From Pycnococcus provasolii (Eukaryota; Chlorophyta; Pseudoscourfieldiophyceae; Pseudoscourfieldiales; Pycnococcaceae): a stretch of DNA of 64,000 nucleotides. The notes beneath the pieces were generated by a model that was not told where the DNA came from, did not search any database, and saw only the letters and a program-made list of their open reading frames with translations. Positions 1 through 64,000 of the stretch are shown piece after piece. The position numbers and the translations under genes are program-made. The stretch covers positions 186,001 to 250,000 of the forward strand of contig OW568901.1 in assembly GCA_938743325.2 (NCBI GenBank), given 5' to 3'. Within the stretch, counting starts at the first letter, position 1. Every line of letters begins with the position of its first letter.

Positions 1-115
1 TTGCGAGTGGGGTGTGTGACATAGAACGACCGACCGTCCGTTGGAAGGAAGTGAACCTCATTTCATTACTGAATGAGCTGCAATTCCAGGTACAAGACGT
101 AGTAGGGACGTCGCC

Positions 116-1169
116 TTACGCCTTGCTCTTCTTCTTCTGCATCTTCTTCACGTAGAACTGCAGCTCCGTTCCTTCGAGGATGTATCCGTCGCAGCGTCCG
201 CACTGTCCCGGCCGGCTGGTGACGCACGCGTACAGGCGTCCGGTGGCAAACTGGTCGAGCAGGTTGACATCCACCTTGTGATTTTCGTTGCGCTTGGCGA
301 TCTTCGCCGCCACGCTCGCGCTGCGCTTAACTGGCGCCTCCGGCTCCATTCCCTTTCCCTTCTTTGTGAGGTAGATGATGTCCTCTCCGTAGTGACGCTT
401 GTACCACGCGCGGAACGGCGCGGCGTCAACCTGGATGACGCAGTTCTTCACGAGAGTCTGCGTACGCACGAGGTCGTTGTTGGACGCGTTGTACGACACG
501 TCCAGCAAGCGCGTCTTGCGCGTGACCGATTCGGATCCCCACGAGAAGTTGCCCGCGTCGAGGCGGAGCGCGCGGAACTTGGTGTTTCCACCGCGCACGC
601 GAACGGGGCGGACGTCGGCGTTGGGTGCCAGCTTGGTCATCGACGGCTGACGTCCGAGCTCATACTTGCGCTTCTTGTGCCAGCGCGGCTGCTTGCCTCC
701 CGTCCGGCGGCGCTTGTGAAGCGAGTCGCGTGAAATACCCTGTGGTGAGAAAGGAGGGTAGTAAGTAGTGAGGTTTGTTAGTTCCACATGGATGAAGGTT
801 GGATGGATGCGTATTTTTGGTACGATGATCAGACACCACCACCAACGACTCCCGCCAGAGACGAAGACAACGACGACCTCATTCATCTCCCCCTTGACTT
901 GATGAGCAACAGACGGACAGACGGACAGACTCCGACTCCTTTTCCCAGAGCAGAGAGATTGCGCGACGCCCCGAAAGCAAGAGAGAAAGCGCGACCTAGG
1001 GGCCAACACGAAAGCAAGCTCTCGAGATCCCACAGCCAGCAGGATATCCCACGAGCGAGCGAACCAGCTCGCGAGGGTTGTCGCCACGCAACAACACCAC
1101 ACCACACACAAGAGCTCCAAGAACGTTATGGGACGAACACCACAAGAGCCAGCAAGCAGCACGTACCAT
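116..1169 (-). CDS. RPS8: 40S ribosomal protein eS8 (RPS8), two exons
   Basis: Component of the small cytosolic ribosomal subunit. The spliced protein has 208 residues, begins [16 protein letters not shown], and carries the eS8 hallmarks [11 protein letters not shown] and VRVRGGN, a [11 protein letters not shown] segment near the C-terminus and a Lys-rich tail. Coding exons are 1169-1167 (only the ATG) and 739-116. The intron at 1166-740 (427 bp) starts GTACGT directly after the ATG and ends in CAG before GGTATTTCA. The frame stays open upstream of exon 2, so an unspliced reading adds a false N-terminus of about 140 residues. The family match is unambiguous. The exon 1 assignment is an inference from the splice motif and the expected MGIS start. 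Confidence 0.95.
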
Positions 1170-1787
1170 GTTCACAGAATGAGGGTGGAATTGTCGTCGG
1201 CGAGGAGGGAGGGGGGAGGAGCGACGGCGGCGGCCCAAGACGTTCTCAGATGGGGATACCCCAAGGGTTTTCCTCCCCGTGAATCTGTGGATGGGCCAGG
1301 GGGGTGGGGAGTTCGGGGATCCCTCGTTGTCGATCAGTCCAGTACCAGATTCAAGAAGGGGGAGGGGAGGGACGGGGATCCGTCGTTGCCGACCAGTCGA
1401 GGGGAGGGGGATTTTTGGGGATCCCTCGTTGGGCCAAGGGGGGAAATTCTGAGGCTCTGCAAGGGCTCTGGACAAAAACGTGCATCTGTCAATTTATTTC
1501 CTCCCGAGTCACTTTCGGGGGAGCCTGCTCATGAATCGTCGAGGAAGGAATAAATGGCGGGATCGGCGAGCTCTTCACCACACTCTTCTTCAGGACCAGT
1601 ATGTAATAGTCTATCACTCACGCCTACCTGGTGTGTGTCTCGAGGTGAGAGAGAGATCGGCTTTTGACGTGTCCAGCCAGAAAAGAAAACAACTTACTGT
1701 ACGTTGTACTTTGCACTCCTGGAGCATTTCAACGACGGAAATATATATTGTATGTACTGTATGTAACACTCCTGTACTACCGTACGT
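1170..1787. repeat. RPS8 upstream region with repeated GGGGATCC motifs
   Basis: Non-coding DNA between RPS8 exon 1 and the 3' end of the PIG-U gene. It holds three copies of a GGGGATCC(C/G)TCGTTG motif at about 1315, 1375 and 1415, set in G-rich sequence. The same GGGGATCCC core clusters near 20.2 kb and at 45.1-45.3 kb. No gene is supported here. Confidence 0.5.
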
Positions 1788-3137
1788 TCAGTCATCCTTA
1801 TCCCGACGATCGTCCTCGTCACCAACGTCGTCGTCATCCGCAAATGCGGCATTTTCGTCGCTCTCCGCCGCCAGAGAACACCACAAGATGTATACACTCA
1901 CGCACAACCAGCTCAAATTCGTAAGCACGCTCACAAATCCAACCATCTCGCCAGCGTCGCCGAATAAACCACCCCACATATTCACGAAACCAGGCAAAAT
2001 CGCCATGAGCGTATTCAGCAACGCAGGACGCCAACCAGGCAAAAGCATGCACGCAAGGCCGGTTGTCGCGCATGCGAGCGCGACGTCCGATGCGCGCGAC
2101 TCACTCGGTTTGAACACCAAGTGGCACACGACGAGCAGATTGGCGAGGTACCAAGCAATCCTCGCGTGTGAAGATGGACCTGCGATTTTCGGCGCAGATG
2201 CGCTCGTGCCCTTTTCTTTAAGCACCTTGTGCGCGTCGCACGGCGAGGTGGTTGGGCGCAGACGTGCCAGTGCTTTCCTTCGCCTTCGTTGCCTGTCGCG
2301 GAACGTCACAAACACGGGTGCCGCGATCATGCACGGCGCAACGTACATCGCCGCCTGAAATGCCTCCTTCGCCTCCGGCGCTTCAATCAAGCTCTGCAGG
2401 TACCACGACAGGCCCATGTTCGGCGGCGTGTTGACTTGAAAGTTCGCCTGGAAGCTCGCCTGAAGCCACGACCATCGCGCGGCACCCCAGCTTTCGCACA
2501 AGCTCGCATTGAGCAACGCCAACGCTGTTGTCACGCCCACGGCGGATGCGACGAACGTCAGGCACTTCGTCGCAGACTTTGCAAGCAGCAGCATGCAAGG
2601 GAACACGAGCAGGAAAGGAAGAAGCGAGCCGGGAAGCAGACACGTGCATCCTGCAAGCATGACTGCACTTGCAAACGCGTTTCCGTTCCCGGCTGCAGCC
2701 AACGCGCACAGAAGTAGAGCACTCTCGAACATCGCGATTGCACGGCCAACGCACGCGAGCATACACCACGGATTCCACGCGATGGCGGCCGCGAGTGCGT
2801 CCGCCTTGGTCTTGTCTGTGGTGACGCTTCTTGCCGCCGCCCACACGGCAAGTACGGCAAGTACGTCCGCGGCCGTCGTCACCGCACTAAGTCCCGTGCT
2901 CGCTTCGTCGTCGAAGTCGAGGTACTGCGCGAAGATGGGGTTTTGGCGCTTGACGTGTACTATGTCGGCTGTGCTTGCCCCGTTCGCGACGACGGGTCGC
3001 ACGAGGTCGGCATGTCCGAGGTAGTCGGTGAAGTCATTGATGAGCGCCTTGGCCAAAAGCAGGCGCACGACATATGCCGTCGATATCACAGAAACAATGG
3101 ACCAGCTGAACGACGACGAAGACGCAGCCATGGCCAT
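1788..3137 (-). CDS. PIGU: GPI transamidase subunit PIG-U
   Basis: Multi-pass ER membrane subunit of GPI transamidase, which attaches preassembled GPI anchors to proteins. The 449-residue product has about ten hydrophobic segments, an N-terminal TM (about 10-30), the lumenal pair AIAWNPWCMLACVGR, and the family signature TPPNMGLSWYLQSLIEAP (PIG-U proteins have a similar NxGLxWY motif before the conserved long segment). The start is the ATGGCCATG pair at 3137; the open frame extends further only through a non-ATG codon. The C-terminus is an acidic DDDDVGDEDD tail. It is transcribed away from the EF-hand gene at 3543, with which it shares about 400 bp of upstream DNA. Confidence 0.85.
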   Translation of the reverse strand: MAMAASSSSFSWSIVSVISTAYVVRLLLAKALINDFTDYLGHADLVRPVVANGASTADIVHVKRQNPIFAQYLDFDDEASTGLSAVTTAADVLAVLAVWAAARSVTTDKTKADALAAAIAWNPWCMLACVGRAIAMFESALLLCALAAAGNGNAFASAVMLAGCTCLLPGSLLPFLLVFPCMLLLAKSATKCLTFVASAVGVTTALALLNASLCESWGAARWSWLQASFQANFQVNTPPNMGLSWYLQSLIEAPEAKEAFQAAMYVAPCMIAAPVFVTFRDRQRRRRKALARLRPTTSPCDAHKVLKEKGTSASAPKIAGPSSHARIAWYLANLLVVCHLVFKPSESRASDVALACATTGLACMLLPGWRPALLNTLMAILPGFVNMWGGLFGDAGEMVGFVSVLTNLSWLCVSVYILWCSLAAESDENAAFADDDDVGDEDDRRDKDD

Positions 3138-3542
3138 CGGAGCGCGGCACGTGAGCTTGATCAAGCTCAAGGGAACGGCGCAGCGGCGGAGAAGGGGGGG
3201 CGGGGAGCACCGGAGCGGCGGAGCAGAAATCTAATTATTCCAAGTCGTAATTCCAAGTCGATGGAACTTCGTAACTTGGGAAATTTGTATGGGATTGTAT
3301 AAAATAAATATGAAATAATTCAGGACGTTTCTACGAGACGTTTGGTCGTACTCCTCCGCCGCGCTCCGCCTCCCTTCGTCTTGGCCATCATTGCACACAG
3401 TAGTTCAGTAGTTTGGGAACAGTGTGCCGCGCACTCACAGCTCACAGCTCACAGCTCTCGCAGCTCACATTCTCACGGGCCAGAGCTTTCTGCTTCACTG
3501 CTGTATCTGCTTCACTGCTGTATCTGCTTCTTTGTATTGTGT

Positions 3543-4288
3543 ATGGCGGACTTCGCGACGCCTCGCGAGGACGGATTCGTTCAGGGTCCTTCGGGAGGAT
3601 CTTCCTCAAGGCCGCCGAAGCAGCGCAGTGGCGACTTCGAGACGCCGAGAGGAGGAGGAGGAGGTGCCTCCATGGCGCTCAACAGTGCAAGGAGCCAGTG
3701 CGTACCTTCTTCCTTGGTGTATTCAACCTCTGGGTGCTATCCACTTATTAGCATAAGGCCATTTCGTACTAACTGAACTTGCACAACAACACACACTTTT
3801 ACAGCCACAGCTACTACACGGACAGCAATACGGAGGGAGACAGTGACCGTTTTGTCAGCGAGGATGACGGAAGTGAGGATGGAAGCACGGCGGGACTGGA
3901 CACCGCACGCAGCGAGCTGGAGAGCGCGCGAGAGCGACACGACGATGCCGGCGGTGCGCTAAACCGCGGCTTGGAACGCCTGCAGATATCGAACCCGGCG
4001 GGTAAGCGGCCAAACCGCCGACGGGCGCCAACCGCGGATGCAAGCCAGCCGTTCGAAACCCCGCGCGAGTTCAGCGAGGATGAGGTGCGCGACGCCTTTG
4101 CCGCCTTCGACGAGGATGGCGACGGTTTCCTCGACGCACGCGACGTCGGGCTCTTCTTCGAGGCACTCGGCGAGCGCCTCGACGAGAGCGAGGTGCGCGC
4201 GCTCATCGCGCAGGTGGACGCCGACGGCGACGGCAGAGTCAGCTTCTCGGAATTCTTCGACATGGCAAACCAGAGCCAGCTAAGTTAA
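3543..4288 (+). CDS. Two-EF-hand calcium-binding protein, two exons
   Basis: Probable calmodulin-like Ca2+ sensor, 212 residues after splicing. Exon 1 (3543-3697) starts MADFATPRED, and exon 2 is 3805-4288. The intron (107 bp) has donor GTGCGT and acceptor TTTTACAG; joining restores one frame (phase 2). The N-terminal half is low-complexity and acidic, with a repeated FETPR/FATPR motif (MADFATPRED, DFETPRGG, PFETPREFSEDE). Two canonical EF-hand loops lie at the C-terminus: DEDGDGFLDARD and DADGDGRVSFSE, with acidic residues at positions 1, 3 and 5 and Gly at 6. The first loop has D rather than E at position 12. The partner is unknown. Confidence 0.85.
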
Positions 4289-4786
4289 GCTAAAAGCACG
4301 CAAAGCAGGCTGCAAAATTGCCAAGAAGAAGGCAGCAAAGCACGCAAAAAAAAATCAAACATTGTAAAATCATCCTCAGTTCATCGATTCAAACACAACG
4401 TTGTACAACGTTTCAAATATTCAAATACTTACGGGTAGTTCAAATCTTGAGAGTTTCAAAAGTTTCAAATAAATATTTTATTTCAATAAATATTGAGGCT
4501 CAAACCAACCACACACGCACACACACGCACACAAGCACACACACCTTTCAAAGTTCTCTCTGCTCCATCTTTTAATCTTTTTCTCTATTTTCAAACTGCA
4601 TTTTTGTCATTTTATTTTTTTGGTTTTAGTTTTTCAGTTGTTCGAATATTTGAATACGCATTTCAAAGATTCGTATGGCCCAAAAGGCCACAACCACAAC
4701 CACCATGGCGCCGCCTCACTCACACCTCACCACCGTCACGACCTTCGCTAGCTCACACGTGTACACGTGTCACTCGCTCACGCGCT
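4289..4786. other. Convergent intergenic region
   Basis: AT-rich DNA between the 3' ends of the EF-hand gene (+) and the Jupiter-like gene (-). It has a (CA)n-like stretch around 4508-4545 and AATAAA-like runs around 4465-4495 that may serve poly(A) addition. No ORF is supported. Confidence 0.5.
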
Positions 4787-6200
4787 TCACGTGATTGAAA
4801 TGGAGCTGTATCCGCCGGGTGGAAGCCTCTTCGTGCTCGTCATGAACCCGTTGCGGCTCGGCGCCTCGCTCTCGCCGAACTTGTACGTGCTGTTGCCGCC
4901 GGGACTCGGGCGCACGCGCGGCGTGTAGCTCCCGGCCGCGCGCCACTGTTTTAACTGCTCGGGCGAGCACATCTTCTCGGTCGTGCCGTCGAACGTCAAC
5001 CTCGTTTTGTTCGTCGCACTGCCCGGGCGTTTGCCTGGACTGCGGCTCGACGCCTTGTCGATGCCTCCGCCGTTCGCCGCCGCCGTCTCGCCGAGCGTCG
5101 AACCTCCAATCTCCTCGCGCATCGCGGCAGGAACCGGCTTGGATGCCGGGATTTCGTCCACGGTGCTAGCCGGCGGACTCGGCCGCGCCGACGACGAAGG
5201 CGTTTCGACGGGCGTTGCTGCGACCGCGGCAGCGCGGTTCTCGACGACGTGCGGGATGAGGGCGTTGGCACCGTCGAGGTCGCGCACCTTCTGGCTCGGC
5301 ACCTTGTGGTATCTGTTCATCGTCTTCTTGTTGTCCTTCCCGAAGATGTTGACGCTTTCGTAAAGCTCAGACTGCTTGCGTTGGCTGACGTGGCTTGTCT
5401 CCCTGTACGGCGCCACTTCCCCTCCTGCGGTGCCCACGTTTGTTCCAAAGACGACGCGGCTGTTCTGCGACTCGTTCACGCGCCGGCTGCTTCCTGGCCG
5501 GCTGCTGTTCAGCGGCACGTTCTCGCCGTTGTGCATGCGGTACGACGCGCTCCCTCCGACGTTGAAGGTGCTTCGCGACGAAATCCCAGCCGCCTTGGAT
5601 GCTCCCGCGGCTGGCTTGGAGCGCGCCGTCTCCATCGCGTGGCGCGTCGTGGACATCGTGGGCTGTATATCGTTTTTTGGTTTGGTCGTGTGATCGCGGC
5701 GTATTGGTCAGTGACATGTTTGTGCCTTTGGGTTTTATGGTTTTATTGGGTTGGCACGTGCGCGCGAACGACGAAGCTGTTGAAGTGACGCAAGCTGTGA
5801 ACGAACCACCTGGGCCGCCGCCAGGTGACGCAGGCAGGCTCTGGAGCTAGCAAGAGCCAGCGTCGGCTTTGAAAGTGATAGCCGCACGCTTGCAAGAAGC
5901 CTAAGCTCAACGCAAGAGCTCAACGCTGAGCGAAGGTGAGCAAGCTGACAACACAAACGGCATATATCGTTAGACGACAAGTAACACGACAACATCATAT
6001 GATGACGAGGCTATTAAACAACCACCAACCCCAAACAACATCACACACACACACACACATGAGCAACCTACCTTGGCCGCAGTCGGAGCATCATTCCAGC
6101 TGAAGAAGTCGAACGAGCTCTTGCCCCCACCTGAGTTCTCACTCCGTCCTCGCGAGGAACGCGGACGCACGTTGCCCTCGGACGTGAAGAAGCCGGACAT
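4787..6200 (-). CDS. Jupiter/HN1 (SPIRAL1-like) microtubule-associated protein candidate, two exons
   Basis: Spliced product of 334 residues. Exon 1 (6200-6072) encodes MSGFFTSEGNVRP... and ends DAPTAAK. The intron (6071-5663, 409 bp) starts GTAGGT and ends ATATACAG. Exon 2 (5662-4787) continues PTMSTTRHAM. The protein is basic, disordered and Ser/Pro-rich, with short repeated Gly-Gly-x-Ser motifs: SGGGKSSF in exon 1, SPGGNSTYKFG and PPGGYSSI near the C-terminus, and an internal SVNIFG. PPGG(x)SS and SNIFG-type motifs are the hallmark of the metazoan HN1/Jupiter family and resemble plant SPIRAL1. Without exon 1 the protein looks unassignable. Family membership is an inference from short motifs only. 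Confidence 0.6.
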
Positions 6201-7521
6201 TGAGCGACACCTCAAACAAAACAGGGTGCACTGAGCAGGTTGATGAACCACTTGCCCGGAGCTTTCACTACTGATGCGCACTTGAGCACGACGACACCTG
6301 AGTAAACTGACGGCGATAACTTAGGGTTGTTGTCCCTTTTTCTCACGAGCTCTCAGCACTCTTCCCCTCTTCATCAACGTCTTCGCGCTCTTCATCAACG
6401 TGAGCCAACGTAGCCTCCTCTTGCTTGGAGAGCCTCAGCAACGTCTTGGCTCATGAGCTTCTTGCTTGAGGTGGCATTCATTCCTTCATGAGCTTCTTCA
6501 TGCATCTGAGCTTCTTGGGCTTGCAATCGGCTTCCGCATGCATTTGCTTCTTCATCTTGGCAGCAGCAGGGCTTGCAAGGCTTCCGCTTTGCCAGCAAGC
6601 TCCTGTAGCTATGGAGAGAGCTCATGCTCATGCAATGCTGTTTGCAGCATGAGTGCAGCAGCGCGGCCAAGGGGCAAAACAACATTGTCAAGCCGGCCGG
6701 CCTTGGCTCGTCGTCGTACATGCATGCGTGCAATTAAAATGCATGCAAATGCGCTGCGCGTAGGATGAGAAACCTTGTTGTGTGCGTACATGCGAGAAGT
6801 TCGTGCGTGCTTTATTACAGTATGTATTGGGAGTTTATGCGCGCATGTGCATGCAGTTTTTGCATTTGCGCGTGGTTTGTGTGTGGTTTGTGCAATATTT
6901 GCGCGTATGATAGACTAGTACTACTATACACGTGCTTTGCTCTCATGTTGTTTGTGCGAATATTTCCTGGGATTTTGGGAATCCTTTTTCGTCGTTTTTC
7001 TCGTCGTTTTTCCTACGCATAATTGATGTTGACGTTCCCATCAACCTCTCTGGCACAATAATCTAGAACACCTTTGGCGCCCTTTGGCTTGAGACTGGTG
7101 CTTGCGACTTGAAAGTCACCAGCAACGCTCGCCAGTTGCCAGTGGTCTCGCAACCACCACTGTGCCGCCGCTTAAGCAAGTCCCCCCCCTTGATGAAGGC
7201 CTTGAGCGACCAAACTGACCGCCAGTACCTAGGGTAGAGAATAAAAGTCCCAAGCGCCCAAATCCTTCGTTAAAATCGAGGAGGTTGTTCTAAAACCCCT
7301 AAGGAATCCCCCCCCAGACTAAGGTTATGGGACGGGGCCTCGGGGCCCACCCATTCCGTGGCCAGAAATGGATTGCAATGGAAACAAACCCCGAATTCGC
7401 TTAAATTCTCCGTGGCCAGAAATCTTTTCTCGAAATAAACCCCGAATTGAAATTCATTTCGGGCCACAGGTTTTCCAATTTGCAAACTTTTATTTTCATT
7501 CTCAACTTTATCAGTGAAGCC
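6201..7521. other. Intergenic region, no gene seen
   Basis: About 1.3 kb upstream of both flanking divergent genes. Between 6400 and 6620 it is built of imperfect repeats of GAGCTTCTT / CTTGC words. The ORFs on both strands have biased, repeat-like translations. Just before the ABC gene, AAACCCCGAATT occurs twice (7386-7397 and 7436-7449). Confidence 0.4.
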
Positions 7522-8484
7522 ATGGCGTCCGCGGATGTGCAGCCTCCTCAGCCTCCTAGTGAGACTAATAACGTCTCCGTGAACAACTTGACGTTTTCGT
7601 ACCCGCAATACAATGCCAGCGAGTCTTCTTTGGCGTTCGAGATCGCCGACTTCTCCCTCAACCTGCCCCCCGGATCGCGGTGCCTGCTTAGTGGGGCGAA
7701 CGGTACGGGGAAAACTACGCTCCTCCAAGTTCTCGCCGGGAAATATATGGTGCCGAGAAGCGATGTCCTCGTCCTTGGGCGACCCGCATTCCACGATGTC
7801 GCACTGACGAACTCGGGGGAACTCAGCTACCTAGGAACCGCGTGGCGAAGGGAAGTGGGGTGCGCGGGATCTGTCGCACTCGGTGCGGATATACCTGCAC
7901 GCACGATGATCTACGGCGTGCCTGATGTCGACCCCGAACGACGCAATCGACTTGTCGAAATGCTCGACATCGACCTCGACTGGTCGATGATGAAACTCAG
8001 CGACGGACAGAGGAGGCGCGTGCAGATCTGCCTTGGTCTCCTCAGGCCGTACAAAGTACTCCTACTCGACGAGGTCACCGTCGATCTCGACGTCGTCGGA
8101 AGGCTCGACCTGCTCGAGTTCTTCAAGTACGAGTGCGAAACGCGAGGCGCCACCGTCGTGTACGCTACGCACATCTTCGACGGACTCGAGGGATGGGCCA
8201 CGCACCTCGCATACCTCGAGAACGGAAAGCTCAAGCGAGGTGGACGCATCGAGCAGTTCGCGCCGAGCCTTGACCCGAAGCTGTACGAGAACCAGAAACG
8301 AGACGGACTCATCGAAGGGGACATGCAGAATAAGACGCGCCTGCTTGAGCTCGTCGAAGTCTGGCTCAAGGAGGAACACGGCGACCGCAAGAAGCGCGAG
8401 GAGGAGGAGAGGCTGAATCCCGCGCCGAAGAAGAAGGAGGTGAAGAATCCGTTTGGAAACAGACACATGGCGTACTACCGCTAA
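7522..8484 (+). CDS. Soluble ABC ATPase, CAF16/ABCI type
   Basis: A 320-residue single nucleotide-binding domain with no membrane segment. Walker A is GANGTGKTTLL (about residue 60), the ABC signature is LSDGQRRRVQ (about 158), Walker B is YKVLLLDEVTVDLD (about 175), and the switch His lies in VVYATHIFDG (about 218). Yeast Caf16 and plant ABCI19-21 share this layout and length, with a charged C-terminal extension (KKREEEE...KKKEVKNPFG). Caf16 is tied to the CCR4-NOT transcription complex and the plant proteins form cytosolic complexes, so a non-transport role is likely. The ATG at 7522 has the context GAAGCCATGG. The open frame continues upstream but the homologous region begins just after this start. 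Confidence 0.88.
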   Translation: MASADVQPPQPPSETNNVSVNNLTFSYPQYNASESSLAFEIADFSLNLPPGSRCLLSGANGTGKTTLLQVLAGKYMVPRSDVLVLGRPAFHDVALTNSGELSYLGTAWRREVGCAGSVALGADIPARTMIYGVPDVDPERRNRLVEMLDIDLDWSMMKLSDGQRRRVQICLGLLRPYKVLLLDEVTVDLDVVGRLDLLEFFKYECETRGATVVYATHIFDGLEGWATHLAYLENGKLKRGGRIEQFAPSLDPKLYENQKRDGLIEGDMQNKTRLLELVEVWLKEEHGDRKKREEEERLNPAPKKKEVKNPFGNRHMAYYR

Positions 8485-8767
8485 CTGCGACGACGATCCC
8501 TTTCGAGCGGAGCGTCGTTCGCGTGTGCCGCGCGCTTGCCGCTTCAACAGCTGAATAAATAGAATATTTCTTTGAAGTAATAAGTAGAAAATAACGTGAA
8601 ACGTCCTATTAACTGTCTGTCCTCAAGAAGCCAAGTAAACACCTCCGCACTCTTTTCCAATCGCCACGCCGATGTTGTGTGTGTGACTCGCACGCACGCG
8701 CGCACGCACGCACGTACGCACGCGCATCAGCGCACGCCAGCGTTGGCCCAATATAACAAAAGCTTTT

Positions 8768-9739
8768 TTAGCACCACGTGTTGGCGAGCACGTAAGCAAG
8801 CACGGGCATGAGTGCGGTGACGATTCGAGTGCTCGCGGCGGCGGACGTTTCGAAGTCGCGCGTGTACTCGACAAAGTCGCAGTAGTCTCGGTCTTTTTTG
8901 TACGACTTCTTCGTCTGGTATTCGCAGATTGCGTTGCCGGCGTTCGCAGGCTTCGTCCCGTCTGCGTTCGGCATCGAAGCGTAGCACTTGTTCTTGTCCT
9001 TACCCTTCGTGACGCACTGCACCGAGCACATCGTGGCGTTGAAGCTGGGGTAGCTGGTGAACGTGTTCGCGAGCTCGGTCACGTTTGCGTTCAGCTTGAT
9101 GTATTTGTGGTGCAAGGCACGCTCGATCGCGTCGACGCCGTGCGAGAGGGCGTGGAAGCACGTGTAGTCGCTGTAGACGAGGTTGCCTTCGTCGAGTTTC
9201 AGCGCATTTTTCGCGATGGCTGTTGACGTCGTCATTTTGACATCCTTCTCCTTCCTCTTGAAGGTATCGTCCGTCGCCTTCTTGACGAGTTTGGAGTTAA
9301 ATTCGGTCGCGGTGACGTTGCACGAGTCTTTGGAGAGTTTCGTGTTGCTCGCACCCGTGAAGTCGTTGCGCAGACCTTTCTGTAACCTCTTCACCTTCTC
9401 GTCGAGCGAAGATCTCCTGGTGTCGGTGTACAGTTTTTTCGCCTCGACGCGGTGTTCGTCAAACTTCCACTTGTAGTACATGCGCAGGACGCTTTTTTCC
9501 GCGTCTTCGTCAAAGCCTTGCACTTGTGTATTTTTCTCGTGGAAGCCCGTCACGCACAGCCATTCGTCGTCGTTGAAGATGAGCCATTCGTAGTCCGCGA
9601 GCTGCAGACCGAGCATGCCAAAGCTGAAGAGCATGACGACGAGGAGCACGATGATCCCACACTTATCGCCCGTCGACAGCTTTTGCATCGTCGTGAGCGG
9701 CTTAGGCGGCGGCGGTTTTTCAGAGGAAGCAGCAGCCAT
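8768..9739 (-). CDS. Two-TM protein with Cys-rich extracytoplasmic domain, unknown function
   Basis: 323 residues from ATG at 9739. A Pro/Lys-rich cytoplasmic N-terminus is followed by one strong membrane segment (IIVLLVVMLFSFGMLGLQL, about 29-47), a roughly 250-residue Lys-rich loop with at least eight cysteines (DSCNVT, TCFHALSHG, MCSVQC, KCYASM, ICEYQ, YCDFVEY), and a second hydrophobic segment at the C-terminus (ALMPVLAYVLANTW). Several N-x-T/S sequons (NVT, NATM) fit a lumenal or extracellular loop. I recognise no family. The frame stays open to 10192 but that part is Ser/Thr/Ala repeat sequence over a (TTG)n microsatellite, so I treat it as untranslated leader. Confidence 0.65.
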   Translation of the reverse strand: MAAASSEKPPPPKPLTTMQKLSTGDKCGIIVLLVVMLFSFGMLGLQLADYEWLIFNDDEWLCVTGFHEKNTQVQGFDEDAEKSVLRMYYKWKFDEHRVEAKKLYTDTRRSSLDEKVKRLQKGLRNDFTGASNTKLSKDSCNVTATEFNSKLVKKATDDTFKRKEKDVKMTTSTAIAKNALKLDEGNLVYSDYTCFHALSHGVDAIERALHHKYIKLNANVTELANTFTSYPSFNATMCSVQCVTKGKDKNKCYASMPNADGTKPANAGNAICEYQTKKSYKKDRDYCDFVEYTRDFETSAAASTRIVTALMPVLAYVLANTWC

Positions 9740-11947
9740 ATTTGATGTTGTTGTTGTTGTTGTTGTTGTTGATGTTGCGTATTTCGAAGTAGAAGGAGGT
9801 GGTTGGACGAAGTTGTTTACCTTTACTTGACAACGCTGCAATGAGCTACTACGAGTTGCAGTTGCAGTTGATGCTGCTGCTGCTGCTGATGCTGATGCTG
9901 CGCCGTTGCTGCCGTTGCCAGTGTTCGACTGTTCCCTCCTCCTTCCAACTACTACTGTTGTCAGTGGAGGAGGAGGAGAAGTCGTGTTGGAACTTGAAGC
10001 AGCAGAGGAGTCGTCCAAACTCAAACTGCCCCAAGCGTGACGCGTCGTCGTCGTCGTGTATTGTATGATGCTTGCTCTCTGAGAGATTTCAGCTCCCAAG
10101 AAGTGTTGCTTGAGCGAGTGTTTCTTCACAAGACAAGCAACTGTTTCTTGCAGGAGTGTGTTTCTTTCACACCAAGCACGAGCACACTGCACACCAACAC
10201 GAGATTAAAGAGTTCTCACGAGCGAGACTCACAAGGTAAGCCAGCAAGTTAAGTTAAGGCCACCTCCCTGAGAGGACTCCAACAAGCTCCTTGCAAGAGA
10301 CGAGCAACAAGAGACTCGGTGATGGCCGGCCACGAGGTCCGCTTATCACAAGGACAGGCGAGCGAGAGGCACTTGTATGTAAGACGCACAAGCACAGCAC
10401 AGCACAGCACAGCCTTAGGGCAGGTGGGAATGAGCAACCCTGTGGGCGAGAATGAGCGATGAGAATATTTACCCGTTGGCAAACACACTCAGGACTGTCA
10501 GTGTAAGCTGTAGCTACAAGACTCGCACAAATGGCGACGCCGTTACTCGCCCGAGTGTTACAAGACTCGTGGGACCCGGCGACGCCGTTGCTCGCCCTTC
10601 TGCAGAATGAGCATTGAGCAGCCTTAAGAGAGCGGCGGTGCCTCCTCCAGAGAGCTTCTTGGATGGAGAACAACATTATTGATTGGGAACAACATTCTGC
10701 CGTTTCGTAACACCTCACTTTTACGTCGGCCTCTTTTTCGTTTCGATGAAACCGTTTCCAAGAACCCTAACGCCGCGCCACCTCCCCCTCCCCCTATTCT
10801 ATTTATGAGCCTCCGAGTTGTTTTTCAGGCTCGGACTGTCGGAGAGAGCGGTTAAAGCTCGTTTTACCTAATAACCGTTTTCTGCAACTGGTTCAAACGC
10901 TCATTCATGAACGACGGTACTATCGTAGTACGGTTTCTTTCCCACCAGTGCTGGTAGTGACCAGTGACTCAGTGACCAGTGACCAGTGACTCAGTGACCA
11001 GTGACTCAGTGAGGAGCTCCTCCTGAGTCCTGATGCCTGAGGCACCGAGGCTCTCTCCACTTCTCCATGGAGGAGGGATCATCGGAGGAGGATTCGCCTC
11101 GAGGCTCAACGGACGCCAGGATTCCCTCCTCCCACCTCCCTGAGAGAAGAAGAAGCTTTCGTCTTTGGTGTGGTAATAAATGCGATGCGTTATTGCGTTG
11201 CATGCCCATTCAAGTGGTTATTACAACGTCCTGTTAGGAGTTATTGTCGTGTTAGCCCCACGGTGAGGAAGGTGACGAACGCGAAGGATGAAATACGAGG
11301 GAAAGGGTACTGGAGGCTCATCCTGCAGCTCATCCCCACCTAGTTCTACTTTTTAGGCCAGGCACACAACAAATACACGCACACATCCCTTCCTTCTCAG
11401 CCCTTTTCCTCCTGCGACTGCGATGGATTTACATACATATTCTTACTGTAGCGGTGCCTGATCCTCGTCACTGAATCACAAAAGGCAACCTTCGTTCTTC
11501 CGCCTGTCCCTCATCAGAGAGCTCTCTCCATCACCACAGCCTCCCCACCATACTAAAACTGTAGGTAGAAGGCAAGGGGCAGGCGGGTGGTCGAACAGAG
11601 CTCTCGCCTCTCCTGAGAGGGAATAATAAAGGTAAAGGTTTATCGTAGCTCTCTCTCGCGCGCGCGCTTGACCTGACCAGATACATGGGCGCACCAGAAC
11701 CCGACCAGACTGCCCCCAGGTGCAAGGTCCGGTCCGTTCACGGGTAGGTACCAAGCCCTGCTGGAACCCGTAACCCTAACCCTAGCCCTAACCCTAACCG
11801 ATTGATTCTCGCCTTCGACGGCCCCGGCTCGTTGACGCGCCGGTTTGCCACGTCAACACGTTTTCGCAAACCGTTTTACCCAACACGTCGGACTGGTTTC
11901 ACCCCCCGGATTTTATATTCCGCGTTTTCGGATAAACACTGCTCCCC
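9740..11947. other. Long intergenic region with short tandem repeats
   Basis: About 2.2 kb between divergent genes. It contains a (TTG)n run at 9746-9770, CTGCTG-rich DNA at 9860-9900, (CACAG)n at about 10390-10410, and tandem copies of GTGACTCAGTGACCA at about 10960-11010. The ORFs in it give low-complexity or Cys/Ser-rich translations with no recognisable domain. A TAACCC array (11768-11800) precedes the next gene. Confidence 0.45.
11768..11800. repeat. Interstitial TTAGGG-type array upstream of the acyl-activating enzyme
   Basis: Five consecutive (T)AACCC-type units, one of them CTAGCCC, lying about 150 bp before the ATG at 11948. The same hexamer recurs in front of several other genes of the window. 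Confidence 0.8.
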
Positions 11948-14704
11948 ATGGCGCGTGCTCCTGGTGGTGCTCCTGGTGGTGCTCCTGGTGCTCATGCTCC
12001 TGCTCCATGTGCTCCTGCTCCTGCTCCGTTGTTAAGTTCCTCTCGTGCCTATGGTCTTTCGTCTGATTCGCCATTGGCGCGTGTCATTGACTCTTCAAGG
12101 TCAGCTGCGGCTTCTGCTACGGGAGATGATGGATTCAGTGGAGTTGTGGCTTCAGGGGATTCACGAGTTGGTTCTACTTCATTGGATGCCGCAACTCTAT
12201 GGTCGCGCATTCACCCGCTCCTATCTCCGCACTCGCCACCTTGGGACGTTCAGATTCGTCTCTACCGGGACTGCTACGCTTCGTGGGATGAGTCCATACA
12301 CGGACCTAAGTACGCGTGGTTTCCTCCCACGTCCTCCTCCTCGGGTTCTTCTTCATCGCCAACATCATCATCTCTCGCACACGCCATGTTAGTCACAAAC
12401 GCCTCGACGAACCCGTCGGACGCCGCACACCTCCTGCTCCGTTCGAACGACGACGTGCAAAGCACACTCGAACAAGTTCACAGATTCAGCGTCACGCACC
12501 CGCAGCAGTTCTGGACGCAAGCCATACAAACGATACCAGGAACCACGACGCAGAGAAGAAACGTACAAACACATAACGCAAAATCATCGTCGTCGTCATC
12601 CGCGCAACCAACCTTGAACTACACAAGCACACTCGCCAACACGGAACAGCCGTCACACAGCGAAACGTGGCTACCTGGATGGACGCTCAACGCCGCCGCG
12701 GCGTGCGCAAGCCGCCTTTCAAAAAACACAAACGACGACATTGCCGCACTTGTCGGACGACTCGACGACCAAAGCACGTCAGCGTCGCTTCGCACAGCAC
12801 GCATCACACCCGACCAGCTGCGCGCTCTCAGCGTCGCCGTCGCGAGAGGGGTCGCGTCCTCGCTCTTTCACCAGAACGGAGTTCTCATGAGAAGAGGGGA
12901 TGCGTGCGGCCTGTGCGCGCCCATGAACGCACTCAGCCTCGCGACATTCCTCGGACTCGGACTTACCGGTGTCGTCGTCGTGTGCATCGCAGACTCGTTC
13001 TCCTCCGCTGAAATCAAACAGAGACTCGACGCGTCAAACGCCAGTGCGTGCATCACGCAGGATGCTCTGCCTCCACGAAAACCAAAAGCGGAGCCAACGC
13101 CGCTCTACCCGCGCGTTCGCGATGCAGCGGATGAAACGTCGACGCCAATCATCGTCGCGCCGTACCGCTGGCCTGCCGATATCATGTCAGCGCAGCTGGA
13201 CGAGTTCGTGCTCGCGATGGGAAGCGCGATGCCCGAACTGTGCACGCCACTCACGCGACATATCGACGTGACGATGCGTTCCTGTATCCTCGAGGGACTT
13301 GCCATCGAGTCCGCCGAACGGCAAATGTACAACGTCAAGCCGGCGTGGTGCGGCGACATGACGCTCACTCCCGTGCCAACGACCGCGTCAGAGACGAGCC
13401 TCATCCTCTTCTCGAGTGGTACCACGGGGAAGCCAAAGCCAATCCCGTGGAGTCAAGTGACCGCCGTAAAGTGCGCGTACGATGCGGCGTACCACATGGG
13501 TGTGCGACCAGGCGATCGAGTGTGCTGGCCGACGTCGTTCGGGTGGATGATGGGTCCGTGGCTCGTCTACTCGAGCCTGCTGAACGATGCGGCATTTCTA
13601 GCATTCGACGGACCGCCGCAGTCGGCAGCATTCGCACAGTTCGTGAGCGAGTCGCACGCCACACTCCTCGGGTGCGTGCCTTCGCTCGTCGCCGCGTGGC
13701 GAGCCGGAAGGGCACTTGAGATGCCGGGCGGTGGCTGGGTGGACTGGAGCAGCCTGCGATGCTTCGCGTCCACGGGAGAAGCGAGCCGCGCGGAGGACAG
13801 CCTTTGGCTGATGAGCCGTGTCGCTGGGTATCGTCCGATCGTCGAGTACTGCGGAGGGACCGAACTTGGCGGCGGGTACATGTGCGGCAACATCTACACG
13901 CCCGTGGCGCCGTCGTGCTTCAACGGCCCAAACATCGGATGTGACGTCGTGCTGCTTCTTGGAGACGGGAATATCATTTCGTACGACGACGCGCGCACGA
14001 GATCGGACACACCAACCGTCGGCGAGATTGCCATTCGACCGCCGACGTTTGGTGCGTCGCGATATCTGCTCATCGGATCCGGGCGTAGCCACTTTGATAG
14101 CTACTATGCGGGTATGCCAACGTTCCCTCGAGGTCCTGTCGAAGGTGCCGTGTTCTCCGATATGCCGGGCGAGCAACAGCTCCGACGGCACGGCGATCGA
14201 GTTGAGGTGCTTCCCGGCGGCTACCTGAGAGCGAGAGGTCGAACGGACGATGCGATGAATCTCGGCGGAATCAAGACGTCTTCGCTTGAGGTGGAAGCTG
14301 CGGTGATGCAGTGGCTGGTGAAGGGAGGACTGACGACGACGCTTCCCGTGAAGGTGAACGAGGTGGCTGCCGTGAGCGTTCCCCCGCCGGACGGTGGACC
14401 GGAGACTCTTTGGATCTGCTTTGCGATTGAATTCGAAGATGGTGGTGGCGGTGGCCGTCCTGGCGATCGCCCTTGGAATCTCGCGGACAAGGCGCTGGTT
14501 GCCGCGGCGGCGCAGGCTGTGAAGACGAGCCTGAATCCGCTCTTTAGAGTAGCAGGTGGTGTGACCTGTTTTAGATCGCTCCCTAGGACGGCGAGCAACA
14601 AGGTTGTGCGCACGGAGGTGAGAAAATGGTGTAAGGATGCCGCAAGCGATGTGAGTGGGCATCGGAGTGGTGGTGCGACGAACCCGTCTCGGAGCAAACT
14701 GTAA
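11948..14704 (+). CDS. Peroxisomal acyl-activating enzyme, AAE17/18-like
   Basis: 918-residue adenylate-forming enzyme that activates a carboxylic acid to an acyl-CoA via acyl-AMP. The phosphate-binding motif ILFSSGTTGKPKPIPW is at about 485, the A5 motif YCGGTELGGGYM at about 632, the core hinge motif VLPGGYLRARGRTDDAMNLG at about 755, and the catalytic Lys region TASNKVVR at about 880. The 370-residue region before the core, with QFW and VFLRSND-like segments, is typical of the plant AAE17/18 clade. The C-terminus is Ser-Lys-Leu, a classic PTS1 peroxisome import signal. The first 30 residues are APGGAPGG/APAP repeats and may be a poor start, but no later Met is clearly better. The physiological substrate is not evident from the sequence. 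Confidence 0.87.
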   Translation: MARAPGGAPGGAPGAHAPAPCAPAPAPLLSSSRAYGLSSDSPLARVIDSSRSAAASATGDDGFSGVVASGDSRVGSTSLDAATLWSRIHPLLSPHSPPWDVQIRLYRDCYASWDESIHGPKYAWFPPTSSSSGSSSSPTSSSLAHAMLVTNASTNPSDAAHLLLRSNDDVQSTLEQVHRFSVTHPQQFWTQAIQTIPGTTTQRRNVQTHNAKSSSSSSAQPTLNYTSTLANTEQPSHSETWLPGWTLNAAAACASRLSKNTNDDIAALVGRLDDQSTSASLRTARITPDQLRALSVAVARGVASSLFHQNGVLMRRGDACGLCAPMNALSLATFLGLGLTGVVVVCIADSFSSAEIKQRLDASNASACITQDALPPRKPKAEPTPLYPRVRDAADETSTPIIVAPYRWPADIMSAQLDEFVLAMGSAMPELCTPLTRHIDVTMRSCILEGLAIESAERQMYNVKPAWCGDMTLTPVPTTASETSLILFSSGTTGKPKPIPWSQVTAVKCAYDAAYHMGVRPGDRVCWPTSFGWMMGPWLVYSSLLNDAAFLAFDGPPQSAAFAQFVSESHATLLGCVPSLVAAWRAGRALEMPGGGWVDWSSLRCFASTGEASRAEDSLWLMSRVAGYRPIVEYCGGTELGGGYMCGNIYTPVAPSCFNGPNIGCDVVLLLGDGNIISYDDARTRSDTPTVGEIAIRPPTFGASRYLLIGSGRSHFDSYYAGMPTFPRGPVEGAVFSDMPGEQQLRRHGDRVEVLPGGYLRARGRTDDAMNLGGIKTSSLEVEAAVMQWLVKGGLTTTLPVKVNEVAAVSVPPPDGGPETLWICFAIEFEDGGGGGRPGDRPWNLADKALVAAAAQAVKTSLNPLFRVAGGVTCFRSLPRTASNKVVRTEVRKWCKDAASDVSGHRSGGATNPSRSKL

Positions 14705-14819
14705 CTACATGTTCATGACAACCATGGTGGCGAGCAGGATCCTTTCACTTTTTCCCAAATATTCGTCAAACAGTTGAAAGATCAAATTGTTATTACATTA
14801 ATTGACACATAGTGCTATG

Positions 14820-16292
14820 CTATAGACGGTACACGCGCTTCGCAGTTCCCGCGAAGAGCATTGCCACTTCATCGTCCGTGCAGCCTCTGTCCAATGTGAC
14901 CCGTTTGAATGCGTTCCATAGCGTGGTGTAACCGCACGACGTTTTGTCGACTGGGAAATTGCTTTCAAACATACACCGATCGGTGCCGAAGTTGTCCATG
15001 AGAAAGTTGAACCACGGCGCAAGCGTGTCAGCAACTTCGCGGCTGGTTGGTGGCTTGGCAAGGTTGTGGGATGCAATCAGGCCAGTCGCCGGCATTGTGA
15101 ACCCTCCTAACTTCATGAAAACATTCGGGCATTTAGCAAGCTTCGTGACGCCGGCGCGCCACTGCGCCGCCGTCTCGTTGTCCTCCCACGTGAGCGGTGC
15201 GAATGTGCCGACGCCAAGTGGCGAGCCGCCGTGATTGCAGACGATGGTGAGCTCAGGGAAAGTGTTTGCAAGGTCTGCGAGTTGTTCGAGCTGCAGATGG
15301 AAGATGTAGCAGTCGTACGTCAGTCCACGTCTCATCACCTCCTCCACACCAGCTCGAAAGTCGCTGTTTGCTAGCTTGTTGAGATCCTTCGTGGCGTTGA
15401 AGATTGCGTCGTCGCCCGACGCAGCTGCGTTGTCCCTCACGCCACGTAGATTTGCGCCGGCGCTGATGTGTGCATCTAAGAGCTCGTCCACTTTTTCCTT
15501 GCCTAAGCTCAAGTCGGCGTGTGCGACGATGGCGGCGCACAAGTGAGGCAAGGCGCAAGTAAGTGCCGCGTCGGCGATCTCTTGGCACCTGCGTGTCTCA
15601 CCCACGCATCGAAGGTGCTTAGGCACGTCGTCTGCTTTGTCCCAGAACTCGCCGCACGTCACAAACACGGTGTGCGTGACGTTATTGTCTGCTAAGTCGC
15701 ATACGAGTTCCGCGGGCATGTACCTATTTCCCATGTGTGTTCGGTTCGCCGCGCCGAACGAGTTTGCTATAGCCGGCATGCCAAGCGCCTGCTTTGGGAA
15801 TCCGCACGTGAAGAAGTGGTGGTGCGCGTCGACGATAGAAACAAGAGGCATAATTGGCGTTTCCGTTGGCGTGGACGCGAGCCAAGCCGTGCCAGATTCA
15901 TAGTCATCATCATCATCCGAGGAACCAGACGCAGACCTTAAGGAACCAACAACAACCTCTTCAGCAGAGGCAGAGGCCGAGACCAATGCCGGAGTAGAAG
16001 CCATAGGAGTGCCTGTGAGCAGTGACGTTGCCGACGACGGTGACGACGATGGTGGTGCGGATGATGATGCGGAGACGCCACTACTTACCTGTAGGATAGG
16101 TTTCGTATGATGATGCGGATGTGATGAGGATGTGGATTCTGTTAACAGATGAACCAACGTGTGCAAGGTCATATTCAAAACGTCCGGCCGCGAGCGTATT
16201 CGACTTGACCATGTGCTTGCACGACACAAAACGTCCATGGCGCCATTGTTGAGCTCACTTGCAAGCGGCAACCATTGAGTCCGGCCATTCAT
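14820..16292 (-). CDS. Amidohydrolase-2 family metal-dependent hydrolase
   Basis: 490 residues; the catalytic domain occupies about 168-490. The metal-binding HxH appears as VDAHHHFF at its start. Later conserved points are CNHGGSPLG (His ligand plus Gly loop), WRAGVTKLAKCPNVFMKLGG and FESNFPVDKTSCGY (the C-terminal Asp motif), all typical of the COG3618 / PF04909 TIM-barrel hydrolases, which hydrolyse lactones or decarboxylate aromatic acids. Substrate unknown. The first 165 residues are Ser-rich and lie partly in a duplicated DNA segment (see 16195-16395), so the real start may be one of the internal Mets. It is divergent from the carrier gene at 16547. Confidence 0.8.
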   Translation of the reverse strand: MNGRTQWLPLASELNNGAMDVLCRASTWSSRIRSRPDVLNMTLHTLVHLLTESTSSSHPHHHTKPILQVSSGVSASSSAPPSSSPSSATSLLTGTPMASTPALVSASASAEEVVVGSLRSASGSSDDDDDYESGTAWLASTPTETPIMPLVSIVDAHHHFFTCGFPKQALGMPAIANSFGAANRTHMGNRYMPAELVCDLADNNVTHTVFVTCGEFWDKADDVPKHLRCVGETRRCQEIADAALTCALPHLCAAIVAHADLSLGKEKVDELLDAHISAGANLRGVRDNAAASGDDAIFNATKDLNKLANSDFRAGVEEVMRRGLTYDCYIFHLQLEQLADLANTFPELTIVCNHGGSPLGVGTFAPLTWEDNETAAQWRAGVTKLAKCPNVFMKLGGFTMPATGLIASHNLAKPPTSREVADTLAPWFNFLMDNFGTDRCMFESNFPVDKTSCGYTTLWNAFKRVTLDRGCTDDEVAMLFAGTAKRVYRL

Positions 16293-16395
16293 TGAGCCTA
16301 ACCTTTATGGAACTTGACCATGCGTGAACTTGACCATGGATTACTGCTACACAAAAGGTCCATGGCGGCCATTGAATTGAGCTCACGTGTTTGTG
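16195..16395. repeat. Diverged direct duplication around a divergent promoter
   Basis: Two related segments of about 75 bp, near 16203-16262 and 16319-16390, share ACTTGACCATG, ACACAAAA(C/G)GTCCATGGCG, CCATTG and TTGAGCTCAC in the same order. The left copy overlaps the 5' end of the amidohydrolase ORF; the right copy is in the upstream region of the mitochondrial carrier gene. Confidence 0.6.
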
Positions 16396-16546
16396 AAGAT
16401 GTTGACTTTTTCACATACATACTTTCTGTGTTTTGTGTGTTTTATGTTTTTTTTCAACGCACTTCACTTTTCATTTTTTTAAATGTGTCTCTGCCGAATC
16501 TCCATTTTAATCCATCCAGTTCCCACCTCATTTTAAAAGGCTTAAC

Positions 16547-18130
16547 ATGTCCGCACCAGCACCTGCTTCCAGTGGTGAGCGTTCGTCATCGTCCTCCTCG
16601 TCCTCGTCGTCGTCGTCGTCGTCGTCGTCTCTGTTCGCGTCTTCCAATGCAAATGAGTCGGAGTCATCGTCCGGGGGAGATCGGATGTACACAGTGAAGG
16701 AACGTACTGCCATCTTAGCGAACGTGAAATCGATGTTCCGTCGTCTTGACGTCAACTCAGACGGGAAACTCACGCCGGACGAACTCGCGAAGGGACTTAG
16801 AGAACTGCACATACCACTCACGCACTCACAAGCGTCTTCACTCGTCTCGCAGCACGCGGCCGTGGGGAAAGTCAACTCGAACTCTCACCACGATGATGAT
16901 GCGCATATCGACTACGAGGCGTTCGAGTCTATGGCCCTTAAGAAGATGGAGAACCTTCGCGCGGTGTACGACGTCATCGACCGAAACGGAGATGGAAGGT
17001 TAAGCGCCAAGGAACTGAGAAGAGGGTGTGACGCGCTAGGACTCAAGGTATCCGAAGATAACCTCAGAGAGTGGGTCGCACACCTAGACGTCAACAAAGA
17101 CGGACACGTGATGTTCGCAGAATTCTGCACATTCCTATGCCTGCTTCCCGAAATCAACGCGTCCGCCGTCTACGAACACTTCGAGAACGATATCTACTAC
17201 GAGGCGGCGGAAGGGCGGCAAAGCAAGGCGGTGGACCTTCCATCCAAGCCTGTGGTGTTTGCGAAAGACGCGAAGCTCGCGCGCAGCTACGCGCTGACTG
17301 CCGCTCTGCCGCAACTTGTCGCCGGAGGAGTCGCGGGCGCGGTAAGCCGTACCGCGACGGCGCCAATAGACCGCCTGAAGATGATCGTGCAAGCATCCAG
17401 CGGATCTGAGGTGAGCGTGTGGAAGACGGCGCGCGACGTTTACGCCGAAGGGGGGCCGCGTGCATTTTTTCGCGGCAATGCCGCGAATGTCATGAAGGTG
17501 GCGCCAGAAACGGCTGTGAAGTTTTTGATGTTCGACAGCGCGAAGCAGGCGATCAGCCGCGACTCCGCGACTCCGACGGTGATGGAGCGGTTCGTCGCGG
17601 GCGGCATCGCCGGGGCGGTGGCTCAGACTTGCATATACCCCCTGGAAATTGCCAAGACGAGAACGAGCGTGAGCGCGCCTGGCGTGTACCGTGGAACGTT
17701 CGACTGCCTCGCGAAAACCGTCAAGGCGGAGGGTGTCGGAGGGCTGTACCGCGGCCTAGGTGCGTCTCTGGCGGGAATTGTTCCGTACGCCGGCATTGAT
17801 TTGATGGTTTTGAGCAGGCTGAAGGACGTCGTCGTGAGCGAGTGCGAGAAACGCGGCACCGAGCCAAATGTTTTCATGCTGCTTGGGTGTGGCATGTCGT
17901 CTAGTACAGTTGCGATGGCGGCGACGTATCCTTTGAACTTGGTACGAACGAGACTGCAGATGGGCCAATCTTTCGGCGAGATTATGTCCAGCGTGAAAGG
18001 TTTAGGTGGGATGTACAGAGGGGTGGGTGTCAACGCGGCGAAAGTGCTCCCGAGCACGGCTGTGAGTTACGCGGTGTACGAGACGCTCAAGGAGAAAATA
18101 AGCAAGCAGTGGACTGGTGATGGGAAATAG
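16547..18130 (+). CDS. Calcium-regulated mitochondrial carrier (SCaMC / ATP-Mg/Pi type)
   Basis: 527-residue inner-membrane carrier. The N-terminal regulatory half contains EF-hand loops DVNSDGKLTPDE (about 67), DRNGDGRLSAKE (about 144) and DVNKDGHVMFAE (about 181). The C-terminal half has three mitochondrial carrier repeats with PxDxxK-type signatures: APIDRLKMIVQ, YPLEIAKTR and YPLNLVRTR. This architecture is that of the short calcium-binding mitochondrial carriers (SLC25A23-25, plant APC1-3), which exchange ATP-Mg for phosphate under Ca2+ control. A Ser run (about residues 10-30) lies before the first EF-hand. The ATG at 16547 follows an in-frame-closed leader. No intron is needed. Confidence 0.93.
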   Translation: MSAPAPASSGERSSSSSSSSSSSSSSSSLFASSNANESESSSGGDRMYTVKERTAILANVKSMFRRLDVNSDGKLTPDELAKGLRELHIPLTHSQASSLVSQHAAVGKVNSNSHHDDDAHIDYEAFESMALKKMENLRAVYDVIDRNGDGRLSAKELRRGCDALGLKVSEDNLREWVAHLDVNKDGHVMFAEFCTFLCLLPEINASAVYEHFENDIYYEAAEGRQSKAVDLPSKPVVFAKDAKLARSYALTAALPQLVAGGVAGAVSRTATAPIDRLKMIVQASSGSEVSVWKTARDVYAEGGPRAFFRGNAANVMKVAPETAVKFLMFDSAKQAISRDSATPTVMERFVAGGIAGAVAQTCIYPLEIAKTRTSVSAPGVYRGTFDCLAKTVKAEGVGGLYRGLGASLAGIVPYAGIDLMVLSRLKDVVVSECEKRGTEPNVFMLLGCGMSSSTVAMAATYPLNLVRTRLQMGQSFGEIMSSVKGLGGMYRGVGVNAAKVLPSTAVSYAVYETLKEKISKQWTGDGK

Positions 18131-18237
18131 TGCTTAGTGCCATTTCGTTCATTTATATTTATTTATTATCTTCAGTAATGTATACTATTGTTATCATGAT
18201 TATCAATTTTTTCACAACCATTCGTCAATCGTGTTAC

Positions 18238-18551
18238 TTACTGCCCCTGGATGGCCTGCGCGCCCAAAGTCACCACCACACCCCGGTCTTCCACCTCCTT
18301 TACCATCAGAGTCACCATGCGCGCGCCACGCACACGCGCCAGCGCGTTCGCGTCGAATGCAACCAGCGTCAACGGACGCGGCGCCTCCGACGCGGCGACG
18401 CGCATCGCGCCGCCGAATAGGCAGCGCGATAGCACGGCGCGGTCGACACCGAACGACCACGCGACGGCGACTCCGCTGAGGTCATTGACGACCAAAGAAG
18501 GGCCGCCGTGGCGCCCAGCCCACAGGCTGGTGCGGAAGTCGACGCCGCCAT

Positions 18552-18584
<33 letters not shown>

Positions 18585-19854
18585 GGCGAGTGTCGTCATG
18601 GCGGTGCTCGCGCAGCAGCTCCGCCACAGCCGCGATGTCGCAAACGCCAAGCAGCCGTTCTCTCCCGAAGCGGAGAAGGTTGCCAGTCACGCCGGCGAAC
18701 CCGTCGAGTGACGTGCGCATGTCACGCATCATGCGCACGTCGCGTGCGCCGCATGCGTGCGCCACCATCGCCACCGCCGCGTCCACCAGACGCGCTCCTG
18801 GCGCGGCTTCCGCGCATTGCGCGGCGTCCACCCAAAAATTGCCGTTCGCACTCGGGGCCAGTGCGGGCGATGCGCGCGGTGCCGGCGCTTCTAGCAGGCG
18901 TCTTGCGAGTGCCGCGCGCGCCTCCAGTGACGCGAGCGGCGGCGCTGGCAGCATCACTGCACTGTCATCAATACTATAGTAAGCTCCAATGAGATCAACA
19001 AATCTGCTGAAACATCCCGCGTCTCCAAGTGCGTGCGACCACGTTAGTTTTAGGCAAGTCACGCGATCGGCGCCATCGTCCTCGAGCTCAACAGTCAGCA
19101 CACGTTTATAGAGCAACTGCCGTGCCCACAGAGCCATGATCACTCCTCCCATTCGCGTGGTGACGTACGCTGCTGTCGCACCAAAGGTGCGAAGTTGTCC
19201 CTCGACACGGTCAGCGGCAGTCTTTTTATTATGTTTCTTGGACGTTTTGCTTCTGACATTCACTCCTCCGTACTTTGCGAACAGCGGTTCCACCTGTGCA
19301 TACCTCGGCGTTTTCGTGTACACCAAGTACCAGTGCCCACGTCGTTCCTCGAGTCGACCTGCGAAGTGCGGCATGTCGCTGAGTGCTTTCTTGATGGCGT
19401 CGATCAGTTGTTGTTTGGAAAGAGGTTGATCCAAGCTGAGTTCCCACGTGACGTCTCCAAGCACAGCTGCGACATCCTCGTTCGTGAGTCGCACCGCCCG
19501 TTCGCGCTCCAACAGCGGAGGGATCATCGTCCGTATTCGCATCCACCTCAGTGTGACAACGTAGACAAGAAAGTGCACGACATGGCTGTGCACTGCGAGA
19601 ATGCGCCACCACAGAGGAAGCGCCGGTCTAGTACTAGCCGTAGACGCCGTGCTGCTGTGAGACAAACGCATGCCTTCCGTTGAGAAATCCAAAACATGTA
19701 TGCGCCTTGGTTTTTCTTCTTCTTGTTGTCGCCTACTACTACTGAACATTTTCATCATCACAGGATCGTCAGCAGCACCACCACCACCATCAAGAGCCTC
19801 ATCATCAGGACCAGCAGGACAACAACCAGCAGCAGTGCAGTATTCCATGACCAT
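18238..19854 (-). CDS. BAHD-like acyltransferase (HxxxD family)
   Basis: 538 residues, predicted to transfer an acyl group from CoA. The catalytic HxxxD appears as WSHALGDAGCF at about 273. Around it are LSKQQLIDAIKKALSDMPHFAGRL at about 140, which matches the N-terminal strand and first helix of BAHD enzymes, and VVNDLSGVAVAWSFGVD near 465, where SFGVD stands in place of the plant DFGWG structural motif. An acidic linker of nine Asp (coded by a GAC/GTC microsatellite at 18550-18580) lies before it. A hydrophobic segment at about 85-102 (HVVHFLVYVV) could anchor it. The start is uncertain: ATG at 19854 or 19848, or internal Mets near residue 33. Substrate unknown. Confidence 0.75.
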
Positions 19855-20913
19855 GTAATCAAAGAAAAGAGAAAGGCGTCACCACAACAAAACAAGCAGC
19901 AGCAACTCCTCAATCAACGAAGGTTAGCCTAACCCACCCAACTCACGACGAAGAATGACGACTGACAAGTGACGAAACGAAGCAGGCAACCGACCACCGT
20001 TATTAGGAAGAGGAAGGAGTGAGTAGTGGGGAGGACGTAAGATAAAGACGTGGCACGGACCCGTGCTGAGAGGCGTGGAGCTGAGAGGAGAGGCGTGCTG
20101 CGCGTGCTGCTCGGGATGGACCCGCCATCCCGGACGCATGCATGCGAACTAAAAAAGAGGGACGAAGGATAGATTCGAGGGGGAGGAAATCCAAATGGGA
20201 GGATCCGGGTAGGTCCCCAGGGGATCCGTCTGGGGTCACCTTTCTGGGACCCTGTCTTGTAATCTTGTTTTGGTTGGGGTTTTGGCCTGGGGCGTTGGTT
20301 GGGGATCCCGCTCGCCCGGGAATTCCTTCTTTGTCGTGCGTGGTGGGATACCTTCAGTAGTAGTACTATGAGCTCTAATAGGGTCGCGCATGTTGTTCTG
20401 TGTCGTTCTTGCGATGAGCTCAGTGCCGTGGCCAGGGACGCGAGCGGATGGTGGTGTGGGGAAGTCTGGTTTTATGTCACGCTGCCCTGGGCACGGCACT
20501 GTGCCACCTGCATACTTACTTCTAAAACCTCGCCACGGCACCACGCCACCTCCACCACCGCACCTCAACTCGCCTTAGATCTCCTTTGTTTTCTCCGTCA
20601 GCCACACCACAACTTAAGGCACCACCTGTACCACGTGTGTGTTCACCAAGCCAAGTAGAGTCAAGAAGTTCTGTAACAAGTAAACACCAACACCACACCA
20701 CACCTTGTCGTCAGCGTACGCCACAGACGTACACAAAAACGCGTCGACAACTAAAGTCGGTCGTCCCACTCCAAGGGGAGGGCAACACCCAACCCCCCAC
20801 CTAACGGTCCCTTTGTTAACAAACTCCCGACACCTTGGGGGAGGGTCCCAAACCTCAACCAACCTTCGCCAGGCAAAAGCCCTTGGGGTTGGGGGAAACC
20901 AAAACACCATCTC
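19855..20913. other. Intergenic region bordering transposon debris
   Basis: About 1 kb with no supported gene. G-rich DNA at 20160-20310 contains GGATCC/GGGGATCC motifs at about 20201, 20220 and 20303, matching the clusters near 1.3 kb and 45.2 kb. The 20750-20900 stretch is purine/pyrimidine-biased and leads into the integrase fragment. Confidence 0.4.
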
Positions 20914-21345
20914 CTATCGCCTCCTCTCCTGCTGTAGGAACGCGTAAGCAACATTCGACGACGTCCGGTCCGGTGTCGGCACTGCCACCAGCTCCTTGCT
21001 AAACGCGTCAATGAACAGCAGAATATAGCGGTTGCCACGCTCCGTCTCTTTGAATGGACCTGCGAAGTCAACGTGCCATCTAAAGAAGAGCCCCTGTATC
21101 GGCAACGATTGCAGCTTGGTGCCACCTGCCACCTTTGTCGGGCGCGCCTTAGCTAGATCGCACGCCCCGCAGTTTGCCACCACCCTCGCCACTTCGCGAT
21201 AGAGCCCTGGCCACCAGTAATGCAACTTGATCAGCTCGTAGGTGCGACGCACACCGAAGTGCCCTGTCTTCCGATGATAGAGTTGTACCACCTCTTCTCG
21301 CTTTGCCGGCGGTGGCACCTCTCGTGGCCGTCTGCCGTTTGGCGC
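20914..21345 (-). pseudogene. Ty3/gypsy-type integrase fragment
   Basis: A degraded retroelement piece on the minus strand. The HHCC zinc-binding module is recognisable (YHRKTGHFG ... VVANCGACDLAKAR), followed by the beginning of the integrase catalytic core with its first Asp (WHVDFAGPF) and LLFIDAFSKELVAV. The reading then runs out, so the remainder of the core (second Asp region, Glu) and all other pol domains are missing. No LTRs could be placed. It is a relic, not an active element. Confidence 0.75.
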
Positions 21346-21379
21346 GAGGAAATGACGCCTACATCGGCTTCTTTGTGAG

Positions 21380-21980
21380 GCGTCTATCTGATGCGGGTGA
21401 ATACACACAATTCCTTCTGCTTTTCGAGGAGTTCAACACCTCCCACGCGGGCTCGGTGATGATGGCGCGGATGGACGACGCGATCGCTGGTCTCGACGTT
21501 CCGGGTGTCCTGAATCTAGACGATGTGGTCGAATCGTCCTGCCATGATAACGACCCGAAGGCATGTGCCGGCTACGCCAAGTACATGGAACAGCACAGCA
21601 CGCACGTGAGCATCAGGTGTGCCCCCCACACACTGGTGCTAAGCCCAAAACACGTTCTTTTCCGTGACCTCAACACCAAAAGGCCTCCTGAGACATTCCA
21701 TGCTGGCGCGGCAGCGATTCTGAAAGCGGCACGGAAGATAGTGGGCCATTTTTCCAAATCTCCCGCCGCATCGGCAGCCTTGAAAGACATCGCGAGGAGC
21801 TGTGGTGAACCGCTCAATGACCTCGTTGTTGATGCGTTCACGAGGTGGGACACAACGGTGGACCAGATCTCGAGCATCGTTGAGAAAGCGAAGGCATTGC
21901 GGATGTACAACATTCAGTACCCGGCCCAATGTCCCGCGGAGTGGTTGGTCGGCCGTTTAGGTCGGGATACTGGTCAGTGA
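21380..21980 (+). pseudogene. hAT-like transposase fragment
   Basis: On the strand opposite to the integrase piece, this open segment has CAPHTLVL, then KAARKIVGHFSKSPAASAAL and DAFTRWDTTVDQISSIVEKA. In hAT transposases the segment C-A-H-x-L, then 'ik..v..f..S', then 'D..TRWNST..ml.r' follows the same order and spacing inside the RNase H-like fold. Neither the N-terminal BED finger nor the C-terminal dimerisation region is present. The ORF is joined end to end to the integrase relic at about 21.35 kb, suggesting nested insertion. The assignment rests on pattern, not on alignment. Confidence 0.5.
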
Positions 21981-22186
21981 CTGAATAGTGACTGAATGAG
22001 TCACTGGTTGTCTGCCAGACACCAGATATACGGGTCTGGTTGTTTTTCTGGGTCTGGTTCCAGCCTTGGAAATCTGGAACTCGGAATTCACAACGCAGCT
22101 TCATCAGGGCCTCATGGGACCAAAGATTTGTGGATCAGAAGAAGAACCCCGTCCAAATCAGTTCTCAATTCATCAAACGAAATTCA

Positions 22187-23110
22187 ATGGCGGCGGTGAT
22201 GTTTTTTGTCGCCGGGTTGCTGCTGACATTACTGCTGACTGAGACGACAACAGCATCTGCACTGCATTTCGCGTCGTCGTTTCGCTTGTGTGATCGTCGC
22301 CGGATTGACAAAATTGTGATGAACCTGTCTGGCATTGCGGTGGACGAGCGGTCAGGCAAACTACTGCTGGTCGTAAACAAACCCATGCGCATTTTGGTGT
22401 ACAATCCAGCGACAAATATGGTGGAGCGAACGGCGCATACGGACGCAGTTAATGACGGCGAAGGTGTGACCTGGCTGGGCGCGAACCGTGTTGGAGGTGC
22501 GTATGAATTTGCCGTGGTGGATGAACAAGCAAAAACACGCAAGATTGTGAAAGACCCAAGCAGCAGTCGGATCGTCGTGTTTGACGCCGACACACTTCAA
22601 GTGACGGGTGAGACGTATGGAGTTGATGTGGACATTCTGCACAACAAAGGACTCGAGGGATTGGCTTATGATGCGACGAGGGAGCGTTTCTATGCCGTGC
22701 AGGAGAAGTCGCCGATGCGAGTCATTGCGATTCCTAGAGGAGATGATCGAGAGCCTGGTGGCGGATATGAGACTGTGATTGATAATCAGACTGCGTTTCG
22801 TGGCGTTGGAATCACGGACTTGGCAGGAGCCACGTATGTGGTTGATGGTGGATTATTGCTGCTTTTGTCTCAAGAGCAGAGGCGCTTGGCTTTGTTTGAT
22901 GTTGAAAATGGCAGGTTCTTGGAAGACGAAGTGTTTGATGTGAGTGGTGCGCTTCACCCTGAAGGCGTTGCTTACGATGCGCAGAGGGGGAAGCTGTACG
23001 TGGTTGGTGAGCCAAATGAGATTTTCGTGTACTGCCGTGTTGTTGTTGAGAAATTGCCGGAGGAAGTTGTCGTCTTGGAGGAGCTGACGAATTTGGTGAG
23101 TGTTGGCTGA
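22187..23110 (+). CDS. Secreted SdiA-regulated/YjiK-like beta-propeller protein
   Basis: 307 residues from ATG at 22187. A cleavable-looking signal peptide (MAAVMFFVAGLLLTLLLTE) is followed by repeats of the YjiK/SdiA-regulated six-bladed propeller type: NLSGIAVDERSGKLLLVVN, GEGVTWLG, NKGLEGLAYDATRERFYAVQE, GITDLAGAT and HPEGVAYDAQRGKLYVVGEPNE. The conserved Glu residues after 'GxEG' (NDGEG, KGLEG, HPEG) are ones that often bind Ca2+ in this fold. Its function in eukaryotes is not established. The frame is open upstream to 22040 but only this ATG is followed by a secretion signal. Confidence 0.75.
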   Translation: MAAVMFFVAGLLLTLLLTETTTASALHFASSFRLCDRRRIDKIVMNLSGIAVDERSGKLLLVVNKPMRILVYNPATNMVERTAHTDAVNDGEGVTWLGANRVGGAYEFAVVDEQAKTRKIVKDPSSSRIVVFDADTLQVTGETYGVDVDILHNKGLEGLAYDATRERFYAVQEKSPMRVIAIPRGDDREPGGGYETVIDNQTAFRGVGITDLAGATYVVDGGLLLLLSQEQRRLALFDVENGRFLEDEVFDVSGALHPEGVAYDAQRGKLYVVGEPNEIFVYCRVVVEKLPEEVVVLEELTNLVSVG

Positions 23111-24730
23111 TGATACTACGTACTATACTGTACAGTACATACATACATACGTACTGTACCGTACGTAGGAGTCGACTGATCATGATGGACTGTTCATAAT
23201 AATAATGTATCATATTTTTTTTAAATATCTAATCTTGTGGCTTGGGCAAGGTGGACTCCCTGGACTGTACAGGTGTCTTACAAGTCTTGTGTGCTTCAGT
23301 TTTGTCCTCGAGGGTGTGCTTGTCCGCGTGTACAGTAACTTACTGGAGTCGTGTACAAGCTGTTGGGGCAACAAACACCTTGTGGCAACACCTTTTAAAA
23401 GGTATGGGACCTCATTTTCAACGAAAAAGACAACCAAGGTCAACTTTGAGGGGCAACTTTGGCAAGTCTTCCTTCAAGAGCCATCCAAGCCTTCCTTCCA
23501 GCTGAAGTCAAGAGGCCGAGGAACGGAGGGACGGAGGGATAATGGTTTGAGAAACGCGAACGGAGGACGGTGTGAACACGGTGTGACGGTGGTAAGAAAG
23601 GCAAATCCGTACATAATGTGTGCGTGTGCGCGTGTTGGTGGTACTCCTCGGAGTTCCTCGAAAGCAATCGAAGCGCGTCCGCCGGCAAGAAAGCGGCAAG
23701 AAAGCGGCAAGTTCCTAGAGTACCGTGGGAAGGAAGAAGGTGGACCCGTGTTCAAAGACTCCTCGCGGTTGCGGAGAGGCTTTTTTTGTATAGTCCGTGC
23801 GTCTTGTTGTGTTAGCCATGTGTGCGACTCTCAAAAGCATCCATGCATCTGTTTACGGTAGTGCCTCGTCCTACCTAGTACCTGCTCGTACTTGCCACAG
23901 TGCCACTTGCCACTTGCCACTTGCCACAGTGCCACCACTTTGCCACTTGCCACTTGCCACTTGCCACCACTTTGCCACTTGCCACTTGAACAGAACAGAA
24001 CAGAAGGCCACCGCAACGCAACGAACGCGCGGAACGGGACTGAGCTTGCTCTCCGCTTTCAGCTCACGTCGTCGTGTAGAGATTGTGAATAATGATCGTT
24101 TGAATTACAGGAGGGCAATAATAAGGGCGCGGGATGTGAAACCCTCTGGGGGTTCACGGGATGTGAAACCCATTCTCCTGTGTTTATTCCTGGCGTCTCA
24201 GCCTCTCCACTACCTGTTCACGCGCCTATTTTCAATGGCGTCCAAGGTTGTTAGACCACTGGTTCCATGTAGAGATTGTGAATAATGATCGTTTGAATTA
24301 CAGGAGGGCAATAATAAGGGCGCGGGATGTGAAACCCTCTGGGGGTTCACGGGATGTGAAACCCATTCTCCTGTGTTTATTCCTTGTGTTTGTTTCGGGG
24401 ATCGGATCGGGGATCGGATCGCACCTAGGGATCGCGGATCGGATCGCGGACTCACCCCTCTCTCCACACGTCGTCGTCGTCGGTCGTCGTCGTTGGGAAC
24501 CCTCCCTCGAATTCTCGAAAAGCCAAGCGCGCCAAGACCACTTCAACCAACCACGTCAGAAACTTTTTTTGTTTTTTTTTGTGTGTAGTTTCGTATTTTA
24601 CTAGTTTAAATACAGTACACGCTTGTAAGCAATACACATATAGTTAAGGTTGCTTACATAACATATCTATATTTTGTAGTTTGTTATCGCCTTACTGTAT
24701 TGCCTGCTGCTTACTTATTTAAGGTGAGTT
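23111..24730. other. Intergenic region with a TTGCCAC tandem array and a duplicated segment
   Basis: No supported gene in 1.6 kb. At about 23892-23990 there is a tandem array of CCACTTG / CCACAGTG words. At 24075-24384 a 117-bp segment is present twice (separate entry). GGATCGGATCGGGGATCGG repeats fill about 24398-24447. The ORFs across it reflect these repeats. Confidence 0.45.
24075..24384. repeat. 117-bp direct repeat, two near-identical copies
   Basis: Copies lie at 24075-24191 and 24268-24384 (offset 193 bp, no indel seen), both starting TGTAGAGATTGTGAATAATG and ending TGTTTATTCCT. Each copy contains GGGATGTGAAACCC twice, around GGGGGTTCAC, giving internal repeat structure. The 76 bp between them are unique. 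Confidence 0.85.
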
Positions 24731-26251
24731 ATGCGCGAGTTTGAGTCTCTGGACGACCTGAACGGCGACGGGCGCGTGACTCGTCTCGAGGCGCGAACGT
24801 ATCAGGGACGTGCATCAGGAGCAGCGGCAGCGGCAGCCGGACGACGACCTTCGAGTCCAGGAGGACGGTCTCCACCAACCTCTCCAAGGTATGTGTGAAG
24901 TTCATTTTGCTATATTTGCTGTTTTGTTTTTGATTTAAATCTCACTTGACTTCCCTCTTTTGGCAGGCCGCGCGCGTCGTCGCCCATCGCACGCGCACGC
25001 CAGTATGTCTCGGAGAAAACACAAGAAGTCACCGACCTGACGGGAACGGCGTTCGCAACCACACTCGGTGGGGCGGTCGTCGCACTCCTCGTCGTCGTTG
25101 CGGTGGCAGCCAAGGCGATGGCAAAGATGATTGGCAGAACCACGCAGAAACAAGCCGCGCAACCGAGCAGAGCTGCCGTGCTCTATCACAGCCTCGTCGA
25201 AAGTGTGCGCAGTGCCGTCGAAACAGTCAACGGCAAAGTGCCGACAATCAACCTGCCCAAGCTTGACGTCGACGTCGAAGCCATCAAGGCGAGCGCAACG
25301 TCCATGCTTCGCGTCGCAAGGGCACACGTCACACACGTCGCAAAACAGGCGGGTCCGATGTTCGAGCAACACGTTGCGAAGCCGACGAAGCACTTTGTCC
25401 TGCAGGTGGCCTGGCCCGCGGCAAGGAAAGCAACGCGCGATCTCATTCAAAGCACCGCAGCATACGTGCGAGCCGCGGAGAAGTGGTACGCGAACCTGAG
25501 CCCGCTGGAACGTGAGCGACTGCACCTGTTCGCCGTGAGTACGCTGTGCGCGACGCTCGCCGCCGTCGCCTTCAGGCTTGCGGTGGCGAACAGGAGACTG
25601 CGTCGCAAGGCGATCGAGGCGGAGGCAACCATCGCAGCGCTGTCGCCAGCCACGTCAAACACATCGAGGATGACGCCAATGTCCGCGAGTCGGCGCGTCG
25701 GCGCGCCTGTTCCGGCATCAAGCGTGAATACCGCGACGAGCTCATTCGGCTATCGCTCTGCGGGCGGAACGGACGGCGAAGTGAGCAGCGACGCCGTCGC
25801 CTCCACGCCCGAAGGGTACCGCCGCCTCGCCGAGCACATGCAGGCGAACTTCACGAAGGTGTCGAGCGTGTTCCACAGCCTCGACAAGAACGGGGACGGC
25901 CGCGTCTCGAAGGCGGAGCTGCTGAAAGGCTTGAAGCACATGCTTCGCCAAGGGCTCGGATCGCGCCGAGACACGACGGGGCTCGACGACGCGACGCTGC
26001 AGCGCATGCTCAAGTCTGCGGATGGCAACGGCGACGGCATGCTCGACTACTACGAGTTCGAAGCCGCCGTGGAGAAGGCTTCGCGGTCGCTTTACAGGTC
26101 GAAGGTTGCGCGCAAGCTCCCGATGACCACCGACGGGAAGGGTTCGAGCAAGAAGCAAGGGGCGAGCGGCGGCGGCGGCGCGCGCACGCTGGCAGGTTTT
26201 GGCAGAGGGTTGTTTGAGGCGCTTGGCGGCAAGAGCCTCGGATACGCATGA
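24731..26251 (+). CDS. Membrane-anchored three-EF-hand protein, two exons
   Basis: 480 residues after splicing exon 1 (24731-24888) to exon 2 (24967-26251). The 78-bp intron has donor GTATGT and acceptor TTTTGGCAG, and the frame is kept (phase 2). An in-frame TGA just before the ATG fixes the start. Exon 1 carries an EF-hand loop, DLNGDGRVTRLE. Exon 2 begins Pro/Arg/Ser-rich and then has a membrane segment (GGAVVALLVVVAVAAKAM), a long helical region (about 110-260) that could be a coiled coil, a second hydrophobic segment (LHLFAVSTLCATLAAVAF), and two EF-hands (DKNGDGRVSKAE, DGNGDGMLDYYE). It ends in a Gly-rich tail. Likely an organelle or ER membrane Ca2+-binding protein; I do not recognise the family. 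Confidence 0.75.
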
Positions 26252-26419
26252 AAATAACTAAATAAGCACATACACGAAACGAATTCCATCTGTTGTTGTT
26301 CACGAAAACTATTAATTCATTCTTTTTACAAAACACAATGTTTACATCTATCTGATAATCAACCAACTTGCAGTATTCATCCCATGGCAACTATCCATAA
26401 CCTGTGAGGACGGTTCCAG

Positions 26420-26845
26420 TTACAAGTCTTGCAAGCAAGCTGGCAAGCCGCGCTGAATTTCGTTGACAAATCTGTCGAGCTCAGCAGCCTCCTCAACACT
26501 CACGCCCATCTCCTCCGCCAGCAGCTCGTTTGTTGAGTTGGATCTCAGAGGCAGCTTGGAGGAGTCCAAGCCGGCCCTTTCATCCTCGAGGAGTGGAGGG
26601 GGATGAGCCTTTTGGGGCACCACCACCACGTCGTTCAGAGCCTCGAGGTTCTCAGAACGAGAGGAGGAACGAACAGAAACAGAAACAGACGAGGGCACCG
26701 TTGTCGTTGTCACAGAGTCCTCCAGAGCCTTTGTTCTTTGTTTCATCCACGCGGCTTGTCGTGCACGTATGACTTCAAGCTGGTGCTGCTTGCACAGCGT
26801 TTGTTGGCTCGTGCAAGGCGGAAAATCGCCACGGAACGCGGACAT
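26420..26845 (-). CDS. Small hypothetical protein
   Basis: 141 residues from ATG at 26845. The N-terminus (MSAFRGDFPPCTSQQTLCKQ) and the C-terminus (GVSVEEAAELDRFVNEIQRG) look helical and structured; the middle is Ser/Val/Thr-rich. No family is recognised. It is divergent from the RsmE gene, with a TTAGGG array in the shared promoter. The alternative is that it is a chance ORF, but its composition and the position of its start near the promoter elements support a gene. Confidence 0.5.
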   Translation of the reverse strand: MSAFRGDFPPCTSQQTLCKQHQLEVIRARQAAWMKQRTKALEDSVTTTTVPSSVSVSVRSSSRSENLEALNDVVVVPQKAHPPPLLEDERAGLDSSKLPLRSNSTNELLAEEMGVSVEEAAELDRFVNEIQRGLPACLQDL

Positions 26846-26944
26846 TATGGAAGTGTGAATTCAGCAACCAAAATGAAAAAAAAACAAAACTGGAAGGGGG
26901 AGGGAAGTCCAACCCCGAAAAATCAAACAAAGAAGAGGCAATCC

Positions 26945-27090
26945 AAACCCCGAATAGAACCCCGAATTGTCACTCCCCGAATGAGAATTCGAAGGAGAAG
27001 GAGAAGGAGAAGGAGAAGGAGAACTCACACATGCACCTATCGTAGGGAGGACATGGTTAGGGTTAGGGTTAGGGTTAGGGTTAGGGTTAT
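26945..27090. promoter_or_regulatory. Divergent promoter region with CCCCGAAT motifs and TTAGGG array
   Basis: Between the small ORF (-) and the RsmE gene (+). In order, it holds AAACCCCGAAT (26945 and 26958), a GAGAAG purine tract (26993-27021) and a run of about six TTAGGG units (27055-27090), which ends about 65 bp before the ATG at 27154. Function is inferred from the recurrence of the same elements before other genes. Confidence 0.5.
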
Positions 27091-27153
27091 TTCTCTTCCT
27101 TTGCTCCTGCTACCTTTACTTTGTATCTGTCAATCTTGCAATTCCGTCTGCTC

Positions 27154-28290
27154 ATGCCTCCTCACCATGCTCCTCCTCGTCGATGTGGTGCTCCTGGTGG
27201 TGCTCCTGGTGGTAATGTAGTCTTGCAGCAGCTTACTACTACTAGTAGTAATATTGGCTTTCGTGCCAGGGGGACTCTTTGCAGTGGTGGTCGTCGTTCT
27301 GGTGGTGGTCGTTGTTCTGGGCATCATCGGCGTTCTGGGCATCATCGGCGTTCTGGGCATCATCGTTCCGTGTGCTTGAACCGCATCGTGTTCCACCCAC
27401 GGGAGAAAATCAGTCGCGACATCTACTCCTTCTTCGCTTTCAAGAACTCGTGTACTGCTGATGTTCATGTTGACGAGGCCGAGTACAGGTACGCGCACGT
27501 TCGTGACGTACTCAAGCTGAAAGATGGCGCACCTTTGAAGTGCGGGGTCATTGGAAGGTACGCATTCACGGGAAAACTCGTCAACAAAGGAACAGCCGTG
27601 CAGGTGCTTGACATTCAAAGAGAAACGGCGACGCCAAACGTCGACTTAATCCTGTGTCCGCCGAGACCAAAGGCGCTGAAACGCCTGTGGCGACCTATGG
27701 CGGAAGTGGGCGTACGCACGATTCACATCTGTGCCGCGGAGACGACGAACCAGACATATTTGAATGGAAGGCAGCTTGACCCCAAACTAATCAAAAACGA
27801 GCTACAGCGCGCGTTGGAAATGTGTGGCGACGTTTACCCTGTACATGTGAGCATATCTGACGCGCCGTCTAAGACGTATCGGCTCATGCGCAGTCTCGCA
27901 GACGGCGAGGCTGTGCCTCCCCCTTGGTGTTTTCGCAACCTAACCAGCGCCATCTGGGAACTCGACGACGACGATATCACGACCCTACCACCACCGCCTC
28001 TCTCTGGCCCGCGCGTGCTCGCGACGGTGTCTGATGCCGCCGTCGCGTTCGACGGTGTTGAGCCTCCAACGGTCGCGGAGGTTCTACGCGGCCACTCGAG
28101 CGCGACGCTTGCTGTCGGCCCCGAACGCGGGTGGTCGTCAGATGAGTACGCCTTACTGGTTTCCCAAGGCTGGACGCCCGCTACACTATTTCGCAATAAT
28201 CCAAGACGCGTTCTGGACTCCAGCACTGCGGCGCTGAGCCTGCTGAGCGTCGCCGCGAGCACGCTCGCACCCCTAACCCCTAACCCCTAA
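27154..28290 (+). CDS. RsmE-type 16S rRNA m3U methyltransferase (SPOUT)
   Basis: 378 residues; the methyltransferase part covers about 75-378. The SPOUT SAM-binding signature AVGPERGWSSDEYALLVSQGW (family: xGPEGGfs..E) is at about 325. Before it come the PUA-like N-domain (HARDVLKLKDGAPLKC-like segment) and LILCPPRPKALKRLWRPMAEVG at about 170, where bacterial RsmE has a comparable KgdKmdlIvqKatELGV. The enzyme methylates U1498 of bacterial-type small-subunit rRNA, so a plastid or mitochondrial target is expected; the Gly/Arg/Ser-rich N-terminus (with triple SGHHRR repeats) may include a transit peptide. The last codons and the stop lie in a CCCCTAA array. The ORF extends upstream only by non-ATG codons. 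Confidence 0.82.
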   Translation: MPPHHAPPRRCGAPGGAPGGNVVLQQLTTTSSNIGFRARGTLCSGGRRSGGGRCSGHHRRSGHHRRSGHHRSVCLNRIVFHPREKISRDIYSFFAFKNSCTADVHVDEAEYRYAHVRDVLKLKDGAPLKCGVIGRYAFTGKLVNKGTAVQVLDIQRETATPNVDLILCPPRPKALKRLWRPMAEVGVRTIHICAAETTNQTYLNGRQLDPKLIKNELQRALEMCGDVYPVHVSISDAPSKTYRLMRSLADGEAVPPPWCFRNLTSAIWELDDDDITTLPPPPLSGPRVLATVSDAAVAFDGVEPPTVAEVLRGHSSATLAVGPERGWSSDEYALLVSQGWTPATLFRNNPRRVLDSSTAALSLLSVAASTLAPLTPNP

Positions 28291-28295
28291 CCCCG
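28270..28295. repeat. CCCCTAA array overlapping the RsmE stop codon
   Basis: Tandem CCCCTAA units that encode the last residues (PLTPNP) and the TAA stop at 28288-28290 of the methyltransferase ORF. This is telomere-like sequence inside a coding sequence. Confidence 0.85.
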
Positions 28296-28581
28296 AGTGA
28301 GCCGGGGGGACTGTTTTTTAACTTTTTTTCCGTTTTTCTCGGAAGGAGAACTCGAACTCCGTTTTCCCGAAACGTAAAATGTCGACCGAACTCGAACCAT
28401 GGCAGTAATAATGGCGGGCGGGTCCCCCGGGTCCCCTTTGTGCATGCATGCATCGACTGTTTCTTCGCTCGTATGTTTTGCACATATGTATGTATGTACA
28501 GCCCACCATTTACCATTTTAATCAGCGTCCTTTGACTGCTCTTCTGAAGTCATTTTCTGAAGTCGCTCTTCTGTCATCATA

Positions 28582-29772
28582 ATGGTGAATTTGGCGCTGT
28601 TGGTGCAGTTTGTGCTGGTCCAGTTTGTGTTGGTGTTTGCGTCGGCGCAACAGTCTACTACCACGGAAATCAGTACAGCAGTACTAACGACTCGCGTCGT
28701 GGGAGGGCAAGATGCCCTGGCATCACAGAGTGATGAAATCGAAGCAGAAGGGCTACTCAGCAACTACATCGCCAACTCAGCGTACGAGACGCGCAACGCT
28801 GCGGCGTCGTACCAAAATACCGCGCTCTCGGCGTCACAACGCGCAGCCGCGATAGCTCTTCAGGGTGCTCGCTTCACGGATTCTGCTCTGCGCGCGGCGT
28901 CGATAGCCGAGCAGATGGCGGCAATTGCTAGGAATGTCGAGCAAAGCAGCCTTGATGTTGAACTGTGGTCGACACGTCTTCAAACACTTGATGGAAGCAT
29001 CAATCGCCTGGAGGGTTACAGGACGACGTACGCGCCGCCGCCACCACCGCCGCCGCCACCGCCACCTCCACCGACGGCTTATTATCAAACGCACGCAACC
29101 ACCAGGCCAGCTGTGCCTCAGTACGTGCTGTCGCCACAACCAGCACCGATTTATTTGCCGGCTCCACCATCACAAATGTATCTTGGGTACAATGATGATA
29201 ACGACCGTGAACGTCGCGAACGCGAGCGTGAGCGTGAACGTCGTGAACGCGAGCGTGAACGTGAACGCCGTGAACGCGAGCTGGAGCGTGCTCGGGAGGA
29301 GCGTGAACGGGAACGTGAAGCTCGCGAGCGCGAGCGAAGGCGTGCTGAACAGATTCGCGACGCACTCCGACGTGAGCGACGAGAACGCCGTCGGTACGGG
29401 AATGGAAACAACAACAATGACAACAACAGCAACAACAACAACGACCACACTGCAACAAATGTAGTAGTTAACGTGCGCGTGAATGCAAAGAATATTCAGA
29501 AGAAAACAATGAAAGGCAAGGCTCCAGACTGGAAGAGTATGCTTGAGGAAGATCCAGAAATGGCACTTGATGATATCAACAATCGCATCAATGAGCTTCG
29601 TGTGCGGCGTGAGTACGCCGAGCAAATGTTTGAGGAGGCTGTTGCTCAGCTCAATGCAGACCTGAAAACTCCTGTGATGGACCCAGTGGAGCTCGAGACG
29701 CAGATCACGGCGGCGGCGGAACCCATGGACGACGACGACGGCGGCGGCGGCGACGATACGACGATAGGATAA
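28582..29772 (+). CDS. Secreted low-complexity protein with proline and Arg/Glu tracts
   Basis: 396 residues. A signal peptide (MVNLALLVQFVLVQFVLVFASA) is followed by an Ala-rich helical segment (about 55-145), a run of about 13 prolines (about 153-165), a Pro/Tyr-rich stretch, a dense Arg/Glu tract of about 75 residues built from R-E-R-R-E-R-E repeats (about 208-280), an Asn-rich spacer, and a more ordered C-terminus (APDWKSMLEEDPEMALDD). It ends in Asp/Gly. Repeat-coded DNA (GTGAACG words) underlies the Arg/Glu tract. An extracellular or lumenal structural role is possible. No family recognised. Confidence 0.6.
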   Translation: MVNLALLVQFVLVQFVLVFASAQQSTTTEISTAVLTTRVVGGQDALASQSDEIEAEGLLSNYIANSAYETRNAAASYQNTALSASQRAAAIALQGARFTDSALRAASIAEQMAAIARNVEQSSLDVELWSTRLQTLDGSINRLEGYRTTYAPPPPPPPPPPPPPTAYYQTHATTRPAVPQYVLSPQPAPIYLPAPPSQMYLGYNDDNDRERRERERERERRERERERERRERELERAREEREREREARERERRRAEQIRDALRRERRERRRYGNGNNNNDNNSNNNNDHTATNVVVNVRVNAKNIQKKTMKGKAPDWKSMLEEDPEMALDDINNRINELRVRREYAEQMFEEAVAQLNADLKTPVMDPVELETQITAAAEPMDDDDGGGGDDTTIG

Positions 29773-30020
29773 ATGACGAGAGAGAGGTTCAACAAAAGCA
29801 AACGATGTGTTAGTTGTTGTTTTTTACTGAAAAATCTTATTGGCGCCAGGTAGCTTTATTCAAGTAGTTATTCAGGTAGTTATTGCAAGTGTTATTTAGT
29901 ACTTGACAAGAAATGAAGCGCTAACAACAGAGCAAATCACAGAAAAAATCAAAAGGAAAAAGACGGATGGACGAACTTGATTGTGATTGTACTTGTGCGC
30001 AACAATTTCTTCTCCTCTAT

Positions 30021-31771
30021 TTATGCCGCCTCACCTCCCGCAGCCCCGGCTGGGGGAAGATCTGGCAATGTCGTCCCGCGCTTGCGAGGTAAGTTCATGG
30101 GCAGCTCGGTCGGCTGCACCGTGCGACCTGTGCGGACACCGCCGTTCGCCATCGTGCCGTGTTTCTCCTTTGCCACATCCTCCATGAGCTTCATCTCCTC
30201 CTCGGAGATCAATCCCTCCTTGAAGAGCACCGCCGGCAAGATGGTGCCATCAGGGGCGATTTCGTCGCGTCGTGCAAAGCGGCCCTTGATGCGCGGCCGA
30301 CTCTCGGCGTACGCCTTGCGGCTTGCGTAGCGCACTGTCTTTTCAAATACGCGACGGCGTCGCTTCTCGATGTAACGGGCTACCTTGTCCTTTCGCGTGC
30401 TCATGAGCAGGCTCATTGGTGGCATCATGCCTCCGAGCATGGCTGTGCCGCCAGGCCACTGCTGCTGCTGCTGCTGTTGCTGCATCGACGTCGTCGTTGT
30501 CGTCGTCGTTGCTGGTGCTGCCGCCGCCGCTGCCGCCTGCGGCTGACGCTGTGCCATTTGTTGTGCCTGTTGTGGATTGTACGCTGTGGATGTGATGGCG
30601 TACCCCGGCTGTGGTGCAGCATTTGAATTTTGTTCCGCCTTTTTGGCCCACGAGTACCACTCTCCGAACGAAGCACGTCCAGGCGGCCGAACAGCGGGTG
30701 GGGGTGGTTGCTGCTGCTGCTGCTGGTGCAGCTGCTGCATCGGTACTTGCTGATGCATAATCTCCTCGTCGTAGCCCATACTCAATGGGACGAGAGCATC
30801 ACCTGCAGACGCTGAGTCCGAGTTGTGCGAGTTATATCCACCCGATCCCGAAGCGCCTCCATCTGTGCTCAATGCACGATTTGCCGGAACGGACGGCATG
30901 CCCATCATGCGATGCTGCTGCTGCGCAGCCACATTCGGGCGCATGGCATGCTGTGCCGTGGCAGCGGCTCCTGCTCCGTCTGACATTGAGGGGCTCGGCA
31001 GCTCGACGAGCGGCTGTCCCATTTCCTGTGGAAAGATTGTGGTGCCTCCGAGCGCCTCGAAGAAGAGCGGTGGTAATGTATCGTCGACGTCAAGACCTGG
31101 TATAGGATCGTCGAGTCCCAATGGACCACTTCCCAGAGTGACGAGCATGTCCTGGAACAGCTCGTTCGTCACGCGCCGATGCTCTTCCACCTCGGCGAAC
31201 GAGGCGGATGCCGCGAGGTTCGACGTTCCGAAAGGCGTGTAGGGCACGCTGGTCAGGGCTGAGTTATGTGGTGGCTTTTCATGTGTCATTTGCAGCAGAG
31301 GACTCTGGCCACTTGCGGGCGGTGTGTTAGAGTTGTTCGGATCTCCAGAAGATGGCACGGCGGCGCCAGACAGTTCTGAGGTTGCCGGTGCAACGTGCAT
31401 GGGCTTCGGCCCCGGCGCGTTGTTTTCCGCCGCCATTTCTCGCGCCTTGGCGTCGAGTGTTTCTTGTGTGAACGTGTCGAGCGGTATGCGCACGTGCCTG
31501 CGCGCGACGACGTTGGCGTCGTGAATGTCGCTGTCACACTTGTCGCACAGCACGACTCCGTCTGTTTTGCAGAAGATGCGTGCGGGACGGCACTCGCAGT
31601 TTTCGCAGAGGTACTGCCTTGCGTGTCCGCGTGCCACCTTGTTGGCGGTGTGTATGGCGAGGTCGCACGCGCGGCACATGTACGCGTTGTCGTTGTAGCA
31701 GTAGACGACGGGCTTGGCTGTCGAGCACACCTCGCAGGAGCTCGCGGTTCTTACGGATGTGGATGCGTTGC

Positions 31772-31806
<35 letters not shown>

Positions 31807-31955
31807 ACCTGCGCACCCTCTCGTTGGTCTGTGTTGTTGTTGCTGTTGTCATTATTTTGCGGCGACGCGTTTGTCGTCGTATCCGCCGCCATCGGCTTGG
31901 ACATGGAAATGTTATTTGCCGCCTGCTGACCCGTGTTACGCGCGACACTCACCAT
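30021..31955 (-). CDS. CONSTANS-like transcription factor (two B-boxes and CCT)
   Basis: 644 residues from ATG at 31955. Two B-box zinc fingers in tandem: [13 protein letters not shown]...CRACDLAIH (about 68-107) and [13 protein letters not shown]...CDKCDSDIH (about 111-150). The CCT domain ([20 protein letters not shown], then [17 protein letters not shown]) is at about 535-580. Between them lies Gln-rich activation-like sequence (two long Gln runs). In plants this architecture regulates photoperiod responses, and in green algae related proteins link light and circadian timing to growth. The start is uncertain: the frame is open up to 32075, an alternative Met (MSKPMAADT) is at 31904, and the ATG at 31955 is immediately followed by GTGAGT, so an intron cannot be excluded. 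Confidence 0.88.
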
Positions 31956-33719
31956 ATAAAGTGACGTACACTCTTGATGCTCAATGGGAGGTGAGAGGTA
32001 GCCAGCGAAACACTCACTCGCACCTTGGGAAGCACTTCTTGGGACCGAAGAACTCGTACAAGAATGAGTGAACAAAAATAGCTTTTAGGACGGAAAGAAC
32101 GCCGAAAGCAGAATGAAAGCAGCTCAACCAAGAAGGGGAAAGCCAACACACACACGCAAAGAAAGCAAAGAAAGCACGTAAGCTGGTACCAACACCTGTA
32201 CTCGTGAAGCAGAAAGCCTGCACAGAAAGCAGATGCCGATGGCCTAGAAAGAAAGCGAGATGGGGAGACCTGTGGTGCGGTGCGGTGCGTACCCTAGGAG
32301 AGCGTCTGCTGAGGAGGAACGACAACCCTGAGTTTCTGTGCCTCGTGAGAACGCTCTGAGGGGCCCCCTTTTGCCCGCCCGCAGAACCGCCTGCCTGCCC
32401 CGCATTCAGAAAACCGGATCAGATTTCGCCTTTAGAGCGCGGGGGGAGGAGGAGAGAGGAGGGCGTGGTACCACTGTTGTTGTTTTCTCTGAAATTTCCT
32501 CCCATCGTGCGGTTCGAATCTTTCCAGGGGTTTCAGGCGTTGAATCTGTGCCCTTTTTCCCTTTTTTCCCTTTGTTGGTCTGAAATCATCCACTTGAGTT
32601 TCTTCTTGGTTTTTCTGGGTTTTGGTTCCCCTGTGCTTTTTGGTGGTTCCTCGCTATTTGGTTCTGTTCTTGCCGGAGTAGTTTGGTGCTTTTTTTCATC
32701 GTTTTTTCGCATTTTTGTATGGGTTTTCGCCTAACCTTGCGTTTTTGAGGCTTGAGGCCTTGCGTATGACGAGGATGCCCGGAAAGTCGCGCGGGGGCGT
32801 TGAGGGCGTACAACGAACGGGTGGTGGGTGATCTGGCGGCCGCTCGCTCCGCTTTTGCAAAAGGACGGCAACAGCTGGCAGACGCGTTAGGGCGTCTGAT
32901 AAGGTTCCGATCACTCGTGGACAGAATGTTCTTATCCTCCCTCAACGCTTTTTCAGAACTGTGCGCTTTGAAAGCAACGCAACGAGGGATCCACAAGACA
33001 AGAAAAGACGGCTTCTTTCTGCGTGATCAGCGGAAGGAATTGTGAATTTGTATGGACTTTTCATGTGGTTCAATCAAGGGAGGGTTTCCTCATGCGAGGA
33101 CCTAAGAATGCGATGTACCTTAAGGTATGCGGCGTTGAGGCCTGAAACACAAACCCGACCCGCCATTCATCTTCGTCGGGAAGGGAAGACCTCTCCCAGT
33201 TGCCAGTGCAGGAAGTTACCGGTGAAGGTAAGTTAGTACGGGAGACCACGGCCCACGGAATTACTCTTCGTCGGTTCGTCGCCATAGTTGGTCGGCACTT
33301 GGTGGATGGTCTGGTTGCCGTGGATGGTCGGCAGTTGGTGGCTGGATGGTCGCCGTGGATGGTCCTTCCGTGGTCATTCATTCCGTGGTATCGTAGTGCC
33401 CGCCTGAACTGGTATGAACTCGCCTCAGCTGGAGTCGTCTACTGTCGTCGTGCCGGTCGTCGTGCTGGTCGTCGTGCCGGTCGTCGTCAACTGTCGTGGT
33501 CGGGGAGACTATTGTAATGGGGTGCTCCACCTAGGGTCAGCTCCACCTAGGGCGTGAAGGGAAGTATTGTGAAGGGAAGGGCCTCCGCTTTGAGCTTTCC
33601 TCTCCTCCCCTCGTGTAGTGGTGGAATAAGGCCGTTAACTTTCGTGCGAATCATTCCTCCCCACCCTCGCCCTTGGCAGCTGGGGCCTCCGTCCCATTCC
33701 CAGTTTTCGTTGAGCGGCC
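31956..33719. other. Intergenic region, no gene seen
   Basis: About 1.8 kb of upstream DNA shared by divergent genes. It has a T-rich stretch with TTTTTC words (32530-32720) and tandem GGTCG(G/T)C(A/G) and TGGATGGTC-type repeats at 33290-33360, then GTCGTCGTGC(C/T)G repeats at 33440-33490. The ORFs are low-complexity. Confidence 0.4.
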
Positions 33720-34195
33720 ATGTCGTCCGCGCCCACAGCGTCCATCGCCTCGATGGTCAAGCAGAACGAGGCGTACGCCACCGCGTACGCACACGCACGC
33801 GAACTAGCTGTCACGTCGGAAATCTGCTCGTGGCACGACAGGCAATACAGAAACTCGCTGCGACCTTCGCAGCACCTGCAAGCACGTACCGAAATACAAG
33901 AAGAAACACAACAAGCTGGTGCGTTTTATTTTTGGGGATGGAAGACACACACGTGCTGAGGAAAAGGAAGTTCCACTAACAAAACAAGATACACACGTCA
34001 ACACACATACACACACACACATAAACTGCAGGGGAGATGGAGCTTGCCGACGAGTTTGCGACTGAGGCGAAGTTCTCACTCGCCATGCTCAGGGAGGAGA
34101 GGAGGCAAAAGCTCAGAGAACTGTACCAGGCGGAGGCACGCGCATACTACGAAGAACTCGCCATGCTCGGACTTGCGCCAATCCCGCTGGTGTAG
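33720..34195 (+). CDS. Small helical protein, CFAP141-like candidate, two exons
   Basis: 109 residues after splicing exon 1 (33720-33885) to exon 2 (34032-34195). The 146-bp intron has donor GTACCG and acceptor AACTGCAG, and the join (phase 1) gives LQAREMELADEFATEAK. The protein is helical throughout, has SEICSWHDRQYRNSL in the middle and LREERRQKLRELYQAEARAY plus YEELAMLGLA at the end. Human CFAP141 (C1orf189), a ciliary microtubule inner protein of about 100 residues, has a similar length and ends in a comparable 'L..E..QYQQELNQMGKAF' pattern. The assignment is weak and inferential. It would imply that the alga has flagella at some stage. Confidence 0.5.
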
Positions 34196-34546
34196 AAAGA
34201 ACACAAAACAAGACGTATAAAAGAAAGGATAGCTGATACTTGTGCATCTTCGTTCTTCGAGCTCACTATTGTGAGCGTGTCTTGCAAATGAAAAACAAAA
34301 GTTGAAAACTCGTAAGTAATGTTTACTCTCCTTCCTTCACGTCCCACGCGGCGCGCCGTCTACCAGCGCTCGCACGCGCTGACGTCTATCCATCTTGAAA
34401 AATAAAAGTACGCACAAACGAACGAAACTCGATAACACTGGTTGACTAAAAGCGAAAAAAGAAAAAGAAAAACGACTGAAGTTTACGCGCATAGCAGCAC
34501 TCAGCACGCATCTTCCGTAACCTTATCAAAGAACAAGCAAGCACGT
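34196..34546. other. Convergent intergenic region
   Basis: Between the 3' ends of the CFAP141-like gene and the MIT-domain gene. AAATAAA at 34398-34404 may be a poly(A) signal. No ORF is supported. Confidence 0.45.
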
Positions 34547-35368
34547 CTACTTCTGCGCGCTGGGGAATGCACTCGCGCCTGCGGGTGCATTCGCGTTGCC
34601 GCCGCTTGCTGAGCTGCTGTTCAGGTTTTTCGTCAGCGACTCCAGGCCGCTCGAAAGTGCCGCGCCCGCCCTTCCAGCGACGTTCGCGGCGCGACCTGTG
34701 ATGTTGTGCTGCTCGTTGAGCTGCTTCGCCTTCGCGTATCCTTCGTTTGCAGCCTGTGACACCTTATCGGTGATCTTGTACTGCTCGTTCACCTCCTTCG
34801 CCTTGCTCGCCACAGCGCTGGCGGCTGCCATCGTCTTGCCGCTGACGTTGTGCTCGTTATCAAACTGCTTCACAGCGTCCACCGTTCCAGCAGCGGCGTT
34901 TCCTGCGGTACGAGCAGCCTCTCCCACGCCGTCCGACCGCGTGGTCGCGTACGCCGCCCCCGCCGCTGCCGCACCTGCGACCATCACGCCTCCCACGACG
35001 GGCGCGAAGAAGCCCGCGACTGCACCCATGGCTGCTGCGCCCGCGACGGTCTTCGCGCCCCCCGCCGCCTGCACTTTGCTCTGCGCCTGCTGCGCGACAG
35101 CGACTCCACTAGCGGCCATGTTGGATGCCGCCGCCATGGACTGCGCGTTCGCCTGCGCCGAGAGCGCGGACGCCCTCGCGCGGTACTCTGCTGCTTTCGC
35201 CTGCACGCCCGGCACTTCCGCGTCAGGGAAGCACTGGTTCGCGATGGCCGCCTCCATGGCAGATGCGGCCTCGAGGTACTTCGTGGCGGCTTCTAGGTGG
35301 CGTCCTGCGCTGTCCAACGCGGTGGCTTCGCCTGCAAGCGCGATCGCAGCGGCTGCGGTATTGGCCAT
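34547..35368 (-). CDS. MIT-domain-like protein with glycine-zipper segment
   Basis: 273 residues from ATG at 35368. The N-terminal 60 residues (ALAGEATALDSAGRHLEAAT, then YLEAASAMEAAI, then AKAAEYRARASAL) look like a MIT three-helix bundle, the module that binds ESCRT-III tails in endosomal sorting. A Gly/Ala hydrophobic segment follows (AMGAVAGFFAPVVGGVMVAG, about 115-140) and may insert in a membrane. Then come repeats of NEQ(Y/H)xITxxxxxAA (VNEQYKITDKVSQAA, LNEQHNITGRAANVAG), and an earlier relative DNEHNVSGKTMAAA. The frame upstream is open to 35626 but lacks a homologous sequence and includes CCCTAA repeats. Role in membrane trafficking is an inference. Confidence 0.65.
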   Translation of the reverse strand: MANTAAAAIALAGEATALDSAGRHLEAATKYLEAASAMEAAIANQCFPDAEVPGVQAKAAEYRARASALSAQANAQSMAAASNMAASGVAVAQQAQSKVQAAGGAKTVAGAAAMGAVAGFFAPVVGGVMVAGAAAAGAAYATTRSDGVGEAARTAGNAAAGTVDAVKQFDNEHNVSGKTMAAASAVASKAKEVNEQYKITDKVSQAANEGYAKAKQLNEQHNITGRAANVAGRAGAALSSGLESLTKNLNSSSASGGNANAPAGASAFPSAQK

Positions 35369-35522
35369 GAGTCTCTTACCTTGTAAGCAGCTTGGAAGGG
35401 CGTAGGAAGGCGCAGGTGCCCAACCACAACAAGCACAGTCTAACCTCTCTCGTATTCGGACCGGAGGGGCAGAAGAAGAAGGAGAATTCAGAAGGGACGG
35501 GATCCCCAACCCCATGCTAATA

Positions 35523-35550
35523 ACCCTAGCTCTAACCCTAACCCTAACGT
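35523..35550. repeat. Interstitial TTAGGG-type array in divergent promoter
   Basis: AACCCTAGCTCTAACCCTAACCCTAACG between the MIT-domain gene (-) and the oxygenase gene (+), about 85 bp before the latter's ATG. Confidence 0.75.
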
Positions 35551-35634
35551 TTTCCTGTTCCTCTTTCCCTTGTTTTTCCCCCTTCAGCCTTTTCGCACTT
35601 CTCTTGGAATAATGCGCTTTCATCAAAGTACGCC

Positions 35635-36474
35635 ATGATGTGTTCCTTACCTAATAGTAGTGTGTTCCGACCGCCAGCCGCGTTCCTCGCGCAGGCGCAT
35701 GCCCTACCTCCTGCGGCGAACGTATACGTAGGACGCACACGTGTCGTCGCGAGAGAATCGGGACAGGTGGAGCGCAACCTTCCCGTCCACGCGCTCGAGG
35801 CGGGGGCGCCGCCGCTGCTCGACAACCGCGACGTCGTGGTGGCGCGCTACGACGTTCCAGGATTGCCGGGAGGATTCGTGCTCAGCGACGTGCTCAGCCC
35901 CGCGGAGTGCGCGCGAGTCACGGCGGCGGCGGACGCAATGGGCTGGACGGAGGATGCTCCCGTTTCGCTAGGCCGCAACGTGCGCAGGAACACGAACTGC
36001 GTGTGGTGCGTGGACGAGGACGCGCTCAACCGCCAGATATTCGAACGCTGCGCCAGCAAGCTGCCAGCCGAGGTGGTGGGCGGAGGTGCGCTTCGTGGTC
36101 TGAACGCGAGGTGGAGGCTCTACAGGTACGACGCGGCGACGGGCGACGTGTTCAGGCCACACACCGACGGCGCGTGGCCGGGCAGTGGTCTCGTGGATGG
36201 CGATCTCGTGCACGACGTGTACAAGGATGGCACGCGGTCGTGGCTGACGTTCCTTCTCTTCCTCACGACGGACTTCGAGGGCGGCGAGACCACTTTCTTT
36301 TTGGAGGATGGCACGCAGCCTGCCGTGCGCACGCCTCTTGGCGGTGCGTTGTGTTTCTTCCACGGCGAGCACGCGTTGAGTCCGCTGCACGAGGGTTCGC
36401 TCGTCACATCGGGCGTCAAGTACGTCGCGCGCACGGACGTGCTGTACAGTACACCTCTACGACCGGTAGCATAA
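35635..36474 (+). CDS. 2-oxoglutarate/Fe(II) oxygenase, prolyl 4-hydroxylase-like
   Basis: 279 residues. The double-stranded beta-helix shows the Fe-binding HxD as FRPHTDGAW (about 180), the strand SWLTFLLFLTTDFEGGETTFF (about 201), PLGGALCFFHGEHALSPLHEG with the distal His (about 247) and the following Lys (GVKYVARTDVLY) that would bind 2-oxoglutarate. This is the P4H-type arrangement (SM00702). Substrates of related algal proteins vary from collagen-like to other targets. The N-terminal 60 residues have little similarity to the domain and may be a targeting region. Start ATG at 35635 or 35638. Confidence 0.82.
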   Translation: MMCSLPNSSVFRPPAAFLAQAHALPPAANVYVGRTRVVARESGQVERNLPVHALEAGAPPLLDNRDVVVARYDVPGLPGGFVLSDVLSPAECARVTAAADAMGWTEDAPVSLGRNVRRNTNCVWCVDEDALNRQIFERCASKLPAEVVGGGALRGLNARWRLYRYDAATGDVFRPHTDGAWPGSGLVDGDLVHDVYKDGTRSWLTFLLFLTTDFEGGETTFFLEDGTQPAVRTPLGGALCFFHGEHALSPLHEGSLVTSGVKYVARTDVLYSTPLRPVA

Positions 36475-36558
36475 TCTAACCATGTAACAAGTTAAAAAAA
36501 AACCATCAAAAGAAAATGGAGAGGAGTCCTGAGGAGTCCTGAGGAGGTGGAGGAGGAG

Positions 36559-36606
36559 AGGGTTAGGGTTTTCAAGAAAGAAAGAATTAGGGTTAGGGTT
36601 AGGGTT
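36559..36606. repeat. Interstitial TTAGGG array upstream of INO1
   Basis: GGTTAGGGTTTTC, a short purine interruption, then TTAGGGTTAGGGTTAGGGTT, ending about 105 bp before the ATG of inositol-3-phosphate synthase. Confidence 0.8.
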
Positions 36607-36710
36607 CGTGGTTTGTGGTGGTTGTGCTGTGCCTGTGATCGTTCCCCTCATCTGTCTCATCTTCATCTTCATCTTTCTTTCTGCGCCGCCATACACGTCA
36701 TAGCTACCCT

Positions 36711-38381
36711 ATGCTCATCCCTTCGTTCGTTGTGTCCCACAGCCGCGTCTCGTATGAGGACAAGCACATTGTGAGTGTGGTTAACTACGAATCCTCCGAG
36801 GTGTCTCTTCTACCAAGGGTGGAGGCACGTGCGCCGGCGCCGTCCGTTCATGTTGGGGATCATGATCAGGGTGAGTCGTCGAGCCTTCAGGGGGTGGTGG
36901 GGAAAAACGGTAGGGACGGTGGTGATGGCGCCTTGTCGTCCTCCTCTTCTCATGAAGTGGCTGCGCAGTACGTCATCCGACCCGTGTCGCGCGAATACAA
37001 GTTCGTGACGGAACGCGCGATTCCGCGACTCGGACTACTGCTCGTTGGACTCGCGGGAAACAACGGAACGACCGTGGTGGGATCTGTGCTCGCGAACAAA
37101 CACAACGTCACGTGGCGAACCAAAAACGGCGTGCAGAAACCAAACTACTACGGATCGCTCACGCAGGCAAGTACGTGCCATGTCGGGCGCATGGACGGAG
37201 AGGAGGTCTACTGCCCGTTCAGAAGCCTTCTGCCCATGGTGAACCCGAACGACCTCGAGATCTCTGGCTGGGATATCTCCGACGCCAACATGGCGGACGC
37301 CATGGAGCGGGCGCGCGTGCTGGACTACGATCTGCAGAGACAACTCAGACCTATGCTTGAGAACATCACGGCAATGCCTGGCATCTACAACCCGGACTTC
37401 ATCGCCGCGAATCAGGAAGAACGCGCCAACCACGTCATACAAGGCACGAAAAAACAGCAGGTGGAAAAGATTCGAGAGGACATACGCAACTTCAAGCAGA
37501 GCCGAAACTTGGACAAGGTGATTGTTCTGTGGACGGCAAACACCGAACGATTCAGCGAGGTATCTGACGAGCTGCACGGAACGAAGGAAGCTCTGCTCGC
37601 GAGCATTGAACGCGACGAGGCTGAGATCGCGCCGTCGACGTTGTACGCCGTCGCAAGCATTCTTGAGGACACACCGTACATCAACGGATCGCCGCAGAAC
37701 ACCTTCGTTCCTGGACTCATTGACCTCGCCGTGTCGCGCAGCGTTCTCGTTGCGGGCGACGACTTCAAGAGCGGCCAGACGAAGATGAAAAGTGTTCTCG
37801 TCGACTTTCTCGTCGGTGCTGGTATCAAGCCTGTCAGCATCGTGTCGTACAACCACCTCGGCAACAACGACGGTAAGAACCTCAGTGCGCCGCAGACGTT
37901 CCGCTCCAAGGAAATCTCCAAGAGCAGCGTCGTTGACGACATGGTTGCGTCGAACGAGATTCTGTACCAGAAGGGCGAGTCGCCGGATCACTGTATCGTC
38001 ATCAAGTACATCCCGTACGTCGGTGACTCGAAGAGGGCGATGGACGAGTACACGAGCGAGATTTTCATGGGCGGAACCAACACAATTGTCATGCACAACA
38101 CCTGCGAGGACAGCCTGCTCGCAAGTCCGCTGATTTTGGATCTCGTGTTGATAGCCGAACTGTGCACACGCATACAAATCCAGGAGGTGGGAAAAGACCC
38201 GTGTGAGAGGCCGCTCCATCCGGTGTGCACGCTCTTGAGCTACCTCAGCAAGGCGCCGCTCGTTCCACGCGGCGTGCCTGTGGTCAATGCACTAGCCAAG
38301 CAGCGCGCCATGTTGGAGAACTTTTTCAGGGCATGTATTGGATTGAGTCCTGAGCACAACATGATGTTGGAATTTAAGTAA
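36711..38381 (+). CDS. INO1: Inositol-3-phosphate synthase
   Basis: 556 residues, against about 510 in plants. Converts glucose 6-phosphate to 1D-myo-inositol 3-phosphate using NAD+, the first committed step of inositol, phytate and phosphoinositide synthesis, and so also feeds the PI pool used for GPI anchors. The NAD-binding Gly motif [20 protein letters not shown] (about 104), [20 protein letters not shown] (about 185), [12 protein letters not shown] (about 270), [18 protein letters not shown] (about 345), [16 protein letters not shown] (about 380) and NTCEDSLLA (about 463) are all present. The start [20 protein letters not shown] matches the family N-terminus, with an insertion of about 40 residues ([17 protein letters not shown]) after it. 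Confidence 0.96.
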
Positions 38382-38420
38382 AGTTTGTTATTGTGTTCAA
38401 AAATTTGTTTCTTCTTATTT

Positions 38421-40880
38421 TTACATCTTGTTTGTGCACGCAACAATGTCGTTCTCGACAAGGCGCAGCCCCAGCTCTCGGCTGCTGACACAAGGTGGGA
38501 GACCCTGCCTGTCATACCACTTCAGCCCTCCGGCGGCGCTGGCGGCGGGCTCCTCCTCCGTCGTACTGGGGAGGATCCCGTGTGCGCTGAGGAGGCGAGC
38601 GATGCGGCTATGCGGCGTGACACCGGAGATTACCACGTAGACACGTGCTGTCACCCCGCCCGATGCACCGCCACCGCTTTCCGCCAACGCTTTTATGGTG
38701 CTCGAAAGTGCACGTGCCGCAGTGGAGTCAATGCTGTCCACATGTTCGAAATCGATAATCACGTAGAAGGCGAATTTGCTTGAGTCTCTTGCGGCTGACT
38801 CCTCCTCCTCGCTGTCACCATCATCCTTCTCATCGATGCACGACGATATGATTTCGCGGTGCAGCGTATCGCTGATGGCAATCGATTGTCCAAAAAAGAG
38901 CTGCCCGCGAAGGTTCACGACACGAACGCTCACAGATGCACCATCACGGCTGCGAATGCGAGGCGCTGCGAGCCTTTCGGGTGCATGTATATCCGCGACG
39001 CGCACGAGCGCACTCGAGTAGACAAACACGAGGGCACCGAGCACGCTGCCAATCACCATGCCACCCAGAACGCCGTAGCAGAGTGTGGCGATGAACGTCG
39101 CGATAACCAGGCAGTACTCAACGACTGTCACCTTCGCTCGAATGGCAACGAGCCAGTCGCCCATAATTTCAATGCCAAAGAACGCCATGATCCCTCCGAC
39201 GTAACTGCCGGGCATAAGATCGAGGATGTCAAACGGAATGATGAACAAAAGGAGCTCGAAAATGAATATGAGCAATCCATTGAGCTTCCCAGCCATCTGG
39301 CGTTGGCTAAAAATGGTTTGCGAGAAAATGTAGCTGCCTGTGAATCCGGCTCCGCACATTCCTGCAACTGCATTGGAAACGCCGATGAGCTGCAACTCGT
39401 GGTCAAAGTCAACCTCGTACGCCTGGCTCGGATCTTGCGTACTGGCCTGACCAGCTTGCACGGCGGCGATGTCAAGGCAGGATCCAAATGAGACGACCAA
39501 GAAGAGAGCAATCGTGTTCGCTATTTGAGAGAAGTTCAAGATTGAACTCCAGCTCAACTTCTGAGGCTCCATGAACAGATCGTAGCATTGCCAGCCCCAT
39601 GGAGGTGTTTCGGATCCTCCAGAATGGAGAAGCCAGCCGTGTTCGCGTGCATCATGCGCCGTATATCCAAGAGTGTACACAATTGCGAAAAATATGGCGG
39701 GTAGGGCGAGTAGAACCAAAGGCAGTCCGTACGGATTTCGCACGAAACGTGCTGTCGCACAGATGAGCAAGGCTTGCACGCAAGCAGCTGCGATTTGCAG
39801 CCACACCACTAGAGGTTGCCTTGCTAGTTGTATCCATGTCGCCGGTGTGGTGATAGAGATTCCTGTGGATAGCGAAAAACCCGCTGCAAGGCAAAAGTAG
39901 CCTATGTACGAAAGATAGCCTCCCACCACCGGAAGTGGAATCAGTTGCACGAGACCGCCGAGGTGAAAGCGTCCAACGAAGAAGAGTCCAACGCCAACGA
40001 TAAAGGTGGCTAATGCGCACGTGACGAGCGTCGTAGCCGTGGCAACAGCTGGATTGTCTGTAACGTTGTCGGCGACATTCGTTGCAAGTTGTGACAGCAG
40101 GATGAGGCCAACGTCTTGCACTTGTCCAACTGCGAATGGTAATTTTGACCCGAGCGTCATCGTGAGCTGGTGCAAGGCTGATGCTAGGAAGAAGAGTTTT
40201 GTGAGTTTCGTAATTGCGGTTCTGAAGACGTGCGCGCGGAACACGATGGCTGCATATGAAACTAGCGTGGGCGTGCACACAATGAAGTTCACAAAGCCTA
40301 ATATGGCGCTATTGAGTATAGACGTTTTGGGTGATGAAGTGTGCCGTTTGGTGGCTTGTGGTGAAGTGGTGGCGGCAGTGGCAGCAGTGGTGGTAGTAAT
40401 GTTCTCTTCTTCTTCTTCGAAAGGCGGCAGTGTGAGTCGTGCTGACGGCGAAATGGGAGGAGAGCTGGTTGAGGGGAGAAGGAACGTGTTTTGTGTGACG
40501 TCCGGCGATTCGTAGATATTGAGGTTGTTGTTGTCGTCGTCGTCATCATCATCATCATCGAGCTCGTCGTGTCGTGGTTCTGGTTCATCGTCCAAGCGGA
40601 CTTGCAGCGGTTGTCTAACTGACAAGAGCGGTGGAAGCGAGGTTGACGCCATCCATGACGATGGCTTTAGTGAGGAAGAGAGTGCGCGTTCGAGGCTGAT
40701 GCGGCGCCGGCTCGAGTCGCTGCTGATGTCCAAGTAAGGTGACGACGGCGAAGTAGGTGTTTGTTGGCGCGAAGAGGAAGGTTCGCCGTCGACTGCGACA
40801 TCGACGTCCAGGTGCGGTTGGTCGTCATGCAGAGCGGAGAGAAGTTGTTCGCTGAGCGTTGACCTGAGAGGCGCGGACAT
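38421..40880 (-). CDS. SulP (SLC26-like) transporter with STAS domain
   Basis: 819 residues from ATG at 40880; the open frame upstream has no ATG. A disordered N-terminal third (poly-Asp, Pro/Thr-rich) is followed by 11-12 membrane segments (about 205-610) and a C-terminal STAS domain (about 650-780: VRVVNLRGQLFFGQSIAIS, FYVIIDFEHVDSIDSTAARAL). Conserved SulP points include AGMCGAGFTGSYIFSQT and MPGSYVGGIMAFFGIEIMGD. It resembles the fungal Ygr125w branch of SulP more than the plant SULTR branch in its long N-terminus; substrate unclear (sulfate or another anion). A truncated second copy of codons for about 125-220 lies at 59885-60183. Confidence 0.85.
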   Translation of the reverse strand: MSAPLRSTLSEQLLSALHDDQPHLDVDVAVDGEPSSSRQQTPTSPSSPYLDISSDSSRRRISLERALSSSLKPSSWMASTSLPPLLSVRQPLQVRLDDEPEPRHDELDDDDDDDDDNNNLNIYESPDVTQNTFLLPSTSSPPISPSARLTLPPFEEEEENITTTTAATAATTSPQATKRHTSSPKTSILNSAILGFVNFIVCTPTLVSYAAIVFRAHVFRTAITKLTKLFFLASALHQLTMTLGSKLPFAVGQVQDVGLILLSQLATNVADNVTDNPAVATATTLVTCALATFIVGVGLFFVGRFHLGGLVQLIPLPVVGGYLSYIGYFCLAAGFSLSTGISITTPATWIQLARQPLVVWLQIAAACVQALLICATARFVRNPYGLPLVLLALPAIFFAIVYTLGYTAHDAREHGWLLHSGGSETPPWGWQCYDLFMEPQKLSWSSILNFSQIANTIALFLVVSFGSCLDIAAVQAGQASTQDPSQAYEVDFDHELQLIGVSNAVAGMCGAGFTGSYIFSQTIFSQRQMAGKLNGLLIFIFELLLFIIPFDILDLMPGSYVGGIMAFFGIEIMGDWLVAIRAKVTVVEYCLVIATFIATLCYGVLGGMVIGSVLGALVFVYSSALVRVADIHAPERLAAPRIRSRDGASVSVRVVNLRGQLFFGQSIAISDTLHREIISSCIDEKDDGDSEEEESAARDSSKFAFYVIIDFEHVDSIDSTAARALSSTIKALAESGGGASGGVTARVYVVISGVTPHSRIARLLSAHGILPSTTEEEPAASAAGGLKWYDRQGLPPCVSSRELGLRLVENDIVACTNKM

Positions 40881-41151
40881 GTCTCCGGGGCAAGAAGAAA
40901 GTGCGGCGCCCAAACGCCCCGGCTGACGGGGACGGGACGGAGAGGGGAACGAATCCGATCCGGGAAACGGATCTCACGTGGCACCAGGGGTAGGGACTAG
41001 GGGGTAGGGTTGCTGGGACCCGACCTTGATCGATCTCAGGATCTACCTTAGCATACATAACGTAAGCTTATCCATACAGTAGTTGTCTTATGTACTGACA
41101 CAAACTTGTGAGTGGGCACATACAGTACAAATCGTTTTTAAATACAGTTGA

Positions 41152-44100
41152 TCAAGGAAACGGATCGCGCCAGACGTCTTCCCACCACGCCGCCCGAGGC
41201 GCAATCTGCCTCTCCCAAGGACGTCTCTTCGTGTCATAATGCTCGTAAATGAACGCGGGCGAGCAATTGACCACGCCAATGCCATCCAAATACAGAACGC
41301 CGTGCGTCTCCATATCGAAGTCCATTTTACCCCGTGGCGCCGAAAAAGGATGCTGCGGTGTTTGGCTTGACGTATCAGAGCATCGTATGCTTGCCGCGCC
41401 TCGATTCTCCGCCGTAAGCACCACAAGCTTTCTCTGCGGGACAATCATCACATTCTGTTCATACCCGTACAAACCAATGACGTTGCTATAGGTACCATCC
41501 TGCAGCACAATCTTATCCGAATTGATGTAATTCCCAAGTCCAACGGCCAACTTCTCATACCTCGGAATGCGATATCTCCCAGATATCATGCCATCTAACG
41601 TCGTCTGATTTGCAAACGGCTCCTGTAAGGAATGATAACTCCTCGCACCTCCCAAAGCAGCCTGCATAGCTCTACCTATGCTCCGGAACCCGAATCGCTT
41701 TGTTCCGTCGCCAAAGATATCGCTGCCAGACCCACTGACATACAAGTCGGCGTAAATGAACCGATCTTTGTTTGGCAAACTATATCTCAGCCCACCGTCG
41801 TTGGAAATATCAACCTCCACCTTGAAGCCTGGATGATACCCCGAAATCTCCTGGGGGTTCACCACGTTCGCTGCAGCCTGCTCCACGCCATCCTCCCAAG
41901 GTGGACTGATGCATCGAATTTGCGTGGTGTGGTCAAACACGCAAGGTGCAAACTTCTCCAGCTCCCTCACCTCGGGATGTTCGCCCGTCGTACTTTCGGG
42001 AATTTCCATGCGAAATCGTGCCAATAACTGGTCGGAGGGCAGAAAGTCTGTGCCATTGATGTAAACCTCCGTGCGCCCGTGAAGGGGGCCGCGAGCCTTA
42101 ACAAAGCTAGCCTCGTAGTGAGATGTCGTGAAAATGTGGTCCACCTTGGGAAAAGTGGTCGTGTAGTTGAACTGAATCGAGAACGCGTCATCCGTAAAGT
42201 TCGTTCCGTCGTTCGACACGGTGATGAAAGATGGCACCGTCACCGTGCGATCTGCACGAGATCCAGGCATGGGTGGCGAATAGCAGCGAATCTGTGTCGG
42301 CGAGATGTACTCAGCCGGCACGATATCATTCAGGAAGAAGAGCTCGGTGTGATTCGTGCCATTCTGAGGATTCTGCAGCGAACGGAATTGACACTTCAGG
42401 TGCTTGCTGGGCAGAAAAGGCGTCGTCCAATTTAAAATCCCGCGCGTGGAATTGCACAAGTCCACCGTCCGTTTCAGCGTGGTTTCGTTATACCCCGGCC
42501 CGAGGTAGCTGATCCACGGATCCATGCCATAAAAGGTGAGCATGCTGACAATCTGGTACGGGTCGCGAGGTGGGTACACCGGCGGCGCGGGAGCAGGGGG
42601 CGGAGGATCCGGAGGCACGGTGACATTCAGTCCATAGAACGTCTCCACTATCTCCTCCACGGGAAGAGGGTATGGCGTGTAGCATCCAAGAGATATGGTC
42701 ACGAGAGTGCCTCCCGTGTACGGGCCGGTTGTGTTGTCGATTGACATCGAAAGCTGTATGTGAGGCTTCTCAGAGTGCGCGTGGTACACCAGCGTGTTCG
42801 GTAGCAGCGGGTGCATGTACTCGAAAAACGCGAACGTTCCACCACCCTGAACGGTGGCGAGCGGAACGTGAGAATACGTCTTCCCACCATCATTGGATAC
42901 GGTGAGCTGCGCGAGTCCGTCGCTCTCGCGCGGGCTCGGCGGCGATTCGAAGACCGCCTCGTTGGACGAACGCACCTCCAGCGCACCCACGGAAATGGGC
43001 GCTGCACCTCGCATCGCGAAGCGCAGGCGAATTTGCGGATTCGCGGTGCCACCGGGGTACACAGACTCCGGCGATTCGGGAAGTCTTGGACCTTTGCCGA
43101 AGGCCACCGTCTCGGCACGCGGCGCGCGAAACGGACCGCCGTGCACAGTAACTCGCGTGCCGCCAATCGATGGGCCATGAGCGGGGCTGATGACCGTGAT
43201 AGTCGGCAGGATGTGAGCATTGTTCACCGATTCCGGCGATCGTGCATCGCCAAGGCGACGGCGGTACGTGGCTGGTGCAACGCCTCGCGTCCCCGTGACG
43301 TACGCGCCCTCGAAGCCGGGCGAGAACGGCGCATTGACAAAGGTTCCTGCGGGAAATCCCTCCGCGGCGTACAACCCGCGTCGTTCGCGCGCTCGTATGC
43401 CAAGTTCGATCATCTGCCGCGTTCCCGCGCCAGGCTTGGGCGACACGCCATCCGCGGCAAGCGTGGCGGGCAGCGGACGAGGAACGCGCGTGGCGGGCGA
43501 GCCGTCTTTGTTGGTGCGAGTCGTCCACAAGCTGTACGTCGTTGGCCGGTACGTGCCGAGGGGCAACACGCCCGCCTCGCTGAACAGCACCATCGTCGTA
43601 AGTCGGTCCGGCGACGTCTCGAAGAATGGCTGCACATCCGGGAGCATGGAGATGACATCCTGACGATATCTTGGCTGCCACTCAGAGCACTGATTGCCGC
43701 ATGTCATGTTGCATGCCGGTGCGTCGCACTGTTCCTGCGTATACACCGGGTAAGTGTGCGTGTCGTTCGTATTGTTGACGGGATACCAGCGCCGAATGCC
43801 CACCTTGTTCGCCGTGCCGCCCTTCAAGGTGGTGATGACCCAGAAGATGAACTTCGTCACGTGGCACGCATAGTCGCAGCCGCCAGTCACAATCCCGTAG
43901 TCTCGCGCTGATCCATAGCCGGAGAAGGTCGCGTTCGCGGGATACGGCCTTGGAGCTTGTGTGCCAGTGAATCGCCCGCCGCGCGCAAGGTCGGTATACT
44001 CCTGAACACGCGATGGTGGGTCCTGCGTTTCCGTTGTGCCCCACGCGGGTGGGTACGCCTTCGCGAGTCCAAACTTCGTGACAAGAGCGAGCACGCTCTG

Positions 44101-44973
44101 GAAGGAGTTATCAATGCAGTCGTTCAGCCCTGCGGCTTGTCCACCGCACATCGGCTTGGAATCTTCGAACGAAACTGCCTGACAACCTTCGAATAGCACA
44201 GGCCCGTCGTCGAGGAGCACTCGTTTCGCGGTATTTGCATGGGATGCTTCTTGGAATACGCAGAGTGCTGGGTGAGCTACTGTAGATAGTTCTCTCTCGT
44301 GGTGGTGGTCGTCGTCTTCAGCAACAGGGGTGGCGGGGCCGGCGGGGGACCCGTAGCGTGAGTCATAGTAATCGCTACCTTGTCCGTGCATGAGCAGATG
44401 TCGTCTCTTAGATGCATATCTAGATTGTTCGGGTGGAGTGAAGAAGCTCGTCAGCTTGGTGATGACGTTGTGGTCGTCCGCACACCCGTCGCTATCGTTG
44501 TCGATGATACCGGCTAGCAAGGCTGCGATGTGGTGGCATAGCAAGTCAAACCCGGCGGTGCAGAATACGGGTACGCCAAAGACGTTTTTGTAGGTGGTGA
44601 GCGTTGTATTTTCGTTGGCGAGTGCGTTGAAGAACCTCGGTATGGTGAAGTATCCGAACTTCGTTCCGTTCCACGTTCCTTCGAAAGGTGCGTCGCGTCG
44701 TCCAAACATGGATATGCAAGTCTCAGGAGGTAACGTGTCTGAGGCATGATCGTGATGGCGTGGGTGGTCGAGGTGCACGTCGTGTTCGTGCAAGTCGCAC
44801 TCTGGGCTTGCAAGTCCGTAGAATGACGGCTCGCACAGCCGTCGTTCGTGCTTACTCAGTCCATAGAACGAAGGCGACTCCGTCGACGACGCCTCTGCGG
44901 CTGATGCGACGAGATCGCTGCCGCCCAGCACGCCGACGGCGACTAGAGCGAGCAAGCAGTCGCCTCGCCGCAT
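41152..44973 (-). CDS. Large secreted IPT/TIG-domain protein
   Basis: 1273 residues, with a signal peptide (MRRGDCLLALVAVGVLGG). The N-terminal ~470 residues are Cys-containing and unassigned. IPT/TIG-like modules follow (PTITVISPAHGPSIGGTRVT at about 590, TGPYTGGTLVTISLG at about 750, HGRTEVYINGTDF at about 990), each with a later 'F/IRCxSPP' strand (QIRCYSPPMP, QIRCISPPWE) and 'VSNDGxx(F/Y)' pieces (LTVSNDGGKTYS, ITVSNDGTNFT, DISNDGGLRYS). Near the C-terminus, LYVSGSGSDIFGDGTKRFGFRS and later short strands look like the start of a right-handed beta-helix, which then ends. There is no C-terminal TM. SFYGL/TFYGM motifs recur four times. Probably an extracellular or cell-surface protein. Confidence 0.7.
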   Translation of the reverse strand: MRRGDCLLALVAVGVLGGSDLVASAAEASSTESPSFYGLSKHERRLCEPSFYGLASPECDLHEHDVHLDHPRHHDHASDTLPPETCISMFGRRDAPFEGTWNGTKFGYFTIPRFFNALANENTTLTTYKNVFGVPVFCTAGFDLLCHHIAALLAGIIDNDSDGCADDHNVITKLTSFFTPPEQSRYASKRRHLLMHGQGSDYYDSRYGSPAGPATPVAEDDDHHHERELSTVAHPALCVFQEASHANTAKRVLLDDGPVLFEGCQAVSFEDSKPMCGGQAAGLNDCIDNSFQSVLALVTKFGLAKAYPPAWGTTETQDPPSRVQEYTDLARGGRFTGTQAPRPYPANATFSGYGSARDYGIVTGGCDYACHVTKFIFWVITTLKGGTANKVGIRRWYPVNNTNDTHTYPVYTQEQCDAPACNMTCGNQCSEWQPRYRQDVISMLPDVQPFFETSPDRLTTMVLFSEAGVLPLGTYRPTTYSLWTTRTNKDGSPATRVPRPLPATLAADGVSPKPGAGTRQMIELGIRARERRGLYAAEGFPAGTFVNAPFSPGFEGAYVTGTRGVAPATYRRRLGDARSPESVNNAHILPTITVISPAHGPSIGGTRVTVHGGPFRAPRAETVAFGKGPRLPESPESVYPGGTANPQIRLRFAMRGAAPISVGALEVRSSNEAVFESPPSPRESDGLAQLTVSNDGGKTYSHVPLATVQGGGTFAFFEYMHPLLPNTLVYHAHSEKPHIQLSMSIDNTTGPYTGGTLVTISLGCYTPYPLPVEEIVETFYGLNVTVPPDPPPPAPAPPVYPPRDPYQIVSMLTFYGMDPWISYLGPGYNETTLKRTVDLCNSTRGILNWTTPFLPSKHLKCQFRSLQNPQNGTNHTELFFLNDIVPAEYISPTQIRCYSPPMPGSRADRTVTVPSFITVSNDGTNFTDDAFSIQFNYTTTFPKVDHIFTTSHYEASFVKARGPLHGRTEVYINGTDFLPSDQLLARFRMEIPESTTGEHPEVRELEKFAPCVFDHTTQIRCISPPWEDGVEQAAANVVNPQEISGYHPGFKVEVDISNDGGLRYSLPNKDRFIYADLYVSGSGSDIFGDGTKRFGFRSIGRAMQAALGGARSYHSLQEPFANQTTLDGMISGRYRIPRYEKLAVGLGNYINSDKIVLQDGTYSNVIGLYGYEQNVMIVPQRKLVVLTAENRGAASIRCSDTSSQTPQHPFSAPRGKMDFDMETHGVLYLDGIGVVNCSPAFIYEHYDTKRRPWERQIAPRAAWWEDVWRDPFP

Positions 44974-45454
44974 AACCGGTTCACGTGCTAGGTCAGGTGG
45001 TGCGCGCCATGGCGAGTCAAAGAGGTGGGGGAGCGAGACACCTGGCAGAAATCACCGGAGGCCGGGCAGGAGGGAGGGACGCTCGTAGACCACCTCACAC
45101 TCAGAGGGGGGATCCCTCGTCGATCGAATTTTTCGAGGGGGGAACTTGGGGATCCCGCTCGAGTGGCCTCTGGGCCTCTGGGGGGGAACAACAAATCCCC
45201 CGACCTTGACCTAGGAGGGATCCCCAACTTACGAGGTTTTACTCTAAGGTTAGGTGGAAGGGGATCCCGCACGTCCCCTTCGAGAGGCTTCTGCGTTCCC
45301 TCAGCTCCAATTGGTCGTCCCTGTTCAAATCTGCATCTGCATCGTGACGCATCATCGCTTCGCTTCGCAATTACGCACGTGAGTGAGTGAGTGGTTACAT
45401 AATTCATTGGCACACCTACGTCTGAGCCTCGTAAACGAACAATCATAGTCACGT
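44974..45454. promoter_or_regulatory. Divergent intergenic region with GGGGATCCC cluster
   Basis: Between the IPT/TIG gene (-) and LRR gene (+). Four GGGGATCCC / GGGATCCCC palindromes at about 45107, 45148, 45217 and 45260, in G-rich DNA. The same core is clustered upstream of RPS8. Confidence 0.45.
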
Positions 45455-46420
45455 ATGGTGGCGGCTGACATTGATGACCTTGGGGAGCACGCACCAGACA
45501 CCATTGAAGGCGTTGATTTGACGACGGACGTTCATTATCCAAACGATTCTCGGAGAGAATCGCCATGGGATGACGAAACAGGAACGCATGTCGAAGTGCT
45601 CCACGTATCTAGCCTACGCCCGGGTGAAATGTTCGCGCTCGTGGAGACCATCAAGAGCGACACGTGCACATTGCACACGCTGGACCTTGCCGGCAACGAC
45701 GTGGGTGCTGACGGCGCACGCGCGCTCGCGGAGGCTCTCAAGAGCGACACGTGCAACTTGCACGAGTTGTACCTTTCCGGCAATGGAGTGGGTGATGACG
45801 GCGCACGCGCGCTCGCCGAGGCCATCAAGAGAAAATCGTGCACCTTGCACACGCTGCGCCTTGGCAGGAACGAAGTGGGTGATGACGGCGCACGCGTGCT
45901 CGCGGAGGCGATGACGAGCGAGACGTGCACATTGCACACGCTGGACCTTCGCAGCAACGGAGTGGGTGCTGACGGCGCACGCGCGCTCGCCGAGGCCATC
46001 AAGAGCGAGAAGTGCACATTGCACACGCTGGACCTTGGCGGCAACGACGTGGGTGCTGACGGCGCACGCGCGCTCGCGGAGGCTCTGACGAGCGAGACGT
46101 GCACCTTGCACACGCTGAAGCTTTGCGTTAACGGAGTGGGTGCCGACGGCGCACGCGCGCTCGCGGAGGCGCTGAGGAGCGACAAGTGCACTTTGCACAC
46201 GTTGGACCTTCGCTACAACGGAGTGGGTGCTGACGTAGAACGAGACCTTGACGAAGCGCAGGCTATTTCCCGTGAACGTCGTCGCTGCCGTCATCACGGT
46301 TTGTTGCGCGCCATCGTGAGGCTCGCCATCCTGCGTAAGCGTGCCTGTGAAGCTGTGTTCCACCCCAAGCGTCTGCGTCGTGAGGGCGTATTCGACGCGT
46401 GGGCGCACGACTCGGGGTAA
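45455..46420 (+). CDS. RNI-type leucine-rich repeat protein
   Basis: 321 residues. After a ~65-residue N-terminus come seven consecutive 29-residue repeats (45656-46262) of the ribonuclease-inhibitor type (CTLHTLDLxxNxVGADGARA, then LAEAL). The DNA repeat has an exact 87-bp period with few changes, so repeat number may vary. The C-terminal 50 residues are basic and helical (RERRRCRHHG, LRAIVRLAILRKRACEAVF) and not repeat-like. LRRs of this kind bind proteins; partner unknown. The antisense strand is also open over 900 bp, which is a by-product of the repeat's codon pattern. Confidence 0.78.
   Translation: MVAADIDDLGEHAPDTIEGVDLTTDVHYPNDSRRESPWDDETGTHVEVLHVSSLRPGEMFALVETIKSDTCTLHTLDLAGNDVGADGARALAEALKSDTCNLHELYLSGNGVGDDGARALAEAIKRKSCTLHTLRLGRNEVGDDGARVLAEAMTSETCTLHTLDLRSNGVGADGARALAEAIKSEKCTLHTLDLGGNDVGADGARALAEALTSETCTLHTLKLCVNGVGADGARALAEALRSDKCTLHTLDLRYNGVGADVERDLDEAQAISRERRRCRHHGLLRAIVRLAILRKRACEAVFHPKRLRREGVFDAWAHDSG
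45656..46262. repeat. 87-bp tandem repeat array inside the LRR gene
   Basis: Seven in-frame units of 87 bp, starting AGC GAC/GAG ACG TGC and containing GACGGCGCACGCGCGCTCGC. Units 1, 4, 5 and 6 are the most alike. Confidence 0.85.
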
Positions 46421-46588
46421 GTTGGCGTACAACATCTCGATAATCGTGTGCAGTCGTACGGGGTCCAGTGACGCCGGTCGGCGTGGTGTGGCGGGTGGTG
46501 TACTCATATTCATGTAAAAGAGAAGATGGAAAAAGCAATATTTTTTTTTCTTGACAATTCAAAATCGTATTGTTTTCAAATACAGCCG

Positions 46589-46756
46589 TCAGTCCGCGAG
46601 GAAGCCCACCTCCTCCGCGACGAGCGCAATCATCGGCGCGAACGCCTGATGTGCGCGAAGGGTGCTGAGCTGCTCGTCCACCGCCTCCGCAGCAGCCACC
46701 TCCTTCTCCGCCGCCTCCGACTCCGCAAGCTGCGTGACCGAGTCACCGGCGCTCAT
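46589..46756 (-). CDS. 55-codon small ORF
   Basis: Starts with ATG at 46756 in a good context (GTAGCCATGAGC) and ends at 46589. The product is acidic and helical (MSAGDSVTQLAESEAAEKEV, then a central Ala/Glu segment, and a hydrophobic C-terminal end with IALVAEEVGFLAD). Not recognised. It lies between the LRR gene and the long coiled-coil gene. The alternative is the last exon of a gene or a chance ORF. Confidence 0.4.
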   Translation of the reverse strand: MSAGDSVTQLAESEAAEKEVAAAEAVDEQLSTLRAHQAFAPMIALVAEEVGFLAD

Positions 46757-46905
46757 GGCTACCAACCAAACTCGAAAATTGTGTGGATTGGGAGCTCTTC
46801 TATCAAGAGGCTGTGCAAAAGCTCGCAACACCCCAGCGGGGTTTGAGCACAAAATTAACGGGTTTTGGTGTAATCTCCTATGAATGTTGTTGTGACAAGA
46901 TGAAT

Positions 46906-49900
46906 TCATCGTAACATGGTGGTGGTTGCATTGGTATTCTCCGCCACGCGCGAGAGAGGCTGACCACGAGACGATGGTGTACCTCCCGCCGTTTTGGCTG
47001 GCACAGATCTCGTCGGCGCCGGCATAGTCGGCTCGGACTTTTTGTCAGCCATCACCGGCAACGGCACGAAAATCTTCTCAAGGTCAAGGTGCTCCGGATG
47101 CTTCCAAGGCGACTGTTTTCCCGTTGCACGACGGCGCGCGGATGCCGATCGGCGACGCGGTGACGCGCGTCGCCCATCGGGATGCCTTTGAGCCGAGCTA
47201 TCCGCAGCCTCGAGATCGACCCATCGAACTGCGTGCAATCGAGCCACCGCTGCACGCTCTTCATCTGAGCGCGAACGCTTTAATCCGCTAGGCAATATGC
47301 GTGTAGGCTCCGACGATGACGGCGCCTCTGCTGCCGTTGGCGTCTTCTTCTCATCTGCCACGTCGCCGTTCTCATCCAGCGCTGCCTCCATCGGGCTATG
47401 ATCGAGGCCGCCTCGAAGAAACATACGCCGTGTGGGCGTATCATCCGTGATAGGCGCCGCCTTGTGCGTGGATTTGTAGACTGACACCGCCCCGGCGCGT
47501 GGAACTGACGGGATAGGTTCGCCACCTGGGACCGGTGCTCGCGCCAAAGCAGCTTGCAACGCAGGACGAGCGAGCCGACGCACAGCCTCGGCACGTGCAG
47601 AAGTGGGCACTGCGACACTGTCAGGTTTGGTAAGCTCCTTGTGGGTCATTTCAGGCGTCACTGCCTCCTGGTCCTGATCCTCGTCCTCGTCCTCGTCCTG
47701 GTCCTGGTCCTGGTCCTGGTCCTGGTCCTGGTCCTGGTCCTGGTCCTGGTCCTGGTCCTCGTCCTCGTACTGTTCCTCGTCAATACCACGGTGCACGCGC
47801 CGCCTTGACGGAATACTGTCGGCAAGTGGATCGAACATGAGTGAGCGCGGTGCTGCACTTGCTGCTTCGTGGACATCGGCGTCAGCATCATTCGCATCTT
47901 CAGCATCAATCGCATCTTCGCTAGTGACAGCTGGACTAGGAACTCCGCTCACCTCAAGCAATGCGACCATCGTGCCGGGCGTCAGGTCTTCGCCGGCTGC
48001 TGTTGTTGCCGTGTCCGTTGGACTCGGTGCATCATAGTTCAGTGCAAACGGCTGTGAGAAATTCGTGGGATGAAGTGCAAACACGCCACCAAAGTCTGTG
48101 AAGGTGCCAAGTTCAGCCGTGTGATTAGCAGTGTCTCCGCCATTCTCCTCAAGGGTGCGTGGCGGCATTTGCCTCGTGTTGATATGACCCCTTTCAACAT
48201 TCAGCATCACCTCTGATACAGCTTCATGTTTGAATATCGCTTCTTCGGACGCCTCCGTCAATTTAGGACTTGCGTTGCCATGATCCATCTTGGCTAATGA
48301 TAAATCTGGCATATAATGAGTCATCGGACTTGTAGACACCGCACGCACTTCGGCACTTACCGTCTCGGCCGATGTATCCACGGCATGAACAGTCATCGGA
48401 CTTGTCGACGCCGCACGCACTTCGGCACTTACCGTCTCGGCCGATGTATCCACCATACCACCAACCATCGGACTTGTCGACGCCGCACGCACTTCGGCAC
48501 TTACCGTCTCGGCCGATGTATCCACCATACCACCAACCATCGGGCTTGTTGATGCTGCACGAGTGTGTACGGTCTCAGTTTCCGTCGCAAAATCAGTTCC
48601 TCTCGTGACCATTGGGCTTGTTGCACTCGCGACAAATTGTGGCACATCTGCTCCCGTGGCTGTGTCAGTTCGATCTGGCAATATCATGGGACTGGTAGAC
48701 GTATCGACGAGTGCAGCAATTGGTGAGATTGGACTTGTGGATTCGTTCATCAGCTCCGCTGTCTCTCTCCCCTCTCTCGTCACCGACATTGGCGTTGTTT
48801 TTGCAGCAACCCTTCGTTTGACGCGTCTTGCCTCGCGAGGTGATGAAAAGGAAAGGGATGTCTGCCACGTTGCAAACGGATTAGAGCGTGGTGATGGCGA
48901 ATCTTCCATAGCAAGTGAATTTTCTTCCTCCTCTTCCTCCTCCTGAAATTGCTCAACCGGTACGGCCCAACTCACACCCATGGGGGTCATTGCTGGAAAA
49001 GATGCCGGCGCAGGTGTCCAGCTAATTCCCATAGGTGTGGACGCTGATGCCTTCAACTTGCTCGACTGCGGGGTTTCGATTGACTCTGTGGCGGGAATAC
49101 TTGGAGAGGAAAACGCAGCAGCGGCAGCAACAGCCGCCTCAGCCAGATCTTTCACATCTTCAAGCACAGCCAGGCGGCTCCGACGATGCGGCGTCTCAGC
49201 TGGCAAGGCGCGTGATGAGGATGCATGATGCGGCAGCAATTCTGCAGTCGCTGTCGTAGTCCCTGTCGTTGCAAGAGGGCCGAGCGACGGCGTTCGTCGA
49301 GTTGTCATGCTCGTGAGATCCTCCCTCAAAGCAGTGGCTTGCTGAGGAAGATCTTCTGTTGCTAGACGGACTGCTTCCTTTTCCTCGTGCTCAGAATTTG
49401 GCATTGGTGCAAGTTGTGGAGTCGTCGCTTCAGCGACAACAGACGGCTGCTGTAGACGATTCAACTCTTTCCTCGACGCCTCCAGTTCAGCGCGAGCCTC
49501 ATGCAGAGCATTCTCGCTCCTTTCGCGTGTATTGCGTGCTGCATCTCGCAACGCGGCATACGCGGCGACAAGCTTGGCATGATCGCGCTCTAAATTTGCG
49601 TACTTCTCTTTCAGATCCGCAAGGGAGCTGGATGCAGAAGCCAATTCTCCCTTCATCTTCTCCTTCTCTCGGGCTAGAATGGTACGTCGAGGCGTTGTCG
49701 CCTTGGCCAAATCCCGTGCTTTGGTGAGCTCTTGTTTCGCCTCTGCAAGCGCATGCTCTGTGACTGCAAGAGTCTCGGAAAGCCGTTCCGTCTCCGCGCG
49801 ACTGGCGGAAAGCTGTGCGGAGGTGTCGCGGAGCTTTTCGAGTTCGAGAAGTTCCTCTGAAAGTCGGGTGCATTCCGCGCGCGACATGGTGAGCTGAGCA

Positions 49901-52900
49901 GCATGCTCATCCACCTGCCATTCGGCGTACGCGAGGCGCCTTGCCGAAGCACCGGCATCCTCGGAGAGGTCCGAAATCTGGCTTCGAAGCACCTCGCGCT
50001 CTGCACGCCCCTCGGAAACTTTCAGGCGCAACTCGCTTGCAATGAGCTCGAGTGACTGCGCTTGTGCAGCAAGAGTAGTATCCGCTGGAGGTCCATTCGC
50101 CGCACTCTGCAAAGCGGCGAGGATGCTTGGCGCAAAGTCTTCCGTCAGCGCGGCAAGCGCTTCGCCTGCGCTCGCACTCGCATCTTCCTTTAGACGCGCT
50201 AGGTCATTCGACAAATTTTTCACGTTGGAGTGCATGTCATGCATCAATGCCGCCGCGCGCGGCGCATCCGACTGCATGCGCTCGAGCTTGCTCGCAGTTG
50301 CCTCGTGGTCCTTACGCAGAGCGCAAAGCTCTTCCGAGAGAGATGCGCGTGCACGCTCGAGGGTATCAAGCTCATCTCGCAAAGATGCCGCCGCACGGTC
50401 CGCCTCACCTTGCGCCTCTACAGCCGCATTACGCTCCTTCCGGGCGGCATCTAGTTCGTTCTCTCGCGTAGCAAGCTCTGCGCTGCTGCGTGCAAGCTGT
50501 GGGCGCATGACAGCCAGCTCCGCAGAAACCGCTGCCCACTCGCTTCGCTCGAGAGAGTTGGCCTCCAGCCTTGCCTCCATCGACGTGCGAACCTCCTTTG
50601 CGGCATCCAGCTCAGCCTGAACATACGCGCGTGCCTGCTCCGCCGTGGCTAAAAGTTCCGTAGCAGTCGTGAGTTTCTCTGCAAGGTTCGTGACACGCTC
50701 CTCGGCCTCGCGAAGCGAAGATTCAGCGTTTTCCGCGCGCTCTTTGACAGCGTCGAGAGAGGCTGTTGTGGAAGTGAGCATTTCCTCAGCTGTGGCTAAT
50801 TTCTCCCTTCGACTTGTCGATTCAGCATCCGAGGTTGCGCGCGCCTGCTCCACCTGCGCCAACTTTTCGGTGAGATCTGCCACTTCCCTGCTGAGTGCAT
50901 TATTTTCTTCCAGCGCGGATGCCCATTTTGTATAGATCTCGTCCAAGCGTGTCGACGCCGAGTTAGTGGCATTTCGTTGTGTATCCCAGTCTTCACGGAG
51001 TCTTTTGTGGTCGTTCAGCAGCTTAATGTAGTCGCGACGAAGATGCTCGTTTGGCAGCTCTTCCTCCTGCAGTGCACTTGCTTCGTCAAGAGCAACGTCA
51101 CGGTCCTGCTCCGTGGCTTGTAAAAGAGCTCGTACACGCCCTTCCGCCTCCATGGCATCCTTGAGCTTCGATTCTAGCGATGAGTTACGAATTCCGGCGT
51201 CCGCGGCACTTGTCTCAGCACGCTCGCGCAAGCGTCGTTCTTCCGCGGCGTCTTTCTGCACACACTCGAGTTCGGCGAGCACATGTGCAAGCTTTTCGCG
51301 TGAGTGGCGTGCGTCCATCACGGCAGCCTCGCCCGCCTTTTGTGCTTCCGAAACAAGATCCGCCATCTCACCTTCCCTGCGTGAGACCATCTCCTGCATG
51401 ATTGCAATTTCAGCGTCCACGGTAGCCCTTAGCTCGGTCGTCGCCTGGTCGATGGCATGTTGCACGTTGGATTCGCCAGCAGAGACGCTCCCTTGGAAAG
51501 CTGCCACCTCCGCGGCAACGGCATGCTCGACAGCCTCGCGCGCAGAAGCGACACGCTGAGCGGCCGTGGACGCGGAGGTTGAAGCATCCTCGCGTGCTGC
51601 TGCAGCTTCCGTCGTAAGCTGTGCAACTTGTGAAGTGAGCTGTGCATTTTGTGCGGCGTGTGCCGAGGCTGCCTCGTGTGCTGTTGAAGCGTCTGTCGTA
51701 AGCTTTGCAACATCCGCGTCCAACTGGCGAATTCGAGCGTGTGCCTGTGAAAGCTCCTCGACAGATGCTGCAGCTGCCGCCTGAAATGACACGCGCTCCG
51801 CCTCAAGCTCGCACTCCACGGCCGCACTTTCCTGCTGAGCACGTTGCAAAGCTCTAGTTGCGGAAAAGGCTGCAGCCTCGGCATTCTCTCGCCTTTCGGC
51901 ATCTTCTCTCCGTCCCGCTGCAGCTTCGTCTTCGGCGAGTCTTGCTGCCTGCGATGCGGCGTGCAGCCTTGCCCTGAGCACCTCTGCCTCGGAGTCCTGA
52001 GCCTCAATACGTAGGCGCATGGAAGACACTTCGTCATGAGCAGCAGAGGCGCAGGCAGATGCTTCGCCGAGCTTCTGTTCAGCATCTTCGATCCTCTTTT
52101 CAGCCTCGTTCAGCTCGGAACGGAGCGCCTTTTCCCTGGCGGCGGCAGCAGCTGCAGCTGCATTCGCGGCAAGCTTCTGAGCAGAGAGGGTGTCATGCTC
52201 CTTTTCAAGAGATGACGACGCTTCGCTGAGAGCAATTTCGGATGAGCGTCTGGCATCCTGCGACGCCGCAAGTGCTTCCTCGAGCGCGGCATTTCGAACA
52301 GCGAGATTTGAGCAACGCTCCTCGGCGGACGACGCGAGGTGCTTGGCCTCTTCTGTGTCTTCGAGCGCTTTCCTTGTCGATCCTTCGAGGCGTGCTTTCG
52401 TGCACGCTGCGGCTCGTGCGCGCCACGTGAGTGCAAAGTACCGAACGTTCGCGTCAAGTTTGGCTTTGGAAACTTGCTGTCGTTTGCGGAGACTCCACGA
52501 TTTCCATTTCGCAATTTGTTTTTCGAGTGACTGTACGCTTGCACCTGCAACGTGTGCAGTTCGTTCCATCTCCACGAGGCTCTGACGCAGTTGCGTGCAC
52601 TCCGCGGCAGCCTCCGACGCAGCCGCACGGAGCGCATTTTGCGTGATGCGGCTTTCGTCCAGACGAGCCGTCGCTTCCGTGGCCTTGAGTTCAGAGGATG
52701 CGATGGATGCCTCAGCGTCGAGTTTCTTCTTCTTGGCCGCTTCCATATGTTGCGCTGCTTCTGCTTGTGCGTTGATGGCGCGGCTCTCAGCTTCCGCGGC
52801 TCGTGCGATTGCTGCCCGCGCGGAGGCCTGCTGTGCCGCCGCGTGCGCGTTCGCGGCGTCGCGAGACTGCTCCGCGAGTTCGAGTCTTTTTTCCGTAGAG

Positions 52901-53478
52901 GAGAGCTGGTTTCGCAAGCGCTGTACCACGTCGGCGTATTGGTGTTTCAGTTGTGCGAAATGGATAAGGGAAGTAGACGTTTCGTTGTTGTTGTTGTTGT
53001 TGTTGTTGTGGGTGATGGTGTTGGTGGCATTGTTCTCGGTGTTGGAGTTGCTCTCGCCGCCGCCGTCTCCGTCGTCATCATCGGTGCTGTCGTCTGTCGT
53101 TGAAGCCGACGACGCGACCGTTGTCGCTCCGTCGCACATACCCAGCCTTCTGAGTTCGCGTCGCAGTGCCCGTGTTTCGTCCGCATGTTTCTCGACGGTG
53201 CTGAGAAGTTCCTGCGTAGCGGCCGAAGCCGCGTTCGTCGCTTCGTGTGCTCTCGTGCGCCACTCTTCGCACATCTTGCACGTCGCTGCTGTGCAAGCGG
53301 TGTTGTGTTTGTCGCAGACTTTGCGGGCGGCCTTTCCGTTTCCCTTGACGACGATGACATGCTTGTTGGTGGCGCAGTTGTCCGAGCCTCGCTTGTGTAG
53401 GTTGTATTCTTTGACGTCTTTGAATAGGTTGCACGCGCGTGGTCCTAGCAGCACTCTCGGCATACTCTGTTTGTCCAT
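46906..53478 (-). CDS. Giant coiled-coil protein (2190 residues)
   Basis: Starts at ATG 53478 (MDKQSMPRVLL); the frame upstream is open but repeat-like. The first 75 residues have a Cys/His-rich segment (ACNLFKDV, CDKHNTACTAATCKMCEEW) that may bind zinc. About 1300 residues follow of Ala/Glu-rich heptad sequence, i.e. a very long coiled coil with many 'EAAAAREDA / ELEA' type units. The C-terminal third is disordered and includes tandem ASTSPM(V/T)xxMVDTSAETVSAEVR repeats (coded at about 48310-48560), TPMGISW/TPMGVSW motifs, and a D-Q-D-Q run (47690-47760). Size and layout suggest a basal-body, rootlet, Golgi-tether or cytoskeletal scaffold; no homologue is recognised. Confidence 0.7.
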   Translation of the reverse strand: MDKQSMPRVLLGPRACNLFKDVKEYNLHKRGSDNCATNKHVIVVKGNGKAARKVCDKHNTACTAATCKMCEEWRTRAHEATNAASAATQELLSTVEKHADETRALRRELRRLGMCDGATTVASSASTTDDSTDDDDGDGGGESNSNTENNATNTITHNNNNNNNNETSTSLIHFAQLKHQYADVVQRLRNQLSSTEKRLELAEQSRDAANAHAAAQQASARAAIARAAEAESRAINAQAEAAQHMEAAKKKKLDAEASIASSELKATEATARLDESRITQNALRAAASEAAAECTQLRQSLVEMERTAHVAGASVQSLEKQIAKWKSWSLRKRQQVSKAKLDANVRYFALTWRARAAACTKARLEGSTRKALEDTEEAKHLASSAEERCSNLAVRNAALEEALAASQDARRSSEIALSEASSSLEKEHDTLSAQKLAANAAAAAAAAREKALRSELNEAEKRIEDAEQKLGEASACASAAHDEVSSMRLRIEAQDSEAEVLRARLHAASQAARLAEDEAAAGRREDAERRENAEAAAFSATRALQRAQQESAAVECELEAERVSFQAAAAASVEELSQAHARIRQLDADVAKLTTDASTAHEAASAHAAQNAQLTSQVAQLTTEAAAAREDASTSASTAAQRVASAREAVEHAVAAEVAAFQGSVSAGESNVQHAIDQATTELRATVDAEIAIMQEMVSRREGEMADLVSEAQKAGEAAVMDARHSREKLAHVLAELECVQKDAAEERRLRERAETSAADAGIRNSSLESKLKDAMEAEGRVRALLQATEQDRDVALDEASALQEEELPNEHLRRDYIKLLNDHKRLREDWDTQRNATNSASTRLDEIYTKWASALEENNALSREVADLTEKLAQVEQARATSDAESTSRREKLATAEEMLTSTTASLDAVKERAENAESSLREAEERVTNLAEKLTTATELLATAEQARAYVQAELDAAKEVRTSMEARLEANSLERSEWAAVSAELAVMRPQLARSSAELATRENELDAARKERNAAVEAQGEADRAAASLRDELDTLERARASLSEELCALRKDHEATASKLERMQSDAPRAAALMHDMHSNVKNLSNDLARLKEDASASAGEALAALTEDFAPSILAALQSAANGPPADTTLAAQAQSLELIASELRLKVSEGRAEREVLRSQISDLSEDAGASARRLAYAEWQVDEHAAQLTMSRAECTRLSEELLELEKLRDTSAQLSASRAETERLSETLAVTEHALAEAKQELTKARDLAKATTPRRTILAREKEKMKGELASASSSLADLKEKYANLERDHAKLVAAYAALRDAARNTRERSENALHEARAELEASRKELNRLQQPSVVAEATTPQLAPMPNSEHEEKEAVRLATEDLPQQATALREDLTSMTTRRTPSLGPLATTGTTTATAELLPHHASSSRALPAETPHRRSRLAVLEDVKDLAEAAVAAAAAFSSPSIPATESIETPQSSKLKASASTPMGISWTPAPASFPAMTPMGVSWAVPVEQFQEEEEEEENSLAMEDSPSPRSNPFATWQTSLSFSSPREARRVKRRVAAKTTPMSVTREGRETAELMNESTSPISPIAALVDTSTSPMILPDRTDTATGADVPQFVASATSPMVTRGTDFATETETVHTRAASTSPMVGGMVDTSAETVSAEVRAASTSPMVGGMVDTSAETVSAEVRAASTSPMTVHAVDTSAETVSAEVRAVSTSPMTHYMPDLSLAKMDHGNASPKLTEASEEAIFKHEAVSEVMLNVERGHINTRQMPPRTLEENGGDTANHTAELGTFTDFGGVFALHPTNFSQPFALNYDAPSPTDTATTAAGEDLTPGTMVALLEVSGVPSPAVTSEDAIDAEDANDADADVHEAASAAPRSLMFDPLADSIPSRRRVHRGIDEEQYEDEDQDQDQDQDQDQDQDQDQDQDEDEDEDQDQEAVTPEMTHKELTKPDSVAVPTSARAEAVRRLARPALQAALARAPVPGGEPIPSVPRAGAVSVYKSTHKAAPITDDTPTRRMFLRGGLDHSPMEAALDENGDVADEKKTPTAAEAPSSSEPTRILPSGLKRSRSDEERAAVARLHAVRWVDLEAADSSAQRHPDGRRASPRRRSASARRRATGKQSPWKHPEHLDLEKIFVPLPVMADKKSEPTMPAPTRSVPAKTAGGTPSSRGQPLSRVAENTNATTTMLR

Positions 53479-53847
53479 GGCGGGAGGTTGTGTTTTGTGC
53501 GAGGAGGGGAGAGGGGAGGGGAGGTTGTGTTGTGTTGTGTTGTGTTGTGTGCGAGGAGGGGAGAGGGGAGAGTTACACGAGTTCGACCTGTCCGGGGCGC
53601 CTTCAAACGGGTCGGGGGAACGGAAGGGAAGGGAATAACGGGTTTGAATTCCAAATCCCAAACTCCACCTCGCATCCCTCCATCCAGAATGGCCGGGGAA
53701 CTTCTCTCCAGCCCTTAAACCCCAACCTGAAATCCTTTTTCTCGCAAACCCCGATATTCCCTGGCCTTGCTTCCACGGAGCACAACGGGCCATACGTTAT
53801 TAATATGCCCTTGGCACAACCTTCGATCTACCACCCTCTTACCCGCC
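53479..53847. promoter_or_regulatory. Divergent promoter region
   Basis: Between the coiled-coil gene (-) and TPR gene (+). GAGGGGAGAGGGGAG and TTGTGTTGTG microsatellites occupy 53502-53570. AAACCCCGATATTCC, a variant of the recurring CCCCGAAT motif, is at 53745-53760, about 95 bp before the TPR start. Confidence 0.4.
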
Positions 53848-54801
53848 ATGCCGCCCAAGACGACGACGACGACGACGACGCGCAGAGCCACGGGCGGGCA
53901 GCGGCCGCACGAGGCGACGGCGCGGGCACGACACGGCCTCGTGCCAACGCTCACTCACGGAGCGGCAGTCGCGCTCTGCTGGACGCTCGGGGCGGACCTC
54001 TACCACAACAACGGTATCACGGCGACGGAACCAGCGCGAGCGGCTTCCGCGGTGGTCGCGCCGGTCGCCGCGGACTACTGGAAAGCACGAGGGGACGCCC
54101 TGCTGGAGGTGGGGGAAGTCGCGAGCGCGCTTGGAGCCTACGATAAGGCACTTGCAGACGACAAGTCGCTGTGCGGTGCCATCTACGGACGTGGTGTTGC
54201 GCTGGAACGTATGAGCGAGATGGAGCCCGCGCGTGACGCTCTGCTGCAAGCCGTCGCGTGCGCACGACGCGACGCCAAGGACGCAAAGAGCGACGTTGCT
54301 CCGGAACCTGTCGTGCGTCTCGCACAAGTTGAAGCGAAACTTGGCGAGTGGGCGAGTGCACGAGACAACTTTGCCGAGGCGTCGGACGTAATGCTCAGAC
54401 GGAGAGACAAGGCGCGAGCGGAAGGCGCACGGCTGTCCAGTGCGCTGGCAGCGTTCGAGGCGGCGACGTCGGACGACGAGCGCATGTCAGCCACACGCAT
54501 TGTCGCGGCAGAGGCACGCCGTCGGTCAACGGCGGAGATTCGCGTCGCCCTTGTCGCAATGCAGTGGGCGACAGGGTCTGTCGACCAGGCGGAGGACAAC
54601 TGGCGTATCTGCTGTGCGGACGGATGCAGTGCAGGAACGCGCCAAAATGCCGCGGCGTTGGCACTTGACGATGGTAGTGCTTGGGGTCCGAGGCTGAAGA
54701 AAAAGCTTCGGGACTTCCTCGTGTTTAGCGGTGCACCGGCCGGTTATCCCGGCGCACCTAAGCAGTTGGGTGATACACGTGGCGTGCTGAAGATGCCATG
54801 A
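53848..54801 (+). CDS. TPR protein, probably plastid
   Basis: 317 residues from ATG at 53848 (context CCCGCCATGCCG). The N-terminal ~60 residues are Thr/Arg/Ala-rich and include a hydrophobic patch (GAAVALCWTLGADLY) like a plastid targeting region. TPR-like helices follow: YWKARGDALLEVGEVASALG, AYDKALADDKSLCGAIYGRG, ALERMSEMEPARDALLQAVA and RLAQVEAKLGEWASARDNFAEA. Near the end, ALVAMQWATGSVDQAEDNW followed by CSAG resembles the C-terminal 'GD...AE..W....' segment of cyanobacterial and chloroplast TPR proteins. Role unknown; a scaffold in the plastid is plausible. Confidence 0.65.
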   Translation: MPPKTTTTTTTRRATGGQRPHEATARARHGLVPTLTHGAAVALCWTLGADLYHNNGITATEPARAASAVVAPVAADYWKARGDALLEVGEVASALGAYDKALADDKSLCGAIYGRGVALERMSEMEPARDALLQAVACARRDAKDAKSDVAPEPVVRLAQVEAKLGEWASARDNFAEASDVMLRRRDKARAEGARLSSALAAFEAATSDDERMSATRIVAAEARRRSTAEIRVALVAMQWATGSVDQAEDNWRICCADGCSAGTRQNAAALALDDGSAWGPRLKKKLRDFLVFSGAPAGYPGAPKQLGDTRGVLKMP

Positions 54802-55080
54802 GAAGCTTAGTTGTTAAATAGTAGATGTAACTCCAAGACAGTTTTATCTCCCAAGATAATAGGACGCCTTTTTGAGACTGTAGATTGAGAAGTCGAAGGT
54901 TAACTCACGTGTGACGATGTTTGATGCACGCACGGTTGGTGGTGAGCGCGACGACAACGACACCAGGCGCAAGCGGAGCCTCTATTTGAACGGACTGGTT
55001 GGAAATCCGTGAAACCAGGCACTGCAACTTTGTTTTTTTGTCAGAAAGCGACGACTTGTTACAAAAGTTCTGTAAGAACT

Positions 55081-56021
55081 TTAAAACGGCAAGCGCTGGT
55101 AGAACCAGCGGTTCTTGCCGCTCTCGAAGCGCTCCTCCAACAGCTTTTTCGCCTTCTTCTGCGCCTCCACCTTCTTCGTGGCGTTGTCAAGGACGTCGGG
55201 CGTGACGACGCCCTTGAGGTCCACGTCGAGCGTGTAACGCGTGGGCATGAGGTGGTTGTAGTTGGTCATCTTCACGAAGCACTTCAGGCGCTTGTCCTTG
55301 GCTTGTTTCTCCTTGGAGTCCTTTCGCTTGACACGGCGCGGGTATTTCGAAAGGCCAACCACGAGAGCATGTCCGTACGCGCGTCCCGATGTGCCGTCGT
55401 CGTAGTTCTTGACGATCACAGCCTTCTTGCCGGCGTATCGGCCCTGCAGCATCAAAACAACCTTACCAGGCTTGAGGAATTTCACTGTTGGTTATAGTTT
55501 GTTTGTTTGTCGGGGTAAACATCGTGTTAGTCGTGTGTTTTTGTGCCTGGACGTTGTGAACGTCAAACATCACCGCATATCTCTCTTTCCCTCAGCCCCC
55601 ACCCAGGATCAAGGACAGAAACGAAACGACAACGACAAGGACGCGGCGGTAGCGGCAACGGCAACGGCAACGATCGGTCAGCCGACGGGTGTGATGTGCT
55701 GATAGCCTCCACAAGCATCACACAAACGTCGAGCCGGCTTATACAGCACCCGTCGCCGCAGCCTCGTGTGCGTATCTCTCCCCTTCTCTTTTCAGGATGG
55801 AGGAGGGTAGGCGCACAAGGCTGCGTGAAGACAAGGCGACGTGTGCGTGCGCTCGCCCTCTGGTTGTCTTCGCCGTCGGGTTTGCGGCGCGTCCGTCGCC
55901 GAAGCACCCGCCACCGTCCTTCCGCCCTTGCGCGCGCGCGCGCGTGTGTGTGTATTTTTGCGTCGTTCCGTCCCCCTCCCTTCCCCTCCCTCTTCGCCTA
56001 TTCGTAGTTGCACGTACCCAT
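55081..56021 (-). CDS. RPL27: 60S ribosomal protein eL27 (RPL27), two exons
   Basis: 135-residue large-subunit protein. Exon 1 (56021-56018) is only ATGG. The intron (56017-55485, 533 bp) starts GTACGT and ends CAACAG. Exon 2 (55484-55081) begins TG AAA TTC. Joining gives [20 protein letters not shown], the normal eL27 start; without the intron the frame would have to begin with a GTG. The remainder ([41 protein letters not shown]) is full length. Exon 1 faces the divergent PHT4-like gene across about 390 bp. The placement of exon 1 is inferred from splice motif and frame. Confidence 0.95.
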
Positions 56022-56408
56022 GGCTGCTTGCCGTTGTCGTAGGATGGCGACGGAGAGGAGAGAGGGGAGGGGAGAGGGCAGGGCAGGGCAGGGGAGAGGG
56101 GGCACGACGGCGGCGGCACGACGCAGTCTGGGCCTCAGGGGATACCGGATCCGATTCCCGTGGACTTGCGAGGAGGAAACCGGTATCCAAATTATCCCAG
56201 AAATTCGGGGTTCAGAATTGTTGGGGATTCAACAAAACCCCAACTCGGAATCCCAGGCTCGGTCTCTTTGACGCGTTCCCGATGCATTGTTCAACGAGGG
56301 TTCCCCCGAAGGACCCCCTCCCTCCCTCCCCTCCCTTCCCCTTCTTCGACGTGTACGTGTCTTGGAGCCGATAACGTCACCTCACCTCCGACGCCTTGCC
56401 CTCGAACG
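56022..56408. promoter_or_regulatory. Divergent promoter region
   Basis: Between RPL27 exon 1 (-) and the PHT4-like gene (+). GGGGAGAGGG-type purine tract at 56055-56105. AATTCGGGGTT (56202-56212), the reverse of the AAACCCCGAAT motif found before other genes, lies about 200 bp before the transporter ATG. Confidence 0.4.
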
Positions 56409-57974
56409 ATGGCGCTTCACATGTCGGCTCAGGCGCAGACGACAAGGCGCGGCTGGAACCTCTCGAGCAGCACGCCACGCGCTCGGGCAGCACGTACGCT
56501 CGCACGTGGAAATGCCAGAACGCACGGGGCCGTAGGTCAAAGACGGCTACGTGCACTTGCTTCAAGACAAACACGGCGACACTCCGACACAACCAGTCTC
56601 GTCGCCGCTAGGTCATCCACAACATCGATCGCGCAAACTTCGTCGGAAAGCTCGGACGACTCGGGGGAGTCACGCTCCTCCACCGAAGCCGAAGCGCACA
56701 CTCACTGGAGAAACGTTGCCATCCTCGTCGCGGGTGTGATGCTGACGGTCAACATGCACCGCTCAGCATTCTCCAGCGTGGCTATGGTGCTCCAGAAAGA
56801 CTACGCAATCACAACGTCGCAGATGGGACTTCTGCACAGCGCGCAGCTGTGGGGATACGGCGCCGGGCAAATACCGTCTGGGATACTCGCGGATAAAATC
56901 GGCGGGCCACTCATACTCTTCGCGGGTGCATTCATGTGGAGCGTGTGCACAGCCTTCTTCCCTCACGTCGCGTCGTGGACAAACCCCTTCATCGCCATGG
57001 TGATCTTGCGCATCCTGTTTGGATTCTTCTCAGCCGTTGCCTTGCCTGCAACAACCGCGACGACGTCGCAGGTCGTTCCGCTCGCCAGAAGAGCAACCAC
57101 AATCAGCCTCATCTACGCGTCGTTCAACATGGGAACCGTGGTCGGCATGGCTGCCACACCTGCACTCACCGTCACTGGCGGGTGGTCCAAGTCATTCGAA
57201 CTGTACGGATCCATCGGCATGGTGTGGAGTGCCGCCGCACTCATCTTTCTGTTCGTCACCAAGGCGGGAATGCAGAAACGTCTGCCAAAGGAGAATGCAA
57301 AGGCGAATCGCGGCAGCAGGATACAAAATACTTGGAAACAGCTAACGTCCATGTCGCGTGGGTCCATCCTACAGATTCTTGGCCTGCTGTGGTCACACAG
57401 TGTGATCGGATTCGGGTACTTTGTTCTGCTGAGTTGGGTGCCCACATTCCTATCGTCGCAGGTTGGCATGTCCAGCCCACGCATGCTAGGCCTTCTCAGC
57501 GCAGTGCCATTCCTCACCACGGCAATTCTCGCGTGCTTTGTGGGCAACATTGCTGACTACCTCATCGTGAAAAGAAAGTGGGCTGTGAGTGCAACGCGCA
57601 GGTTGATGATGGTGTTCTCCACATTGGGACCGGCGCTGGGACTAGCCATGCTCGCAATGACACCCACGCAGGCAACCTTCGCACCGTTGTACGCACTCAT
57701 CGCGCTGACAGTGTCCATGGGATTTCAGGCATTCAACTATCCAGGCTTCCACGCGTACGTGCAAGACGTTGCCGGCCCAAGCGGGAATGCCGGGCTGCTA
57801 CTCAGCGTGACGAACACGGGCGGCGTCATCTTCGGTGCGGTTGGAAATCTGCTCACGGGAGTGATGGTGGAAAAGACGGGCACGTTTGCGAGCGTGTTTT
57901 GGAGTAGCAGTGCTTTGTACGTCCTTAGCTTTTTTGTGTGGTGCACGATCATGACTGGCGAGGAGCTGAAGTGA
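56409..57974 (+). CDS. PHT4-like (SLC17-type) plastid phosphate transporter
   Basis: 521 residues. The first 95 are Arg/Ser/Thr/Ala-rich with no acidic residues until about 77, like a chloroplast transit peptide. The MFS domain then has 12 membrane segments: it starts HWRNVAILVAGVMLTVNMHR, and includes the SLC17/PHT4 signatures LLHSAQLWGYGAGQIPSGIL (about 142) and ADKIGGPLILFAG, LPATTATTSQVVPLARRAT, and later GNAGLLLSVTNTGGVIFGAV near TM11. Plant PHT4 (ANTR) proteins exchange inorganic phosphate or ascorbate across plastid membranes. Start ATG at 56409 (context ACGATGGCG). Confidence 0.85.
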   Translation: MALHMSAQAQTTRRGWNLSSSTPRARAARTLARGNARTHGAVGQRRLRALASRQTRRHSDTTSLVAARSSTTSIAQTSSESSDDSGESRSSTEAEAHTHWRNVAILVAGVMLTVNMHRSAFSSVAMVLQKDYAITTSQMGLLHSAQLWGYGAGQIPSGILADKIGGPLILFAGAFMWSVCTAFFPHVASWTNPFIAMVILRILFGFFSAVALPATTATTSQVVPLARRATTISLIYASFNMGTVVGMAATPALTVTGGWSKSFELYGSIGMVWSAAALIFLFVTKAGMQKRLPKENAKANRGSRIQNTWKQLTSMSRGSILQILGLLWSHSVIGFGYFVLLSWVPTFLSSQVGMSSPRMLGLLSAVPFLTTAILACFVGNIADYLIVKRKWAVSATRRLMMVFSTLGPALGLAMLAMTPTQATFAPLYALIALTVSMGFQAFNYPGFHAYVQDVAGPSGNAGLLLSVTNTGGVIFGAVGNLLTGVMVEKTGTFASVFWSSSALYVLSFFVWCTIMTGEELK

Positions 57975-58447
57975 CGAGTGGCTCACATACTATAATAGGA
58001 TAGCGCCGTTTTTTTTAAATATACATGTAACAAGACTACAGTTGTTGAACAAAATCTGTTTCCCCGTGGTTAGGGTATGGACAGGGTAGTACTAACTTGC
58101 TTTCTTTCCCCGTGGTGACGGAAAAGTCTCATTCTCCGTTCCCCTATCTAAGGTTGGCAATATTCTACGGAATGCGTATCAGCCATGGCGCTGGTGGGTT
58201 CGAGTAACAAGTAAAGAAGTGTAAAAGAAGAGAACGAAGTTACAATAGTAAATAGGGGTGGCCAAATACGCGCGTAATGTGTTTTCGAGCGCGTCATGAC
58301 GCGTCATGACGCGCTTGTCATGACGGTAAAGGCCTATTACGCGTCATCACGCAATTTCCGAAACCCCGAATCCGCCGCCGACTATTTTCATGGTGTTAAG
58401 GTGATTTCTGCTCATCCCCCGTTGTTTGGTCCCGTTATATGAACATT

Positions 58448-58534
58448 TAGGGTTACGGATAGGGTTACGCTAGGGTTACGGCGTTACGCTAGGGTTACGG
58501 ATTAGGGTTAGGGTTACAGGGTTAGGGTTAGGGA
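58448..58534. repeat. Degenerate TTAGGG/TTACGG array
   Basis: Mixed TTAGGG, TTACGG and GCTAGGG units over about 87 bp, ending TTAGGGTTAGGG. This is the most diverged of the telomere-like arrays in the window and is not near a gene start. Confidence 0.8.
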
Positions 58535-58967
58535 AAATGTGGATAACCGAGCCGTTCCAGAAGGTTTTGACATAATATTTTTTGTATACGACACGTCCTA
58601 ATTATGCTTAAGATGATTCCATGTCAAACTCGAACAGATCTGAAAACTTTTTTTTTTGGTACATATTCCGCGTTTGAAAAAAAAGCACGCTAAAAGGGGG
58701 AGTGACGGTTGTGAGATGTTCAGATGGAGTTTAGGGTTTATGGTTGGATGGGGACTCATTCAACAATGGGTCCCAGATGGTAGGAATAATGTATTGGAAG
58801 ATGGACGACTCTCGTTCCACACTGGCTCTGGTGTTAGTTGGAACATAGATGGAGGGCTGTGGGTAGTTTGGAATCTCATATGACAGATTGTCATATGGAA
58901 TAGGTCGAGGTGCCTCCTTGACATTGGACTTTTAACCAGGATATAGGTCGGAGTTCTCTCCCGACCT

Positions 58968-59452
58968 ATTCTCCCCTTGGAAGGGTCTGGCGCGCCGAGA
59001 CGCACTCGGGCACGCCCTTCACTTTTACCCCATAGTAACCTTCACTCTTCTCTTTTATTTATTTTCCCCACGGCGCCATACTTCTTTGACACTTACATGT
59101 CGACACCATGTCGACATATCCATGCTGCGCTCCTAATACGTAACCAATCAGGTGTCGACAGGTGACGTCGACTCCTTCACAAGATCTCTTAGAGATTCCA
59201 TTTTCTATATAATATCCAGTAGAGTTAGTAGTCCTGACTACTAACCCCCAAACCATAAACTCCAACATATCCAGTGATCCAATAATGGATCCCAGATCCA
59301 GGTATGAGTTATGACTCTCGTCAATTCTCCCCTTGGAAGGGTCTGGCGCGCCGAGACGCACTCGGGCACGCCCTTCACTTTTTACCCCATAGTAACCTTC
59401 ACTCTTCTCTTTTATTTATTTTCCCCACGGCGCCATACTTCTTTGACACTTA
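58968..59452. repeat. 128-bp direct repeat in a ~356-bp module
   Basis: Copies at 58968-59095 and 59324-59452 differ by one inserted T. Both run from ATTCTCCCCTTGGAAGGGTC through CTGGCGCGCCGAGACGCACT to TTTGACACTTA. Between them lies non-identical DNA with TATATAATA (59207-59215) and paired CCTATT/GTCGAC palindromes. On the minus strand each copy ends AAGGGGAGAAT, which resembles a retroelement polypurine tract. A degraded LTR element is possible but not shown. Confidence 0.7.
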
Positions 59453-59884
59453 GTGAACTTTTACTTTGACCATAAATATTTTAGAATTTCACACAAACTT
59501 TTTTGTACGGCGAGGTGGTGGTGTGCGCGTTGTCGCAGCGCGTGCGCGAGGTCTTCGGCACGTCGTGCACGCCAACGCTTAGCTTAAAATCACGTCTGGG
59601 TGGTCGGGAACACGTCACGAAGCAAACCCCGAATCGACAATTTTCGACCTTTTTTTGGTAGATCCAAACCCCTACAGAGCTCTTCGACCAAAAACGTGGT
59701 TATGGTTCTTCTCCGTTGTAGTTGGTCTGATGTCCAACTCTGTTGGTCGCAAGTTTTGGCGCGAGACAGATTGACTGTCGCGGTCACATTCGTTTAACTA
59801 AATTTAGGATGTCCTAACTCCTAACTCCTCGGAGGCTTGGGTGTCCCGTGAAGGTCTGAAGGATTTAGTGGTCCGGCCGAGAAG

Positions 59885-60183
59885 GACGACGACAACAATA
59901 ACCTCAATATCTACGAATCGCCGGACGTCACACACACAAAACACGTTCCTCCTCCCCTCAACCAGCTCTCCTCCCATTTCGCCGCCAGCACGGCTCACAC
60001 TGCCGCCTTTCGAAGAAGAAGAAAATAACATTGCCACTGCCGCCACCACTTCACCACAACCACAAGCCACCAAACGGCACACTTCATCACCAAAACTTCT
60101 ATACTCAATAGTGCCATAATAGGCTTTGTGAACTTCATTGTGTGAACGCCCACCCTAGTTTCATATGCAGCCATCGTGTTCGC
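59885..60183 (+). pseudogene. Truncated duplicate of the SulP transporter gene
   Basis: This stretch copies about 300 bp of the SulP gene's 5' coding part (parent at about 40540-40240, minus strand). Shared words include CTCAATATCTACGAATCGCC, CAACCAGCTCTCCTCCCATT and GGCTTTGTGAACTTCATTG. Against the parent it has small indels (for example one extra CA pair near 59932 and a CAACCA insertion near 60057) and a substitution turning a Cys-Thr codon pair region into a TGA near 60143. It stops right after ATCGTGTTC, before most membrane segments. It is a pseudogene fragment. Confidence 0.85.
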
Positions 60184-60908
60184 ATATGATCTTTGATGCG
60201 CTTGTTGACCTGCGACGCACCACCTGGATACACTTTCACCGCATTGAGAATGGCGTCACGATCCTCTTTCTTCCACGCCTCGGTACGCTGCACGACCATG
60301 CCGATCATCTTCACAATCACCTTGTCTACTCCCTTCTCCACCAAGAAGTCGACGAACGCCCTATGCTCCACCACCGGTAAGCAAGTCTCGAGTTTCGCCC
60401 TGCCGTCATCAATCGTACTTAGAATCACCCAAGATACACCATGCGCGCGTCAGAGATATGGGATCGTCCCAAGGCATCAAAATCAGCACGGTGTGTCCGA
60501 TACTCGCGACCGCCTCCTTGAACGTCGTGAACCACCAGTCGGGCGGCACTTGCAACCTCGCGCGCTGGTTGACTGTGAACACGTCGAACCACACGTGTAT
60601 GCATTCTCGGAGAGGCTGTTGAGAGCGTCAACGACATCCACTAATGTGTACTTCCACGCGTGCGATACGAACACCGTCGCGTCTTGCGCTTCATCGGCTT
60701 TTGTGTTGCTGAGCATCTCTGCGTACGGTATTTTGACTTGTTCTGTAGCAGGCTTGACGATACCAAAGCACACGTCGTTCGTCGTCATGAGCTCGAAGGG
60801 GATGTCGGCATACTGCACGCTCGTCCAGTCGGTTTTCCGTCGCCATTCTTGCCTGCGGCGTTCAAAACGCGCACGGTGCTCTTCAGGTTCTGCTGTGGTG
60901 ATTTGCAA
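60150..60908 (-). pseudogene. Frameshifted TIR-like 'SHAWKY' domain gene relic
   Basis: Three overlapping minus-strand readings together follow one protein family. The first (60908 to about 60600) contains ATVFVSHAWKYTLVDVVDAL. The second (about 60595-60430) contains VWFDVFTVNQRARLQVPPDW and VLILMPWDDPISLTRAWC. The third (60428-60150) contains TIDDGRAKLETCLPVVEHRAF, TEAWKKEDRDAI and NKRIKDHMRTRW. In algal proteins this order (SHAW.Y, FWFDxF, PW.dP..LTRAWC, then AW..EDR..I) forms one TIR-like module. Two frame changes, near 60597 and 60430, break it, and no start ATG or C-terminal repeats are found. It lies head-on against the SulP pseudogene. Confidence 0.7.
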
Positions 60909-61232
60909 GACATTGTCCGCCCCTCCGTCGTGTTCCGCCTTGAGGAATTCTTTTGCAGTCTAAACTTGTTGTTGCGTCGACGCCGGCGGCAATAAGGTGC
61001 ACGGACGGCGAGGAGTTCACCACCATGCGCTCCCCAAGGACTAACACCGCAGTCCACATCTGACAAGGGCTCATGGATGACGCAAACGTGTTTTGGCGTC
61101 TTTCGCAGGCTGAAGATGGCTTGACGCGTGCGTGGCTGCGTGCGGAGAAAAAGACCAGGTCTTTGTTTATTAACTACGTCCTCCACGTCTGATCCATCAT
61201 CATAACTTGCCGTAGTTATACCATCGATCGCA

Positions 61233-61343
61233 AGCGTTTGACCTGGGTTCGATTCCCAGTGGAATCAGTACTGTACTGTATCAAAATTCAGACCCTCAGA
61301 ATAGAGAGGTTCTATAGCTCAATGGTAGAGTGGACGCCTTCCA
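61233..61343 (+). tRNA. Circularly permuted tRNA-Gly(UCC) gene
   Basis: The two tRNA halves are in reversed order. The 3' half (61233-61267) has anticodon-stem 3' strand GCGTT, variable loop TGAC, T-arm CTGGG TTCGATT CCCAG, acceptor 3' strand TGGAATC and discriminator A. A 40-nt spacer (61268-61307) follows. The 5' half (61308-61343) has acceptor GGTTCTA, T8 A9, D-stem GCTC / GAGT around AATGGTA, G26, anticodon-stem GACGC and loop CTTCCA. All seven acceptor pairs form (two G-U), as do all five anticodon-stem pairs (one G-U). Joining gives loop CTTCCAA, anticodon UCC, and a 71-nt tRNA without encoded CCA. A-box and B-box match consensus. A run of T's at 61360-61369 follows the 5' half, as expected for Pol III termination. 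Confidence 0.85.
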
Positions 61344-61359
61344 TAGGGAAGCTATCCAA

Positions 61360-61369
61360 TTTTTTTTTT
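61360..61369 (+). terminator. Pol III T-run after the permuted tRNA
   Basis: Ten consecutive T's beginning 17 nt after the 5' half of the permuted tRNA-Gly. Its position after the 5' half, and not after the 3' half, supports a single transcript covering both halves. Confidence 0.8.
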
Positions 61370-61386
61370 GCACTAAGATACCCTTT

Positions 61387-61474
61387 CTTCGTCGGACGAC
61401 GAAGAGGGCAGCCCTAACCCTAACCCTAACCCTTGGAGTAGGTGACCCTACTCCCGCTTCGTCGGACGACGGAG
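61387..61474. repeat. TTAGGG array between two hairpins and direct repeats
   Basis: CTTCGTCGGACGACGAAG (61387-61404) is an 8-bp perfect inverted repeat with loop GA. It recurs with one change at 61457-61474. Between them are three to four CCCTAA units (61412-61433) and a second perfect inverted repeat GGAGTAGG-TGAC-CCTACTCC (61435-61454). Confidence 0.8.
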
Positions 61475-61535
61475 CGGCGAGCTACCACTACGTCGTCTAT
61501 ATACGGCTCCTATAGTTTTAGTTACTACTACTTAT

Positions 61536-62837
61536 TTATTCATCGGCAATAGGCTTGCGCTGAGGCCACCGGCTCATCGCCATCCATTCGCTCTGCAATG
61601 CTTCCTGCGCGGTGGGTCTTGCCGACGGATTTTTCTGAAGAAGACTTTGCGCAAGTTGCCGGCCTTGCTCAGACACCTCTTGCCATTCCGGGCTGGCAAA
61701 GTCGGGCTTGTCACCTTGAATGGACGAGAACAGCTTCGCGTGCCCGTCTGCGGTGGAGAAGGGCAGCTTGCCAGAGAGGAGGCGGTAGATGAGTACGCCC
61801 GCACTCCACACGTCCGCCTGCTTCCCCGCGGAGCGATGCAGCACCTCCGGCGCAACGAAAGCTGGCGTGCCGCACTTGTCGGTGTAAGGCGGGTCGCCAG
61901 GCTTCATGTCGATGGCGAGTCCAAAGTCGCTGAGCTTGAGGATTCCGTCCGGTCCCTTTGTGGTGTACAAAAAGTTGTCTGGCTTGATGTCGCGGAAGCA
62001 GACGTTTCTGTCGTGCAGCTGCGCAACGACTTGCAGGATCTCTCTGCTGATGTCGCGCGCGTCGTCTTCGGACCACCCATCGGCAGTTTCCATGTCCATG
62101 TCCCTCCAGTGCTCGAGGAGCGATCCGCCGTTGCATAGTTCGAGTTGGAGGTAGATGTGCGTGCTGTCCTCGAAGACGTCGAACAGAGTGACGACGTGGA
62201 ATGCGCTAGACATTCTCTGGTGCAGTTCCACTTCCCTTTTGAGCATTTTCTGGTACTTGAGCGTTGCCCCGTATCCGAGCGACGACTTCGTTTTGGGTAT
62301 ACATTTGATGGCGTACTCCTTTGTTGGGTCGGATCGCATGTGTGCCTTGTACACGCGCCCGTATCCTCCCTTTCCTAGGAGTGTATCCTTTCCGTTTCGA
62401 AACCTCGCGCCTGTGGCCTCCATGTCGAACATTTCGTCCAAGTCGCGGCGGTACCCGAACCACGTGACGTTCGGGTCGTCCCCGTTCTTTCTGTTGTTGT
62501 CACCAGACTGCTGCTGCTGCTGCTTCGAGGTTGTCGACGGGGAAGAGGATGTGGGTGTGTATTCTGAGGATGAGGATGAGGTAGCCGCTGTACACATGGT
62601 GCGCGACGGCGAATCTGCACCGTGCAAGCGAGACACTACACGCAAAGACAAACTGCAAGCCTTTTGCAACCTACAAGCACCCGCCCCTAACCCTATGCCA
62701 CCATTACCACCCGTAGTACACCCCCCCCTGTGTTGACGAGTTTGTAGTTGTGCGCGAGATACACGACGAGGCCGAGGACGAGAAGACGCGCGAGGGCACA
62801 ACGACGCAGCCGGAGCAGGAGCAGCAGCGGCGGGCAT
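61536..62837 (-). CDS. Serine/threonine protein kinase (CAMK-like)
   Basis: 433 residues from ATG at 62837; the longer open frame has no earlier ATG. Kinase domain at about 145-420: Gly loop LGKGGYGRVYKA, Lys in YAIKCIPK, catalytic loop CFRDIKPDNFL (RD type), DFG in LKLSDFGLAID, activation segment end CGTPAFVAPEVL, then DVWSAGVLIYRLLSGKLPF, and an Arg in PSARPTAQEAL. The order and the CGTPAFVAPEVL/ADVWSAGV motifs are typical of the CAMK/CDPK group, but no EF-hands follow. The N-terminal 140 residues are Ala/Ser/Arg-rich and may hold a transit peptide, or the start may be the later ATG at 62597. Substrate unknown. Confidence 0.85.
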   Translation of the reverse strand: MPAAAAPAPAASLCPRASSRPRPRRVSRAQLQTRQHRGGCTTGGNGGIGLGAGACRLQKACSLSLRVVSRLHGADSPSRTMCTAATSSSSSEYTPTSSSPSTTSKQQQQQSGDNNRKNGDDPNVTWFGYRRDLDEMFDMEATGARFRNGKDTLLGKGGYGRVYKAHMRSDPTKEYAIKCIPKTKSSLGYGATLKYQKMLKREVELHQRMSSAFHVVTLFDVFEDSTHIYLQLELCNGGSLLEHWRDMDMETADGWSEDDARDISREILQVVAQLHDRNVCFRDIKPDNFLYTTKGPDGILKLSDFGLAIDMKPGDPPYTDKCGTPAFVAPEVLHRSAGKQADVWSAGVLIYRLLSGKLPFSTADGHAKLFSSIQGDKPDFASPEWQEVSEQGRQLAQSLLQKNPSARPTAQEALQSEWMAMSRWPQRKPIADE

Positions 62838-62939
62838 GGGCGGAGGGAAGGGCCCGCTGCCACCTGAGAATGCGAGGAGAGGGAAAGGGGCCACCTGGGG
62901 GGGATCTCACGAGGCCGAGTCAGCGTTATCGAATATCTC

Positions 62940-62973
62940 AGGTTAGGGTTAGGGTTAGGGTTAGGGTTAGGGC
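62940..62973. repeat. Interstitial TTAGGG array in divergent promoter
   Basis: Five to six TTAGGG units between the kinase gene (-) and the gene at 63020 (+), about 50 bp before the latter's ATG. Confidence 0.85.
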
Positions 62974-63019
62974 TCGGGTCCCTCCCCTCCTCTCCTCTCC
63001 TCTCCTCTCGCCATATACC

Positions 63020-64000
63020 ATGGAGGTGGTGCTCGCGCCGTCGCTGCAGCCCGCGCACGCGCACGCCACCGCAGCAATCAGGTGGTTCAGAGCGAACTAC
63101 GACTACGATGAAGACGCACAGCCGCTCACCCTCGCACTCACATCCGCGAAGCAAATGTGCGCGTCGGTTCTCAAACTCGCACTCGTGCGTGGCTCGCTCG
63201 CGTTCGACGCGCAGAAAGATGCAACATTCGTATACGTCGCTGCGCTGTGGACGCGGAGGCTCAAGAAGTTGATCAAAAATGCTCTTGCGCAAGAAGAGAC
63301 GGCGTCTCCGACTCCGACTCCAACACATAAAGTATCATTACAGCACAAAGAAAGTGCGCGCTCGGCGCTTCTCAGCACGTTGAGGTGGGCGGCAGTGAGA
63401 TGTGCTGAGAGAGCGAACGCGACGCCTGCAGTCAAGGACCTAAGAAGCATCGCCATGCATGCCGACGAACACGACGAGGCTTCGAACAGGGACAGCGGCG
63501 ACGACGAAGACGCGCTGCGACGACACCTCGCGCACATGCCGCCCGTCGTTCCAAGCAAAAGGCATCTCGGCGAACTGAAGGGGTACTACTACGGCGTACG
63601 CCACGTGCGACTGGGACGGGAAGGACCGCCGGGAGGTGTCGCGGTGCTTGGATACCACGCGGATGTCAGCACAACATGTGACGCCAAAGGAACGTGGGCT
63701 GCACACCCGACTCGCGTCTGCATCGCGGGTGTGCGTGGAGCGGTTGTTCAAGACGCCTGGACAAAGCTGGTGACAAAGGCAACAGGACACCGTCCACGCA
63801 GCCGTTTGTCTAACGAGCACGAGTGTGCATCCCTCGTGCTTATTCCTGACGACGACGGCGGCGGCGACGACGACTGCGCAGCGAGCGTCATCAACGGCGA
63901 AGTTGACGGTGCAGTGCAGACGCAGTTGACGTCTGGCGCACGTGCAGTGTGCGTGCTCGGTGCTCCCAACGTACTCGCACGCTGGCTGCGGGGCACGTGC
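63020..64000 (+). CDS. Hypothetical protein, 3' end beyond window
   Basis: Open from the ATG at 63020 to the end of the window (at least 327 codons); the context CATATACCATGGAGG is good. It starts MEVVLAPSLQPAHAHA, continues with a helical region (about 16-95), a Ser/Glu/Asp-rich spacer (about 95-165), then a region with ELKGYYYGVRHVRLGREG, GVAVLGYHADVSTTC and TRVCIAGVRGAVVQDAW. A TTAGGG array is just upstream. No family is recognised and the C-terminus is missing. Confidence 0.6.
   Translation, partial: MEVVLAPSLQPAHAHATAAIRWFRANYDYDEDAQPLTLALTSAKQMCASVLKLALVRGSLAFDAQKDATFVYVAALWTRRLKKLIKNALAQEETASPTPTPTHKVSLQHKESARSALLSTLRWAAVRCAERANATPAVKDLRSIAMHADEHDEASNRDSGDDEDALRRHLAHMPPVVPSKRHLGELKGYYYGVRHVRLGREGPPGGVAVLGYHADVSTTCDAKGTWAAHPTRVCIAGVRGAVVQDAWTKLVTKATGHRPRSRLSNEHECASLVLIPDDDGGGDDDCAASVINGEVDGAVQTQLTSGARAVCVLGAPNVLARWLRGTC

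Follow-up and report, generated by a model that had tools for sequence, protein, structure and literature searches.

The window analyzed here, a stretch of 64,000 nucleotides from Pycnococcus provasolii (C41:186001-250000 in our numbering of the contigs), contains close to its end the two halves of a tRNA-Gly(UCC) gene, which lie on one strand with the 3' half upstream of the 5' half. The parts of this locus are:

61169..61182, + strand: weak match, from a motif search, to an upstream element with the consensus ATATACTGTGTCAC; the least supported part of the locus
61230..61230, + strand: G at leader position -3, complementary to C32 as in an anticodon-intron-type pair, a complementarity found in 14/17 permuted genes
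61233..61267, + strand: 3' half of tRNA-Gly(UCC), nt 38-73, with discriminator A and CCA not encoded (sequence, base pairs and covariance model match over 61233-61343)
61246..61256, + strand: B box GGTTCGATTCC in the T-arm, upstream of the A box (sequence)
61268..61307, + strand: linker of 40 nt between nt 73 and nt 1, predicted to be excised from a circular intermediate
61308..61343, + strand: 5' half of tRNA-Gly(UCC), nt 1-37 (sequence, base pairs and the same model match)
61315..61325, + strand: A box TAGCTCAATGG (sequence)
61340..61342, + strand: anticodon TCC (34-36), from ARAGORN on the joined halves
61344..61359, + strand: trailer of 16 nt with GGAAG (61347-61351), a possible local hairpin partner of CTTCC (61338-61342)
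61360..61369, + strand: T10, an RNA polymerase III-type terminator (sequence; a T-run lies 3' of the 5' half in 17/17 permuted genes)

The first-pass annotation had described a circularly permuted gene with a 40-nt linker and a break at 37/38 in the anticodon loop, and both the order of the halves and the position of the break are borne out by the sequence and by a covariance model (R1). This model was built from 14 other tRNAs of the same genome (12 organellar, and the nuclear Tyr and Trp) that were permuted in silico at 37/38, with the window gene excluded from training. It matches 61233-61343 at 45.9 bits, with an E-value of 3.3e-16 for a search of 160,656 bases, all 21 pairs being standard. 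As CA ends the 5' half and the leader alike, the junction is compatible with any position from 35/36 to 37/38, with an identical mature sequence. When joined, the halves yield a tRNA of 71 nt before CCA, the mature length proposed earlier, in which 21/21 pairs form, 17 of them Watson-Crick and 4 of them G-U, without a mismatch, including 7/7 pairs in the acceptor stem (two G-U) and 5/5 in the anticodon stem (one G-U), exactly as originally counted. The invariant positions, including U8, A14, the D-loop GG, U33 and the T-loop bases, agree in 9/9 checks, and ARAGORN recognizes the joined halves as tRNA-Gly(tcc), in keeping with the identity first assigned. The A and B boxes are indeed at consensus, and the linker has no run of at least 5 T, so that the ten-T terminator at 61360-61369 comes only after the 5' half, as had been claimed.

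Scans of the window in linear order recovered no linear tRNA, either with ARAGORN or with Rfam at the gathering cut-off, a silence that is expected of a permuted gene. A linear tRNA at the Gly locus was accordingly rejected; the sole Rfam signal there was a sub-threshold match to YrlA (22.6 bits, cut-off 69). The YrlA family presents a T-arm followed by a D-arm, an order that mimics a permuted tRNA. Unconstrained minimum-energy folding of the Gly(UCC) sequence was no better than that of shuffles, the core giving a z of -0.50 and the core plus flanks one of -1.03. DNA searches of the assembly (32.33 Mb, 46 contigs, with 24 kb of the plastid contig reading N) returned only the self-match of the locus, full-length matches to the Gly halves being confined to C41; the other, linear tRNA-Gly(UCC) that the first-pass annotation had suggested looking for was not found by this means. 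With 9 joined permuted tRNAs as DNA queries 28 matches were obtained, all at permuted loci. The window also holds short interstitial telomere-like repeats (TTAGGG/CCCTAA) at 11765-11799, 27055-27089, 58447-58533, ~61412-61434 and 62941-62979, all outside the window's open reading frames of at least 250 aa and one of them beginning ~45 bp past the tRNA terminator. A tandem repeat of 87 bp with 6.9 copies lies within an open reading frame at 45634-46235.

The permuted Gly(UCC) gene has company, permutation being common among the nuclear tRNA genes found in this genome: of 19 distinct genes, 17 are permuted at 37/38 and 2 (Tyr and Trp) are linear with an intron at 37/38. This share of 17/19 refers to the genes found rather than to the whole tRNA set of the genome, and Asp, Glu, His, Gln, Cys, Asn, Ile, Pro, initiator Met and others were not found among the 19 genes detected. 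The Rfam tRNA search, which follows the linear order and scored 63 of 587 candidates, gave 27 matches above cut-off, 24 of them on the two organelle contigs. The three nuclear ones, read manually, are a Tyr(GUA) gene and a mirror pair of Trp(CCA) genes, all with a ~60-nt intron at 37/38; in the Tyr gene (C11) this intron holds, at L025 1570-1589, a second B-box-like GGGTTTCGACCC with GTAAGT after it. The organelle contigs comprise one of 24,277 bp with 16 tRNAs by ARAGORN (mitochondrial) and one of 80,243 bp among whose open reading frames we recognize chlL, chlN and ycf4 (plastid). Probing the assembly with plant tRNAs gave one mitochondrial match only, a DNA search of this kind being insensitive to diverged tRNAs.

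The permuted genes were recovered by searches that tolerate or ignore the order of the arms. A YrlA search, in which 46 of 1164 candidates were scored, gave 6 matches, all below cut-off, namely Lys(UUU) (two), Met(CAU) (two), Arg(CCU) (one) and one plastid tandem; sub-cut-off YrlA matches also occur in 13/14 control genomes, and R1 scores 56-58 bits on the nuclear loci so matched. An order-blind D-arm search gave 24 matches at up to 3 mismatches against 49 for the backwards control. At up to 2 mismatches it gave 18, comprising 3 organellar and 15 nuclear loci, of which 14 are permuted (2 of them, the mirror copies L062 and L063, read near the D-arm only) and 1 is linear; these 15 loci represent 10 distinct genes, 9 of them permuted. 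The class II D-arm search gave 17 matches against 20 for its backwards control. Its six matches with at most 1 mismatch correspond to four distinct genes; all five of these loci that were fetched are permuted, and the sixth is a mirror copy of one of them. A third D-arm pattern stayed at background level (127 matches against 131 backwards). Since the D-arm searches at 3 mismatches are not above control, weight is placed on the low-mismatch matches and the surrounding structures; the Arg(ACG) and Ser(AGA) genes did come from three-mismatch matches. The count of 19 genes leaves out 4 nuclear three-mismatch matches of the order-blind search, the 8 three-mismatch matches and two mirror copies of the class II search, and at least 2 two-mismatch matches along with the three-mismatch ones of the third pattern.

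ARAGORN on the 17 joined permuted genes reported a tRNA with the intended anticodon in 17/17 cases, with the junction re-set for Leu(UAG) and Ser(AGA). Across these genes 349/357 stem pairs are standard, and 5/8 of the mismatches are the same D-stem G-A of the Ser and Leu tRNAs. On the unjoined loci ARAGORN was silent in the window, L029-L030 and L064-L068, as was Rfam on L052-L063 at E 0.01. Several individual features of the set deserve mention. In 7/17 permuted tRNAs G1:U72 replaces G1:C72. In the permuted Met(CAU) gene (L029 1556-1560, C9:7799 region) CCA directly follows the discriminator and the linker is only 5 nt; its position 37 is an unusual U, no intron removing U37 was found by eye, and its identity is uncertain. 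One locus (L061), with the R1 anticodon arm GTGAGTTCCCA, was considered as a permuted Gly(CCC) and rejected, because with its flanks it reads as Arg(ACG) plus an intron starting GTGAGT. Many tRNA loci form inverted duplicate pairs 3.6-8.3 kb apart (C3, C7, C9, C15, C26, C34), and there are same-strand pairs 3.5 kb apart on C11 and 6.2 kb apart on C13.

In ordinary pre-tRNAs the partner of base 32 is an intron base three positions upstream of the 3' splice site. A similar relationship is seen in the permuted genes if the leader is viewed as the 3' end of an intron: leader position -3 complements base 32 in 14/17 of them (10 C-G, 4 U-A), where leader composition predicts 5.8 (P=4e-5, or P=0.017 by column shuffle), with all other leader offsets from -1 to -10 reaching at most 7/17. 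Position -3 is nearly always a purine and complements the constant U33 in 15/17 genes, and position 32 is favored as its partner because -3 covaries with base 32 (C-to-G, U-to-A; shuffle P=0.017). A strict bulge-helix-bulge, with a 4-bp helix between 32-35 and leader -3 to -6, is absent, the 32:-3 pair standing alone. In the window gene C32 is opposite G-3 (61230). It had earlier been proposed that GGAAG and CTTCC pair as intron sequences do in pre-tRNAs; the match is real, although it makes a local trailer hairpin and not the canonical anticodon-intron pair, which would be C32 with G-3. The genome encodes two genes with tRNA-endonuclease domains, in both of which a putative Tyr-His-Lys set was read, and one RtcB ligase (E=3.9e-162). 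Back-splicing at 37/38 by way of GT/AG was rejected, as leaders ending in AG number 0/17.

Seven permuted siblings, namely Ala(CGC), Ala(AGC), Lys(CUU), Phe(GAA), Arg(ACG), Ser(GCU) and Ser(AGA), additionally contain within the tRNA body a total of 22 GT...AG introns of 69-80 nt, which the window gene lacks. These begin with GT in 22/22 cases (GTAAGT or GTACGT in 15/22), end with AG in 22/22 (CAG in 18/22) and are G-poor (11.9%). Their excision restores canonical tRNAs in 7/7 genes by ARAGORN and a check of the pairs, with G3:U70 present in both restored Ala tRNAs; the reading of Arg(ACG) requires a 3-nt exon and is doubtful. As the boundaries had been picked with GT-AG in mind, they were checked by sliding each cut at fixed tRNA length, and the GT-AG cut proved to be the unique best of 17-25 positions by tRNA pairing alone at 11/22 junctions. 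The remaining 11/22 show ties, or in two instances a rival position better by 0.5, and lie mostly in unpaired regions; the test is indecisive at most of them because pairing cannot decide there. Two pairs of introns from different tRNAs and different positions are 87% identical, as would be expected of spreading intron copies.

In a U6-like gene (C34, L072 ~1336-1585, with a mirror copy at L071), ACAGAGAA is immediately followed by a 161-nt GT-AG intron; the gene scores 32.4 bits with Rfam, short of the cut-off of 44, and its 5' exon was read by eye. This intron contains a B-box-like GGGTTCAAATC.

Judging from sequence, the GT-AG introns of the sibling genes are most likely removed by the spliceosome. 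They might alternatively be introns of the tRNA type, excised by the tRNA splicing endonuclease with no part for the spliceosome, an explanation that draws on the multiple non-canonical, endonuclease-removed introns of Cyanidioschyzon tRNAs in the available text of PMC3978253. A crude scan of the protein genes in the window for introns of like size showed no excess over control patterns, and so offers no local mRNA model for them. Yet the invariant GT and AG ends with their preferred GTAAGT/GTACGT and CAG extensions, the unique choice of the GT-AG boundary by pairing alone at half of the junctions, the lack of a terminal AG in any of the 17 leaders at the 37/38 junctions and the GT-AG intron of the U6-like gene all speak against this alternative, which we regard as improbable.

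With respect to transcription, a run of at least 6 T is found 1-83 nt past the 5' half in 17/17 permuted genes. A motif near ATATACTGTGTCAC is common to 20 upstream regions (17 permuted, 2 linear and U6), reaching 12.7 bits when 60 starts were used; at 10 starts, five runs gave 11.2-12.7 bits and 12 shuffles 9.5-10.3. It is weak at several members, the window Gly(UCC) gene among them. The motif and the T-runs fit an upstream promoter that might free the genes from the order of the A and B boxes, as has been proposed for Cyanidioschyzon, in C. merolae by way of an upstream TATA-like element, in the available text of PMC3978253. Because its A and B boxes are in the wrong order, transcription of the Gly(UCC) gene probably leans on upstream sequence. 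A search of the genome for Tau95/TFIIIC gave no match, with the controls equally silent. The linkers of Thr(UGU) and Ser(UGA) hold T7 and T6 runs, which are awkward for one continuous RNA polymerase III transcript. Of 12 listed leaders of permuted genes, 6 share a further element near GGGGATACCGGTTC (core GGATACC), namely those of Met, Lys(UUU), Arg(CCU), Thr, Ser(UGA) and Leu(UAG).

The Gly(UCC) halves could in principle be dead remnants of a tandem tRNA duplication, the 5' half of the first copy and the 3' half of the second having decayed, with the pairing inherited rather than maintained; a tandem pair with decayed ends would yield the same order, and linear organelle tRNAs in tandem do imitate the pattern, R1 giving such false permuted pairs up to 41.9 bits. 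That artefact is inapplicable to the Gly(UCC) locus, which has no outer halves and in which the two joined stems are completely paired. The intact state of all pairs and invariant positions, the placement of T10 after the 5' half, the lack of any other copy in the DNA search of the assembly, and the recurrence of the layout in 17 distinct genes, 14 with the 32:-3 complementarity, render decayed remnants very unlikely. An assembly error or inversion, with the halves in normal order on the real chromosome, is still less credible, since even though several sibling loci are inverted duplicate pairs of the kind able to trouble assembly, the halves here share one strand, are 40 nt apart and are followed by the terminator, and a mis-join would hardly yield a 37/38-compatible break and a T-run in 17 genes. 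Thus, as far as can be judged from sequence, the circularly permuted tRNA-Gly(UCC) gene at 61233-61343 is very probably a functional nuclear gene.

The processing of such a gene may be envisaged as follows. RNA polymerase III would generate a transcript with the leader, 3' half, linker, 5' half and trailer in that order, the halves of which would fold together and be cut at 37/38 by the tRNA splicing endonuclease, the leader and trailer together being treated like an intron, of which each forms one end. Closure of the circle would then fall to a ligase, for which the encoded RtcB is a candidate, and RNase P and RNase Z would cut out the 40-nt linker prior to CCA addition. In the case of the sibling transcripts with GT-AG introns, the spliceosome would act first, followed by circularization and then by RNase P/Z. 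Extended to the whole genome, we consider it probable that most nuclear tRNA genes of P. provasolii are permuted, that many of their transcripts use two systems, namely the spliceosome (for up to 5 GT-AG introns, with internal exons down to 6, possibly 3 nt) and then the tRNA endonuclease and ligase circularizing at 37/38, and that these tRNA genes host spreading introner-like introns.

The architecture of the Gly(UCC) gene is reminiscent of that in the prasinophytes Ostreococcus and Micromonas, whose permuted tRNA genes are mostly of type II, broken at 37/38, with linkers of 11-64 bp (PMC3978253): the 3' half comes first, the junction is at 37/38 and the 40-bp linker is within this range. Table 1 of that paper lists 34 permuted tRNA genes known to 2014, 19 of them in four green algae, with none for Gly and none from Pycnococcus among the green-algal entries, which agrees with the earlier suggestion that the Gly(UCC) permutation might be new for the lineage. 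While those 19 genes are spread over four species, P. provasolii has 17 distinct ones in a single genome, where they are the majority of the genes found; the sole intron in the green-algal list is not described as GT-AG in the available text, unlike those of the P. provasolii siblings. C. merolae, with 11/43 tRNA genes permuted and 34/43 disrupted, is alike in that most nuclear tRNA genes are disrupted and permuted genes may hold further introns, but its additional introns are described as BHB-mediated and its junctions vary, in contrast to the GT-AG introns of 69-80 nt and the 17 junctions compatible with 37/38 in P. provasolii (PMC3978253). In fission yeast the U6 snRNA gene also has an mRNA-type intron (PMC10484740), like the U6-like gene of P. 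provasolii with its GT-AG intron, and to this P. provasolii adds such introns in tRNA genes. In Auxenochlorella, another green alga with permuted tRNA genes, these were detected after tRNAscan-SE had given an incomplete set, and GT-AG introns go unmentioned in the available text of the report (PMC12633428). For strain CCAP190/2 of P. provasolii a published assembly has 32.2 Mb in 44 chromosomes, with a mitochondrion of 24.3 kb and a plastid of 80.2 kb, and the main text of that paper does not contain the words tRNA, intron or permuted (PMC11130579). Among the open-licence papers listed, we found none that describes permuted tRNA genes for Pycnococcus, and none that describes spliceosomal introns in tRNA genes, including in the accessible portions of PMC11782384, PMC12730881, PMC13149111 and PMC9602550.

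The Gly(UCC) gene is therefore a previously unlisted member of the permuted tRNA family, and its novelty lies in the genomic setting, a nuclear tRNA set with permutation as the rule among the genes found and with GT-AG introns inside permuted genes. Permuted tRNA genes have hitherto been treated as rare, going by the 34 counted to 2014 (PMC3978253); with permutation the rule among the genes found in P. provasolii, protein synthesis in this alga would depend on circular RNA intermediates. The GT-AG introns in tRNA genes, if true, would break the textbook split between spliceosomal introns of mRNAs and endonuclease-removed introns of tRNAs, and would raise the question of how introns are spliced on short RNA polymerase III transcripts with tiny exons. 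They would also raise the question of whether freedom from an internal A/B-box promoter permits both permutation and intron invasion. Given that ARAGORN and Rfam miss permuted genes, other algal genomes may hide the same organization.
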